Assembly (NCBI GenBank): GCA_024697625.1
Contig: JAILFJ010000085.1
Coordinates: 1-49,178, forward strand
From: Oscillospiraceae bacterium
Lineage (GTDB): Bacteria > Bacillota > Clostridia > Oscillospirales > Oscillospiraceae
Direction: 5' to 3'
DNA: 49,178 bases
How positions within the stretch are numbered: the stretch's first letter is position 1; every line of letters begins with the position of its first letter. Under the pieces are notes generated by a model, which worked only from the letters and a program-made list of their open reading frames with translations, ran no database searches and was not told the DNA's origin. The position numbers and the translations under genes were made by a program. Shown one piece after another: positions 1 to 49,178 of this stretch.

Positions 1-1590
1 AAGGGATACTACGAGTACGGACGTGAGAATAACATCACCTTCTATCGCGGTACGGATTCTGCAAACCCCGCTGTTAAGTATGCTCAATCAACATCCAAAG
101 GCGACATGACGCTCTATGCGCAGTGGGATGAAGTGGTCTGCAAGATCACGGACAGAAACGGCACGCTCCTCTACATTGACGGCAGCCCTGCTGTCTATGG
201 AACTCTGGAGGATGGGTTTAAGGCTTATAATGAAGCCGGCACATATGATTTTACTTACAGCAGTGGCGGCAGAGCTACTGCGCGTAGGATCGAGATGCTG
301 GTGGGCGAATATGAACTCAGTGCGGGGGTTATGCTGAACCGAGGCAAAACCGTCATGCTGACCACTGCGCCCAGGACCGACACGGACGGCTATGCGTACA
401 CAGGCGAAGAAAACACCGTATGCGTCATCACGAGGGGCGAAGGCTGCACCGGCAGCATGATCACCAATAACTCCAACCTGACGCTGATGAACGTCACAAT
501 GGACGGCGACGGCCACAGGGAGGACCGCGAGAACGATCGCGTCATCGTCTGCGACGGCGGTATCGTCAACAACGCACAGGCCTCAGCCGTGCTGACCATC
601 GCCGATGGCGCGACGCTGCGTAACTCCTTTGTGGAAGGCAATGGCGGCGCGGTCAATGCCATAGCTTCAACAACGGTTTATCTCACCGGCGGTACGATCA
701 GCGGCAACAGTAGCGGCGGTACAGACGGAACCGAAAATGCAAACGGCGCGGGCAGCTACCTTGCCAAGGGCAGCAGGCTCTATCTCTCCGGCAATCCGAG
801 CTTCAACAACAACGTTAGCGATGCGACATTGCCTGAGAACGCCAAGAACGGAGGTCAGGATTATAACGAGGCGCGGCAGGATATCTACCTTGCGGGAGCA
901 GCGGAAGAGGGCGAGGCGCTGACGTCCATTACCCTGACCGGCAATCTTCCCGACAACTATCCGGCAGGCTCTATCTGGGTATGGGCGGAGGGTGACAAAA
1001 ACACTGAGCCCAACCACTACTACATGCTCAAACAGTTTGCTGTGCTTTCGTTCACCGGTGAGGTTTCGGAGGCAACCTGCAAGGCGTTCAGGAATGCAAG
1101 AGCCGATGTGGATACGGATTGCGGCGGGGACTATCTGACGGGCCAGACCGGAGATAATATCGGAACAAGCAGGTGTCTCTACTGGACCGGCGTGGGCGGA
1201 TTCCGCAAGGTCATCCTGCGTAAGGTGGACAGTTCGTATGCTCCTTTGAGAAGTAAAACATTCACAATCTATAAGGGGACAAGTACGGAACCTTACACAC
1301 CGAAGGGTGAGACGGAGAAGCTGTCCAATCTGACTACTGGCAAATCCGGCTGCATCTGGGTCGGTACACTGCCATATGGATGGTATATTGTAGAGGAGAG
1401 TGATCCGCACAGGTTCTTCTACATTGTGGTGGATTCTTCCAGAGTATATGGAACACTGGAAGAGGTTTCCGGCGAACTGAAGGATAAGGTTGACGGCTAT
1501 GCCACTCGAGACAAAGCTGAAGAAGAGGCTGCAGCAAGGTATACTGCTTTGAGAGCTGCAAGCTCGTCACAGCAAACACCCGGTCCTTAA
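1..1590 (+). CDS. Secreted beta-helix adhesin, 5'-truncated by the window edge
   Basis: The frame is open from base 1, so the start lies outside the window. The first ~40 residues end in MTLYAQW, the signature end of an InlB B-repeat (Listeria-Bacteroides repeat, Flg_new). About residues 90-330 are rich in short repeats with N/G turns (for example LTLMNVTMDGDG, VYLTGGTISGNSSGG), typical of a right-handed parallel beta-helix. The segment beginning FRKVILRKVDSS (about residue 400) resembles a SpaA/prealbumin-like Cna-B domain, with the closing pattern LPYGWYIVEE. The protein ends in an Ala/Glu-rich tail with no LPXTG motif or membrane anchor. The likely role is an extracellular surface or adhesion protein. 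The domain calls rest on motif recognition; the function is inferred. Confidence 0.75.
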   Translation, partial: KGYYEYGRENNITFYRGTDSANPAVKYAQSTSKGDMTLYAQWDEVVCKITDRNGTLLYIDGSPAVYGTLEDGFKAYNEAGTYDFTYSSGGRATARRIEMLVGEYELSAGVMLNRGKTVMLTTAPRTDTDGYAYTGEENTVCVITRGEGCTGSMITNNSNLTLMNVTMDGDGHREDRENDRVIVCDGGIVNNAQASAVLTIADGATLRNSFVEGNGGAVNAIASTTVYLTGGTISGNSSGGTDGTENANGAGSYLAKGSRLYLSGNPSFNNNVSDATLPENAKNGGQDYNEARQDIYLAGAAEEGEALTSITLTGNLPDNYPAGSIWVWAEGDKNTEPNHYYMLKQFAVLSFTGEVSEATCKAFRNARADVDTDCGGDYLTGQTGDNIGTSRCLYWTGVGGFRKVILRKVDSSYAPLRSKTFTIYKGTSTEPYTPKGETEKLSNLTTGKSGCIWVGTLPYGWYIVEESDPHRFFYIVVDSSRVYGTLEEVSGELKDKVDGYATRDKAEEEAAARYTALRAASSSQQTPGP

Positions 1591-1596
1591 TTAAAC

Positions 1597-1632
1597 ACAA
1601 GCTCTCTGCTCGTCCAACGGCAGGGAGCTTGT
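1597..1632. terminator. Hairpin terminator between convergent genes
   Basis: A 13-bp stem (1597-1609 with 1620-1632, one G-T wobble) has a 10-nt loop and lies just after the adhesin stop and before the 3' end of the minus-strand HAD gene. No strong T run follows on either strand, so it is a probable but weak intrinsic terminator. Confidence 0.55.
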
Positions 1633-1708
1633 CCAATATATCTGAGAGTATAATCGTAGGTGTAAAGCAGCCGGCGCATTGTGCGCCCAAACAGGCGGCA
1701 ACGTTTTT

Positions 1709-2359
1709 CTATGACAGAAGCAACTCCTGAAGCTGTGCAGGACAGTGTGCGATGCGCTTTGCTCCGGCTGCGAGGAGCTGTTCCTCGGTCCGGAAGCCCC
1801 AGGTGACGGCGATGCAGTCCATCCTGGCGTTGCGGGCGGTCTCCAGGTCGACCTCGGTGTCGCCGATGTAGACGCACTCGGCCCGGGATAAGCCCATCCT
1901 CTCTGCCGCGGCGAGAACGGTATCCGGCGCGGGCTTGCAGCGGACAGAAGGACTCTCGCCGACCGAGAGCTCCAGCAGCCCGGGGAAGAAGGCCTCGGCC
2001 AGCTCCTGCACGGCGGTATCCGGCTTGTTCGAGATGATGGCCTGCAGGCATCCTGCCGCGCGCAGTGCTTCCATCAGGGGAAGAATGCCGTCATAGGGCT
2101 TTGTCTTGATCAGGCAGTGCGCGTCGTACCAGGGCCTGTACCAGGCCAGAAGCTCCGGGACAAGTCCGTCATCAGAGCCTTCCAGCAGGCAGTGCTTTAC
2201 ATAGTAGTCTGCGCCGTAGCCGAGGCAGGCGCGGGCGTGGTCATAACTGACCGTGGGGAGAGAGAAATGTGAAAGACACTGGTTCATGGAGTCTGCCAGG
2301 TCAGCCAGCGTGTCCAGCACGGTCCCGTCCATATCAAACAGTATTCCCCGATAACGCAT
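1709..2359 (-). CDS. HAD-superfamily phosphatase, phosphoglycolate phosphatase-like
   Basis: This 216-residue protein begins with the HAD motif I FDMDGTVLDT (nucleophile Asp at about residue 9, acid/base Asp two later). It has an alpha-helical cap, a motif II/III region around IISNKPD, and motif IV IGDTEVDLETARNA. Size and cap match the Gph/PgpH-like subfamily of Mg-dependent phosphomonoesterases, which act on small phosphorylated metabolites in the cytoplasm. The physiological substrate cannot be told from sequence. The gene is divergent from rnpB, with about 120 bp between them. Confidence 0.88.
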   Translation of the reverse strand: MRYRGILFDMDGTVLDTLADLADSMNQCLSHFSLPTVSYDHARACLGYGADYYVKHCLLEGSDDGLVPELLAWYRPWYDAHCLIKTKPYDGILPLMEALRAAGCLQAIISNKPDTAVQELAEAFFPGLLELSVGESPSVRCKPAPDTVLAAAERMGLSRAECVYIGDTEVDLETARNARMDCIAVTWGFRTEEQLLAAGAKRIAHCPAQLQELLLS

Positions 2360-2439
2360 GGATCCAAAGCCTCCCGTGTTTCTTTATAAAGAATTAAGAT
2401 GGAGAAATTATACCCCGGCGCGATGTTCACAGTCAAGCC

Positions 2440-2469
2440 TTGATTTCCGGCTGTGGATTATGCTATACT
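2440..2469 (+). promoter_or_regulatory. rnpB promoter
   Basis: A -35 box TTGATT (2440-2445), an 18-bp spacer and a -10 box TATACT (2464-2469) preceded by TG (extended -10) place transcription start near 2476, just upstream of the RNase P RNA. Confidence 0.7.
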
Positions 2470-2489
2470 GACAGCGGGATTCACCGGGA

Positions 2490-2842
2490 AAGACATGAGC
2501 CGGCCGAACGACCGCGGGCATAAGGCGAAAGCCTGTGCGTGAGGAAAGTCCGGGCTCCGCAGGGCAAGGATAACGGGTAACACCCGCCAGGGGCAACCCT
2601 CGGACAAGTGCAACAGAAATAGACTTCCTGCCTTCGGGCAGGGGATGGTGGAAAGGTGGGGTAAGAGCCCACCCGTCGCATGGAGACATGACGATGCTGT
2701 AAACTCTATCCGGAGCAACACCGTGGGAGGACATCAGGCTGGCCCGGCCGTCCTCAGGAGGTGGCTTGAGCCTGTCGGCAACGGCAGGCCTAGATAGATG
2801 GTCGTTCTCGACAGAACCCGGCTTACAGGCCGGCTCATTTCT
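2490..2842 (+). ncRNA. rnpB: RNase P RNA (M1 RNA), bacterial type A-like
   Basis: The conserved core is present: GAGGAAAGTCCGGGCTCC near 2541 (CR I), and near the 3' end AGATAGATGG followed by GACAGAACCCGGCTTA. A 9-bp P1 helix closes the molecule, GAGCCGGCC at 2497-2505 pairing exactly with GGCCGGCTC at 2828-2836. Length (~345 nt) fits. The RNA is the catalytic subunit that removes 5' leaders from pre-tRNA. It lies 16-20 bp upstream of murD, so some transcripts could read into murD. The exact ends are approximate. Confidence 0.95.
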
Positions 2843-2858
2843 TGTAAACGGAGGATCT

Positions 2859-4238
2859 ATGACACTTCAGGACTATATCGACTCGATCAGGCATCAGTCC
2901 ATCGCCGTCATCGGCATCGGCGTGAGCAACATCCCGCTGCTCCGACTTCTGTGTGCCAACGGCTGCAAAGTTACTGCCTGCGACAGAAGAAGCATGGCCG
3001 AGCTCGGTGAGGTCGGGCGCGAGCTGGAAGAGGCTGGCTGCTCCTTCCGGCTGGGGGAGGATTATCTTGAGGACCTGCGGGAAGAGCTTATTTTCCGCAC
3101 CCCCGGTCTGATGCCTTTTGATCCGCACCTCGCTGCGGCTGTGGAGCGGGGGAGTACGCTGACCTCCGAGATGGAGGTCTTCCTGGCGCTCTGCCCCTGC
3201 AGGACCTTTGCCGTCACCGGCAGCGACGGAAAGACCACCACGACAACCATCATTGCCGAGCTCCTCAGAGAGCAGGGTTATGGCGTCCATCTGGGCGGGA
3301 ACATCGGAAAGCCGCTGCTCTGTGAGCTCCCGGAGATCAGGCCGACGGATGTGGCTGTGCTGGAGCTGAGCTCGTTCCAGCTCCATTCGATGACCTGCAG
3401 GCCGGATGTGGCGGTGATCACCAATCTCTCGCCGAATCATCTGGACAAGCATAAGGATTTTCAGGATTACATGGATGCAAAGGCCTCGATCTTCCGGAAC
3501 CAGAGACCGGAGGACAGGCTGATTCTGAACCGGGACGATCCGCATACGCCCTATTACCGCTCTCTGGCGCACTCCCGCATCAGCTACTTCTCTGACCGGA
3601 GCGAGATCGAAGAGGGCTGTGTCTGCAGGGACGGGAGGCTTTACTACGTCCCGGAGGGAGCGGACTCCGAACTGCTGTATGCGGAGGAGATCCGGATCCC
3701 GGGAGAGCACAACGTACAGAATTATCTGGCTGCCTTTGAGGCGGTGCGCGGCTGGGTCTCAGCCGAGACCTGCCGAAAGGTCGCGAAGCGCTTCCCGGGT
3801 GTCCCTCACCGCCTGGAGGAAGTGCGGGTGCGGCGGGGCGTCACCTGGATCAACGACTCGATGGCCTCCAGCCCGACCAGGACGATTGTCGGCCTCGAAG
3901 CTTCGAGAAAAAAACCCATTGTGATCGTGGGGGGCTATGACAAACACATCCCCTTTGACGAGCTGGGTGACCGGCTGAACGAGCTGGCGAAGACCGTGAT
4001 TCTGTGCGGTGATACTGCGGAGAAGATCCGCACCGCCATTCTGAACTCCAGAGCCTGGCACGGCCTTCCCCTTGAGACGGCTGAGGATCTGCAGGACGCG
4101 GTGCGGCTTGCGGATGCCTGCGCGGAGAAGGGGGATATCGTGATGCTGTCCCCGGCCTGCGCCTCCTTTGACCGGTTCAGAAACTTCGAGGAGCGCGGCA
4201 ATCTGTTTAAACAATATGTCAGGGAGCTGGAAGAATGA
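2859..4238 (+). CDS. murD: UDP-N-acetylmuramoyl-L-alanine--D-glutamate ligase (MurD)
   Basis: MurD adds D-Glu to UDP-MurNAc-L-Ala in the cytoplasm using ATP. The 459-residue protein has the N-terminal UDP-binding fold (IAVIGIGVSN), a central P-loop TGSDGKTTTTT (clostridial form of the Mur G-N-G-K-T motif), the NHLDKHKDF motif with downstream AKASIF, and a C-terminal domain with WINDSMASSPTRT and VGGYDKHIPF. The frame is open further upstream to 2766, but that stretch lies within RNase P RNA. The start chosen is ATG 2859, preceded by GGAG at a proper distance. It overlaps the next gene by 4 bp (ATGA), suggesting translational coupling. Confidence 0.95.
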   Translation: MTLQDYIDSIRHQSIAVIGIGVSNIPLLRLLCANGCKVTACDRRSMAELGEVGRELEEAGCSFRLGEDYLEDLREELIFRTPGLMPFDPHLAAAVERGSTLTSEMEVFLALCPCRTFAVTGSDGKTTTTTIIAELLREQGYGVHLGGNIGKPLLCELPEIRPTDVAVLELSSFQLHSMTCRPDVAVITNLSPNHLDKHKDFQDYMDAKASIFRNQRPEDRLILNRDDPHTPYYRSLAHSRISYFSDRSEIEEGCVCRDGRLYYVPEGADSELLYAEEIRIPGEHNVQNYLAAFEAVRGWVSAETCRKVAKRFPGVPHRLEEVRVRRGVTWINDSMASSPTRTIVGLEASRKKPIVIVGGYDKHIPFDELGDRLNELAKTVILCGDTAEKIRTAILNSRAWHGLPLETAEDLQDAVRLADACAEKGDIVMLSPACASFDRFRNFEERGNLFKQYVRELEE

Positions 4239-5479
4239 CAGACGAACTGCTCAGAATTGCTGAGAAGGCCGAGGCCCGCTGCAGGGGAAGGTTTGCGGAG
4301 ATCGATCAGGTAGCGTTTCAGAATACTGAGAGAGTCCTGGCCGCCTTTCGCGAACACCGGGTTTCCGACGCCTGCTTTGCCGGGACGACCGGCTACGGCT
4401 ATGACGATCTGGGCCGGGAGACGCTGGACCGGATCTATGCAGGGATTCTCGGAGCGGAGTCAGCCCTGGTGCGGATCGGCTTCGTGAACGGTACCCATGC
4501 GCTGACCGCGGCGCTCTTTGCCCTGGCTGGCCCGGGCGACCGCATCCTCTCGGCGACGGGGCTGCCCTATGACAGCCTTCAGGAAGCCATCGGAATCCGG
4601 GGAGACCGTTTCGGCTCACTGAAGTTTTACGGCGTGGATTACGCCCAGGTAAACCTTTCCGCCGACGGAGGACCGGATCTGCCGGCGATTGCTGCTGCGG
4701 CTGCGGATCCGAAGGTGAAGGGGGTCCTGATCCAGCGCTCCCGGGGCTATGCCGACCGCAGAGCCCTGACCGTCGGAGAGATCGGCAGCATTGTGGACAC
4801 GGTCCGGACTGCCAATCCAGCTGCTGCGGTCATGGTGGACAACTGCTACGGTGAGTTCACCGATGTCCGCGAGCCCGGACACGTCGGGGCGGACCTGATG
4901 GCGGGCTCGCTGATCAAGAATCCCGGCGGCGGACTGGCTCCCATGGGCGGCTATGTCGCGGGAAAGCAGGATCTGGTGGAACGTGCGGCGGCGAGGCTCA
5001 CGACCCCCGGGATCGGGGGAGAGTGCGGAGCAAGCCTCGGCAATAACCGTCTGCTATTTCAGGGACTGTTTCTGGCACCCCACACAACAGCCCAGGCCCT
5101 GAAGACCGCAATCTTCTGTGCCGCAGTGATGGAGGAGCTTGGGATCGGGACCGCTCCCGGTGTCGATGAGCCGCGGTCCGACATCATCCAGACCGTCCGG
5201 CTGGGATCGGAGGAACGTATGCGGCGCTTCTGCAAGGGGATCCAGGCCGGTGCCCCGGTTGACTCCTTCGTGACTCCGGAGCCCTGGCCCATGCCCGGGT
5301 ATGACTGCCCGGTTATCATGGCGGCAGGCGCATTCATCCAGGGCTCGAGTATCGAACTCTCGGCCGACGGACCGGTGCGGGAGCCATACAGTGTGTATAT
5401 GCAGGGCGGGCTGACCTACGAGTCCGGAAAGCTCGGCATCCTGATGGCGGCGGAGGAGCTCCTCAGGGGCGGACTCTGA
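4235..5479 (+). CDS. Methionine gamma-lyase-like PLP enzyme ('aluminium resistance protein' family)
   Basis: This 414-residue fold-type I PLP enzyme matches the YnbB/aluminium-resistance family (Met_gamma_lyase, PF06838). Visible features are the N-terminal GTTGYGYDDLGRETLDRIYA segment, the VRIGFVNGTHAL cofactor region, MVDNCYGEFTD with the PLP-ring Asp, and the Schiff-base Lys in SLIKNPGGGLAPMGGY. The family is annotated by homology to cystathionine/methionine lyases; the true substrate is not firmly established. It overlaps murD by 4 bp and is probably cotranscribed with it. Confidence 0.85.
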   Translation: MTDELLRIAEKAEARCRGRFAEIDQVAFQNTERVLAAFREHRVSDACFAGTTGYGYDDLGRETLDRIYAGILGAESALVRIGFVNGTHALTAALFALAGPGDRILSATGLPYDSLQEAIGIRGDRFGSLKFYGVDYAQVNLSADGGPDLPAIAAAAADPKVKGVLIQRSRGYADRRALTVGEIGSIVDTVRTANPAAAVMVDNCYGEFTDVREPGHVGADLMAGSLIKNPGGGLAPMGGYVAGKQDLVERAAARLTTPGIGGECGASLGNNRLLFQGLFLAPHTTAQALKTAIFCAAVMEELGIGTAPGVDEPRSDIIQTVRLGSEERMRRFCKGIQAGAPVDSFVTPEPWPMPGYDCPVIMAAGAFIQGSSIELSADGPVREPYSVYMQGGLTYESGKLGILMAAEELLRGGL

Positions 5480-5567
5480 ACCGCCGGAAAGATCCGGATA
5501 AAGTAGTTATACAACGATACTGACCATATCAAACTGTCGAAACAACTCAAACAGGAGGGTTACGAGA

Positions 5568-8500
5568 ATGAAGAAGCTGCTGTCACTGCTGCTGTGCCTG
5601 ACCATGCTGATCTCCATGGTACCCGGGCTCACATTTGCTGACGAAGCGGAACCGGCCGCGTCCGAGACCCAGGAACAGCTCGAAGACAGTGTGATGCCCG
5701 AAGACTCCGAAGAGGACGACACACCGGACGAGGATGGTGCGCTCCGGGAGACGCTGGAACCCGGATCCGAGGCTGAAAACGGTGATGCGGAAGCGGTTCC
5801 CGGTGTGGAACTACCGGATACTGCGACAGATGACAGCATCGCTGATCTTCCGGAAGAGCCGCAGGGCACGGAGGGCGAGGATGCAGCGAAGCCCTCAGAG
5901 ACACCGGCAGAAGATGCGGAAACTGCTCCGGAAGGGGATCAAGCCCCCGAGATGCCGACAGAGGAAGTCCCCGATGCTCCGGAAGAGGCGGAGGATCCCG
6001 GAATGACCGAGCCGGAGGATCCAGGCCTGACATCAGACCCGGAGACTCCCGTTGAGCCTGAAGACCTCGAAGAGCCGGCCGAGACAGGCGAGGCGCCGGA
6101 AGAGACCGGTGAGGATAAAGTCCCGCCGGAAGAAGACGTCGGGGAAGAGGAGAAAACAGAGGACGGCGAGGAAGATGCGGACGAGGAAGAGGAGGGAGAA
6201 GTTTTCCCCCAGAGTACCCGCGCGGAAGAGATCCTCACCGTCAGCAAGGAACTGGGCACGATCGCCTGGTCACTGCCGACACTGGACGGGGGCCTGTTCA
6301 CACAGGAGACTTATGCGGACAAGATCCTGGTGGTTGTGGGTGTGACACCCGGCGGCAGCAACGGCAAGGGCGGCGCGTTTTATGATGAGCTGGTCCAGTC
6401 TCTGGATGCAGCAACCTGGACCCGTATGGACGGAGTCCAGGTTGTTGTGGTATCCACGGGGCCGTCAAAGGATGAAACCAAGGCAAAGGCTTTCGCAGAT
6501 CAGATCACTGCGCTCTCTCTCAGCAACGCCAGGCTGCTCTATGCCCTCTATGGCAACAGTATGCTGTACAGTCTGCTGCACCTTGGGACTGCGGAAGGAA
6601 CGATCAGCGGATTCTGTGCCGTGATTGCGGGCGGGATGGTACACAACACGCGGAAGGCCTGCTTTGATGCCGAAGACGTAGCGGAGACCGTTGCCGCGTA
6701 TACCGGGGAAAGCTTCTTTGACACAGCTCCGCCTGTTGAGCTGGGGCTCAACGTCGCATATCACAGCGAGGAAGAGATTGCCGCTTTCCTGAATGAGGTA
6801 CCTTCCGCCGCCGTGGTTTCCACCTATGCGGCTGTGCCTTCCCTCAAGGAACCGTACAGCGCGGGTGAGCTCTCGGAAGCTACGCAGCAGAATGCCGTTA
6901 ACCTGATCAACCAGATCCGCTATATCGCCGGACTGAACGCGGATGTGACCATAAACCCGGAATACAGTGAGTTGGCGCAGGCAGCCGTGCTGCTGAACCG
7001 CCTGAACGGGGGGCTCTCGCACTACCCGGCAAGACCGGCGGTGCTGAGCGATGCAAAGTATGACGAGCTGTATACGAAGGGCAGTACCGGCGCGAGTAAA
7101 TCCAACCTCTTCCGCTCGACAGCGATCCCGACACTCACCTATGCAATGCTGAACGGTTGGATGGCGGATGACGACAGCGGCAACATCCAGATGGTGGGAC
7201 ACCGGCGCTGGGTACTGAGTCCCACGCTGGGCAGCACGGGCTTCGGCCAGGTGGACGGCTGCTGTGCCATGTACGCCCTCGGCGGCGGCGGGAGCGGGAC
7301 GCAGACGAATATCGCCTGGCCTGCTCAGAACACACCGATGCAGTTCTTCAACGCAGGCTATCCCTGGAGCCTTTCCGTAGGGACGCTCCTGGATGCGGAG
7401 AAGACCACGGTGACCCTGACAAGGCAGGCGGATCAGAAGGTGTGGTCCTTCAGCAGCACAAAGAGCGACGGGGACTTCTATGTCAATAACGGCAACTACG
7501 GCCTGAAGGGCTGCGTCATCTTCCGTCCGAAAGATCTTGGCAATATCATGCCCACAGACAGCTTTGACGTGGAGGTCAATACGGTCATCTACGGCAGCAC
7601 AAAGGTTCGGATCTCTTACACGGTGAACTTCTTCAACATCCACGTCCATAATACGGAGATAAAGAACGCAAGGGAAGCCACCTGCTCGCAGGAGGGATAT
7701 ACCGGCGACCAGGTCTGCAAAATATGCGGCAGAACGATCGCCAAGGGCGTTGCGATTGCAAAACTCCCGCATACGCCCGGCAGAACGGTACGCGAGACCG
7801 TGAAAGAGCCCACCTGCACCGAAGAGGGAAGCTGCAGCGAGATCGTCTACTGCAAGGTCTGCGGTGAAGTGGCAAGCCGGGAACTCAAACCCATACCAGC
7901 CGCACACAAACCCGAGACCCGGGGAGCAAAGCCGGCCACACCGACCGAAAAGGGCTACACGGGTGATGAGGTCTGTACGGTCTGCGGAGAGACTGTGAGC
8001 AAGGGAACCGAGATTCCCAGCCTTTCCGAGACGCAGGACTTCCCGCCCGTCACGGGTTTCCGCTTTGACCGGGACTATCTGCTTCTGCTGCCCGGCGAAA
8101 GCGACGAACTGACTCCGACAGGATTGCCGGAGGCCTGGGTGCCGTATCTGATCTGGTCGGTACAGGATGCAGACGGAGCCGAAAACGACACCTGCCTTGC
8201 CCTTTCGAAGGACGGCAGCTTCTACGCACTGCAGCATGGAACTGCCTACGTGACAGCCACGGTGACGGATCTGGAGGGCACCAGCCATTCTGCCCGCTGC
8301 CGCGTGGATGTACTGGACAGCAAAGAACAGGGGCAAACTGAAATCGACGCCAGCCTTCTGCAGACAAAGTTCACTGTGGAGCTTCGGAAGACGGAGTATA
8401 CCCGGATCCCGGTGGTCCTGGATATCAAACAGAACCTGAAGACACAGTATGTGACCACGGATGCGGGAGAGGAATTCTACGACACCGGTATGATGATTGC

Positions 8501-10175
8501 CGAGGCGTGGTTTGAAGGGGACGCGGACAACCCGAAGAAGGATATCTGCCCGGTCTTTGGACTGCGGATTGCGGATGACCGCTATCTGGAGATCATCCCG
8601 ATCATCGATGTGACCGATCCGGATGCGGTCAAGGCTGTTGCAGGCAGCTATAAATCCGTTATTCACCTCGAGCTCAACGACGGGACCGGGATTGACACCG
8701 TGCCGGTGACAGTCACTGTGAAAAAGAGCCAGCCGAAGCTCACTGCAAAGCCGGTGACGGTGAACAGCTTCATCTCTGACCAGACCGTCCCGGTGGAGAT
8801 CACAGGAGGAACTGTGAGTTCCGTCCCGGCACAGGATCTTGACTTTGCGACGCTGAATTCTGATCTGACGGTTACGGTAAAACCCGGCTATACAAAAAAT
8901 GCATCGAAGACGGTTACGCTGAATGTCCAGCCGGATGACTGGGCTGTGGCGACCACGCTGAAGATCACGGTGAAGAACCAGTACAAGGCCCCGAAGATTG
9001 CTCTGAAACCGACAACCGTCACAGTGAATAAAGCCCACGGTGATGTGGCAGCAGCTGCGGTTGCTGTAACCCCGCTGAAGGGAATAAATCATGTGATCAG
9101 CGCAGAGGGTGTTTCCAACCTGAACGCATGGTATGACGAGAGCACCGAGAGCGTCATGGTCAGTGCCGGAAGCGCAGGAGTAGGAAACTACAAGGTGCCG
9201 GTGAAAGCGGACGGCAACACGGTTGCGTTTCTGACTGTAAAGGTCGTGGATGGGACTCCCAGCATCACTGCCAAAGTTACAGGCGCAATTGACAAAGCGG
9301 TGGATTACAGCCCGGCGGTAATCACCGTGACCGGCAAGAACTATAATGCAGCATCCGGGACCTACAAAGTAGAGATCAAACAGAACGGAGAAAAAGTAGA
9401 TTCTGACCTCTTCAGAACATCTCAGAACGGAAATGTCATCAGTATCACAGCAGGAACCAGGACTCCCGCAGACGGAAAGTATACCGCGACGGTGAGCTGC
9501 CCGGAGGCTGGAGAGGCAAAACCCGCTGTCTTCACAGTAAAGACGTCGAAGCAAGCCCCGGCGATGACTGCGACCCTGAAGGCTGCCGGAAGCATTGACA
9601 TTCTTCGAGGCACCGGACAGATTACCGTCACACCGACGATCAAGAACGAATACGACTATGAGGAGACCGATCTCAGCCTGAAGCTCCCGAAAGGGCTGAC
9701 ATCCGTATACCGGAACGGGAGATTTGTCGTCACGGCGGTCCCAGGCGCAGACATCGACCCGAATGACAAGACCGTAACGCTGAAGCTGAAAGGAACGGAG
9801 ATTCCCAAGGCGAAGGCCACTCTCCAGCTGAAGCAGGGCAAAGTTACGGTGAATCAGAGTACAAAGACCGTCATGCTCTCAAAGAATGACCGTTTTGATC
9901 GCCAGAGTGTGATCCTGAGTCTCTCCGACAGTACACTGAACGGCATCCGGAAAGTGAATCTGACCGGCGGCAGCGGAGCTGTCACGCTGATCCCGCTCGG
10001 CAGCGGCGAATACGCCATCGGATATGCGAAGAACAACAAGGGAGAGCACGTCATTCCTGATGCAGTCTCCAGCGGAAAGCTCAAGAGCACGACCGTGAAG
10101 CTGAACGTCTTTCTCGAGGGCAACGGCGGAACCAAGGCCAACGCCACGCTGAGCGTCAAGGTCAGTTTCAGTTAA
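5568..10175 (+). CDS. Giant modular secreted protein: acidic spacer, redoxin-like, CAP domain, CxxC repeats, Ig-like repeats
   Basis: The start ATG at 5568 follows GGAGGG. Residues 1-25 form a signal peptide (cleavage near TFA-DEA). About residues 26-220 are an E/D/P-rich disordered spacer. About 220-385 look like a thioredoxin/redoxin fold (IAWSLPTLDGG, then DKILVVVGVTPGGS) but have no CxxC at the expected active site. About 425-580 resemble a CAP/SCP domain (NAVNLINQIRY, GGLSHYPARP, VGHRRWVLSP). About 700-817 hold three repeats with CxxCG (VCKICGRT, YCKVCGEV, VCTVCGET). The remainder is a series of Big_2/Ig-like beta domains. No LPXTG or SLH anchor is seen, so attachment is unknown. Part of the C-terminal half is paralogous to the protein at 46842. 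The function, probably cell-surface, is inferred. Confidence 0.85.
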   Translation: MKKLLSLLLCLTMLISMVPGLTFADEAEPAASETQEQLEDSVMPEDSEEDDTPDEDGALRETLEPGSEAENGDAEAVPGVELPDTATDDSIADLPEEPQGTEGEDAAKPSETPAEDAETAPEGDQAPEMPTEEVPDAPEEAEDPGMTEPEDPGLTSDPETPVEPEDLEEPAETGEAPEETGEDKVPPEEDVGEEEKTEDGEEDADEEEEGEVFPQSTRAEEILTVSKELGTIAWSLPTLDGGLFTQETYADKILVVVGVTPGGSNGKGGAFYDELVQSLDAATWTRMDGVQVVVVSTGPSKDETKAKAFADQITALSLSNARLLYALYGNSMLYSLLHLGTAEGTISGFCAVIAGGMVHNTRKACFDAEDVAETVAAYTGESFFDTAPPVELGLNVAYHSEEEIAAFLNEVPSAAVVSTYAAVPSLKEPYSAGELSEATQQNAVNLINQIRYIAGLNADVTINPEYSELAQAAVLLNRLNGGLSHYPARPAVLSDAKYDELYTKGSTGASKSNLFRSTAIPTLTYAMLNGWMADDDSGNIQMVGHRRWVLSPTLGSTGFGQVDGCCAMYALGGGGSGTQTNIAWPAQNTPMQFFNAGYPWSLSVGTLLDAEKTTVTLTRQADQKVWSFSSTKSDGDFYVNNGNYGLKGCVIFRPKDLGNIMPTDSFDVEVNTVIYGSTKVRISYTVNFFNIHVHNTEIKNAREATCSQEGYTGDQVCKICGRTIAKGVAIAKLPHTPGRTVRETVKEPTCTEEGSCSEIVYCKVCGEVASRELKPIPAAHKPETRGAKPATPTEKGYTGDEVCTVCGETVSKGTEIPSLSETQDFPPVTGFRFDRDYLLLLPGESDELTPTGLPEAWVPYLIWSVQDADGAENDTCLALSKDGSFYALQHGTAYVTATVTDLEGTSHSARCRVDVLDSKEQGQTEIDASLLQTKFTVELRKTEYTRIPVVLDIKQNLKTQYVTTDAGEEFYDTGMMIAEAWFEGDADNPKKDICPVFGLRIADDRYLEIIPIIDVTDPDAVKAVAGSYKSVIHLELNDGTGIDTVPVTVTVKKSQPKLTAKPVTVNSFISDQTVPVEITGGTVSSVPAQDLDFATLNSDLTVTVKPGYTKNASKTVTLNVQPDDWAVATTLKITVKNQYKAPKIALKPTTVTVNKAHGDVAAAAVAVTPLKGINHVISAEGVSNLNAWYDESTESVMVSAGSAGVGNYKVPVKADGNTVAFLTVKVVDGTPSITAKVTGAIDKAVDYSPAVITVTGKNYNAASGTYKVEIKQNGEKVDSDLFRTSQNGNVISITAGTRTPADGKYTATVSCPEAGEAKPAVFTVKTSKQAPAMTATLKAAGSIDILRGTGQITVTPTIKNEYDYEETDLSLKLPKGLTSVYRNGRFVVTAVPGADIDPNDKTVTLKLKGTEIPKAKATLQLKQGKVTVNQSTKTVMLSKNDRFDRQSVILSLSDSTLNGIRKVNLTGGSGAVTLIPLGSGEYAIGYAKNNKGEHVIPDAVSSGKLKSTTVKLNVFLEGNGGTKANATLSVKVSFS

Positions 10176-10207
10176 TCAAGCTACATTGCCGATCAAGGCA
10201 TAATAAG

Positions 10208-10242
10208 ACCCCGCGGCTGATCTTCAAAGACTGCCGCGGGGT
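10208..10242. terminator. Bidirectional terminator between the secreted protein and tatC
   Basis: A perfect 10-bp G+C-rich stem (10208-10217 with 10233-10242) with a 15-nt loop separates two convergent genes. Reading from the minus strand it is followed by a short T-rich stretch (CTTATTA), so it probably serves tatC as well. Confidence 0.7.
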
Positions 10243-10268
10243 AATCAATTGTGTGAGTTCGGCCTGGC

Positions 10269-11045
10269 TTATTCGTCCTCGTCCTCATCATCAGAGGCCT
10301 GTTTCTTCGCCCTGCCCACCATGATGCTCAGAGCGATGCTGATCTCATACAGCAGGATCATCGGGATCGCTACCATGACCTGAGATACAATATCCGGCGG
10401 AGTAATGATCGCTGCGATCAGGAAGATCACCACGATCATGATTTTACGGCCCTTCTTCAGCCAGTCGGCTTTGATGAGCCCGAGGGCTGTGAGCAGAACT
10501 GAAATGACCGGAAGCTCAAAGACAAGGCCGAAGATCACATACATCGTCAGGAGAAAGCTGACGTACTGCTGGATGCTGATCGAGGCTGAGACGTCCACAT
10601 TGTTTGTGAACTGAATCAGAAAGCGCAGAACAAAGGGCATGACGATGAAGTTGGCGAATGCGACACCGCCGATAAAGAACAGCGCACCTGCAAAAAACGC
10701 ACCGAGAATGCTGCGCCGTTCCTTCGGGGTCAGCCCGGGACTGCAGAAGGCATAGACCTCGTATGCCATAACAGGGAAGCATACCACCACAGCGGCGATG
10801 AGCGCGGCACTGAACTCCACCAGAAGGAGCTCCTGCGGCGCGATATACACATAGACATAATTGTATTTTTCACCGAGCTGTGTGAGGTAGGTGATGAAGC
10901 GGGGAGCATAAGACAGAAATACCGTAAACGACACCAGCAGAAGCACAACGACAACAATGATCCGGTTGCGCAGCTCCCGCAGATGCCCGGAGAGACTCAT
11001 ACTCCCGTCTGCGTTTTCTTTTGCCTTTTTAGCTTTCTTCTTCAT
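10269..11045 (-). CDS. tatC: Sec-independent protein translocase TatC
   Basis: This 258-residue membrane protein begins with a Lys-rich N-terminus and the cytosolic motif SLSGHLRELRNRI, typical of TatC, which reads the twin-arginine signal. About six transmembrane helices follow, with the conserved FSPGLTPKERR-like loop (here CSPGLTPKERRS) and a Phe/Pro-containing segment VFELPVIS. The C-terminus is Asp/Glu-rich. TatC recognises folded Tat substrates in the membrane. The start overlaps the tatA 3' end by 17 bp, so the genes are coupled. No obvious twin-arginine substrate was found within the window. Confidence 0.95.
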   Translation of the reverse strand: MKKKAKKAKENADGSMSLSGHLRELRNRIIVVVVLLLVSFTVFLSYAPRFITYLTQLGEKYNYVYVYIAPQELLLVEFSAALIAAVVVCFPVMAYEVYAFCSPGLTPKERRSILGAFFAGALFFIGGVAFANFIVMPFVLRFLIQFTNNVDVSASISIQQYVSFLLTMYVIFGLVFELPVISVLLTALGLIKADWLKKGRKIMIVVIFLIAAIITPPDIVSQVMVAIPMILLYEISIALSIMVGRAKKQASDDEDEDE

Positions 11046-11265
11046 CCGAAGTATCTTCGTCGGCCTTCACTTCAGCTTTTGCGGTCTTGGACTTCTTGGA
11101 TTTTTTCTTTTCCGCGGGGACATCCTCTTCGGTCTCTTCCATGCCCTCTTTGAAGCCCTTCACACTCTTGCCGAACATCTTGGTCAGCTTCGGGATCTGG
11201 GTAGGCCCAAAGATAATAATGACGACAATCAGAATGACAATCAGTTCAGTTGTTCCAAGTTTCAT
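11029..11265 (-). CDS. tatA: Tat translocase pore-forming subunit TatA
   Basis: This 78-residue protein shows the TatA plan: one short N-terminal transmembrane helix (ELIVILIVVIIIFGP), the conserved FGP hinge with a following IPKLTKMFGKSVKGFKEG amphipathic helix, and a charged Lys/Glu-rich tail. It forms the size-adjustable membrane pore for folded substrates. ATG 11265 is preceded by AAGGAGG at good spacing. It is the middle gene of tatB-tatA-tatC. Confidence 0.92.
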   Translation of the reverse strand: MKLGTTELIVILIVVIIIFGPTQIPKLTKMFGKSVKGFKEGMEETEEDVPAEKKKSKKSKTAKAEVKADEDTSDEEES

Positions 11266-11301
11266 GCTTATCCTCCTTATTGCTTGTCTCCCCCGGTGCG
11301 C

Positions 11302-11808
11302 TTATTCGCCGGAGAGCTTTTCGGTCGGAGCTGCAGATGCTCCCGCCATTTCGTCATCCGCCTGTGCGGATTGAGTCTCCGCTGCCTCTGCAGGCTGCTC
11401 AGCCTCTGTTTTCCCGTCTGTGGGCACCTGAGCTTCGGCAGCCGGCGTCTGATCCACTCCGGTCTTTTCGGAAGGCTTTTCTTCCGCCTTTCCGGCATCA
11501 GAGGGGGTTGGATCCTTCTTCTTCGGCTTGCCGATGCTGTTCAGATCCTTCTGAACGCCCTTGACGTTCTTTTCCACGTCTTTCTGCAGTTCCTCGAAAG
11601 GTTCCATCGCTTCACGGAGCGGGCGCTGTGCCTCCTCCAGAGGGTCGATTACGCTCTCACGGATGTCCTGCGTCATGTCCGAGGATGCCTTGCGGAATTC
11701 CTTCATCGCACTGCCGAACTTGCGGGCGTAGATCGGAAGTTTGTCCGGCCCGATGACCAGAAGTGCGACAATGAAAATCACCAGCAGCTCCATTGCGCCA
11801 ATCTTCAA
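11302..11808 (-). CDS. tatB: TatB-like twin-arginine translocase subunit
   Basis: This 168-residue protein has an N-terminal helix ending in VALLVIGPDKLPIYARKFGSA, which is the TatB/TatA pattern; the LPxxxRxxG form and longer amphipathic region (residues 20-95) favour TatB. About residues 95-168 are an Ala/Glu/Thr/Pro-rich tail of unknown use. The chosen start is TTG 11808, giving MKIGAMELL, with a strong AGGAGGTGA ribosome binding site ten bases upstream; the ATG five codons later is too far from it. A TatB/TatA-type dual function cannot be excluded. Confidence 0.85.
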   Translation of the reverse strand: MKIGAMELLVIFIVALLVIGPDKLPIYARKFGSAMKEFRKASSDMTQDIRESVIDPLEEAQRPLREAMEPFEELQKDVEKNVKGVQKDLNSIGKPKKKDPTPSDAGKAEEKPSEKTGVDQTPAAEAQVPTDGKTEAEQPAEAAETQSAQADDEMAGASAAPTEKLSGE

Positions 11809-11854
11809 GCACCTGTCACCTCCTGTATGACAGAGATAGTTTTATTGCGGAGCT

Positions 11855-11883
11855 ATCATACACGATTTCTGCGGAATCGTCAA
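11855..11883 (-). promoter_or_regulatory. Promoter of the tatBAC operon
   Basis: On the minus strand there is a -35 box TTGACG (11883-11878), a 17-bp spacer and a -10 box TATGAT (11860-11855), about 45 bp ahead of the tatB start. Confidence 0.65.
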
Positions 11884-11995
11884 GCTTTCCACAGATGAAA
11901 TTCATGTAAAGAAAGCACGAAACCGCTTCCTTAGGAAGGCGCGGAAATGGAGGAGCGCAGAGCGAAAAAAAGCTCTGAAAAAAATAAAAAAGAGC

Positions 11996-12023
11996 TTGAC
12001 AAGGAACAAAAATCTGTTATAAT
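11996..12023 (+). promoter_or_regulatory. Strong promoter of the infC-rpmI-rplT operon
   Basis: A perfect TTGACA (11996-12001) and a perfect TATAAT (12018-12023), 16 bp apart with an upstream TG (extended -10), suit a highly expressed ribosomal operon. An A-rich tract lies just upstream (11966-11990). Confidence 0.85.
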
Positions 12024-12029
12024 TCATGA

Positions 12030-12161
12030 GCAAAACAAAGCAGGTACGGCATCCCCGTCCTCACCCGGCGACATGAAGTCTGCTGCGGTCAAGAGTGAGT
12101 TTCCCTGTGTTTCGTACAAGGGGCTTTTTCTGTGCGGGTGCTGTATGCCCGCACTTTTGTT
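12030..12161 (+). promoter_or_regulatory. infC leader with attenuator hairpin (probable L20-type leader)
   Basis: The ~150-nt 5' untranslated region contains a terminator-like hairpin, GTGCGGG (12132-12138) pairing with CCCGCAC (12148-12154), followed by TTTTGTT, placed just ahead of the infC ribosome binding site. In several Firmicutes the infC operon is repressed by ribosomal protein L20 acting on a leader that folds as a terminator (known family, Rfam L20_leader). The position and the terminator are seen; L20 control here is inferred, and the alternative antiterminator was not worked out. Confidence 0.6.
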
Positions 12162-12181
12162 ACCACTTGGAGGTGTTTGCC

Positions 12182-12784
12182 ATCGCAACGACAAGCCACG
12201 AAATCAATGAAGAGATCCGGGATCCTGAAGTCCGTCTGATAGACGACGCAGGAGAGCAGCTCGGGATTGTGTCCTCGGAGGAAGCGCTTCGGATAGCGAC
12301 CGATCGGGGATATGACCTGGTGAAGATTGCCCCCAATTCTGTGCCGCCCGTATGCCGCATTATGGACTACGGCAAGTTCCGCTTCGAACAGACGAAGAAG
12401 GAGAAAGAAGCGCGGAAGAATCAGCGGGTGATCGAGGTGAAGGAGATTCGCATGTCTCCCGGAATCGATACGAACGATTTTAACACCAAGCTCAAGAATG
12501 CGCAGAAGTTTCTTTCCGACGGTGACCGGGTGAAGGTATCCGTGAGATTCCGCGGCCGCGAAATGGCGCATACTGAGATCGGTGCGGATCTGCTGAAGGA
12601 TTTTGCGGAAAAGTGCGGAGAGATCGCGAACATGGACAAGCAGCCCAAGCTGGAAGGAAGGAATATGTCGATGTTCCTCTCCCCGAAGCCGCAGACGCCT
12701 CCCAAGAAACCGGCAAAGCCCAAACAGCCCAGGCCCGAACAGGCTGCAGAGCCTGAAGAGGGAACACCCGCTGAAGCGGAATAA
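12182..12784 (+). CDS. infC: Translation initiation factor IF-3
   Basis: IF-3 binds the 30S subunit, prevents premature subunit joining and proofreads the initiator codon. The ~200-residue protein has the N-domain INEEIRDPEVRLID, the linker (FEQTKKEKEARKNQ) and the C-domain with KEIRMSPGID and VRFRGREMAH. The best start is a rare ATC codon at 12182, with GGAGGTG a few bases ahead. No ATG lies near; the in-frame GTG at 12173 overlaps the Shine-Dalgarno sequence. Non-canonical AUU/AUC/AUA starts are a known self-regulating trait of infC. A P/E-rich tail of ~25 residues follows. The N-terminal codon choice is inferred. Confidence 0.92.
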   Translation: MATTSHEINEEIRDPEVRLIDDAGEQLGIVSSEEALRIATDRGYDLVKIAPNSVPPVCRIMDYGKFRFEQTKKEKEARKNQRVIEVKEIRMSPGIDTNDFNTKLKNAQKFLSDGDRVKVSVRFRGREMAHTEIGADLLKDFAEKCGEIANMDKQPKLEGRNMSMFLSPKPQTPPKKPAKPKQPRPEQAAEPEEGTPAEAE

Positions 12785-12832
12785 TAATGCACAGATCCGG
12801 GGAATTACCCCGATCGGGAAGGAGAATTTGTC

Positions 12833-13030
12833 ATGCCTAAACTGAAGACTCACAGTGGAGCAAAAAAAAGATTCAAGATTACCGGAAGCGGTAAAGTCAA
12901 GCGCGCCCATGCATACAAGAGCCACATCCTCACCAAGAAGGACACGAAGCGCTGCCGCCGCCTGCGTTCTGAGGCTTACGCGGACGTCACCAACGTGGCC
13001 ACAATCAAGAAAATGATCCCTTATAAATAA
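12833..13030 (+). CDS. rpmI: 50S ribosomal protein L35
   Basis: This 65-residue, very basic protein starts [20 protein letters not shown], the hallmark of L35, with K/R-rich motifs to the end. It sits in the conserved order infC-rpmI-rplT, 48 bp after infC, with GGAG ahead of the ATG. Confidence 0.97.
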
Positions 13031-13059
13031 GGGCAGACGTGAAATAGGAGGATAGAAAC

Positions 13060-13416
13060 ATGGCAAGAGTCAAAGGCGCAATGATGACCCGCAAGCACAG
13101 AAACAAGGTGCTTGGTCTGGCGAAGGGTTACTGGGGAAACAAGTCCCGTCACTATAAGATGGCCAATGAGCAGCTGATGAAGTCCGGCCGTTATGCATAT
13201 ATCGGCCGCAAGCAGAAAAAGCGCGACTTCCGGCAGCTCTGGATTACACGGATCAGCGCCGGCTGCAAGGCCAACGGCATGAACTATTCCACTTTCATGC
13301 ATGGCCTGAAGCTCGCCGGTGTTGAGATGAACCGCAAGATGCTCTCCGAGACTGCGATTCACGATCCCGCAGCATTTACTACGCTCTGCGACACTGCAAA
13401 GAAGGCACTCGCCTGA
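13060..13416 (+). CDS. rplT: 50S ribosomal protein L20
   Basis: This 118-residue protein starts [20 protein letters not shown] and contains the L20 signatures [19 protein letters not shown] and [23 protein letters not shown]. It binds 23S rRNA early in 50S assembly and in related bacteria represses its own operon through the leader RNA. AGGAGG precedes its ATG. Confidence 0.97.
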
Positions 13417-13460
13417 GCTGGTACAGAGATCCCGCAGACTGAACAGTCTGCCGGAACCGG

Positions 13461-13493
13461 AAAGGGGCTGTCCTCAGAAGGACGGCCCCTTTT
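13461..13493 (+). terminator. Intrinsic terminator of infC-rpmI-rplT
   Basis: AAAGGGGCTGTCCT (13461-13474) pairs with AGGACGGCCCCTTT (13479-13492, one wobble) over a short loop, then TTTT. This is a classic intrinsic terminator. Confidence 0.85.
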
Positions 13494-13515
13494 CTCGGCA
13501 GACAGAAGATAATCT

Positions 13516-13544
13516 TTGACAGCGGACACAAGATGTGGTATAGT
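13516..13544 (+). promoter_or_regulatory. nrdD promoter
   Basis: TTGACA (13516-13521) and TATAGT (13539-13544) are 17 bp apart. A partly palindromic CTATATGATGTG at 13562-13573 resembles the NrdR box (10 of 12 consensus positions), and a weaker similar site lies at 13529. NrdR control is a possibility, not shown. Confidence 0.65.
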
Positions 13545-13617
13545 AAGCTATGACAGAACAACTATATGATGTGATTGCGACAGTGACGGCTTTGCCGTAT
13601 CCAATAAGAGGTTAACT

Positions 13618-15819
13618 ATGAAAATCATCAAAAGGAACAGCACGGAAGAAGAGTTTGACTCCGCCAAGATAGCCGCTGCGATCACCAAGGCCAATCTGGC
13701 TGCCGAGCCGATGGAGCGTGTGACTGAGAACGCGGTTCGGGAGATGACGGAGGCTGTCACGGCCGCCTGTGAAGCCCTGGGCCGTGCTCCCGGAGTCGAG
13801 GAGGTACAGGACCTTGTCGAGCGGCAGCTCATGTCCCACGGTGCCTACGATGTGGCGAAGCGCTATATCACTTACCGCTATACCAGGTCTCTGGCCCGTC
13901 AGGCGAACACCACGGACGAGAGGATCCTCAGCCTGATCGAATGCGCAAATGAGGAAGCCAAGCAGGAGAACTCCAATAAGAATCCGGTGATCAACTCCAC
14001 GCAGAGGGACTATATGGCGGGAGAGGTCTCCAAGGATATTTCGGAAAGGATTCTGCTGCCTCCGGATGTCGTAGAGGCGCACAACGAAGGCATCATCCAC
14101 TTCCACGACATGGACTATTTTGCCCAGCACATGCACAACTGCGACCTGGTGAATCTGGAGGACATGCTGCAGAACGGGACCGTGATTACCGGGACCCTCA
14201 TCGAGAAGCCCCACAGCTTCTCCACCGCCTGCAATATTGCCACGCAGATCATTGCGCAGGTGGCGTCCAACCAGTACGGCGGACAGTCCATTTCGATTGC
14301 GCATCTCGCACCTTTTGTAGAGGTCAGCCGCAGGAAGCTCCGCCGGGAGCTGGAAGAGGACTGTGAGCTCTCCGGCATTACGATGACGGAGGAGACGATG
14401 CAGAAGCTGACCGAGAGAATGGTTCGCTCTGAAGTCAAAAGAGGAGTCCAGACGATCCAGTATCAGGTGGTAACACTGCTGACAACCAACGGCCAGGCTC
14501 CCTTCGTGACGGTGTACATGTATCTCAACGAAGCAAAGAGCGAGCAGGAGAAGGCAGATCTTGCCATGATCATTGAAGAGGTCCTGCTGCAGCGCTATGA
14601 GGGCGTAAAGAATGAGAAGGGTGTCTGGGTCACGCCGGCCTTCCCGAAGCTGATCTATGTGCTGGAAGAGGACAATGTGGATGAGGGGAGCAGGTATTAT
14701 TACCTGACGAAGCTCGCAGCAAAGTGCACTGCAAAGCGCATGGTACCCGACTACATCTCGGAAAAAATCATGAGGCAGCTCAAAAAAGGAGACGTCTATA
14801 CCTGCATGGGATGCCGCAGCTTCCTGACGCCGGATCGCTTTACAGATGCCGGTGTTGGGAACATCGCCAATGCCGGTAATTATGAGCCGGGAGCACACAA
14901 GTACTACGGGCGTTTCAATCAGGGGGTTGTGACGGTCAACCTGGTGGATATCGGACTCTCAGCGGAAGGTAATCTGGAGCGTTTCTGGCAGATCTTTGAT
15001 GAGCGGATGGAACTCTGCCATAAGGCGCTGCGCTGCAGACACGACAGGCTGCTGGGAACGGTTTCGGATGTGGCACCGATCCTGTGGCAGCACGGGGCTC
15101 TGGCGCGGCTCGAGAAAGGGGAAGTGATCGACAGACTCCTCTATGACGGATACAGCACGATCAGCCTTGGCTATGCCGGACTGTGGGAATGTGTGCTGTC
15201 GCTGATCGGCAGAAAGCTGACGGAGCCGGAGGGCGAAGCGCTCGGGCTTGAGATCATGCAGAAGCTCAATGCATACACCGCAAAGTGGAAAGCGGACGAG
15301 AATATCGACTACTCTATCTATGGCACGCCTCTCGAGAGTACTACGTACAAATTTGCCAAGTGCCTGCAGAAGCGCTTCGGTGTGATTAAAAATATCACGG
15401 ACAAGGGTTACATTACCAACAGCTACCATATCCATGTGACGGAACCGATCGACGCCTTCGAGAAGCTCCGCATTGAAGCCAAGTTCCAGGCCCTGTCACC
15501 CGGCGGCGCCATCAGCTACGTGGAAGTGCCTGACATGCAGGACAATCTTGAGGCGGTGCTTGCGGTGATGCGCTTCATCTATGATAACATCATGTATGCA
15601 GAGCTGAACACCAAGAGCGATTACTGCCAGGTCTGTGGGTATGACGGAGAGATCGCGATCCAGGAAGAGGACGGAAAGCTGATCTGGGTCTGCCCGAACT
15701 GCGGTAACCGTGACCAGAACAGGATGAATGTCGCGCGCCGTACCTGTGGGTATATCGGTACACAGTTCTGGAATCAGGGCAGAACCCAGGAGATACGCGA
15801 ACGGGTGCTGCATCTCTAG
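13618..15819 (+). CDS. nrdD: Anaerobic ribonucleoside-triphosphate reductase (class III)
   Basis: NrdD makes dNTPs from NTPs without oxygen, using a glycyl radical. The 733-residue protein has an N-terminal ATP-cone (about residues 1-95, MKIIKRNSTEEEFD onward), the IHFHDMDYF motif, and a C-terminal zinc site of two CxxC pairs (YCQVCGYDG, VCPNCGNRD). The radical Gly711 is in RRTCGYIGTQ, close to the C-terminus. It is followed by nrdG, whose product activates it. Length and motifs are complete. ATG 13618 follows AAGAGG. Confidence 0.97.
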   Translation: MKIIKRNSTEEEFDSAKIAAAITKANLAAEPMERVTENAVREMTEAVTAACEALGRAPGVEEVQDLVERQLMSHGAYDVAKRYITYRYTRSLARQANTTDERILSLIECANEEAKQENSNKNPVINSTQRDYMAGEVSKDISERILLPPDVVEAHNEGIIHFHDMDYFAQHMHNCDLVNLEDMLQNGTVITGTLIEKPHSFSTACNIATQIIAQVASNQYGGQSISIAHLAPFVEVSRRKLRRELEEDCELSGITMTEETMQKLTERMVRSEVKRGVQTIQYQVVTLLTTNGQAPFVTVYMYLNEAKSEQEKADLAMIIEEVLLQRYEGVKNEKGVWVTPAFPKLIYVLEEDNVDEGSRYYYLTKLAAKCTAKRMVPDYISEKIMRQLKKGDVYTCMGCRSFLTPDRFTDAGVGNIANAGNYEPGAHKYYGRFNQGVVTVNLVDIGLSAEGNLERFWQIFDERMELCHKALRCRHDRLLGTVSDVAPILWQHGALARLEKGEVIDRLLYDGYSTISLGYAGLWECVLSLIGRKLTEPEGEALGLEIMQKLNAYTAKWKADENIDYSIYGTPLESTTYKFAKCLQKRFGVIKNITDKGYITNSYHIHVTEPIDAFEKLRIEAKFQALSPGGAISYVEVPDMQDNLEAVLAVMRFIYDNIMYAELNTKSDYCQVCGYDGEIAIQEEDGKLIWVCPNCGNRDQNRMNVARRTCGYIGTQFWNQGRTQEIRERVLHL

Positions 15820-15846
15820 CCGATCAAAACACATGAAATAAACGAT

Positions 15847-15884
15847 CACACCTGCCATAATCCGCTTCGGCAGGTGTGAGTTTT
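15847..15884 (+). terminator. Hairpin between nrdD and nrdG
   Basis: A perfect 10-bp stem, CACACCTGCC (15847-15856) with GGCAGGTGTG (15869-15878), is followed by AGTTTTC. It sits in the 80-bp gap before nrdG, so it may partly terminate or process the mRNA and lower nrdG relative to nrdD. Confidence 0.6.
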
Positions 15885-15899
15885 CAAAAAGGAGAAAGC

Positions 15900-16433
15900 A
15901 TGTATTACGGCGAAATCAAGAAGCTGGACATTGCAGATGGCCCGGGCTGCAGGGTCTCGCTCTTTGTTTCGGGCTGCAGAAATCATTGTCCGGGCTGCTT
16001 CAACGAGGAGACCTGGGATTTCTGCTATGGGAGAGAATACACGGAGGAGACAGAAGCGTATATTCTGGAGCTGCTGAAACCCGATTATATCGACGGACTC
16101 AGCCTGCTTGGCGGAGATCCGTTTGAGCCGGAAAACCAGAAGGTGCTTGTAAAACTGCTTCACAGGGTCAGGCGAACATACCCGGAGAAAACAGTCTGGG
16201 CCTACACCGGATACACATTGGAAGACTTGCAGACGGAAGGGTTCAGAGCAAGATGTGCGGCTACAGACGAGATGCTGTCTTTGATCGACATCCTGGTAGA
16301 CGGGCCGTTCGTACTTGCCCTGAAGGACATCTCTCTGCGGTTCCGAGGGTCCGGCAACCAGCGGGTACTGGATCTCAGGGAGACTCTGAAAACAGGTGAA
16401 ATCTGCCTGTCACATTATGGAACCAGAGATTAA
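15900..16433 (+). CDS. nrdG: Anaerobic ribonucleotide reductase-activating protein (radical SAM)
   Basis: NrdG is a [4Fe-4S] radical-SAM enzyme that installs the glycyl radical on NrdD. Its cluster motif CRNHCPGC (CX3CX2C) is at about residues 27-34, followed by SLLGGDPFEPEN. The start at ATG 15900 (MYYGEIKK) follows AAAAGGAG at good spacing; an earlier in-frame ATG at 15876 lies inside the hairpin and lacks a ribosome binding site. The 177-residue length fits the family. Confidence 0.93.
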   Translation: MYYGEIKKLDIADGPGCRVSLFVSGCRNHCPGCFNEETWDFCYGREYTEETEAYILELLKPDYIDGLSLLGGDPFEPENQKVLVKLLHRVRRTYPEKTVWAYTGYTLEDLQTEGFRARCAATDEMLSLIDILVDGPFVLALKDISLRFRGSGNQRVLDLRETLKTGEICLSHYGTRD

Positions 16434-16513
16434 CAGGGCACCCGTGACGCCATCAGGGATAACAGTGAATAATGCCGAAAGCGTACTCTCCCTATGCCGC
16501 CGGATGATGCGTT

Positions 16514-16551
16514 AAAAAGATCGAACCGCTCTGTATATTCAGGGCGGTTCG
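16514..16551 (-). terminator. Terminator of the repeat lipoprotein gene
   Basis: A 12-bp stem (16522-16533 with 16540-16551, one wobble) with a 6-nt loop is followed on the minus strand by ATCTTTTTAA (T run at 16514-16519), downstream of the stop at 16603. Confidence 0.8.
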
Positions 16552-16602
16552 GCATATCAGAGAGCCGGCAGAAGCCGTGCTCACAGAATCGGTTTGATGA
16601 GC

Positions 16603-18318
16603 TTATGGATGGACAACCTGGAAATCCTCCACGTACTGGCGGAACCAGAAGATGTTGGGCTGGCTGCAGTCGGCAATCGTACCGACAGCGACAAGATCGA
16701 CAGGCTGTTCCAGATTGACGATGACTTTGACGGTTCCGAATTCAGGATAGTCAAAGGAACCAACGGGTATCCAGTCTGTGCCGTCATTGATGTAGACGGT
16801 GCGAGGTCCGAGGATGGAGCACCAGAACGGTGTGTTCTCCTTGATGAGCTGGTAATCCAGTGTGAAGCCGACGCAGTTCTTTACCGTCTCAGAGAGCACA
16901 GAATAGTTCTGCTGCGAGTTCAGCCAGCTCTTCTTTGACCAGGTGATCTCGATGCCGTTCACTGTGTCGGTGTCGCTGAACTGTCTGTTGCCGATGTTGA
17001 CGACGCGGCCGGGAAATTCGTCTACCAGGAAACGGGTCTGAACCCACCCTGCGCGGAGCTGATTCTCAGAGGAACGGTAGAGAATGCAGGACATATCATT
17101 TTCTTCAGCGACTACAGTAACTCTTGTTCCCACATAGGCGAAAGGCTGCGGCTGGCGTCCGGTTCCCAGCTGTGAGATGCGTTCAACAGGCACGCAGGGA
17201 CCGCTGACGTACTTGACAGGACGGTTACAGGAATCAAGGGGAATCTCCATGATGTAGCGGGTCTTATACTCTGAAAGATAACTGCTCTCTTCCGGCATTA
17301 CAATATACTGCTGATCGCCGGTTGCCATAATCATCTCTTTTGCATTCGCGCGATTTGCGGCGGCTCTCTCCTCGGCTACGGCAGCTTTGGAGTCGTTCAG
17401 CATGGAGACGAGAGCCTCATCCTCAGGCTGTTCCTCGCCGATGAGATCGACGACCTTCTGGTAGTCCTGCACCTCAAAGGCCTCGGTGACTTCAGCGGCA
17501 AAGGCGGCTTTCGCAGCCTCGGCCGCGGCCTGCTCGATGGCGGCTTTGGAGTCGTTCAGCATGGAGACGAGAGCCTCATCCTCGGGCTGCCCGTCGCCGA
17601 TGAGATCGACGACCTTCTGGTAGTCCTGAGCCTCAAAGGCCTCGGTGACTTCGGCGGCAAAGGCGGCTTTCGCAGCCTCGGCTGCGGCCTGCTCGATGGC
17701 GGCCCTGGAGTCATTCAGCATGGAGACGAGAGCCTCATCTTCGGGCTGTTCCTCACCGATAAGATCGACGACCTTCTGATAGTCCTGCGCCTCAAAGGCT
17801 TCGGTGACTTCGGCGGCAAAGGCGGCTTTCGCAGCCTCGGCCGCGGCCTGCTCGATGGCGGCTTTGGAGTCGTTCAGCATGGAGACAAGAGCCTCATCCT
17901 CGGGCTGCCCGTCGCCGATGAGATCGACGACCTTCTGGTAGTCCTGAGCCTCAAAGGCCTCGGTGACTTCGGCGACAAAGGCGGCTTTCGCAGCCTCGGC
18001 CGCAGCTTTTTCAACAGCGGCTTTTGCGTCTGCAAGAAGAGCGGCAATCTCCTCGTCTTCTCCTAACTCGGAAGTCTCAATGAGTTCTATGGCTTTCTCA
18101 TAGTCCTCTGTATCAAATGCAAGGTGAATCCGGGCTTTTTCCATGAGCATCTGCATCTCCGGAGAGGGCTTCTTTACCACTTCGAGAGCGTCAACAACTG
18201 CCTGCCAATCTCCGTTTTCATAAGCGGTTTTGGCGATGGAAAGCTGTTTGGAGGCACACCCGGTGAGTAAAAGCAGCACCAGGATCAGACAGATCGGAAG
18301 CAGTATTCTCTTCTTCAT
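16603..18318 (-). CDS. Lipoprotein with four 53-residue tandem repeats and an SH3-like C-terminal region
   Basis: The 571-residue product begins with a lipobox LTGCAS (lipidated Cys21). About residues 25-95 are helical TPR-like (YENGDWQAVVDAL, AFDTEDYEKAIELI). Then come four 53-residue helical repeats, each with the core EAFEAQDYQKVVDLI and EDEALVSMLNDS, forming a charged Ala/Glu-rich rod. The C-terminal ~230 residues hold an SH3-like segment (YVGTRVTVVAEENDM, then RAGWVQTRFLVDEF) and a discoidin/jelly-roll-like end. It is probably a membrane-anchored, extracytoplasmic binding protein. The function is unknown; lipobox and repeats are direct observations. It is flanked by a convergent terminator and a divergent promoter. 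Confidence 0.85.
   Translation of the reverse strand: MKKRILLPICLILVLLLLTGCASKQLSIAKTAYENGDWQAVVDALEVVKKPSPEMQMLMEKARIHLAFDTEDYEKAIELIETSELGEDEEIAALLADAKAAVEKAAAEAAKAAFVAEVTEAFEAQDYQKVVDLIGDGQPEDEALVSMLNDSKAAIEQAAAEAAKAAFAAEVTEAFEAQDYQKVVDLIGEEQPEDEALVSMLNDSRAAIEQAAAEAAKAAFAAEVTEAFEAQDYQKVVDLIGDGQPEDEALVSMLNDSKAAIEQAAAEAAKAAFAAEVTEAFEVQDYQKVVDLIGEEQPEDEALVSMLNDSKAAVAEERAAANRANAKEMIMATGDQQYIVMPEESSYLSEYKTRYIMEIPLDSCNRPVKYVSGPCVPVERISQLGTGRQPQPFAYVGTRVTVVAEENDMSCILYRSSENQLRAGWVQTRFLVDEFPGRVVNIGNRQFSDTDTVNGIEITWSKKSWLNSQQNYSVLSETVKNCVGFTLDYQLIKENTPFWCSILGPRTVYINDGTDWIPVGSFDYPEFGTVKVIVNLEQPVDLVAVGTIADCSQPNIFWFRQYVEDFQVVHP
17381..18016 (-). repeat. Four tandem 159-bp in-frame repeats
   Basis: The same marker sequence recurs at 17391, 17550, 17709 and 17868, exactly 159 bp (53 codons) apart. 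From the N-terminal side the copies carry GDGQ, GEEQ, GDGQ, GEEQ at one site, an alternation suggesting that a two-copy block was duplicated. Confidence 0.9.
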
Positions 18319-18357
18319 CTCGTTGGTTCCTTTCTGAATAGAATTGCATACACCTTA

Positions 18358-18366
18358 ATTATAACA
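18358..18366 (-). promoter_or_regulatory. -10 element of the lipoprotein gene
   Basis: On the minus strand TGTTATAAT (extended -10, TATAAT at 18363-18358) lies about 40 bp before the start codon. No clear -35 is seen at the usual distance. Confidence 0.5.
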
Positions 18367-18420
18367 TGAACCTTTAAAAAACGCACGATGTTTTTTACAA
18401 TTTATTCCCGACCGCAGAAC

Positions 18421-18449
18421 TTGTATTCTTTCCAGCTTTCCGTTATAAT
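18421..18449 (+). promoter_or_regulatory. Promoter of the rRNA methyltransferase cluster
   Basis: TTGTAT (18421-18426) and TATAAT (18444-18449) have a 17-bp spacer, about 28 bp before ATG 18477. Confidence 0.7.
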
Positions 18450-18476
18450 AGACCGTCAAAGAAAAGGAGCAGTTGG

Positions 18477-19706
18477 ATGAAATCTTTAAGAAAATATCCA
18501 AAGCTTGAGATTACGAAAAAAGGGAGTCTCAGCGTTCAGAATGGGCATCCGTGGATCTATGAGGACGAGGTCCTGACAGGGCAGGAGGGACTGGAGAACG
18601 GATGTCTTGTAGATGCAGTGACGGAGAACGGACGATACCTCGGTACAGGGCTTCTCAGCCTGAGCAGCAGGATCCGTATAAGGATTCTTTCGCGCAATGC
18701 CAACGACCGGTTCGACGAGGCATTCTGGAAACGCCGTTTTACCTATGCCTGGCAATATCGGAAAACCGTGATGCCGGATGACCTGGAATGCTGCCGTGTT
18801 ATCTTCGGAGAAGCGGACGGGTGCCCCGGGCTGACCGTGGACCGTTATGCAGATCTGCTGTCCGTACAGTGCCTGTCTTTTGGAATGGAAAAGAGAAAGG
18901 ATCTCCTCTATCCGCTGCTTGTTGATGTGCTGCGCTCAGACGGACAGGAGATCCGCGGAATCTATGAGCGCAATGACAACATGCTCCGACGGAGGGAAGG
19001 GCTGGAAGTGCAGAAGGGATGGGCTACGCTCCCGGGCGAACCCCTACCGGATTCTGCCGTCCGCGAGATCACGGAAAATGGAATCCGCTATCTTGTGGAT
19101 GTTGAGAACGGACAGAAGACAGGCTTCTTTCTGGACCAGAAGTACAACCGTCTGGCAGTGTCGCGGATTGCTGCAGGGAAGAGGGTCCTGGACTGTTTTA
19201 CGCATACGGGCTCCTTTGCCCTGAACGCGGCAGCCGGCGGAGCCAGTCATGTTACCGCAGTGGACGTGTCCGAGGCAGCAATCAGCATGGCCAGGGAAAA
19301 TGCGGAGCGGAACGGACTCTCTGATCGGGTGGATTTCGTGACGGCTGATGTGTTTGAACTGCTTACGGCGCTCTGTGAGAGGGGAGGAGAGCCGTATGAC
19401 TTTATTATTCTGGATCCGCCGGCTTTTACAAAATCCAGAGAAACGGCAGCCAATGCGGAGCGGGGATATAAGGATATCAACTATCGCGCAATGAAGCTGC
19501 TGCCAAGAGGTGGTTACCTAGCCACAGCAAGCTGCAGTCATTTCATGCCTGCGGCGCAGTTTGAGAGGATGCTCCGGGCTGCGGCGGCCGATGCCGGGCG
19601 CAGTCTCAGGCAGATCGAAGTGCGGCAGCAGGCTCCGGATCACCCGATACTCTGGAATGTACCGGAGACGGATTATCTGAAATTCTATCTGCTTCAGGTG
19701 GTGTGA
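18477..19706 (+). CDS. Class I SAM-dependent rRNA (cytosine) methyltransferase, RlmI-like
   Basis: This 409-residue protein matches COG1092. An N-terminal PUA-like domain (residues 1-75, including NGHPWIYEDEV) binds RNA. Next comes an RlmI-specific linker (VDVENGQKTGFFLDQKYNR) and the Rossmann methyltransferase domain with VLDCFTHTGSFALNAA (SAM loop) and IILDPPAFTKS. The catalytic Cys is in ATASCSHFM (about residue 353). The E. coli member RlmI methylates C1962 of 23S rRNA; the same target is inferred here. ATG 18477 follows AAAGGAG. It is the first gene of a tight three-gene set. Confidence 0.88.
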   Translation: MKSLRKYPKLEITKKGSLSVQNGHPWIYEDEVLTGQEGLENGCLVDAVTENGRYLGTGLLSLSSRIRIRILSRNANDRFDEAFWKRRFTYAWQYRKTVMPDDLECCRVIFGEADGCPGLTVDRYADLLSVQCLSFGMEKRKDLLYPLLVDVLRSDGQEIRGIYERNDNMLRRREGLEVQKGWATLPGEPLPDSAVREITENGIRYLVDVENGQKTGFFLDQKYNRLAVSRIAAGKRVLDCFTHTGSFALNAAAGGASHVTAVDVSEAAISMARENAERNGLSDRVDFVTADVFELLTALCERGGEPYDFIILDPPAFTKSRETAANAERGYKDINYRAMKLLPRGGYLATASCSHFMPAAQFERMLRAAAADAGRSLRQIEVRQQAPDHPILWNVPETDYLKFYLLQVV

Positions 19707-19707
19707 A

Positions 19708-20547
19708 ATGAAACGGGCAGTATGTACCTTGCTGGCATTGCTGCTGGTTCTGACAAATGCAGTGCCGGTCTTTGCCGAGACCGAAGAAGTACGAAAAGTG
19801 CTCCGTGAGGAGGAGCTTCAGAAGCTTCTGGATACGTATATGCAGGAAAAGGACCTGGTTCCGGAACTGATTGCGGTGGGTTATGTCTATACCGAAACCG
19901 GAGAGAGCTGGTTCTGGAACGGCGATCAGCCCTTTTATTCTGCCAGCCTCTACAAGGTTCCGCTTATGATGCTCCTGGCAGAAGAAGAGGCTTCCGGAGT
20001 CTTGAACCAGACAAGTGAGATCTATGGAATGCCGCTCTCCTATATTGAGGAACAGGTGCTGGTCTATTCAGACAATCCGATAGCCTATGATATGCTCTGC
20101 CGGTTTGGAGAACCGTCCGAAACCAGAAGAATGTTTCAGCAATATGCTGAATTGCCAGAGGATTACTACAGCTGGGATTTTTACGGCTCCAGCTATTTTA
20201 CGGCTCGTTTTATGACGCAGGTGATGCAGACACTCTATGAATCTCCGGAGCGCTTTCCGCATGTCATGGAATGGCTGAAACAGGCCCAGCCCGGTCGTTT
20301 CTTTAAAACGGAACTGGAAAAAACCGGCTGTGAGATTGCGCAGAAATACGGCAACTATCATGACGACATGAGCGGCGCAGACTGGAACCATGCCAGCGGC
20401 ATAATCTTTACGGAACATCCATTTGTTCTTACTGTCATGACCCGATACGGAGGCCTGTCGGAGATGATTATCTCGGATCTGGCGGTGCTCTTTCGCGATT
20501 ATACCTTCCGGCTGGATGAGAGACTGGATAACGGAGATGTAGAATGA
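19708..20547 (+). CDS. Secreted class A beta-lactamase-fold serine hydrolase
   Basis: The 279-residue product has a signal peptide (about residues 1-23). The class A beta-lactamase/PBP fold is suggested by an S-x-x-K motif (SASLYKVP, about residue 90), an SDN motif (YSDNPIAYDM) and a later K-x-G motif (KYGNYHDD), plus FTEHPFVLTVMTRY. The Glu166 region (ExxLN) seen in true beta-lactamases was not found, so hydrolysis of antibiotics is doubtful; a peptidoglycan-related or esterase role is more likely. It starts 1 nt after the methyltransferase stop and ends with a 4-bp overlap into the next gene. Confidence 0.75.
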   Translation: MKRAVCTLLALLLVLTNAVPVFAETEEVRKVLREEELQKLLDTYMQEKDLVPELIAVGYVYTETGESWFWNGDQPFYSASLYKVPLMMLLAEEEASGVLNQTSEIYGMPLSYIEEQVLVYSDNPIAYDMLCRFGEPSETRRMFQQYAELPEDYYSWDFYGSSYFTARFMTQVMQTLYESPERFPHVMEWLKQAQPGRFFKTELEKTGCEIAQKYGNYHDDMSGADWNHASGIIFTEHPFVLTVMTRYGGLSEMIISDLAVLFRDYTFRLDERLDNGDVE

Positions 20548-21359
20548 AAAAACTGCTGTATCGAATCATTATAACGGTTCTTCTCATAAGCATGAGCTTT
20601 GGGCTGAGCGGCTGCGGGAGAAGCGTCAACTATGGCGTGAAAGCCGTGCAGACCCTGGTGGAACAGGAATACTCTCTTGCATTCCGAAAGGATGACCCGA
20701 CTGCGTATTACGTCATCGGAGCGATTCAGGCCCTGGATGAATCAGGAAAGCTGGACGAGCTTGCGGTCAAATGGTTTGGACAGAGGATCATTTCGTTCCC
20801 AAAGGTGAATTTTCGGCTGGAAGAGCTTGTACCGACTGAATACCGTGATTTTATTATCGGCCTGGATATCAATTCGTTCCCGCTGTCGTATGCGGCAAAT
20901 GGGGAATACTGGGGATTTGATGTTGAATTTGCGGTTGCGGTCTGCGAGAAGCTGGGATGGCACATTAAAATGCAGCCGATTGAAAAAGAAAATGTCTATA
21001 TTGAGCTTTCCTCCGGAAACATCGACTGTGCCTGGGGAGGGATTGCCCTGGATCCCGATGAGGTTGACCGACGGATTTATTCCCGGTATGGACCGTACGT
21101 GGAGAATGACATCGTTGTCGGCGTACGATCAAACAGCTATACGATGAATCCTCTGATGCTGAACGGAAAGAAAATGGTTATGCCATCCACGCCGGAAGCG
21201 ATGGCGGCCCTGAACTCTGACCCGAAGTTGATCAAAAGACTTGGCCAGATCACAAGACTGGCAGGCGGTACAACCGAGTGTTTCTCTCAGCTCTATGCAG
21301 GAAAATGCGATGCAGTTCTGACGGACAGTACAGCCATCTACTACTTTAACAGCCATTGA
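20544..21359 (+). CDS. Solute-binding lipoprotein with apparent circular permutation of the SBP_bac_3 fold
   Basis: The 271-residue protein has a lipobox (LSGC, Cys24). Residues ~40-79 (EQEYSLAFRKDDP through LDELAVKWFG) match what is normally the C-terminal end of family-3 amino-acid-binding proteins. Residues ~103-271 then follow the canonical start (IIGLDINSFPLSYAANGEYWGFDVEFAVAV) through GKCDAVLTDSTAIYYF, normally mid to late, and the protein stops there. The order is therefore C-terminal segment first, main body second. No permease or ATPase is nearby. A ligand-binding role is inferred; the permuted order is a direct reading of the sequence against known family motifs. Confidence 0.8.
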   Translation: MKKLLYRIIITVLLISMSFGLSGCGRSVNYGVKAVQTLVEQEYSLAFRKDDPTAYYVIGAIQALDESGKLDELAVKWFGQRIISFPKVNFRLEELVPTEYRDFIIGLDINSFPLSYAANGEYWGFDVEFAVAVCEKLGWHIKMQPIEKENVYIELSSGNIDCAWGGIALDPDEVDRRIYSRYGPYVENDIVVGVRSNSYTMNPLMLNGKKMVMPSTPEAMAALNSDPKLIKRLGQITRLAGGTTECFSQLYAGKCDAVLTDSTAIYYFNSH

Positions 21360-21420
21360 TATCAGGGCTCCAGACCGGAAATTGAAAAATGTTTTCAGTT
21401 TATTAAAAAATAAGGTTCAA

Positions 21421-21448
21421 AAATTTGAAAAAAGGTCTTTTCAAATTT
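21421..21448. repeat. A+T-rich inverted repeat upstream of the S1-domain gene
   Basis: AAATTTGAAAA (21421-21431) and TTTTCAAATTT (21438-21448) form a perfect 11-bp inverted repeat with a 6-nt loop, between the binding-protein stop and a probable -10 at 21461-21468. It could be a weak terminator or a protein-binding site. Confidence 0.5.
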
Positions 21449-21543
21449 GAATTTCTCCTTTATATTATAGAAGCTTTTCTGAGACCTCGAACAAAAGGCT
21501 TGAGGCGGGAGAATCGGCATACTCTGGTTTGGAGCTGATCAAA

Positions 21544-21984
21544 GTGGCAATTGAAATCGACAGTATACAAGAGGGAAAAGTAACCGGGATCATGAATTTT
21601 GGTGCGTTTGTCGCGCTTCCGGGCGGTAAAAGCGGTCTGGTTCATATTTCTGAGATTGCGAATTCCTTTGTGAAGGACGTACACGACCATCTGCAGGTTG
21701 GACAGCAGGTGAGGGTGAAAGTTCTGGGCATCAACGAGCAGGGAAAGATTAACCTCTCGATCAAGCGTGTCGCAGAAGAGAAACCGGAACCGGAACAGCC
21801 TCCTGCACCGACGCCGCCCCCCGTACGGGAAACGGTGAGAGCGCCGGAGATCGGTGAAGTTGCACCGCCTACGACAGATCTGAGCTTTGAGGATAAACTG
21901 AAAAAGTTTATGCAGGCATCGGACAGCAAGAATGCAGATAAACGAAGAAATACCGAGCGGAAGCAGCATGCACGCAGAAAATAA
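21544..21984 (+). CDS. S1 RNA-binding domain protein (YabR/GSP13-like)
   Basis: Residues ~1-72 form one S1/OB domain (VTGIMNFGAFVALPGGKSGLVH, ISEIANSFVKDVHDH, LSIKR). The rest is a Pro-rich linker and a Lys/Arg-rich tail ending QHARRK, likely to bind nucleic acid. The family (YabR, YugI) contacts RNA and ribosomes. The start chosen is GTG 21544, with GGAG nine bases ahead, giving MAIEIDSIQEGKV as in homologues; a TTG at 21529 is also in frame. Total 146 residues. Confidence 0.85.
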   Translation: MAIEIDSIQEGKVTGIMNFGAFVALPGGKSGLVHISEIANSFVKDVHDHLQVGQQVRVKVLGINEQGKINLSIKRVAEEKPEPEQPPAPTPPPVRETVRAPEIGEVAPPTTDLSFEDKLKKFMQASDSKNADKRRNTERKQHARRK

Positions 21985-22089
21985 CCCATAGAGCTGAACC
22001 TGCACTGCGATTGTAGTGTTCCCAGAGTTATCTCAGAGTTATCTCATTCGGAGAGAGCGCAGGAACACGGATGGAGAGAGCAGACAGAG

Positions 22090-22141
22090 AAACAGCGACG
22101 GACGCATGACGAATCATTTTGCCATGCGTCCGTCGCTGTTT
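22090..22141. terminator. Perfect 19-bp hairpin between convergent genes
   Basis: 22090-22108 pairs with 22123-22141 without mismatch (14-nt loop). It lies between the S1-domain gene (+) and the CapA-like gene (-). No long T run follows on either side; an 11-bp direct repeat (AGAGTTATCTC twice) lies just before it. Confidence 0.6.
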
Positions 22142-22205
22142 CAGCTAAAGATTGCAAAAGGCGACAGAACCTGCCAATATGGAATATGCAAGCCGGAAAA
22201 CTGGA

Positions 22206-23420
22206 TCAGCCGTAGCTGGCATACCAGTTTGAATAGTCCACACCCTGGCTGGAGGCCTCGTAGGTTCCGGTGAGTTTGCTGATCACTCTCAGGTAATCTT
22301 CCGACCCGACTTCATAGGGGGTCGGGCAGAAATCATTGTAGTTGTCCCAGGTGTAGCCTTCATAGACCGGCCGGCTGCTCACACAGCAGGGAATCACATT
22401 CCAGCTGTCCACCGAGACAGTTCCGTCCAGATCCCGCTTCAGGCTCACCTGGAAAATTGCGGTGTCGCGGTCTGTCGGAGCGGTATGGCCTCCGAAGCTG
22501 AACTCACCCATGCTGTAAAGAATAATCCCGCCGTTGTATTCTTCAATTGGCTGCAGACAGTGGGAATGGCATCCGAAAATCAGGTCCGCGCCTGCATCGA
22601 TGCAGGCATGGCCGATCTGGATCTGGGAGGCATTTGGCTGATAATAGAGCTCCTGCCCCCAATGGAATGCACAGATGATATAGTCTGCACCGTCCGCTTT
22701 CATCTGCTGTATTCCTGCTGCGGCTTTCTCAATATTCGGCTGAAAATCGTTATAGGCACAGTATACACCGATCTTAAGCCCGTGGTCGGTCGTGATGACC
22801 TGCGCCTGATTTTCTGTTCCGTATAGAACCCCATACTGCTCCAGAGAGGCATAGGTCTGAAGCAGGCCTGCCTGACCGAAATCGAGTGCATGATTATTGG
22901 CTGTCGTGACAAAGTCAACTCCGCCCTCAGTCAGAATCTGAGCGTTGGCTGAAGGAGCCCGGAAGTAGAAGGTCTGGGCGGAATACATCTGCGTATCGGA
23001 GAGCGTACATTCCAGATTTGTGATGGTAAACTCATCGTTTTTAAAATACTGTGCCGTGTTTTTGAAAGGATAGCTGTAGTCACCTTTCATCCGGCCTGCA
23101 TACGAGTATTCCGACTCGTCGCTGAGATTCTGATGTGTTGTGAGCGTCTCGTCGCCGATCACGGAGATGGTGAAGAACTCCGGTTCAGGCTCCGGAGTGG
23201 GAGTCGGCGTCGGTACCGGTGAGGGAGTCGGTGCAGGCTCGGCGGAGGAGACCGGCTGGACAGGGGCTGAAGGGGCGACAGACTCAGGGGCAACTGATTC
23301 CAACTTGCTGCCGTTCAAAGGCATGGGTTCTGCCTCAGGCTGCCGGATCCGCATGACCAGAACCACAGACAGAATAAGCATAAGAAGAATCAGAATGAGG
23401 GACTTTATCAGGTTTTTCAT
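22206..23420 (-). CDS. CapA-family membrane-anchored metallophosphatase-like protein
   Basis: The 404-residue protein has an N-terminal membrane anchor (residues 6-25), a Ser/Pro/Thr/Glu linker (to about residue 95) and a CapA (PGA_cap) domain outside the cell. The domain motifs ISVIGDETL, TNLECTL, TTANNHALDFGQ, HWGQE and FGCHSHCLQP contain the usual His/Asp/Asn metal-binding set. The family includes poly-gamma-glutamate capsule proteins, but no capB/capC genes are here, so a different envelope role is likely. It is the last gene of the MoxR cluster, 30 bp after the second LRR gene. Confidence 0.85.
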   Translation of the reverse strand: MKNLIKSLILILLMLILSVVLVMRIRQPEAEPMPLNGSKLESVAPESVAPSAPVQPVSSAEPAPTPSPVPTPTPTPEPEPEFFTISVIGDETLTTHQNLSDESEYSYAGRMKGDYSYPFKNTAQYFKNDEFTITNLECTLSDTQMYSAQTFYFRAPSANAQILTEGGVDFVTTANNHALDFGQAGLLQTYASLEQYGVLYGTENQAQVITTDHGLKIGVYCAYNDFQPNIEKAAAGIQQMKADGADYIICAFHWGQELYYQPNASQIQIGHACIDAGADLIFGCHSHCLQPIEEYNGGIILYSMGEFSFGGHTAPTDRDTAIFQVSLKRDLDGTVSVDSWNVIPCCVSSRPVYEGYTWDNYNDFCPTPYEVGSEDYLRVISKLTGTYEASSQGVDYSNWYASYG

Positions 23421-23450
23421 ATAAACAAGTACTCCGTATCAGATTGTCGT

Positions 23451-24731
23451 TCAGTAATAGAAACGGCTGTATTCTCTCGGATCATTCCCACGGTAGGCAT
23501 AGGCGCTGAAACCGCGGCCGTACTGAAATTCCTCGTACAGCTGAGCATAACGGGGAACAGCTTCCGGCGGATAGGCATCCGCCCGTTTCCTCCACTCCTC
23601 TGCGGTGGGATCTATTGTGGTCGTATTGACGACACAGTTGGGATGCAGACGTTTATATTCCTCAATCTGCTCTTTGGGAACCGGATCCAGACAGCCGATC
23701 CAGAGCCGATCGAGGTCGAGCCCGTACAGCGGCCGGATATCGCACAGCGCAAAATCATAGCAGATGTTGATATCCTTCAGCATTTTCAGATTGGCCAGAG
23801 GACTTAAATCCGATGCACCGGAGGTGGCAAATTCGAGATAGTTGAGTTTCGGGCAGGCTGCCAGCGGAGAGATATCTTTCACACCGCTCATGGAGATGAT
23901 CAGAACTTCGAGGTCCGGCATGTTCTTCACAAAGGAGATGTCATTCATCAGATCATTGTGGCCCAGATCCAGGTACTTTACTTTGGTACAGTAAAACAGA
24001 CCTTCGGTTGCATCTCCAACCAGATCTCCGCCCCGACCGGGATTGGATGCGAGAATCCGCTCCTCATCGGTCCTGACCGTATAGCCCGTTCCGAACCAGA
24101 TTCGCCAGACGACATCCACTCCCGGGAGACTGTCCCGGATGTGAGCCATGCTCTCATTGGATACCCCGCAGCTGTCCATATCCACCAGCCTGAGATTCGG
24201 CATGCAGGAGGCAATGTCGAGTGCCAGTGCGCCTTCATCCTGGAAGGTGATGTGGTTCAGGTTGAGAATCTCGTCGGTAATCTGAAAGGTATAGTAATTC
24301 TGGACGGTGACACTGTAGCTGAGCTGCGCCTGAGGCGCACCTTCCTCGAGGGCGCGTACCTGACTCCAGGAGATCCTCGGAGATTCTGCATTGGCGCTGC
24401 CCAGTTCCAGTGTCCTGAGCCCGGACAGAGCCGGAAGAACGGAGATGAGACGGTCCACCTCTTCAGGACTTGCCGAACTGAGATCCAGCGATTCTGTCCC
24501 GGGAGACAGAGACTGTCCGCCGACCTGAAAGCTCAGATCATAGGCGGGCGTCGGTTCCGGAGTCGGCTCCGGAGTCGGTTCCGGAGTCAACGTAACGGCT
24601 GGTGGTTCGGGATCTTTACCGGCAGAGGGCTTGCTGCAGCCACTGAGAAGTGTCATGGCAGACAACAGGATCAGAATATGGAAAACGCAAATTATTCTGC
24701 GCCGGAAAGAGTATGGATTCATCTTCATCAT
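23451..24731 (-). CDS. LRR lipoprotein (paralogue of the preceding gene)
   Basis: The 426-residue product has a lipobox (LLSGC, Cys32), a TPEPTPEPTP-type linker, then two ~70-residue LRR-like units beginning near YDLSFQVGG and APQAQLSYSVTV, and a shorter LRR section with YLDLGHNDLMNDISFVKNMPDLEVL. The C-terminus carries EEFQYGRGFSAYAYRGNDP. It is closely related along its length to the gene at 24728. The first 4 bp overlap that gene. The protein should be displayed outside the membrane; its partner is unknown. Confidence 0.85.
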   Translation of the reverse strand: MMKMNPYSFRRRIICVFHILILLSAMTLLSGCSKPSAGKDPEPPAVTLTPEPTPEPTPEPTPAYDLSFQVGGQSLSPGTESLDLSSASPEEVDRLISVLPALSGLRTLELGSANAESPRISWSQVRALEEGAPQAQLSYSVTVQNYYTFQITDEILNLNHITFQDEGALALDIASCMPNLRLVDMDSCGVSNESMAHIRDSLPGVDVVWRIWFGTGYTVRTDEERILASNPGRGGDLVGDATEGLFYCTKVKYLDLGHNDLMNDISFVKNMPDLEVLIISMSGVKDISPLAACPKLNYLEFATSGASDLSPLANLKMLKDINICYDFALCDIRPLYGLDLDRLWIGCLDPVPKEQIEEYKRLHPNCVVNTTTIDPTAEEWRKRADAYPPEAVPRYAQLYEEFQYGRGFSAYAYRGNDPREYSRFYY

Positions 24732-26449
24732 CCTTTGTACTTCGGGTCATTCTCTGCAAGAGAATAGGCGGCGTCGCCGAGATCGTACTGGAACTGCTCA
24801 CGCAGCAGCTGATAGCGTTCGTTCAGAGGATCGTTGAAGACCCCCGTCTCCATCCACTGGGCCCATACCCAGTCTGGACGCTCGCCGGTGGTACGCCACG
24901 AGCCCTGAGAGGGATCACCGTCTTCGGTGTTGATGACACAGTCCGGAGCGCATTGCTTCATATGCTCTATCTGCTCAGTGGGGATGGAGGGAGCTGTGAC
25001 AGAACCGATCCACAGACGCTGCAGATCTTTTAAACCGTAAAGAGGAGAGATGTCGGATACCCTGGGGCGCTTGAGATCGTCACCGGTATTGTCAATCATC
25101 TGGGCAGTACGGCCGATATTCAGATGACGCAGAGCCATGGAGTTGGAAAGGGGAGAAAGATCTGTGACGTTCGTGGAGTTGATCTCAAGATACTCCAGCT
25201 TCGGGCAGGAAGCAAGCGGAGTGATATCACTGAGATCGTTGATGGCAAGTATCAGGACTTCAAGATCCGGCATGCTTCGGACAAAGGAGATGTCGGTGAG
25301 CACCTCGTTGTGGCCTAAATCCAGGTATTTCACTTTCGTGCAGTACTGCAGCTTGGCGGCTTCCTGATTTGTGACCTTTCCTCCTTTCGCCGTGGAGGAG
25401 GCCAGAATGCGCTCGACATCCGTCCGCACACTGTAGTGTTCGGCAAACCAGATGCGCCAGATCACATCGACCTCCGGAAAGTCATTCCGGATGGCGGACA
25501 TGCTCTCATTTGTTACGCCGCAGAAATCCATGTCCAGAGTCTTCAGATTCTTCATGAACGGGAGAACGAAACGGACTGCGGCACCCTCATCATTCATGGC
25601 GATATGGTTGAGATCCAGCGTCTCTGCGTTGAGGTTAACCGGAATGCCAAACAGTCCGAATGTATAGTCCAGAACAGCATTCGGTGCAGCCTCATGGACG
25701 GCACTGATGTCATCCCAGCCGAGCGCGTTCATCTCAGTGCCAAGATGGATAAGCTGAAGCTGGTTCATACAGCGCAGAACTGAGCAGACCTCGGCGGTCT
25801 GAGAGGGAAGCATGGAAGAGAGGTCAAGCTCAGTCATGGTCAGCGGAATATCGTAACCGTAGATTGATACCGTATAGTTAATCGCTGCATTCGGGCAGGC
25901 GGCTGCGATGGCAGCGAGACCGTCGGCACTGATCGTGTTCCCGGACTGTGCGCTGCCGAGTTCAACGGTTTTCAGTGAAGGAAGGTATGACAGCAGTGCA
26001 GCAGAAGCTTCCGCGTCAGAGGGAGACATGGCAGAGAGATTCACCGATTCTGCCGAGCTATCCAGAATCTGCCCGTCAGGCAGCGTAACCGTATAGCGGA
26101 CAGCGATATCCGGGTGCTGCTCCGACCAGCTGTGAATCTCTTCATAGCAGGTGCTTCCCGAGAAGTCTGCCGACTGCAGGAAAGGGAAGCGGTCCAGAAG
26201 CTGCAGATCCTCGGGAGTGACTGCTGCCGCTAAATCGGAGATGTCTTCGGAATAGCTTCCGGAGCTCAGGGCGATATTCGGGGCCGCCGTGGGGAGAATC
26301 TCTTCTGTGCGGGAGTCACTCTGAGGCTCGTAGGAGGCAGAGCCAAGTGTCGTACCATGACGCATGGCCAGCGAATGGCAGCAGAGAATCAGGAAAACCA
26401 GAAAAGCCAGAAGGAAAATCTTTCTGAATATCTGAAGAATACTTCTCAT
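24728..26449 (-). CDS. Membrane-anchored LRR protein (longer paralogue)
   Basis: The 573-residue protein has an N-terminal hydrophobic anchor (residues 8-27, LILCC at its end is not a standard lipobox). Three ~70-residue units follow, each starting with HPDIAVRYTV-, CPNAAINYTV- or APNAVLDYTF-like sequence, then a cap FPEVDVIWRIWF and short SDS22-type LRRs (YLDLGHNEVLTDISFVRSMP onward). The C-terminal LREQFQYDLGDAAYSLAENDP resembles the end of the next protein. It lies between a small PH-like gene and its paralogue. A surface binding or scaffold role is inferred. Confidence 0.85.
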   Translation of the reverse strand: MRSILQIFRKIFLLAFLVFLILCCHSLAMRHGTTLGSASYEPQSDSRTEEILPTAAPNIALSSGSYSEDISDLAAAVTPEDLQLLDRFPFLQSADFSGSTCYEEIHSWSEQHPDIAVRYTVTLPDGQILDSSAESVNLSAMSPSDAEASAALLSYLPSLKTVELGSAQSGNTISADGLAAIAAACPNAAINYTVSIYGYDIPLTMTELDLSSMLPSQTAEVCSVLRCMNQLQLIHLGTEMNALGWDDISAVHEAAPNAVLDYTFGLFGIPVNLNAETLDLNHIAMNDEGAAVRFVLPFMKNLKTLDMDFCGVTNESMSAIRNDFPEVDVIWRIWFAEHYSVRTDVERILASSTAKGGKVTNQEAAKLQYCTKVKYLDLGHNEVLTDISFVRSMPDLEVLILAINDLSDITPLASCPKLEYLEINSTNVTDLSPLSNSMALRHLNIGRTAQMIDNTGDDLKRPRVSDISPLYGLKDLQRLWIGSVTAPSIPTEQIEHMKQCAPDCVINTEDGDPSQGSWRTTGERPDWVWAQWMETGVFNDPLNERYQLLREQFQYDLGDAAYSLAENDPKYKG

Positions 26450-26478
26450 GAACTTAAGCCTTTCGGAAAAATCGGTTA

Positions 26479-26922
26479 CTACATGAAACGGGGCTTTGCA
26501 CCGCCGCTTGGCGGGACGTATCCATACTGGATCCTGGGGTCGATCTCCTGAAGACGGCGGTTGACGGTGTCAGCCTCTTCTTCCCGGTTGAAGATCAGAT
26601 TTGCAAACTCCTTCTCACCGTGAACCAGGATCAGTCTGTAGTAATAATAGGCCGGGCTGTCATCGGGCTGGCATTCGCTGATGCGGGTAAAGCTCCGGTC
26701 GATATATTCGTATGGGACGAAATAGTCTTTCCCGAGGTCCCGATAATAAAGGGCGAGCTTTCCGAGACGTACCCGCGGCTGCTTTCGGAGACCCTGATGG
26801 CCATACTGCTCTGCTTCGGCGTGATCGGAGATCATCGGGCCGTCGGTAACGGTTTTGCCGTCCACTCCGCGCAGCCGCAGTTTTTTCTTCCCGAAGAGAC
26901 CTGTCATTGTTTCTAGCATCAT
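26479..26922 (-). CDS. Small conserved cytoplasmic protein, possible PH-like domain
   Basis: The 147-residue protein has no signal peptide. About residues 50-130 (LALYYRDLGKDYFVPYEYIDRS, then YYYRLILVHGEKEFANLIF and RLQEIDPRIQYG) look like a beta-rich, PH-like domain. Such domains occur in uncharacterised clostridial proteins, but the exact family is not recognised. It overlaps PAP2 by 4 bp (ATGA), so it is coupled. The function is unknown. Confidence 0.75.
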   Translation of the reverse strand: MMLETMTGLFGKKKLRLRGVDGKTVTDGPMISDHAEAEQYGHQGLRKQPRVRLGKLALYYRDLGKDYFVPYEYIDRSFTRISECQPDDSPAYYYYRLILVHGEKEFANLIFNREEEADTVNRRLQEIDPRIQYGYVPPSGGAKPRFM

Positions 26923-27554
26923 GTTCTGCCCTTCTGTTTTCCGTGAAAGCCCCAGCGGTACCAGGCGGACTGCCGGGGGATGCGCTGTGCGATGAGGGTT
27001 CCGATCAGACCGGCCAGAATGCCGGTGATCATCCCGCCCACCACATCGCTGGGATAATGTACAACCAGGTAAATCCGCGAGATACCCATCAGTACGGCAA
27101 ACAGAAGCGCAAGCCAGCTCCAGGATTTCTTTCCCAGAATAAACACGGGAACCATGGCGGCAAAAGCGGCATTGGTATGGCCGCTGGGAAAGCTGAAGTC
27201 GCTTTCCGTATGACTGCCCATAAGCTGCCAGAGGGGGTAGAACAGGCCTTCCACGTCAGCATATGGACGCGGACGGGCAATGACCACCTTCAGCCAGAGA
27301 TTTACGATCAGCGCACCGACAGCAAGAGCGATCAGCATGGCTGTGCCGAAATGGCGGGCGGGACGGCAGAGGATCAGGATAATCGAAAGAAGGATCAGGA
27401 AAATCCCGCCCTTGCCGAGCAGAGAGATCAACTCCATCAACGGGGTCATCCAGTTGCCGCAGCTTTCATAGAGCCTGTGCACTGCGAGCGTGACTGCTGC
27501 GTCGAAGCCGGAAAAAGTACTGTTAAGCCATGCGGCTCCCAATGTCATCTCCAT
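26919..27554 (-). CDS. PAP2-family membrane phosphatase
   Basis: The 211-residue protein has about five to six transmembrane helices and the three PAP2 phosphatase motifs: KVVIARPRPY, PSGHTNAAF and SRIYLVVHYPSDVVGG (catalytic His residues in the second and third). Members dephosphorylate undecaprenyl-PP or lipid phosphates at the outer face. It shares the operon with envelope proteins, so lipid-carrier recycling is a reasonable inference. Confidence 0.9.
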   Translation of the reverse strand: MEMTLGAAWLNSTFSGFDAAVTLAVHRLYESCGNWMTPLMELISLLGKGGIFLILLSIILILCRPARHFGTAMLIALAVGALIVNLWLKVVIARPRPYADVEGLFYPLWQLMGSHTESDFSFPSGHTNAAFAAMVPVFILGKKSWSWLALLFAVLMGISRIYLVVHYPSDVVGGMITGILAGLIGTLIAQRIPRQSAWYRWGFHGKQKGRT

Positions 27555-27570
27555 AGAATAGTAACTCCCT

Positions 27571-29862
27571 TCAACAGAGCCCGCTCCACCAACGGAACAG
27601 GATCTTTTTTGTTCGGCTGAGTGTCAGATAGACTTCGCTGATGTACCGGGTCAGCGCGGCATCGCTTTGGAGAAGCTCGTCCTCGCTGATTTCGTGAAGG
27701 CTGAAGACAGCACGCTCCGCTGCTGAGCGGACTGCTTCCGGAATCACTCCGCCGTAATGAGATACTTTTGCTGCGGAGCGAAACAGATTGACTGCGCGCT
27801 GGCGGCTGTCAGAAGCCGAGAGACGCCTGCTGCTCAGCACCCGGATGATCCGATAACGCAGGTAGAGCAACAGAATACCGAGAAGAACGGAAAGAAGGAT
27901 CCGAAGACAGATGCGCAGCACGCTGGCTGCCCTGGGACTGATTTTCCCGGAGCTGTCTGGATTCCGGTCTGCTCCCGTCTCGGATACCGGGGCACCGGAC
28001 TCGGCACCGTCAGCACCCTGCGGGCTTCCCGAAGAGGCAGAGGAACCTCCGCCGTCGAGGGCGGAAGAAGACTCACCGGAAGGCATATTCTCCTCACGAC
28101 CTGTAAGCTCTGCCGATTCAGATGAGATGTCCGGCAGCAGACCGGGGGACGGAGAAGGAACGCTGCCAAGCGGAATTCCCTGATCGACAGCTGAATCCGG
28201 GACACTGCCCGGCAGGACCTCCGAAGTCTCCCCGGTACCGGCAGTTACCTCCACCGGAATCCAGCCGAGCCCATCCAGATATACCTCGACCCAGGCATGT
28301 GCACTGGAGCCCTTGACACTGACCATATGCCCGGGTTCTCCGACAACCAGAAAGCCTTCGCAGACCCTCGCCGGAATCCCGAGGCTGCGGTAAAGAACAC
28401 AGGCAGCAGTTGCAAAGTGTGTGCAGTATCCCCGGCGGGAAACAGTGAGAAAATATACTGCGTAATCGTCGGATGGATACGCAGGGGTTCCAAGATCATA
28501 GGAACTGTTGCTTCGGACAAAGTCGGCGACTTCACTGATGATATACGGGCTGTCGCTCCTGAAACCATTCTGCAGGCAGATGCCCTGCATGGCGGCAGCG
28601 GTCGACTCCGGCAGTCTTGTATAATACTTTCTGACATACTGCCGATATGACTCTTCCTCTGAAATCAGGGAGTCCGGCAAAGAAGCGGTTGAAGATCCGA
28701 AGCTGTAGTAATCTCCCCCGTAGGAAGTGAGACCGTCTGAAGAGACACTTACGTCCCCGCTGCGGTCAGAGAGGGAGAAGTAGGGAAGATAGAGCAGGTC
28801 GTAGCTCCGGTCACCCTGAATCTGGAAACGATGCTGCGTATGTCCGGGGGAACGGACCGCAGACTGAGCAACGTAGGAAAGCGCCGAAGCATGGGTGTTA
28901 TCAGCCGCAGCCAGCCATCCCGTTCCGCTGTAGTCACCGAAGGAACGGCCCCTGAGATAGAGGCTTCCGGAAGTATCGGAACTCAGACGGAAGATCTCAT
29001 GGTCAAAAACCGAGAAGTCATATGATACCGTGAGATCCAGACGGTTGCCTCCGGTATCCCATCCGCTGACCTTCCCGTCTGCTTTCCGCTGCGAATCGGA
29101 GCGGCCGGGAAGCGGGATTTTTTCCAGAAACTCCTCGCCGTCGAGTTTCTCAGAGAGATACTGACCGAGTCGGTCAAAACGCCTTGAGAGATCAAAATCC
29201 TGTTCCTCAGCGACGTACTCAGACGGACGGAAGAAAAAAAGCGTGACTGCCAGCAGCAGCGCACAGGGGATCAGTCCAAGCAGTGCAGCTTTACCGCCTG
29301 CATCATTCGGCCGGTAGCTTTCCCCACCGATCTGCAGCAGGCCCCAGAACAGAAACATCCCGAACACCGGAAGAACAGGAGGATTTCCGTTTACTGCAAT
29401 ACAGAAACAGAAAAAAGGAATGGTGGCAAATTCGGAAAGACCGATGCGAAAACTGCCGGATGTCAGAGCAATGCTGAGAAAAGCAGCAATCAGAAACATC
29501 ACGACAAGAATCGCGACCATGTGACTGTCCGAGTAGCCGCTGTAGGAGACGACGGGATTGCTGCCGTAATGGGCATAGTACTCTGCTGTGAGGTGATCGA
29601 GAATATCACGGAGCTCAGAGACCAGATCCGTGGTGTAGTACCGATACAGATACCACAGTACCGCAGCGCTCAGCGGCACTCCGATGAAAAACCCGAAACG
29701 AAAACTTGCAGCTGCCCACAGGAGGCAGCAGAGAAGCCCAAGCCAGAGAAAGACGCTGTCAGGGAAAACCAGAGAGAAGCTGCTCCTGAACAGTGCCAGA
29801 AGACTCTCAGAAGCGGTAAGCAGAAGCAAAAGGCTGCCGACGCGGTTCAAAGTGCGATTCAC
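27571..29862 (-). CDS. Transglutaminase-domain membrane protein (TgpA-like)
   Basis: The 763-residue protein has an N-terminal cluster of transmembrane helices (residues ~10-220), an extracytoplasmic region with a transglutaminase-like core, a Ser/Gly-rich linker, a further TM helix (RICLRILLSVLLGILLLYLRY) and a cytoplasmic DUF4129-like end. Catalytic Cys in RRGYCTHFATA (about 478) and His in SSAHAWVEVY (about 521) are present; the third residue is Glu in GWIPVEVTAG. TgpA-type proteins sit with MoxR and DUF58 genes, as here. A 4-bp overlap joins it to the DUF58 gene. Confidence 0.9.
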   Translation of the reverse strand: MNRTLNRVGSLLLLLTASESLLALFRSSFSLVFPDSVFLWLGLLCCLLWAAASFRFGFFIGVPLSAAVLWYLYRYYTTDLVSELRDILDHLTAEYYAHYGSNPVVSYSGYSDSHMVAILVVMFLIAAFLSIALTSGSFRIGLSEFATIPFFCFCIAVNGNPPVLPVFGMFLFWGLLQIGGESYRPNDAGGKAALLGLIPCALLLAVTLFFFRPSEYVAEEQDFDLSRRFDRLGQYLSEKLDGEEFLEKIPLPGRSDSQRKADGKVSGWDTGGNRLDLTVSYDFSVFDHEIFRLSSDTSGSLYLRGRSFGDYSGTGWLAAADNTHASALSYVAQSAVRSPGHTQHRFQIQGDRSYDLLYLPYFSLSDRSGDVSVSSDGLTSYGGDYYSFGSSTASLPDSLISEEESYRQYVRKYYTRLPESTAAAMQGICLQNGFRSDSPYIISEVADFVRSNSSYDLGTPAYPSDDYAVYFLTVSRRGYCTHFATAACVLYRSLGIPARVCEGFLVVGEPGHMVSVKGSSAHAWVEVYLDGLGWIPVEVTAGTGETSEVLPGSVPDSAVDQGIPLGSVPSPSPGLLPDISSESAELTGREENMPSGESSSALDGGGSSASSGSPQGADGAESGAPVSETGADRNPDSSGKISPRAASVLRICLRILLSVLLGILLLYLRYRIIRVLSSRRLSASDSRQRAVNLFRSAAKVSHYGGVIPEAVRSAAERAVFSLHEISEDELLQSDAALTRYISEVYLTLSRTKKILFRWWSGLC

Positions 29863-30803
29863 TGGACCCTCACCTCCCCGGCGGAAACCGTGAAGATACA
29901 GCGCACGGATTTCATATCGAAACCGCAGGGCTCACGCATCGGCGCTGAAAGAACGGATGAGAGGGCCCGACTGAGTTCCTCGTCACTTTCAATCTCATAC
30001 AGACGGTCGGCGACGAGCGTGTGTTTCTCATCCATTGCAAGAAGGGCCTGTGAGAGCCAGCGCAGGAGCTCCAGCCCTCTGTCATCCGTACCGACCCGCT
30101 CCAACACCACGTAAACAGTGCTGTTTTCCGGAACAAGCGCTTCGCGGACAATCAGATCATCGGTTTTAGAGGAGAGTTTCCAGTGAATGCTGTTCGGAGG
30201 ATCGCCGGGACGGTAGTTTCTGAGATCGTGGTCTTCTGCATAACCGCCCCCATATTTCGGCTTCAGCACATCGGAAGAAGAAAGCGCGGCCTCAAAATCC
30301 GGAGGCTCATCCGGCCCGACAGCGGAAGGAAGCACCGAGCATTCGCATTTTGAACGGAGCCTGCGGCGCAGGGTAAACATGCCCATCAGATCCTTCATGT
30401 CAAAGGAAACAAGACGGATGCTCACTGTCCCGCATAGAGCCGTCGACAACGGTAATTCGCTCCTGCTGGACTCCACATTTCGAAAGATATAACTCTCTTT
30501 ATGAATATCACCGGTAAAGCGATTGCGCAGCTCCAGATGCAGGGTTACCGCATGGACAGGAAAGAGAGCGGGATTCGTAAATTCAACCGCATAGGTTGAT
30601 TCCTGGCCGCGAACGACCACAGAGGGAGCGCGAAGCGTAATGCCGAGACGGAGCATCGACGGGAGAGAGAGGAGAAGTATCCCGAGAGGAACGACAATGA
30701 CGATGGCCAGCAGCCACGGGCCGAGCCAGCCGATATAACTCACGCGAAACAGCCAGGCGACAGCCACAAGCCCAAGCCAGGTAAGAAAACTGAGAAACGG
30801 CAT
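29859..30803 (-). CDS. DUF58 protein (vWA-related)
   Basis: The 314-residue protein begins MPFLSFLTWLGLVAVAW with two TM helices, then a beta-rich part and the DUF58 signature DHDLRNYRPGDPPNSIHWKLSSK. ATG 30803 overlaps the MoxR stop by one base (TGATG). In-frame codons further upstream lie within the moxR gene and are rejected. MoxR-DUF58-transglutaminase is a known conserved set; the DUF58 protein probably recruits the membrane enzyme. Confidence 0.88.
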   Translation of the reverse strand: MPFLSFLTWLGLVAVAWLFRVSYIGWLGPWLLAIVIVVPLGILLLSLPSMLRLGITLRAPSVVVRGQESTYAVEFTNPALFPVHAVTLHLELRNRFTGDIHKESYIFRNVESSRSELPLSTALCGTVSIRLVSFDMKDLMGMFTLRRRLRSKCECSVLPSAVGPDEPPDFEAALSSSDVLKPKYGGGYAEDHDLRNYRPGDPPNSIHWKLSSKTDDLIVREALVPENSTVYVVLERVGTDDRGLELLRWLSQALLAMDEKHTLVADRLYEIESDEELSRALSSVLSAPMREPCGFDMKSVRCIFTVSAGEVRVQ

Positions 30804-31756
30804 CAGCGAATTGCAGGAGCTTTTTCTGCGCGGAAAAGTTCCTCCAGGACAGCGGTCCTTGAAGAACTGTCCGGAACCTCCGAAGACCAGATCAGACGAT
30901 GCTCGATGGCATCCCGGAAAACAAAGCGGATATCCTTCGGCAGAACATAGTCCCGCCCTTGAATCCACGCCGTTGCCTTGCTGAGAGCCGTGAGGGCGAG
31001 GGAGGCACGGGGGCTGGCCCCCTGGATAATCCGATCGTCATTCCTGGTGCGCTCACACAGCCTGACGATATAGTCGATGACGTCGTCTTTGATATAAACC
31101 TGCTCCGCTTCCTTGCGAATCTGCATCAGGTCGTCACGGCTTACCACCTGGGAAACAGACTCCGTTGAGACCCCCTGCTGCTTTCTTCGGATCATCTCGA
31201 TCTCATCCTCATGGGCGGGATAGCCCATGGAGAGACGGAGCATAAAGCGGTCCATCTGGGAATCGGGCAGCATCTGTGTACCTTTTGCCCCTGTAGGATT
31301 CTGCGTTGCAATCACAATAAAGGGCTGTGGTACCGGATAAGTACAGTTATCTACTGTGACAAGGCCTTCTTCCATAGCCTGGAGAAGGGCAGACTGCGTT
31401 CGGGAGGTAGCTCGGTTCAACTCATCTGCAAGGAACAGATTGCAAAGCACAGCCCCCTTCTGGTATTTCATCTTTCCGCTTTCCTTGTCGAGAATGGAAT
31501 AGCCGATAATATCAGAGGGCAATACGTCCGGGGTAAACTGGACCCGGTTGTAATCCAGTCCGAGGGCCCGGGACAGCGAGATTGCCATCGTCGTCTTCCC
31601 TACGCCTGGAATATCCTCCATCAGAATATGGCCTCCGGCAATCACTGCCAGAAGAACTTTGATCAGCGCCTCGTCCTTGCCTACAATGACCTTACTGATC
31701 TCTTTGATAATGCCTCGTGCATTTCCAATCGAACTGATTGTGTTTACTTCGTTCAT
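30803..31756 (-). CDS. MoxR-family AAA+ ATPase
   Basis: The 317-residue protein has Walker A DIPGVGKTT (residues 48-56), Walker B NLFLADELNRA, sensor 1 IVIATQNPTGAKGT, and the ARG region SQMDRFMLRLSMGYP. MoxR ATPases act as chaperones that activate or assemble protein complexes, here probably the envelope proteins encoded downstream. ATG 31756 follows AGGAG at eight bases; an in-frame TTG at 31783 lacks a good ribosome binding site. It is the first gene of the cluster. Confidence 0.93.
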   Translation of the reverse strand: MNEVNTISSIGNARGIIKEISKVIVGKDEALIKVLLAVIAGGHILMEDIPGVGKTTMAISLSRALGLDYNRVQFTPDVLPSDIIGYSILDKESGKMKYQKGAVLCNLFLADELNRATSRTQSALLQAMEEGLVTVDNCTYPVPQPFIVIATQNPTGAKGTQMLPDSQMDRFMLRLSMGYPAHEDEIEMIRRKQQGVSTESVSQVVSRDDLMQIRKEAEQVYIKDDVIDYIVRLCERTRNDDRIIQGASPRASLALTALSKATAWIQGRDYVLPKDIRFVFRDAIEHRLIWSSEVPDSSSRTAVLEELFRAEKAPAIR

Positions 31757-31789
31757 GAAATGGGCTCCTGTGAATAACTTCAATATACT

Positions 31790-31818
31790 ATTATATCATG
31801 GAAGGCCTTGACAGGCAA
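31790..31818 (-). promoter_or_regulatory. Promoter of the MoxR operon
   Basis: On the minus strand TTGCCT (31818-31813), a 17-bp spacer and TATAAT (31795-31790) with an upstream TG lie about 30 bp before the moxR start codon. Confidence 0.7.
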
Positions 31819-31990
31819 GCAAAAAAATGATTGCCATAATATAAGAAGAAAACAGCCAGGAGAACTCTGGTTTTGGTTAAAAGTTACAAAATTATTTCAA
31901 AATAATTGTATAATTTCATCAATAGACTACAAAGCGATTTTATGCTAAAATAATTATGCTTGAAACAATCGGCGGGAGGAGGTGAGGAGA

Positions 31991-34900
31991 ATGAGAAGAG
32001 AAGGAATTGCGACCAGCGGCATCGAACCAAAGAAGATTTTCATTCGGCTCATTCTGAGCATGTTGATTGCTGCTCAGGTGTTTGCAACGGTACAGCCCCT
32101 GCCCGTGTATGCGTTTGAAGATGATTTTCAGGATGAAACTCCGGATCTGATTGAGCCAGTTACACAGGAAGATTTGTTTGACAACGTCCCAGCGCTTTCA
32201 GAAGAGGATCCAGGCGATTACCCCTGCCTTGCAGAGCTGTTGGAAGAGGCCGTATCAGAAAAACGTGACAGAGAAGAGGCTGAAGTGGCCGATGTTTTCC
32301 CGGAAACACCAGCTGCTGACAGAGAAGAAGACAGTGAAGCAAAGCTGCAGGAGCGGATCGAGGAAGAAGCGGACGTAGAAGACTGGACCGAAAAAGAACC
32401 GGATCCCATGGAATCCCTGACGTCGGATGCACCGCATCCTGAGGTCATGGAGATCGAAAACGAGAGTACGCGATATATGGAGCTGAGAGAACTGCTTACA
32501 GAGCAGTTGGACAGAGAAGCTCTGTATACGCGTTTTTTTGATGTCCTGACAGAGCCGGACAGCGATATGTGCGAAGTATTTCTGCCGCTGATGCTTCCTG
32601 CCGGGAGAATAGAGGTCTGGGTCTGCGGTGAAAATGGCTGGCGCGAAAGCCGCGACTATCTCCTGACGGGGGATTGCATCGTACTCCGTGCAGAACAGAT
32701 CAGGATGGTTGCTGTCATGGTCTGTCAAGATGAGACATGGGTGATTCGAGATGAAGACCCTGAAACGGAATGGACAGAGAATCCGCCGGCAGAGCCACAG
32801 GCGGCAAAAGCGCAGAGGCCGGACAGCGAACTGATTGAAGCGGCCGAAGCACCGGAGGAAGCGGCCGAAGCACCGGAGGAAGCGGGTGAAGAGCTCCCGA
32901 CGGAAGAAAAAGGCCTTATCCGAGTGGCCTCTGCTGGTGGGGCGACGACTGAAAACTATACAAAGAACAGACTTGTTCTGACTGCGGATCAAATGGAGGC
33001 TGAAGCTGCAGCGTCGATGACGGTGGAGATCGTGCCTGCGGAGGGCGAACCGGCCATGCTGACGTTGAAGGCGGAAGACGGATGGAGCGCGAACTGGTAC
33101 GGGGCGGAGGCCGGATGTGACTATGCCTTTCGGGTGACTGCGGTCTTTGACGAGGACGGCAATGAACTGGAAAACCGCTGGGAATGGTCCTGTGAGACTG
33201 AGAGCAGCGGAAACTACACCGAGAACCTCGGGTGCATGTGGATCGAAAAGGAAAGCCTCTCGGCAGGAACCTATGTCTTTCAGTTTGATTTGAACGGAGA
33301 AAAGGTCTTGCTTGCCGGGTCCAGCAAATCAGCGAAAAAACCGAGCCGCCGATTGCTGACCTGTGAGAAAACAACACCGGAGCTTGCTGGTAACGCTGCC
33401 CTGTGGAATGTGGACAGCACCGGTCGAACGGTCACCTGCCAGGGATTTCCGTATTCACTGGCATTCCTTCAGAAACAGGATGGCACTTACCTGTTCGCGA
33501 TGAAGGACTCCGGGACCACCCAGGTCGCCTATGCCGATCAGCTGTTTTACAGCAGAGACTACCCCTGCTATGGCGCATACGGAGGGACGGAGGCTTATGC
33601 CACCGGCAGCTCGGCCGAGGCAACTCGATTTGCGGCACTGAGATGGGAGAACGTGACATACAGCGGGACAGAACAGAGAACGGTGCTGCATCACCGTGAG
33701 AACAGCCAGGATCAGCAATACACAGACGTTACGGTGTCTCTCAGAATTGAAGGGGCCCTTTGTGACAGATCTCTGCAGTTCGATTTCACGGCATCGGTCG
33801 ACGGCGAGATGTTCGACGAATTCAGTCTCGGGCATGAAGGGAGCCATGTGATTCTCAGCGTACCGGTCGGTTCGGAACTGAGACTGTATGAGAACAGGGA
33901 GAATTATACCGTGCGCTCAGAATATGGAGCGGAGGTTTCCGGTGTGGAACTCCTGCTGGCCTCTGTTCCTGCAGAGCCGTCAGAAATCCTCTATATCAGC
34001 AGGCTGGACGGAATCATTGACTGTGGATATCAGGAGGAATCATCTTCGTATCTTCTCTTCCTGTCTCTTCTCATTCCGTTGCTTGCTGCCGTGAAATGGC
34101 GAAATCAGGCAGATAACAGAAAGAAGATCAGCGCGGTATTCCGAATCCAGCCAGGAAACACTAATATGTCATTCAGGAGGAAAAACATGAAAAAGTATCT
34201 TGCGTTTTTTATCGTGCTTGTCCTGTGTGTCGGTATCGCAGCTTCAGCGTATGCCGAGTCGGATGCAAGCTTCAGCGTGAACTATACACTGACAGGCGGA
34301 ACGGAAGTTCCGGCAGAAGAACTTGCCTTCACTGTTGCTGCAGCTCCGGATAACCCGGCCGGCGACGTGATTACAGTGGATACCTCTGTTACCGCTGCAG
34401 CGCAGACTGCCGTGGGAATCACGTTTCCCGCCTTCACAACTCCGGGCCTGTACCTTTATACCATAAGTCAGACGGCAGGGAACAGCCAGGGCGTGAGCTA
34501 TGACTCGGACAGCATCGTGTTTCAGGTTCTCTACGGTTATAACAGCCAGGGAAACCTTGCCGTCATCGGATCGGGGGTCGGCAGCAACGGTACGGCAAAG
34601 AAGGAAGGCTTCACCAATACGGCACTGGCGGGAAGCCTGGCTCTGACCGGCGTGACCGACGGAACTGCGCCGGACAAGAATAAGGCTTTCCATGTTACAG
34701 TAACCCTGACTGCTGAAAACGGGAAAAAAGTTGCCAACACAATCAGCTATACTGACGACGGTGTAGCGCAGACGCTGGCTGCCGGCTGGACGGGAAGCAA
34801 AGAGATTGCGGTTACGCTGAAAGACGGGGAGACTGTCACCTTCAGCGGTATTCCTGCCGGCGTGAGCTATACCGTGACCCAGAGCGCCGAGACGGGTTAT

Positions 34901-35092
34901 GAAAACACCATCACCCCGGCCAGCGGTGTCATAGGGGCTGCAGAGTCCGCTGTGACAGTGAAGAATACAGACGCTACGGTGCTGCCCACCGGCATCAGTC
35001 TGGACAGCCTTCCCTACGTCATCGTACTTGCTGTTGTGATCAGCGGATTCCTTTTCCTGCTGCTACGCAGAAAAAAAGAGGACGAGGAATAA
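31991..35092 (+). CDS. Surface protein fused in frame to a pilin-like protein
   Basis: There is one uninterrupted frame. The first ~730 residues start with a signal peptide or signal anchor (IFIRLILSMLIAAQVFATVQPLP), then an E/D-rich spacer (residues ~50-310), then beta-rich domains, one resembling DUF7601 (VTVSLRIEGALCDRSLQFDF), and end with a TM segment (YLLFLSLLIPLLAAVKWR). No stop follows; the frame runs through 34187, where AGGAGG precedes ATG and a new signal peptide (MKKYLAFFIVLVLCVGIAAS). The start was set at ATG 31991, eight bases after AGGAGG. This may be a real fusion, a lost stop codon, or a sequence error (see findings). Confidence 0.7.
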   Translation: MRREGIATSGIEPKKIFIRLILSMLIAAQVFATVQPLPVYAFEDDFQDETPDLIEPVTQEDLFDNVPALSEEDPGDYPCLAELLEEAVSEKRDREEAEVADVFPETPAADREEDSEAKLQERIEEEADVEDWTEKEPDPMESLTSDAPHPEVMEIENESTRYMELRELLTEQLDREALYTRFFDVLTEPDSDMCEVFLPLMLPAGRIEVWVCGENGWRESRDYLLTGDCIVLRAEQIRMVAVMVCQDETWVIRDEDPETEWTENPPAEPQAAKAQRPDSELIEAAEAPEEAAEAPEEAGEELPTEEKGLIRVASAGGATTENYTKNRLVLTADQMEAEAAASMTVEIVPAEGEPAMLTLKAEDGWSANWYGAEAGCDYAFRVTAVFDEDGNELENRWEWSCETESSGNYTENLGCMWIEKESLSAGTYVFQFDLNGEKVLLAGSSKSAKKPSRRLLTCEKTTPELAGNAALWNVDSTGRTVTCQGFPYSLAFLQKQDGTYLFAMKDSGTTQVAYADQLFYSRDYPCYGAYGGTEAYATGSSAEATRFAALRWENVTYSGTEQRTVLHHRENSQDQQYTDVTVSLRIEGALCDRSLQFDFTASVDGEMFDEFSLGHEGSHVILSVPVGSELRLYENRENYTVRSEYGAEVSGVELLLASVPAEPSEILYISRLDGIIDCGYQEESSSYLLFLSLLIPLLAAVKWRNQADNRKKISAVFRIQPGNTNMSFRRKNMKKYLAFFIVLVLCVGIAASAYAESDASFSVNYTLTGGTEVPAEELAFTVAAAPDNPAGDVITVDTSVTAAAQTAVGITFPAFTTPGLYLYTISQTAGNSQGVSYDSDSIVFQVLYGYNSQGNLAVIGSGVGSNGTAKKEGFTNTALAGSLALTGVTDGTAPDKNKAFHVTVTLTAENGKKVANTISYTDDGVAQTLAAGWTGSKEIAVTLKDGETVTFSGIPAGVSYTVTQSAETGYENTITPASGVIGAAESAVTVKNTDATVLPTGISLDSLPYVIVLAVVISGFLFLLLRRKKEDEE
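34187..35092 (+). CDS. Pilin-like protein with isopeptide domains and sorting signal (internal start)
   Basis: It starts at ATG 34187 with AGGAGG six bases ahead. The 301-residue product has a signal peptide (cleavage near AYA-ESD), an FctA-like pilin domain (FSVNYTLTGG, PGLYLYTISQT, YDSDSIVFQVLY), a DUF7601-like domain (HVTVTLT, GIPAGVSYTVTQSAETGY) and a sortase signal: VLPTGI, a hydrophobic stretch (YVIVLAVVISGFLFLLL) and RRKKEDEE. The motif is LPTG rather than LPXTG. No sortase gene was seen. It lies in the same frame as the protein upstream. Confidence 0.8.
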   Translation: MKKYLAFFIVLVLCVGIAASAYAESDASFSVNYTLTGGTEVPAEELAFTVAAAPDNPAGDVITVDTSVTAAAQTAVGITFPAFTTPGLYLYTISQTAGNSQGVSYDSDSIVFQVLYGYNSQGNLAVIGSGVGSNGTAKKEGFTNTALAGSLALTGVTDGTAPDKNKAFHVTVTLTAENGKKVANTISYTDDGVAQTLAAGWTGSKEIAVTLKDGETVTFSGIPAGVSYTVTQSAETGYENTITPASGVIGAAESAVTVKNTDATVLPTGISLDSLPYVIVLAVVISGFLFLLLRRKKEDEE

Positions 35093-35500
35093 AAGTGACT
35101 GCCGGGCATCGAGTTTCAGGCTGACAGGTATGGGTGCGGCTATCATATGAAGCAATTGAAGCGATAAAAAAGGGCAGGGCGTACCGGAATGGTAAGTCCT
35201 GCCCGAACTTTTCAGAAAACGCTGCCTCTCCACATCCCGGCTTTGCGCTCGTATGATGAGGCCGTTCAGGGATTATTAAAAGATATGGAAACAAAAAAGG
35301 AAACTCCATATCGGTATCCTGCATCATAGCCGCTGCTGACTTCGCAGGCTTCACGAGAAAGCGGCTATCGTAAATACCGCCGACAATCCTGCGCGACAGT
35401 AAATGATGTATTCTCCCATCATCGCCCGGTAGGAGATTTCATTCAATTCGGAAAGCGGCTATAATATGAAATCCATGTATTCTTTACTCGACGCCACAGC
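35093..35500. other. Non-coding 400-bp stretch with hairpins and a small repeat
   Basis: No good gene is seen. GGGCAGG (35172-35178) and CCTGCCC (35198-35204) form a terminator-like hairpin followed by GAACTTTTC. GCGGCTAT-type sequence recurs at about 35136, 35361 and 35455, and inverted near 35326. GATATGGA and TCCATATC (35282-35289, 35305-35312) pair with each other. Confidence 0.6.
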
Positions 35501-36133
35501 TCATCCTCTCCTGATCGGGTGCCGGATAACCGTTTTCCGCTTTTCTGGAACAACTTTTCTTGCATCGCTCAGATAAATCTCATGGTGCATCCGCTGATCT
35601 GTAATATCCAGAACGTAGCCTTGCTGCTCCATGTATGCATGCATCATTGAAACGGTGGCTGGCTCATCGTCATAGGAACCTATATGCATACATTGAACAC
35701 ACAGACCTTCGTTATAGGAAAAAAACTCTGCCTCTGAGAAATCCATCTTCTTTTTCATTGTAGCTTCCTGAACTGCCCAATCGAAATCAGCTCTGGTAAC
35801 AAAATCCGGAAGACGAATCACAGAAATCCAATGGAAGTCGTTTTTATGGGCATAGTCAATGCCAACAACGTCGTTTTGCCACCAGAAGCCTTCCAGCGGA
35901 GGGACAACATAATCATAGTAACCATCAATCTGATGATCCCCCTTCTTACTCATCTTAATCGTAAAAGCGATGCCATAAAGCAATCCGATGGACTGCTTAT
36001 ATTCACCATCCTCTTGGTTGGGATCGCCCTGTCCCCGGACAGCAATATAATTCATGCCGGGCACGGACACAATGCCGGGCTTGTTTTTCGGCATATAGAA
36101 TTCTCTGTATTCCTTTTTGAAATCGAAAGCCAT
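35501..36133 (-). CDS. GyrI-like small-molecule-binding domain protein
   Basis: The 210-residue protein resembles the GyrI-like family: N-terminal strand MNYIAVRGQGDPNQ, a mid-region with IGLLYGIAFTIKM, and YVVPPLEGFWW. GAGGTG lies nine bases before the ATG. The family binds small hydrophobic ligands and is often found with MerR/AraC regulators, though none is adjacent here. The ligand is unknown. Confidence 0.75.
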   Translation of the reverse strand: MAFDFKKEYREFYMPKNKPGIVSVPGMNYIAVRGQGDPNQEDGEYKQSIGLLYGIAFTIKMSKKGDHQIDGYYDYVVPPLEGFWWQNDVVGIDYAHKNDFHWISVIRLPDFVTRADFDWAVQEATMKKKMDFSEAEFFSYNEGLCVQCMHIGSYDDEPATVSMMHAYMEQQGYVLDITDQRMHHEIYLSDARKVVPEKRKTVIRHPIRRG

Positions 36134-36270
36134 ATTATTTCACCTCATGATCCCGATGTCGCGGACTTTCTGAGCTCAGGTCAAGCATAATGCCTGCCAC
36201 AGTGTGAGAGTCAAGCGCCTGTTTCGCATTTTTGGGATAGCAGATCCATCGATTTGTTTCACTCTTCCTC

Positions 36271-37554
36271 TTACGGCGTTGTCTGCATCCGCTGCAGGAA
36301 ATAGCCATCATGGCCGTTCTGCTCGATGGGTATTGCCTCTGCCCAGCCGTAGCCGATTCTTTTGATGCGCCCGGAGGATTCGGCCGCCTGCGCCTGAGCA
36401 GGTGTCATGCGGTAGAGTGCGCTGTCCATACCCTTTTCCCAGTATTCGTCCAGATCGAGCTCGTACACATTGTAACCCGGAATCACATCATCCTGAAGGC
36501 GAAGATAAGAGTTCACGACCGCAAAGATATTGTAGCTTTCACCGTCTCCCGACGGGAAACGAAACATCTCATTCTCATAAGTCCACTGAAGTCCAGCCTG
36601 GTTTTCGTACAGCACACCGTTGGCCGGATGGATCTCGCGTCCGAAGAAGCGCCGGCACACTTTATTGACTGTGTCCAACGTGAAGCTGTCGTAGTTCCCG
36701 TCAAAGCGGAGGGCATCGTGCCTGTTGATTTTGCAGAACATGTGCGCAAAGCTGGCCAGTTCATAGTCCGAGCCGCTGTCGGTCGGAAACCGGAACTTGC
36801 CCTGTTCGATAAAATCGCTGATGAAAATATTGGCCCAGTACTGGCGGTTTGCATCCAGACTCTCGAAACCGAAATCATAGGAAATGGAGAAATCCGTCAG
36901 GTCGACAAAGTAGGGCAGCGCCAGATCCAGCCCTGCGCCGCCTTGCCAGTAGATCACCAGATGATCGGTATCACGCCATGCCAAATCGGATGGCCAGTAA
37001 AACGCCCCACCGCTGGCCGATTCCGTGCGGCTCAGAGTTTTACCGTCTCTGCTGCAGGTGAAGAAGTCCGGTCCGTACCAGCCGCAGAGGTAGACGTTGC
37101 CGTTGCGCTGATCAATAAGGCTCGAGATACTCGCCCCGCCGAACCCGTCGTTTTCCCAGAGGGGGAAGCCGTCGGAAAGCCGCAGGCAGCAGACTGTGCC
37201 TTCCCGATTGTAATAATAGCAATCGTCCCAGGCACCGATTTCCTCAATCAATGTGAGCTCCGTACGGTATTCGGTCGTTTCCGTGCGCTGCCAGACGACA
37301 TTACCGTTACTGTCCAGACCTTCAAAGACAGCCGTCTCTCCCTTGCTGTCATCGCGCGTCATACGCACGCCCACTGCGCCGACTGAGGCAGCAGTCTCAG
37401 ATGACGGAGAATCTGTAACCGGGTGAGCGTCAGCCTGATCCGACGCTTCAAGTGCGGTTACATTGGCTTCCGGTGCCGTCCCATCGAGATTGACGCAGCC
37501 GCCAAAGAGAACAATGAAAAGAATCAGTGCGGTCAGACACAGATGTTTCTTCAT
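36271..37554 (-). CDS. Lipoprotein with a possible beta-propeller fold
   Basis: The 427-residue product has a lipobox LFGGC (Cys20) and a Ser/Thr/Ala-rich linker to about residue 65. The rest has repeating W- and G-rich strands (VWQRTETTEYRTEL, GTVCCLRLSDGFPLW, GNVYLCGWYGPDF), suggesting PQQ-type propeller blades. The function is unknown. GGAG precedes the ATG by nine bases. Confidence 0.7.
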   Translation of the reverse strand: MKKHLCLTALILFIVLFGGCVNLDGTAPEANVTALEASDQADAHPVTDSPSSETAASVGAVGVRMTRDDSKGETAVFEGLDSNGNVVWQRTETTEYRTELTLIEEIGAWDDCYYYNREGTVCCLRLSDGFPLWENDGFGGASISSLIDQRNGNVYLCGWYGPDFFTCSRDGKTLSRTESASGGAFYWPSDLAWRDTDHLVIYWQGGAGLDLALPYFVDLTDFSISYDFGFESLDANRQYWANIFISDFIEQGKFRFPTDSGSDYELASFAHMFCKINRHDALRFDGNYDSFTLDTVNKVCRRFFGREIHPANGVLYENQAGLQWTYENEMFRFPSGDGESYNIFAVVNSYLRLQDDVIPGYNVYELDLDEYWEKGMDSALYRMTPAQAQAAESSGRIKRIGYGWAEAIPIEQNGHDGYFLQRMQTTP

Positions 37555-37659
37555 GAGCAGATCTCCAATCAGAATTCAGCTACTGGTTTGTTGAGATGGA
37601 GTATACCATAGATCCCCGGCTTTCGGAAGATGTTTTGTTCCCGTTTTCTGAGCTCCGGC

Positions 37660-37688
37660 TTGTAAAAACCGGGAAAAAATGCTATGAT
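37660..37688 (+). promoter_or_regulatory. Promoter of the O-antigen-ligase-like gene
   Basis: TTGTAA (37660-37665), 17 bp, TATGAT (37683-37688) preceded by TGC. Confidence 0.6.
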
Positions 37689-37749
37689 TCACTGACGTGG
37701 GAAACCGGTCTTTGATCTGGAATGTGGAGATGGCGGAGCCGACTTTTAT

Positions 37750-39474
37750 ATGGATCGGTCGGAACCGTCTGCTGCCTGTGATATGAGAATAACCGGAAAA
37801 AAGAAATCTGACAGAGAATCTGAAACAGCCCCTGAGCGGGAACTGGAAGCAGTACTGCTCCTTTCTCCGTTCCTGATGGGGCTCTATTACCCCTGGACAT
37901 CAGCACTGGGCAGTGTGGTGCTGGCGCTGATGCTTTTCCAAAGAAGAGCCTCGCTGCGCTTCTCTCTGAGCCCATGCATGGCAGCGACGAGCTGCACGGT
38001 GCTGTTCCTGCTTTTTGGAGCTTTCCGGGGTACGGACCGGGGAATGGCTCTCGTCGGAGCGGTACAGTTTCTGCCGTTACCGCTCTATACCCTCTTGCTG
38101 GAGCAGTGCCCGCCGGAGCGCCGTATGGGGCTTTTCAGGAAAATGCCGGAGGCGGGATGCCTCGCAGTGCTGCTGAGCCTGCTTCTCGGCCTGCTTCCGC
38201 CTGTCTCCCACTGGTTCTGGGTAAACGGACGGCTGGCCGGTTTTTTCCAGTACCCAAACACCCTTGCTGTCTATCTCCTGCTTTGCTTTCTGCAGCTGGG
38301 GATTCAGATCCGGGACTGGCCTGAAAAGAATGACAGGGGTGTAATCAGAAGGGTATGGCTGGAGACAGCACTGCTGCTGATCGGCATTGTACTTACCGGA
38401 AGCAAAACCGTATTGCTGCTCCTGCTGGGAGTCCTGCTTCTGGCGGCATGCCTTGCCAAAAACAGGGTGCGCCGCAGATGGGCGATCCTCCTGGGCGGAA
38501 TCCTCCTGGCTGGGGGCGCCGGCTATATGCTGCTCCGGGGTCCGATCTCGCTCTCAACGTTCTACGGACGCCTGCTCTATGCCCGGGATGCCCTTCCCGT
38601 TATTCTGAAACACCCTCTGGGGCTCGGCTATCAGGGGTATTCCTGGCTTCAGGGAAGCTTTCAGACAGGCCTCTATTCGACCGTCCACGTGCATAACGAG
38701 CTGATGCAGCTCCTGCTTGATGCGGGCTGGATCCCCGCAGGGCTTTTTGTCTGGACCATTCTGAAAGGCTTCCTGTACCCGGACAGGGGCTCCGGGCGCA
38801 GACTGATGCTGGGAGTTCTCTGCCTGCATTGCCTTTTTGACTTCGATACCCAGTATCCCGCGATGTGTTTTATCCTTCTGACTCTATCGGATACGGCTCC
38901 GATCGGCAAAAAATCCCTGCAGCCGGGATGGACAGCTTTTGCAGCTTTGACGGCAGCACTCTGCGGAATCTGGATCGGGTTGGCTTCTTTTGCACTCTGG
39001 GCAGGTCGACCGGAATCTGCGGTGAGAATCTGCCCGGTTTATACCACAGCACTGGTTCAGATGCTGCCGGATGCAGGAGAAGCAGAACTTGAAGAACTGT
39101 CAGACCGCATTCTGCATCTAAACGGCAGCGCTGCAATTGCTCATGACGGAAAGGCACGGGCTGCTTTCGCCGACGGACGCTTCCGCGAGACCCTGGAGCA
39201 TAAGCTGGAGGCGATCCGCCTTCGACAATATGATCTGGGGGAATATCTGGAATATCTGGATTATCTCGAACTTGGCTGGCGTATGTACCGCAGCAGCGGA
39301 AACAGAAACGACGCAGCGTACTGCGCGGAGAAAATGAGCGAAGTCCCGGCCATGCTGAATGCAGTAAAGGCAAAAACATCAGCACTGGGGTATAAGATCC
39401 AGGAGCAGCCGAACCTCGAACTTCCACGGCAATATCTGGATCTGATCTCTTCAAGGCAGCAGAATCCTGCATGA
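37750..39474 (+). CDS. O-antigen ligase-like polytopic membrane protein
   Basis: The 574-residue protein has about ten to twelve TM helices, the Wzy/WaaL-type motifs GRLAGFFQYPNTLAVYLL and TVHVHNELMQLLLDAG between helices, and LTGSKTVLLLLL. The last ~150 residues are helical and resemble TPR (RFRETLEHKLEAIRL onward). Such proteins join or polymerise glycans on an outer surface. No sugar-transferase genes are nearby. The start ATG 37750 lacks a strong ribosome binding site; ATG 37783 is an alternative. Confidence 0.8.
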   Translation: MDRSEPSAACDMRITGKKKSDRESETAPERELEAVLLLSPFLMGLYYPWTSALGSVVLALMLFQRRASLRFSLSPCMAATSCTVLFLLFGAFRGTDRGMALVGAVQFLPLPLYTLLLEQCPPERRMGLFRKMPEAGCLAVLLSLLLGLLPPVSHWFWVNGRLAGFFQYPNTLAVYLLLCFLQLGIQIRDWPEKNDRGVIRRVWLETALLLIGIVLTGSKTVLLLLLGVLLLAACLAKNRVRRRWAILLGGILLAGGAGYMLLRGPISLSTFYGRLLYARDALPVILKHPLGLGYQGYSWLQGSFQTGLYSTVHVHNELMQLLLDAGWIPAGLFVWTILKGFLYPDRGSGRRLMLGVLCLHCLFDFDTQYPAMCFILLTLSDTAPIGKKSLQPGWTAFAALTAALCGIWIGLASFALWAGRPESAVRICPVYTTALVQMLPDAGEAELEELSDRILHLNGSAAIAHDGKARAAFADGRFRETLEHKLEAIRLRQYDLGEYLEYLDYLELGWRMYRSSGNRNDAAYCAEKMSEVPAMLNAVKAKTSALGYKIQEQPNLELPRQYLDLISSRQQNPA

Positions 39475-39486
39475 CCCGGAGAGGAC

Positions 39487-39514
39487 TTGACAGAAAAAAA
39501 AGCTGTGCTATAAT
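39487..39514 (+). promoter_or_regulatory. Promoter of the cysteine desulfurase operon
   Basis: TTGACA (39487-39492), 16 bp, TATAAT (39509-39514), with an upstream TGC. Confidence 0.8.
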
Positions 39515-39585
39515 TCCCAGTGAAATTGTAGGATTACAGTTTGACCAGAAATTTTCAGCGGCTTCGGCCGGAAAGGATGATATCC

Positions 39586-40773
39586 ATGTTTGTATATGCC
39601 GACAATGCGGCTACCACCAGTGTGAGCAGGACAGCTCTGGATGCAATGCTGCCCTATCTTACGGACTTCTATGGCAATCCGTCGAGTCTCTATGCTTTTG
39701 GACAGAAGGCTGCCGAGGCGCTCCAGGCTTCCCGAGAGACGGTCGCGGCCTGCATCAATGCCGATCCGAAAGAAATCTACTTTACCTCTGGAGGCAGTGA
39801 AGCCGACAATCAGGCGATTGTCTCGGCTGCGCGTATCGGTGCACGTAAAGGAAAGAAACATATCATTTCCACACAGTTTGAACATCATGCGGTGCTGCAT
39901 ACTCTCTCCAAGCTCGAGAAGGAAGGCTACGAGGTGACCCTTCTGGATCCGCATTCTGACGGAGTCATTCTGGTTGAGGATGTTGAGAATGCTCTTCGGG
40001 ATGATACCTGCCTTGTTACGATCATGTTTGCCAATAACGAGATCGGAACGGTACAGCCCATCGCAGAGATCGGTGCGCTGTGCCGTGAGAGAAAGGTTCC
40101 CTTCCATACAGATGCCGTACAGGCGGCTGGCCACATGCCCATTGACGTCCAGGCGATGAATATTGACATGCTCTCCATGTCCGGGCACAAGTTCCATGCC
40201 CCCAAGGGAGTTGGCGTCCTCTATGCGAAAAAGGGCACTGTCCTGACGAACATCATCGAGGGCGGCGCCCAGGAGAGAGGAAAGCGCGCGGGAACCGAAA
40301 ACGTTGCCGGGATCGTTGCACTGGCGGCTGCCCTGAAAGAAAGCTGCGATCACATTGAAGAGAATACCGGAAAGATTATTCCCATGCGGGATAAACTGTT
40401 TGCGGAGCTCAGCAAAATTCCTCACAGCATCATTAACGGCAGTTTGGAGCACCATGTTCCCGGTACGGTCAATATGTGCTTTGAGGGCATTGAGGGGGAG
40501 AGCCTGCTTCTGATGCTCGACGATCAGGGGATCTGTGCCTCTTCCGGAAGTGCCTGTACCTCCGGTTCGCTGGACCCGAGCCATGTGCTGCTCTCCATCG
40601 GTCTGCCTCACGAGGTTGCCCACGGAAGTCTGCGCCTGTCCATCGGAGAATACAACACGATGGAAGAGATCGATCATATCATAGAGGTTGTACCAAAGGT
40701 TGTGTCGTATCTCAGAAGCATCAGCCCGGTCTGGGATGAGCTTGAAAAAGGCGAGTTGAAACACCTGATTTAA
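39586..40773 (+). CDS. iscS: Cysteine desulfurase (NifS/IscS)
   Basis: This enzyme takes sulfur from L-Cys for Fe-S cluster assembly. The 395-residue product has the PLP-binding Lys in [12 protein letters not shown], the His of TQFEHHAVL and the catalytic Cys in [10 protein letters not shown]. The protein starts [14 protein letters not shown] 39586 has AAAGGA seven bases ahead, and earlier in-frame starts are rejected. It is followed after ~35 bp by the scaffold gene. Confidence 0.95.
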
Positions 40774-40807
40774 TTATAAATGCTACGATACGGGAGGATT
40801 GAATAAC

Positions 40808-41245
40808 ATGGCACTGTACAGCGATAAGGTAATGGAACATTTCCGGAATCCCCGCAATGTCGGCAAACTGGATGATGCCGATGGCATCGGTGAGGTCGGC
40901 AATGCCAAATGCGGCGATATCATGCGAATGTATATTAAAGTGGATGACGGTATCATCACCGATGTCAAATTCAACACCTTCGGCTGCGGGAGCGCGATTG
41001 CCACGAGCTCCATGGCAACGGAACTCATAAAGGGAAAGCCGATCGAAGAGGCGCTGGAGCTTTCCAATAAGGCTGTGGTGGAGGCGCTGGATGGTCTGCC
41101 CACACATAAGATTCACTGCAGTGTCCTGGCGGAAGAAGCGGTTCGTGCGGCAGTGAAGGATTACTATGACAAGAACGGGATAGCTTATGATCCGGAGAAG
41201 TTCCGGGAAAGTGAAGATCCCCATGAAGGCAGCTGCGGACTCTGA
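40808..41245 (+). CDS. iscU: Fe-S cluster scaffold IscU/NifU N-terminal type
   Basis: The 145-residue protein carries the three scaffold cysteines in NAKCGDIM, FGCGSAIATSSM and HCSVLAEEAVRAA. It accepts sulfur from the neighbouring desulfurase. The start is ATG 40808 with GGGAGG ahead; a TTG at 40799 is too close to it. The pair lacks a nearby IscR or SufBCD. Confidence 0.93.
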   Translation: MALYSDKVMEHFRNPRNVGKLDDADGIGEVGNAKCGDIMRMYIKVDDGIITDVKFNTFGCGSAIATSSMATELIKGKPIEEALELSNKAVVEALDGLPTHKIHCSVLAEEAVRAAVKDYYDKNGIAYDPEKFRESEDPHEGSCGL

Positions 41246-41290
41246 ACAGGTGTGATACCGGACATCACCCAAAGAGAGACAGACTGAAAG

Positions 41291-41330
41291 GGGAGGGCTG
41301 ATCGCTTCAGTCCTCCCTTATGCTTGTTTT
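41291..41330 (+). terminator. Terminator of iscS-iscU
   Basis: An 11-bp stem, GGGAGGGCTGA (41291-41301) with TCAGTCCTCCC (41307-41317, one wobble), is followed by TTATGCTTGTTTT. Confidence 0.75.
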
Positions 41331-42725
41331 ATGAAGGAATTAAGGAGTATGCGAAGATATATCGGAGACCGCGGATTTTATCGGCGTGTGTTTGCTATCC
41401 TGCTGCCAATTCTGATCCAGAACATGATAACAACTTTTGTTTCCCTTCTGGACAACATCATGGTCGGCCAGATCGGAACGGAGCCCATGAGCGGGGTTGC
41501 AATTGTGAATCAGCTGGTTTTTGTCTACAACCTCTGCGCTCTGGGTGGACTATCCGGTGCGGGTATTCTTACGGCCCAGTTCTACGGCAAAGGCGACATG
41601 GAGGGAATCCGCAGATCGATCCGGGTGAAGCTGTATATTGCGACAGTGATCTTCCTTGTCGGGGAGACAGTTCTGATTCTCTTCGGACGTCCGCTGATCC
41701 AGCTCTTCCTTCACGAAGGAGAGAGCGATCTCGATCTGATCACGACGGCACGGTATGCGGAAGATTACCTGAAGGTGACCCTCTGGCAGCTTCTGCCGTT
41801 TGCCCTGACGATGATGTATTCCAGTACGCTGAGAGAAACCGGCGAAACCGTGCTTCCGATGGCGGCCGGACTGACAGCGGTTTTTGTAAATCTGGTCCTG
41901 AATTATGTACTCATCTTCGGTAAATTCGGCGCCCCGAAGCTCGGTGTTGTCGGCGCAGCTGCTGCGACTGTGATAGCGAGAGTTGTAGAGATGCTGATTG
42001 TGGTCATCTGGACACACCGCCACACGGAGAAGAACCCGTTCATCGTCGGTGTGTATCGCAGCCTGACCGTTCCGCGACAGGTGCTGAAGCAGGTGGCGGT
42101 CCTGGGCTTTCCGCTCCTGGTGAATGAACTGCTGTGGTCCGGCGGCATGACGGTCCTGAATCAGTGCTACTCTCTTCGCGGTCTCGAGGTTGTCTCTGCG
42201 ATGAATATCTCGAGTACGGTTCTGAATCTGTTTTTCAGCGCCTTTATTGCCACGGGCAACGCTACCGCCATTATGGTGGGCCAGCTGCTGGGGGCCGGAG
42301 AGCTGGAACGTGCCGTGGATGAAGACAGAAAACTGATTGCCTTTGCTCTGGGACTCAGTATCCTGATTGCTGCAGCATCCTCTGTGACAGCGCCTTTTGT
42401 TCCGCGGCTCTATAACACGATTCCGGAGGTCAGACTGCTTGCAACGGAACTGCTGCTGATCGGGGCGGCGATGATGCCGCTGCATGCTTTTGCCAATTCC
42501 TGCTATTTTACCCTCCGGTCAGGAGGGAAGACCCTCATCACCTTCCTTTTTGACAGTGGGGCGCTCTGGCTCCTCTGTATCCCGGTGGCGTTTTTCGTTT
42601 CACGTTATTCCTCCATGCCGATCCTGCCGATGTATGCGCTGGTTGAGGGGCTGAACCTTGTCAAATGTGCGGTCGGCTTTGTGATGGTGAAGCAGAAACG
42701 CTGGGTCGTGAATCTCGTGGGATAA
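41331..42725 (+). CDS. MATE-family efflux transporter
   Basis: The 464-residue protein has about twelve TM helices and MATE features: ILLPILIQNMITTFVSLLDN near the N-terminus and GQIGTEPMSGVAIVNQL. Members export organic cations or drugs by cation antiport. ATG 41331 has no clear ribosome binding site; ATG 41349, giving MRRYIGDR, is another candidate. Confidence 0.9.
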   Translation: MKELRSMRRYIGDRGFYRRVFAILLPILIQNMITTFVSLLDNIMVGQIGTEPMSGVAIVNQLVFVYNLCALGGLSGAGILTAQFYGKGDMEGIRRSIRVKLYIATVIFLVGETVLILFGRPLIQLFLHEGESDLDLITTARYAEDYLKVTLWQLLPFALTMMYSSTLRETGETVLPMAAGLTAVFVNLVLNYVLIFGKFGAPKLGVVGAAAATVIARVVEMLIVVIWTHRHTEKNPFIVGVYRSLTVPRQVLKQVAVLGFPLLVNELLWSGGMTVLNQCYSLRGLEVVSAMNISSTVLNLFFSAFIATGNATAIMVGQLLGAGELERAVDEDRKLIAFALGLSILIAAASSVTAPFVPRLYNTIPEVRLLATELLLIGAAMMPLHAFANSCYFTLRSGGKTLITFLFDSGALWLLCIPVAFFVSRYSSMPILPMYALVEGLNLVKCAVGFVMVKQKRWVVNLVG

Positions 42726-42756
42726 CGGCAGATGGGCAGAAGAAACAAGAATTGTG

Positions 42757-42785
42757 TTGTCTGCCTGCACAATTTGCTGTATAAT
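42757..42785 (+). promoter_or_regulatory. Promoter of the alpha/beta hydrolase gene
   Basis: TTGTCT (42757-42762), 17 bp, TATAAT (42780-42785). Confidence 0.7.
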
Positions 42786-42847
42786 GCAGGGGAACAGACT
42801 GATATAAGACCGGGCGGTATCGTCAGGACCGAGAGGAGAAGGGGAAG

Positions 42848-43804
42848 ATGAACTGGATCAGAGAAGAGAACTATGCAGAACGGATGAAAGCGGAAGCAGA
42901 GCCTTATGTGGCGAAGCGCATGACGTCGGGACGCTTTGAAAGAGCGATCGGAGAGCCGATCTATTATGAGCATTTTCAGGCGGATCAGCCCCACGCCGTC
43001 ATTGTGATTTCCCATGGCTTTACAGAGTCGATCCATAAGTTTACGGAATCCATCTATTATATGCTCCAGGCAGGCTACGAGGTCTGGGGACTTGATCACC
43101 GGGGCCACGGAAGGTCATTCCGGGAGAACGCCAATCCGTTTGTCGTTCATTCCGAACGATTTGAAAATTATGTGCTGGATCTGAAGTATCTGACCGAAAA
43201 AGCAGTAAAGCCGGCAGTGGGAAACCTTCCCGTTTATCTCTACTGCCACTCTATGGGGGGCTGTATCGGGGCCTGGACGATAGAAGCTTATCCGACGCTC
43301 TTTCAGAAGGCGGTTCTCTCCTCACCCATGCTTGGCCTGAGCTTTGGAAAAATCCCCGTTCCTGTCATGTATCTGGGCGCCAGCCTGAAGGGAATCGGTG
43401 AAAAGCGAAAGGAACCGCTCTCACCTGTGAATGCATTCCCGGAAGCACCGGACTTTGAAAACAGCTGCGACTCCTCCGAATGCCGTTATCTGTATTATCA
43501 TCAGAAACGCCTGGAGGATCCCGGACTGCAGACGACAGCCCCCTCAATCGGATGGGGCAAGGAAGCCGTAAAAGCATGTGCCAGGGTCTGCTCGAAAAAG
43601 CATACTGCAAGAATCGAAATCCCGGTTCTGCTGTTTCAGGCGGGGAATGATACCGTGGTGAAGAATGCCTCACAGGATCTTTTTGCCTCCCGTGTGAAAA
43701 ACTGCAGGCTGGAGTGCGTTCCGGGGATGAAGCATGAACTGTATATGACCGATTCCGAACGGCTGATCCCTTACTGGGAGACGGTGTTTGACTTCTTTGC
43801 CTGA
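42848..43804 (+). CDS. Alpha/beta hydrolase, lysophospholipase/monoacylglycerol lipase type
   Basis: The 318-residue protein has an AVIVISHGFTES oxyanion-loop region, LDHRGHGRS, the nucleophile motif YCHSMGG (Cys in place of the first Gly of GxSxG), an Asp in FQAGNDTVV and a His in PGMKHELY. The substrate is unknown; lipids are likely. AGGAGAAGGG precedes its ATG. Confidence 0.88.
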   Translation: MNWIREENYAERMKAEAEPYVAKRMTSGRFERAIGEPIYYEHFQADQPHAVIVISHGFTESIHKFTESIYYMLQAGYEVWGLDHRGHGRSFRENANPFVVHSERFENYVLDLKYLTEKAVKPAVGNLPVYLYCHSMGGCIGAWTIEAYPTLFQKAVLSSPMLGLSFGKIPVPVMYLGASLKGIGEKRKEPLSPVNAFPEAPDFENSCDSSECRYLYYHQKRLEDPGLQTTAPSIGWGKEAVKACARVCSKKHTARIEIPVLLFQAGNDTVVKNASQDLFASRVKNCRLECVPGMKHELYMTDSERLIPYWETVFDFFA

Positions 43805-43875
43805 GGCTGCAGAAGCCTGCTATGCTTCTCCTGCAGAATTTCGCTTCCTGAGAAAGCATTTCTGCGAAAAAGCGC

Positions 43876-43904
43876 TTGCAAAATATGCACAGATACGATA
43901 AAAT
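43876..43904 (+). promoter_or_regulatory. efp promoter
   Basis: TTGCAA (43876-43881), 17 bp, TAAAAT (43899-43904), about 55 bp before the efp start. Confidence 0.65.
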
Positions 43905-43958
43905 GCAAAAAGACTGAAAGTCTTATGTTTTTATTCAATTGATTCGGAGGTTTTTCTT

Positions 43959-44516
43959 ATGATCACAGCAGGCGATTTCAGAAACGGCGTTACCTTTGAG
44001 ATGGACGGCCAGGTTATGCAGGTCGTGGAGTTCCAGCACGTCAAACCGGGCAAGGGCGCTGCCTTTGTACGTACAAAGATGAAGAATGTCATCACTGGTG
44101 CCGTGACCGAGACCTCCTTCAATCCAACTGCAAAGTTTGAGAATGCGACGGTCGACCGTGTGAGCATGGAATACAGCTATGCCGATGGAAACCTGTATTA
44201 TTTCATGAATCCCGAGACCTATGAGCTGGAGCCGGTGGATGAGTCCGTCCTCGGAGACAACTTCAAGTTCGTCAAGGAGAATATGGAATGCACGATCTAC
44301 TCCTATAAGGGAAAGGTCTTCAATGTCGAACCGCCTTTCTTTGTGGAACTGGAAGTAACGGAGACGGATCCGGGATTTGCCGGCAATACTGCGACCAATG
44401 CCACCAAACCGGCCACTCTTGAGACCGGCGCAGAGATCAAGGTCCCGCTGTTTATTGAGCCGGGTGAGAAGATCAAAGTCGATACGCGCACGGGAGAGTA
44501 TCTCTCCAGAGCCTGA
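43959..44516 (+). CDS. efp: Elongation factor P
   Basis: EF-P relieves ribosome stalling at polyproline. The 185-residue protein has three beta-barrel domains and the conserved tip loop [14 protein letters not shown], where Lys32 is the residue that is modified in other bacteria. The proteins with Pro/Glu-rich spacers in this window are plausible clients. CGGAGG precedes the ATG. Confidence 0.96.
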
Positions 44517-44586
44517 GTCTCAGTATCCGAGGAGCTTTAAGCGACTGATGTGACGCAGACAGGGTTACCTTGAAAGGAGCATGGAC

Positions 44587-45081
44587 ATGACCATCACCGA
44601 AAAAGCAGCGTATCTGAAAGGCCTTGTGGAAGGGCAGAAGATGGATACGGAGGCCGGAGAAGGGAAACTTTGGCGGGTTCTTTCCGAGCTGGTCGGAGAC
44701 ATGGCTGCGGAACTCCGGGACTTACGTGACGATCAGGAAACTCTTACCGAAAAGACGGATGAGCTTTCCGAAGAAGTCGATTTCCTGAACCTGGTATGGG
44801 AAGGTTATGATGGAGATACGGACGAAGAGGACGACGATACGTATTATCCCTTCGGAAACTATTCCGATCAGGACGATGAGGATGACGAATTGCCGGAAGA
44901 CGGTGACAGCGATGAATTTGGTGTGAGCTATGAAGTGGAATGCCCTAACTGCGGCGAGGTGATTGAATTCAGCGAAGACGTGCTGGACACCGGTGCTGTA
45001 CAGTGCCCGAACTGCGGAGCATCCTTGGAGTTCGACTCCATGGAGAATGAAGCGGACGGAGAGGAAAGCGACCCGGAATAA
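44587..45081 (+). CDS. Zinc-ribbon protein with CD1247-type N-terminal domain
   Basis: The 164-residue product has a helical N-terminus (TEKAAYLKGLVEG, coiled coil RDLRDDQETLTEKTDELSE), an acidic middle and a C-terminal zinc ribbon with two CPNCG motifs. AAAGGAG is seven bases before ATG 44587; ATG 44581 is too close to it. The molecular function is not known. Confidence 0.85.
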   Translation: MTITEKAAYLKGLVEGQKMDTEAGEGKLWRVLSELVGDMAAELRDLRDDQETLTEKTDELSEEVDFLNLVWEGYDGDTDEEDDDTYYPFGNYSDQDDEDDELPEDGDSDEFGVSYEVECPNCGEVIEFSEDVLDTGAVQCPNCGASLEFDSMENEADGEESDPE

Positions 45082-45097
45082 AACTAAAAAACCATAG

Positions 45098-45126
45098 AAA
45101 AGCCGCCCCCCAAGGGCGGTTTTTTC
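45098..45126 (+). terminator. Intrinsic terminator after the zinc-ribbon gene
   Basis: CCGCCC (45103-45108) pairs with GGGCGG (45114-45119) in an A-rich/T-rich setting, followed by six T residues. Confidence 0.85.
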
Positions 45127-45158
45127 AGAGAGAATTACAGGCTGTCAGGAGAACAGAG

Positions 45159-46436
45159 ATGGAGAGAGAATATAAACCGCTGGCCGACGAGATTCGACCA
45201 CGCAGTTTGGATGATGTGGTTGGACAGCGCCACATTCTGGGAGACCGCGGACTGCTCAGACGCATCGTAGAGAGCGGTGCTACGCCGAACATGATCTTTT
45301 ACGGGCCGTCCGGTACGGGGAAGACGACCGTAGCGCGCATCATCGCCGACCGGACGCAGCGCAGCCTGCGCAAGCTCAATGCAACGACGGCAGGGATCGC
45401 AGACATCAAACAGATTATTGACGAGCTGGATACTTTCCTGACTCCCGGAGGTGTGCTGCTCTACCTTGATGAGATCCAGTATTTCAATAAAAAGCAGCAG
45501 CAGAGCCTGCTGGAATTCATTGAAGACGGGAGAATCACCCTGATCGCTTCGACGACGGAAAACCCGTATTTCTGTGTTTTCGGGGCAATTCTGAGCCGGT
45601 CAACCGTTTTTGAATTTAAACCGGTCTCACCGGCTGATGCTGAGCTTGCGGTCCGCCGTGCGATAGACATTCTGAATGATCGCCGTGCCACTCCGATTCC
45701 GATCGAGGAAGGGGTTCCTGCCCGTATCGCCGTGAGCTGCGGAGGGGATGTGCGAAAGGCGATCAATGCAGTGGAACTGCTCTTCTCCGCTGCCGGAGAC
45801 GGGGGGAGGATCACCCTGGAGGACGCGGTGCTGATCTCCCAGAAAAGTGCCATGCGCTACGACCGGGACGGGGATGAGCACTACGACATCCTTTCCGCCA
45901 TGATGAAGTCGCTCCGAGGCTCCGATCCGGATGCAGCGCTGCACTATCTGGCCCGGGCAATCGAGGTAAACGATCTCCCGGGAATCTGCAGACGGATCCT
46001 CTGTTCTGCCAGCGAGGACATCGGTCTGGCATATCCTCAGGCTGTACCCGTTGTGAAAGCCTGTGTCGACAGCGCACTTCAGCTTGGACTGCCGGAGGCA
46101 AGGCTTCCTCTGGCTGAAGCCTGCATCCTGCTGGCGACAGCTCCGAAGTCCAACAGCGTCGTCATGGCAATCGACAGGGCTGTTGGCGATGTGAAAGCCG
46201 GACACGTCGGCTCCATCCCGAGAGAACTGCAGAATGTCCACGCGGACGGGACCGGCTTCGAGCGGGAGCAGGGTTATCTGTATCCGCATGACTTCCCGGG
46301 ACACTGGGTAAAACAGCAGTACCTGCCGGATGAGCTGAAAACCGTCCGATATTACGAATTTGGCGACAACAAAACGGAACAGGCCGCAAAGCAGTACTGG
46401 GACAGGATACGTGGAGCGGGCACTGCCGATCCATAA
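45159..46436 (+). CDS. rarA: Replication-associated recombination protein A (RarA/MgsA)
   Basis: The 425-residue AAA+ ATPase, related to clamp-loader subunits, has Walker A YGPSGTGKTT (about residue 50), Walker B LLYLDEIQYFNKKQ, sensor 1 STTENPYF, sensor 2 GDVRKAINAVELL, and C-terminal MgsA domain features DIGLAYPQA and LATAPKSNSV. It acts at stalled replication forks. It starts with ATG 45159 (MEREYKPLADEIRP), 33 bp after the terminator. Confidence 0.94.
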   Translation: MEREYKPLADEIRPRSLDDVVGQRHILGDRGLLRRIVESGATPNMIFYGPSGTGKTTVARIIADRTQRSLRKLNATTAGIADIKQIIDELDTFLTPGGVLLYLDEIQYFNKKQQQSLLEFIEDGRITLIASTTENPYFCVFGAILSRSTVFEFKPVSPADAELAVRRAIDILNDRRATPIPIEEGVPARIAVSCGGDVRKAINAVELLFSAAGDGGRITLEDAVLISQKSAMRYDRDGDEHYDILSAMMKSLRGSDPDAALHYLARAIEVNDLPGICRRILCSASEDIGLAYPQAVPVVKACVDSALQLGLPEARLPLAEACILLATAPKSNSVVMAIDRAVGDVKAGHVGSIPRELQNVHADGTGFEREQGYLYPHDFPGHWVKQQYLPDELKTVRYYEFGDNKTEQAAKQYWDRIRGAGTADP

Positions 46437-46487
46437 GCCCGGACGACTTCAGTCTCGTCTGTGCGCTGACCGATGTCTGATCTGCCC

Positions 46488-46531
46488 CCGGCTCAGGAGG
46501 GATGAATATCCCGACTGGGCCGGTTTTTTTT
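46488..46531 (+). terminator. Terminator after rarA
   Basis: CCGGCTCAGGAGGGA (46488-46502) pairs imperfectly with TCCCGACTGGGCCGG (46509-46523), then eight T residues (46524-46531). Confidence 0.8.
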
Positions 46532-46841
46532 CCCTTTTTTTACACCGACCATTCGTCGGACTATAAGAGCCTTCGCTTCTGAAAACTTTGCTTGACTGGC
46601 TTCAAAAATTTCAGTAGAAGCCTTGTGGGCGACAGAATACATTTTGTGAATAGTATACAAAAACGAATAGTAAAAATCTATGTTTATCACAAAACAATCC
46701 GTGCTGAACTGAGTTAGCCTTGACAAATGGGGTGGGGATTTAATATATTATTCAAAATGGGTTAAATGTATCGAATGACAGGAGAAGCTCTGTCTCGGTT
46801 CAGCTGACCCGACGTCAGAACAGGAAAGGAAAAGAGCAGCG
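46532..46841. other. Non-coding stretch upstream of the LRR surface gene
   Basis: A+T-rich DNA without a credible gene. It carries the downstream promoter: TTGACA at 46720-46725, an 18-bp spacer and TATATT at 46744-46749. Transcription would give a ~85-nt leader to the ATG at 46842. Nothing else was recognised. Confidence 0.6.
46720..46749 (+). promoter_or_regulatory. Promoter of the LRR surface gene
   Basis: TTGACA (46720-46725) and TATATT (46744-46749), 18-bp spacer. Confidence 0.65.
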
Positions 46842-49154
46842 ATGAGTATGAGAAAAAGAGCGTTGAGTCTGTTACTTTGTTTTGTAATGTGCCTCTCCCT
46901 GCTGCCGGCCTGGACCTCGGCTGAGGTCAGTGAGGATGCAGTGTATGCTGAAGAGAATATTGTGGAAGCGATGACGGAGAATGCGTTCCAGGAGGAAGAC
47001 TTGGAGGAGGAACTACCGGGAGAAATCTTTGAGGAACCGGCGGAGGAACTGGCTCCGGAAGAGCTGCTCCCGGAGGAAGCTCTTGAAACAGAACTCTCAG
47101 CGCCTGCCGAAGAGCCGGAGGCTTATGAACCCTCAGAGGAACCTGAGGAAGAGCCTCAAGCGGAGCCAACAGAAGAAAAAGATGATATTCTGCTCACCGA
47201 AGAGCTGGAAGAAGATGACTCTGACGAAGAGGCTGAAGACGCCGAGATTCTGGAGCCGGCGGAGGAAGACGAGGTCGAGGATGAGGCGGCGCTCGCTGCA
47301 GGCGATCCGTACGTGGTGACGATTGATGCGCACAACTTCCCGGATGCGGCCTTCCGCGCGGTGGTCAGAGGTTTTGATGAGGACGGCGACGGCGCTCTGA
47401 ACGAGTCTGAGATCGTGGCGGTCGAGAGAATTGACTGCGCGGACTGCGGCATCCGTTCTCTGGAGGGGATTCAGGTTTTCCATGAATTGAACTACCTGAA
47501 CTGCTCCGGAAACCAGCTTAATGAGCTGCCGCTTGAGGAACTGGAAAAACTGGAACAGCTGGACTGCGCCGACAACAGTCTGACAGAGCTGAAGCTTGAG
47601 GGAAATCCTCTCCTGACGAAACTGAACTGTTCCGATAATCAGCTCTGTACGCTGGATCTCAGTGAGCAGGTCTTTCTGAAGGAGCTTGCATGTGACGGGA
47701 ATCTCCTGACCGACCTGGAGCTGACCGGCTTGGCAGAGCTTGCCTGCCTGTCTGCGTCAGGGAACGGGATTGCTGTCCTTGACCTCAGCGATAACCTGCT
47801 TTTACAGCAGGCTGTCATAATGAACGCGAAAGAGCTGATCGAAGACGGAGAGGATTCCAGCGTCAGATACTACAACGCGGATGCGGAGCTGCTCGTTCCG
47901 GCGGATACCGCGGTTCTGGTCCCGGCACTGGCGGAGAAGATCCGTTTTGACCGGGAATATATGGCACTGACAACAGGCGACCGGGCGGTACTGACGGTCC
48001 TTGGTATTCCTGAGAACTGGCTCCCGCGCCTGAACTGGACTGTGGAAAACAGCGAGGGCAAGACGGTTGCCGCAAATGTATTTGAATATGACGACAACGG
48101 AACGGTTACCGCGAAGGAAAAGGGAACCGCTTTCGCGATAGCTTCGATCGAGGCAGGGGGCAGGAGCTATAAGGCCCGCTGCCGCATTGACGTGCTGGAC
48201 GGCTTCGTGGCGGAGAAGGCGGTCGGCGTCAGCCTGCCGGTGAAAACCGCCGAGGTGGAGCTTTATAAGACGGATTACACCAGGATCAGCGTGGTTCTCG
48301 AATTCCTTCAGAATCAGGTGAAGGGAAAGAGCGACAGCATGTCCGCGGTGTCCGACAACCGTACCAATATAATCGAAGACAACGGCATCGCGATTGAGAA
48401 CGCCTTCTTCAACGATGAGACCGTTGCAAAGTATTTTGACCTGCGTGTCCGAGACGACCGCACACTGGAGGTTGTGCCGACAGACTACGCCATAGCCAAC
48501 GCCAATAGCTTCAAAGGAAAACTCAACTCAGCAATCACCGTCGAGGGTGCCGGCTGGAAGGCGGTCACGGACGTACTGATCCTGAACCTAAAGAAGACAA
48601 TGCCGAGCGTCAAGGCGAACGCCGTGAAGTTCAACAGCTTCCATAAAAATGAGCTCCAAATGCTCGTCTTCACGGGAGTCAAGGTGAAATCCATTGAAGT
48701 GGACAACGGCAAGAACAAAGGATGTCCGAATTGGCTGGAGCTTGACACGGAAAACAAGACCCTGAGGCTGAAGGACAGCGCCTATATGAAGAAGCTGAGC
48801 GGAAAGCTGTTCCTCAATGTGACGCTGGAAGGATGGACAGAGAGCCTGAAGCGTCCGGTTACCGTCAGCGTGAGCACAGCCATCACTGCACCGAAGCTGA
48901 AGCTCAGCCCGGCGACGATTACATTGAATCCCGCCTCCGGAGATACAGGCTATTCCGAGGTGCTCTTCGCCAATCCGGAGGATAATGACCTGCCCATCAC
49001 GGTAGGGAAAATCACCCTGAACAACAAAGCCTATACCAATTTGAGTTTTCGTATTTTTCAAAAGTCAAATAGTCTTGAACAGAAAAAGTTTCTGGAATCT
49101 CGTTTTTGTTATAAAAACGAGAAGAATTCCGGCCTGAAATGTGGTATAATTTAA
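46842..49154 (+). CDS. Secreted LRR/Ig-like surface protein, probably interrupted at its 3' end
   Basis: Signal peptide residues 1-28 (cleavage near TSA-EVS), an E/P-rich spacer to about residue 155, an EF-hand-like segment DEDGDGALNESEI (near 180), and LRRs (ELNYLNCSGNQL, LEQLDCADNSL, LTKLNCSDNQL) to about 330. Then come Ig-like modules that match the protein at 5568, for example IRFDREYMALTTGDRAVLT and KARCRIDVLD. About 25 codons after KITLNNKAYTN the sequence changes to A+T-rich DNA and the reading frame soon stops, without the remaining Ig repeats expected. The true C-terminus is probably outside the window. Confidence 0.8.
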   Translation: MSMRKRALSLLLCFVMCLSLLPAWTSAEVSEDAVYAEENIVEAMTENAFQEEDLEEELPGEIFEEPAEELAPEELLPEEALETELSAPAEEPEAYEPSEEPEEEPQAEPTEEKDDILLTEELEEDDSDEEAEDAEILEPAEEDEVEDEAALAAGDPYVVTIDAHNFPDAAFRAVVRGFDEDGDGALNESEIVAVERIDCADCGIRSLEGIQVFHELNYLNCSGNQLNELPLEELEKLEQLDCADNSLTELKLEGNPLLTKLNCSDNQLCTLDLSEQVFLKELACDGNLLTDLELTGLAELACLSASGNGIAVLDLSDNLLLQQAVIMNAKELIEDGEDSSVRYYNADAELLVPADTAVLVPALAEKIRFDREYMALTTGDRAVLTVLGIPENWLPRLNWTVENSEGKTVAANVFEYDDNGTVTAKEKGTAFAIASIEAGGRSYKARCRIDVLDGFVAEKAVGVSLPVKTAEVELYKTDYTRISVVLEFLQNQVKGKSDSMSAVSDNRTNIIEDNGIAIENAFFNDETVAKYFDLRVRDDRTLEVVPTDYAIANANSFKGKLNSAITVEGAGWKAVTDVLILNLKKTMPSVKANAVKFNSFHKNELQMLVFTGVKVKSIEVDNGKNKGCPNWLELDTENKTLRLKDSAYMKKLSGKLFLNVTLEGWTESLKRPVTVSVSTAITAPKLKLSPATITLNPASGDTGYSEVLFANPEDNDLPITVGKITLNNKAYTNLSFRIFQKSNSLEQKKFLESRFCYKNEKNSGLKCGII

Positions 49155-49178
49155 TCACGACAAAAAACCACACCAAAC
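49041..49178 (+). mobile_element. Possible end of an insertion element cutting the surface gene
   Basis: From about 49041 the base composition falls sharply and coding similarity ends. The segment has a perfect 10-bp hairpin (49098-49107 with 49113-49122) and an outward-facing extended -10 TGGTATAAT (TATAAT at 49145-49150) near the window end, which is the usual layout ahead of a transposase gene. The transposase itself would lie beyond the window, so the family cannot be named, nor can the terminal inverted repeat be shown. Confidence 0.4.

Follow-up and report, generated by a model that had tools for sequence, protein, structure and literature searches.

Most known examples of natural circular permutation are old, and their intermediate steps have been lost. 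Among solute-binding proteins (SBPs), a permuted member as such is already known: TpMglB-2 (Tp0684), a glucose-binding lipoprotein of Type Ic / Cluster Bc with a type I fold, is naturally permuted, and its authors consider whether anchoring might account for the permutation; the Discussion of that paper mentions no repeated origins (PMC4990184). Tandem forms are expected under the permutation-by-duplication model (PMC3320104), and CIRPIN gives 137,020 domains with permuted relatives in a structure database (PMC12667903). The terms "solute", "periplasmic" and "ABC transporter" are absent from the main text of CIRPIN (PMC12667903); therefore, compilations of this kind may include SBP pairs without comment. 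Among the papers listed by our searches of the open-licence PMC literature, there was no permuted family-3 SBP (SBP_bac_3), no repeated or recent origin of one, and no tandem form.

The window (i.e., the whole stretch of 49,178 nucleotides that was analysed) contains at 20544-21359 on the forward strand the gene for a lipoprotein of 271 aa; the coordinates and translation of this open reading frame (ORF) were exact upon checking. Based on sequence comparison and an AlphaFold2 (AF2) model, we are practically certain that the product is a circularly permuted SBP_bac_3 protein. A putative signal peptide and lipobox are encoded at 20544-20615 (+), with Cys24 as the lipid anchor; Cys24 was invariant across an alignment of 52 relatives, and the residues around it follow what we take to be the lipobox pattern. 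Residues 30-80 (20631-20783, +) constitute the displaced C-terminal part, in which profiles and DSSP placed a strand and then helices, with the KWFG motif. Residues 81-101 (20784-20846, +) form the linker from the old C-terminus to the old N-terminus, as judged from the model and the family alignment, and residues 102-271 (20847-21356, +) correspond to the N-terminal three quarters of the classical protein. The SBP_bac_3 profile (PF00497) matched the window protein at 69 bits against a gathering cut-off of 26.4, with the best stretch at residues 104-239. The profile has 132 positions and the C-terminal part of family-3 SBPs lies outside it; therefore, this match does not bear on the permutation.

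The FRKxD...KWFG segment is last in the standard SBP_bac_3 order, whereas it is first in the window protein. A phmmer search against PDB sequences returned two stretches in reversed order in all four chains with alignments shown; for 4ohn_A (E 1.2e-16), query residues 102-262 matched chain residues 19-180 and query residues 29-83 matched chain residues 195-249. The second, N-terminal stretches of these PDB matches were weak (i-Evalues 0.31 to 390). A profile of 15 classical SBPs placed query residues 36-80 on columns 178-223 and residues 103-263 on columns 2-161, and the N-terminal match was weak by itself (9.8 bits). When residues 25-100 were used alone, the score was 13.6 bits, which was reached by 0 of 2000 shuffles (best shuffle, 9.2). 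In an hhalign comparison using the family alignment, residues 102-270 aligned with columns 1-168 at a probability of 100, and residues 30-87 with columns 171-230 at 97.9 (E 3.3e-13). As these column ranges adjoin (168|171), the permutation is complete. A chance match of the N-terminal segment was ruled out by the shuffles and the profile comparison.

The AF2 model had a pLDDT of 94.3, and DSSP assigned a strand to residues 32-48 and helices to residues 53-66 and 69-78. Two long strands of the model (residues 32-48 and 179-195) resemble the paired crossings of the hinge. Sequential structure aligners, which are not permutation-aware, covered about residues 50-271 or 98-271, and the Foldseek rows listed for the model had TM-scores of 0.33-0.46 and rmsd values of 3.6-7.6. 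The sequence matches and fold rows listed belonged to type II amino-acid SBPs or to enzymes related to them; none of the fold rows listed spanned the full length of the protein. The preliminary description had proposed a permuted order with the fold kept and the old termini linked at about residues 80-102; sequence, profiles and the high-confidence model support the former, and the linker was indeed found at about residues 81-101. The profile check of the N-terminal segment against the rest placed the segment on the C-terminal columns of the SBP model and did not refute the proposal.

The permuted order is family-wide and recurrent, beyond the window protein itself. In the genus, 94 of 101 genomes had a match at E 1.5e-81 or better; the match extended from query residue 13 or earlier to residue 269 or later in 93 of these and started at residue 58 in G068. 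Among the remaining genus genomes, three had no match at 1e-15 and four had weaker matches starting near residue 100. At the family level, 40 of 200 genomes matched at 1e-25, and 38 were read with the profile, yielding 37 permuted genes and one classical gene (G131). At the order level, a match at 1e-18 was present in 31 of 295 genomes; in 15 it began at residue 13 or earlier (own genome included).

As a control of the profile of 15 classical SBPs, we used it to read the segment order in two gene sets of 49 and 39 genes, the loci of which were search matches and hence non-random. The 49-gene set comprised 27 genes with one full-length classical match (four being training genes of the profile), 20 permuted genes and two tandem genes; the 39-gene set comprised 28, 10 and one, respectively, and 9 of the 20 and 3 of the 10 permuted genes were repeats of earlier genes. 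Classical heads of operons were the majority, with 21 classical, 8 permuted and one tandem among 30 loci of the 49-gene set. Permuted operon-head SBPs beside a permease and an ATPase occurred both in the family and elsewhere in the order; the 10 order-level permuted head loci (L192, L194-L201 and L205) all had both genes. In the class, 59 genomes matched at 1e-45, and the 30 loci taken yielded 8 permuted genes, 7 of which belonged to three families outside the order. Of these seven loci, L252 and L253 have an adjoining permease and ATPase, L262-L264 have just a permease, and L250 and L251 have neither. A second breakpoint, at columns 95|109, was present in two head SBPs (L093:5288-6073 (+) and L100:5431-6354 (+)), in which lobe 2 and the C-terminal part come first and the first part of lobe 1 comes last.

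Both orders also occurred within single genera. In one genus represented by three genomes, the head gene was permuted in G205 and G569 and classical in G270. Residues 1-27, 24-92 and 104-285 of the G205 protein corresponded to residues 6-32 (70% identity), 205-273 (80%) and 31-206 (85%) of the G270 protein, respectively. At the DNA level, the flanks were collinear (upstream 72%, downstream 82%), and the two gene parts were swapped, at 81% each. A second genus was split similarly, with L250 and L251 permuted and L260 classical; the DNA pieces of L250 and L260 were 79% and 73% identical. These data suggest that Clostridia made such rotations several times, in places between sister species.

The permuted order might instead be an artefact, in that the match arose by chance, a tandem repeat was assembled wrongly or the gene is a pseudogene in decay. 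Most genomes compared look like metagenome-assembled genomes, and the single-sequence N-terminal match is weak, as would suit such an explanation. However, no shuffle reached the observed score, full-length matches were present in 93 of 101 genus genomes, the structure models are of high confidence, and the same permuted head gene recurs in G205 and G569, at a locus that in G205 is collinear with that of G270. Mis-assembly in particular was judged very unlikely, given the many genomes with permuted genes, and the artefact as a whole is scarcely credible.

For a maximum-likelihood tree, 89 sequences were brought into a common segment order (the window family was cut to 9; six repeated loci and as many as 15 near-duplicates were left out). 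In this tree, the permuted label changed nine times, and eight of these changes were forced by well-supported branches. An earlier quick tree of 102 rows, from which identical rows, L106 and surplus same-genus loci were left out, gave seven label changes, six of them forced. Some of the changes may be reversals. A single permuted origin appeared in 0 of 200 bootstrap trees. Forcing the 32 permuted rows together changed the log-likelihood by -887 units (p-AU 1.56e-25), in a test in which the groups were set by segment order and the first tree had been seen beforehand. A single origin of the permuted genes was thus rejected by the AU test and the bootstrap trees.

Alternatively, the permutation happened once, long ago, and was then passed on by transfer or by recombination between the two SBP genes of an operon. 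An exchange of parts between SBPs encoded in the same operon is conceivable, and one breakpoint region is common to all but two of the permuted genes read. Nevertheless, the rejection of a single clade in both analyses contradicts this explanation, as does the composition of the G205 head gene: both of its pieces are 80-85% identical to the classical gene of G270, whereas the G205 head SBP is only 25% identical to the other, trailing permuted SBP (cpSBP) of its own operon. We regard one ancient permutation as distinctly improbable. For G205, the segment identities do not support an origin of the permuted head by recombination with the trailing cpSBP.

Tandem forms were present among the relatives. 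A 558-aa SBP-SBP protein had domains that were 86% identical; in its genus, the five other matching genomes had one-domain proteins, and one of seven genomes lacked a match at 1e-60. L203:460-2817 (-), from another family of the order, encodes a 785-aa SBP-SBP-permease protein with SBP domains that are 91% identical. The linkers of several permuted proteins start with the tail of their classical relatives, which is a prediction of tandem-copy fusion. No one-and-a-half-copy form was present among the genes read. We infer that the permuted genes originated by tandem duplication and trimming, i.e., permutation by duplication; after duplication of the SBP domain, the front of the first copy and the end of the second copy would have been lost.

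Upstream of the window gene lies a Beta-lactamase2 gene (PF13354; 19708-20547, +; 63 bits against a cut-off of 22), the end of which overlaps the start of the SBP gene by 4 bases (ATGA, 20544-20547). A SAM methyltransferase with a PUA-like domain is encoded immediately upstream of it (18477-19706, +), and an S1 RNA-binding domain protein is encoded downstream of the SBP (21544-21984, +). Other ORFs of the window were noted by eye: a 571-aa lipoprotein-like, Ala/Glu-rich ORF in which a unit of about 53 residues occurs four times nearly unchanged (16603-18318, -), and two adjacent similar exported proteins of 426 and 573 aa that are LRR-like and have ORFs overlapping by 4 bases (23451-26449, -), next to which lies a CapA-like ORF (22206-23420).

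Neighbouring genes were counted using phmmer on all ORFs of the loci, and 80 of 206 confirmed loci were kept. In these best 80 of 206 loci, the gene directly upstream encoded a beta-lactamase-fold protein in 56, an M18 aminopeptidase in 18 and another protein in 5; one locus met a contig end. Among 61 relatives of the hydrolase, Ser-x-x-Lys retained its Ser in 53 and its Lys in 53, Ser-x-Asn its Ser in 59 and its Asn in 58, and Lys-Tyr/Phe-Gly its Lys in 57 and its Gly in 61; we take these to be the serine hydrolase motifs. As the motifs are largely kept, the neighbour is probably an active serine hydrolase. The coupling to a beta-lactamase-fold protein that had been pointed out earlier is thus real and common in the genus. 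However, it does not define the family, because 18 of the 80 loci have an M18 aminopeptidase and the relatives in other genera have ABC genes. C-type lectin domain proteins (cluster c14) were also observed near the permuted SBP at genus loci (L026:2947-4665, L043:4436-6010 and others), and that of L026 also has a kinase-like part.

No amino-acid-type ABC permease or ATPase gene lies beside the SBP in the window, and no amino-acid ABC permease was found in the best 80 of 206 loci (3.2 to 12.8 kb each). We surveyed the operons of relatives at 37 loci, which yielded 34 permuted non-head SBPs, including those of the genus loci L024 and L025. An amino-acid ABC permease and ATPase were present upstream in 22 of the 34 loci, 9 of which also carry a histidine-racemase-like gene; the other 12 had no ABC genes within 4.5 kb upstream, three of them having less than 4.5 kb of sequence there. 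L024 and L025 have the permease, ATPase and racemase-like genes. The description of the protein as solitary and without a permease accordingly applies to the window; it fails for the history of the protein, as relatives sit in ABC operons. The racemase-like genes within amino-acid ABC operons with a trailing permuted SBP (L024:7159-7920, L082:7029-7844, L072:980-1762 and others) form an observation of their own. Their products scored 95-137 bits with the HisR and CntK models, under the cut-offs, and the best matches of one of them to solved proteins included a histidine racemase (E 1.4e-22) and entries for DAP epimerase (3.4e-21). There are hints here of D-amino-acid metabolism tied to these transporters.

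The amino-acid pocket was compared using positions Trp/Phe50, Thr/Ser70, Arg75 and Asp157, a numbering that we take to follow GlnBP/LAO; the LAO mutants D11A, Y14A, F52A, S70A, S72A, R77A and D161A occur as entry titles in the fold-search rows. The window protein has Lys, Ala and Asp at the first three positions and keeps Asp157. Across 39 rows of the window family, Trp was present in 0, Thr in 1, Arg in 0 and Asp157 in 27. Classical and tandem proteins, 42 rows in all, gave corresponding counts of 42, 42, 31 and 42. A further 21 permuted rows came almost entirely from operon heads; among these, Trp was present in 21, Thr/Ser in 21, Arg in 17 and Asp157 in 21; 19 of these rows have the common breakpoint and two the second. 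The 19 include L091, a non-head permuted SBP that groups with head SBPs in the 102-row tree and keeps Trp and Thr. The intact pocket in the permuted heads indicates that permutation alone does not remove the pocket and that the window branch lost it separately. Because of this loss, an ordinary L-amino acid is unlikely as the ligand of the window protein, and ordinary amino-acid transport is likewise unlikely. For the same reason, the sensing or cell-wall role instead of transport that had been suggested earlier is plausible, as far as sequence can tell.

The window protein might still be a transport SBP, passing an amino acid or a related compound in trans to the amino-acid ABC transporter of its own genome, where a classical SBP is followed by a permease and an ATPase (L003, contig C8). 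The ABC-operon setting of relatives and the presence of this transporter are consistent with such a role, as are the Asp10- and Asp157-type residues, which all eight genus rows retain. However, the pocket Trp, Thr and Arg are lost in the same eight rows, and such a permease is lacking in the window and in the best 80 of 206 loci (up to 12.8 kb). We therefore consider delivery in trans unlikely. Elsewhere in this genome, L002:2-1525 (+), on contig C172, holds a 507-aa frame that combines a TRAP-type binding protein (DctP-like, by eye) with a classical family-3 SBP; the latter part is very similar by eye to the L003 SBP, and the frame is possibly a recent fusion or an assembly join.

Alternatively, the window protein could act on the adjacent serine hydrolase as a protein partner or regulator, its cleft contacting a protein or peptide. 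The hydrolase gene is the direct upstream neighbour in 56 of the best 80 of 206 loci, the two genes overlap by 4 bases in the window, and the hydrolase motifs are mostly kept. In contrast, an M18 aminopeptidase takes this place in 18 of the same 80 loci, and L024 and L025 have permease, ATPase and racemase-like genes. We regard a dedicated hydrolase partner as doubtful, on a par with delivery in trans.

Our preferred explanation, which we consider likely as a whole, is that of a permuted SBP_bac_3 lipoprotein that was formerly the SBP of an importer and is now a receptor or accessory binder. Its parts differ in strength: the window protein very probably derives from the SBP of an amino-acid ABC transporter, and for a receptor function the chance falls a little short of even. 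The permuted SBP would have been kept as a trailing second SBP, in the order [SBP]-[permease]-[ATPase]-([His-racemase-like])-[cpSBP], and then been separated from the transporter genes in most of the genus. The present protein would be a membrane-tethered two-lobed receptor, anchored via lobe 2, for a ligand other than an ordinary L-amino acid. It may act at the cell surface as a sensor or accessory binding protein, in many species alongside an exported serine hydrolase. That lobe-2 anchoring brings an advantage is a guess. For the relatives and the window family jointly, we lean towards repeated recent switching of tethered amino-acid binding proteins of Clostridia between the classical and the permuted order, at the native operon locus via tandem intermediates, with at least two breakpoints; the move of the anchor from lobe 1 to lobe 2 would be under selection, and the window family would be an old branch in which amino-acid binding was later exchanged for a new function as a receptor.

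Related genes of classical, tandem and permuted form exist here in one class, some in one genus and one at a collinear locus; therefore, the ideas that permutation proceeds by duplication and that tethering favours permutation become directly testable. Domain models that stop before the C-terminal part, such as SBP_bac_3, do not reveal rearranged transport proteins.

In comparison with known systems, the window protein shares its sequence family, the ABC-operon setting of its relatives and probably its fold with family 3 SBPs (PF00497; type II, GlnBP/LAO/HisJ-like; best match 4ohn). It differs from them in its permuted order, with new termini that would lie in lobe 2, in the loss of pocket residues and in the lack of an adjoining permease. 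The operon neighbour (cluster c8) resembles the CntK/HisR histidine racemases (NF033599, NF052224) at 95-137 bits, whereas the curated cut-offs are 300 and 400. Tandem-SBP transporters (GlnPQ type, 6h30) have two SBP domains per chain, as do L203 and L218, whereas each permuted protein is one complete domain in rotated order. TpMglB-2 is similar to the window protein in being a natural circular permutation of a tethered binding lipoprotein; however, it has a type I sugar-binding fold, and its permutation needs a fourth hinge crossing (PMC4990184).
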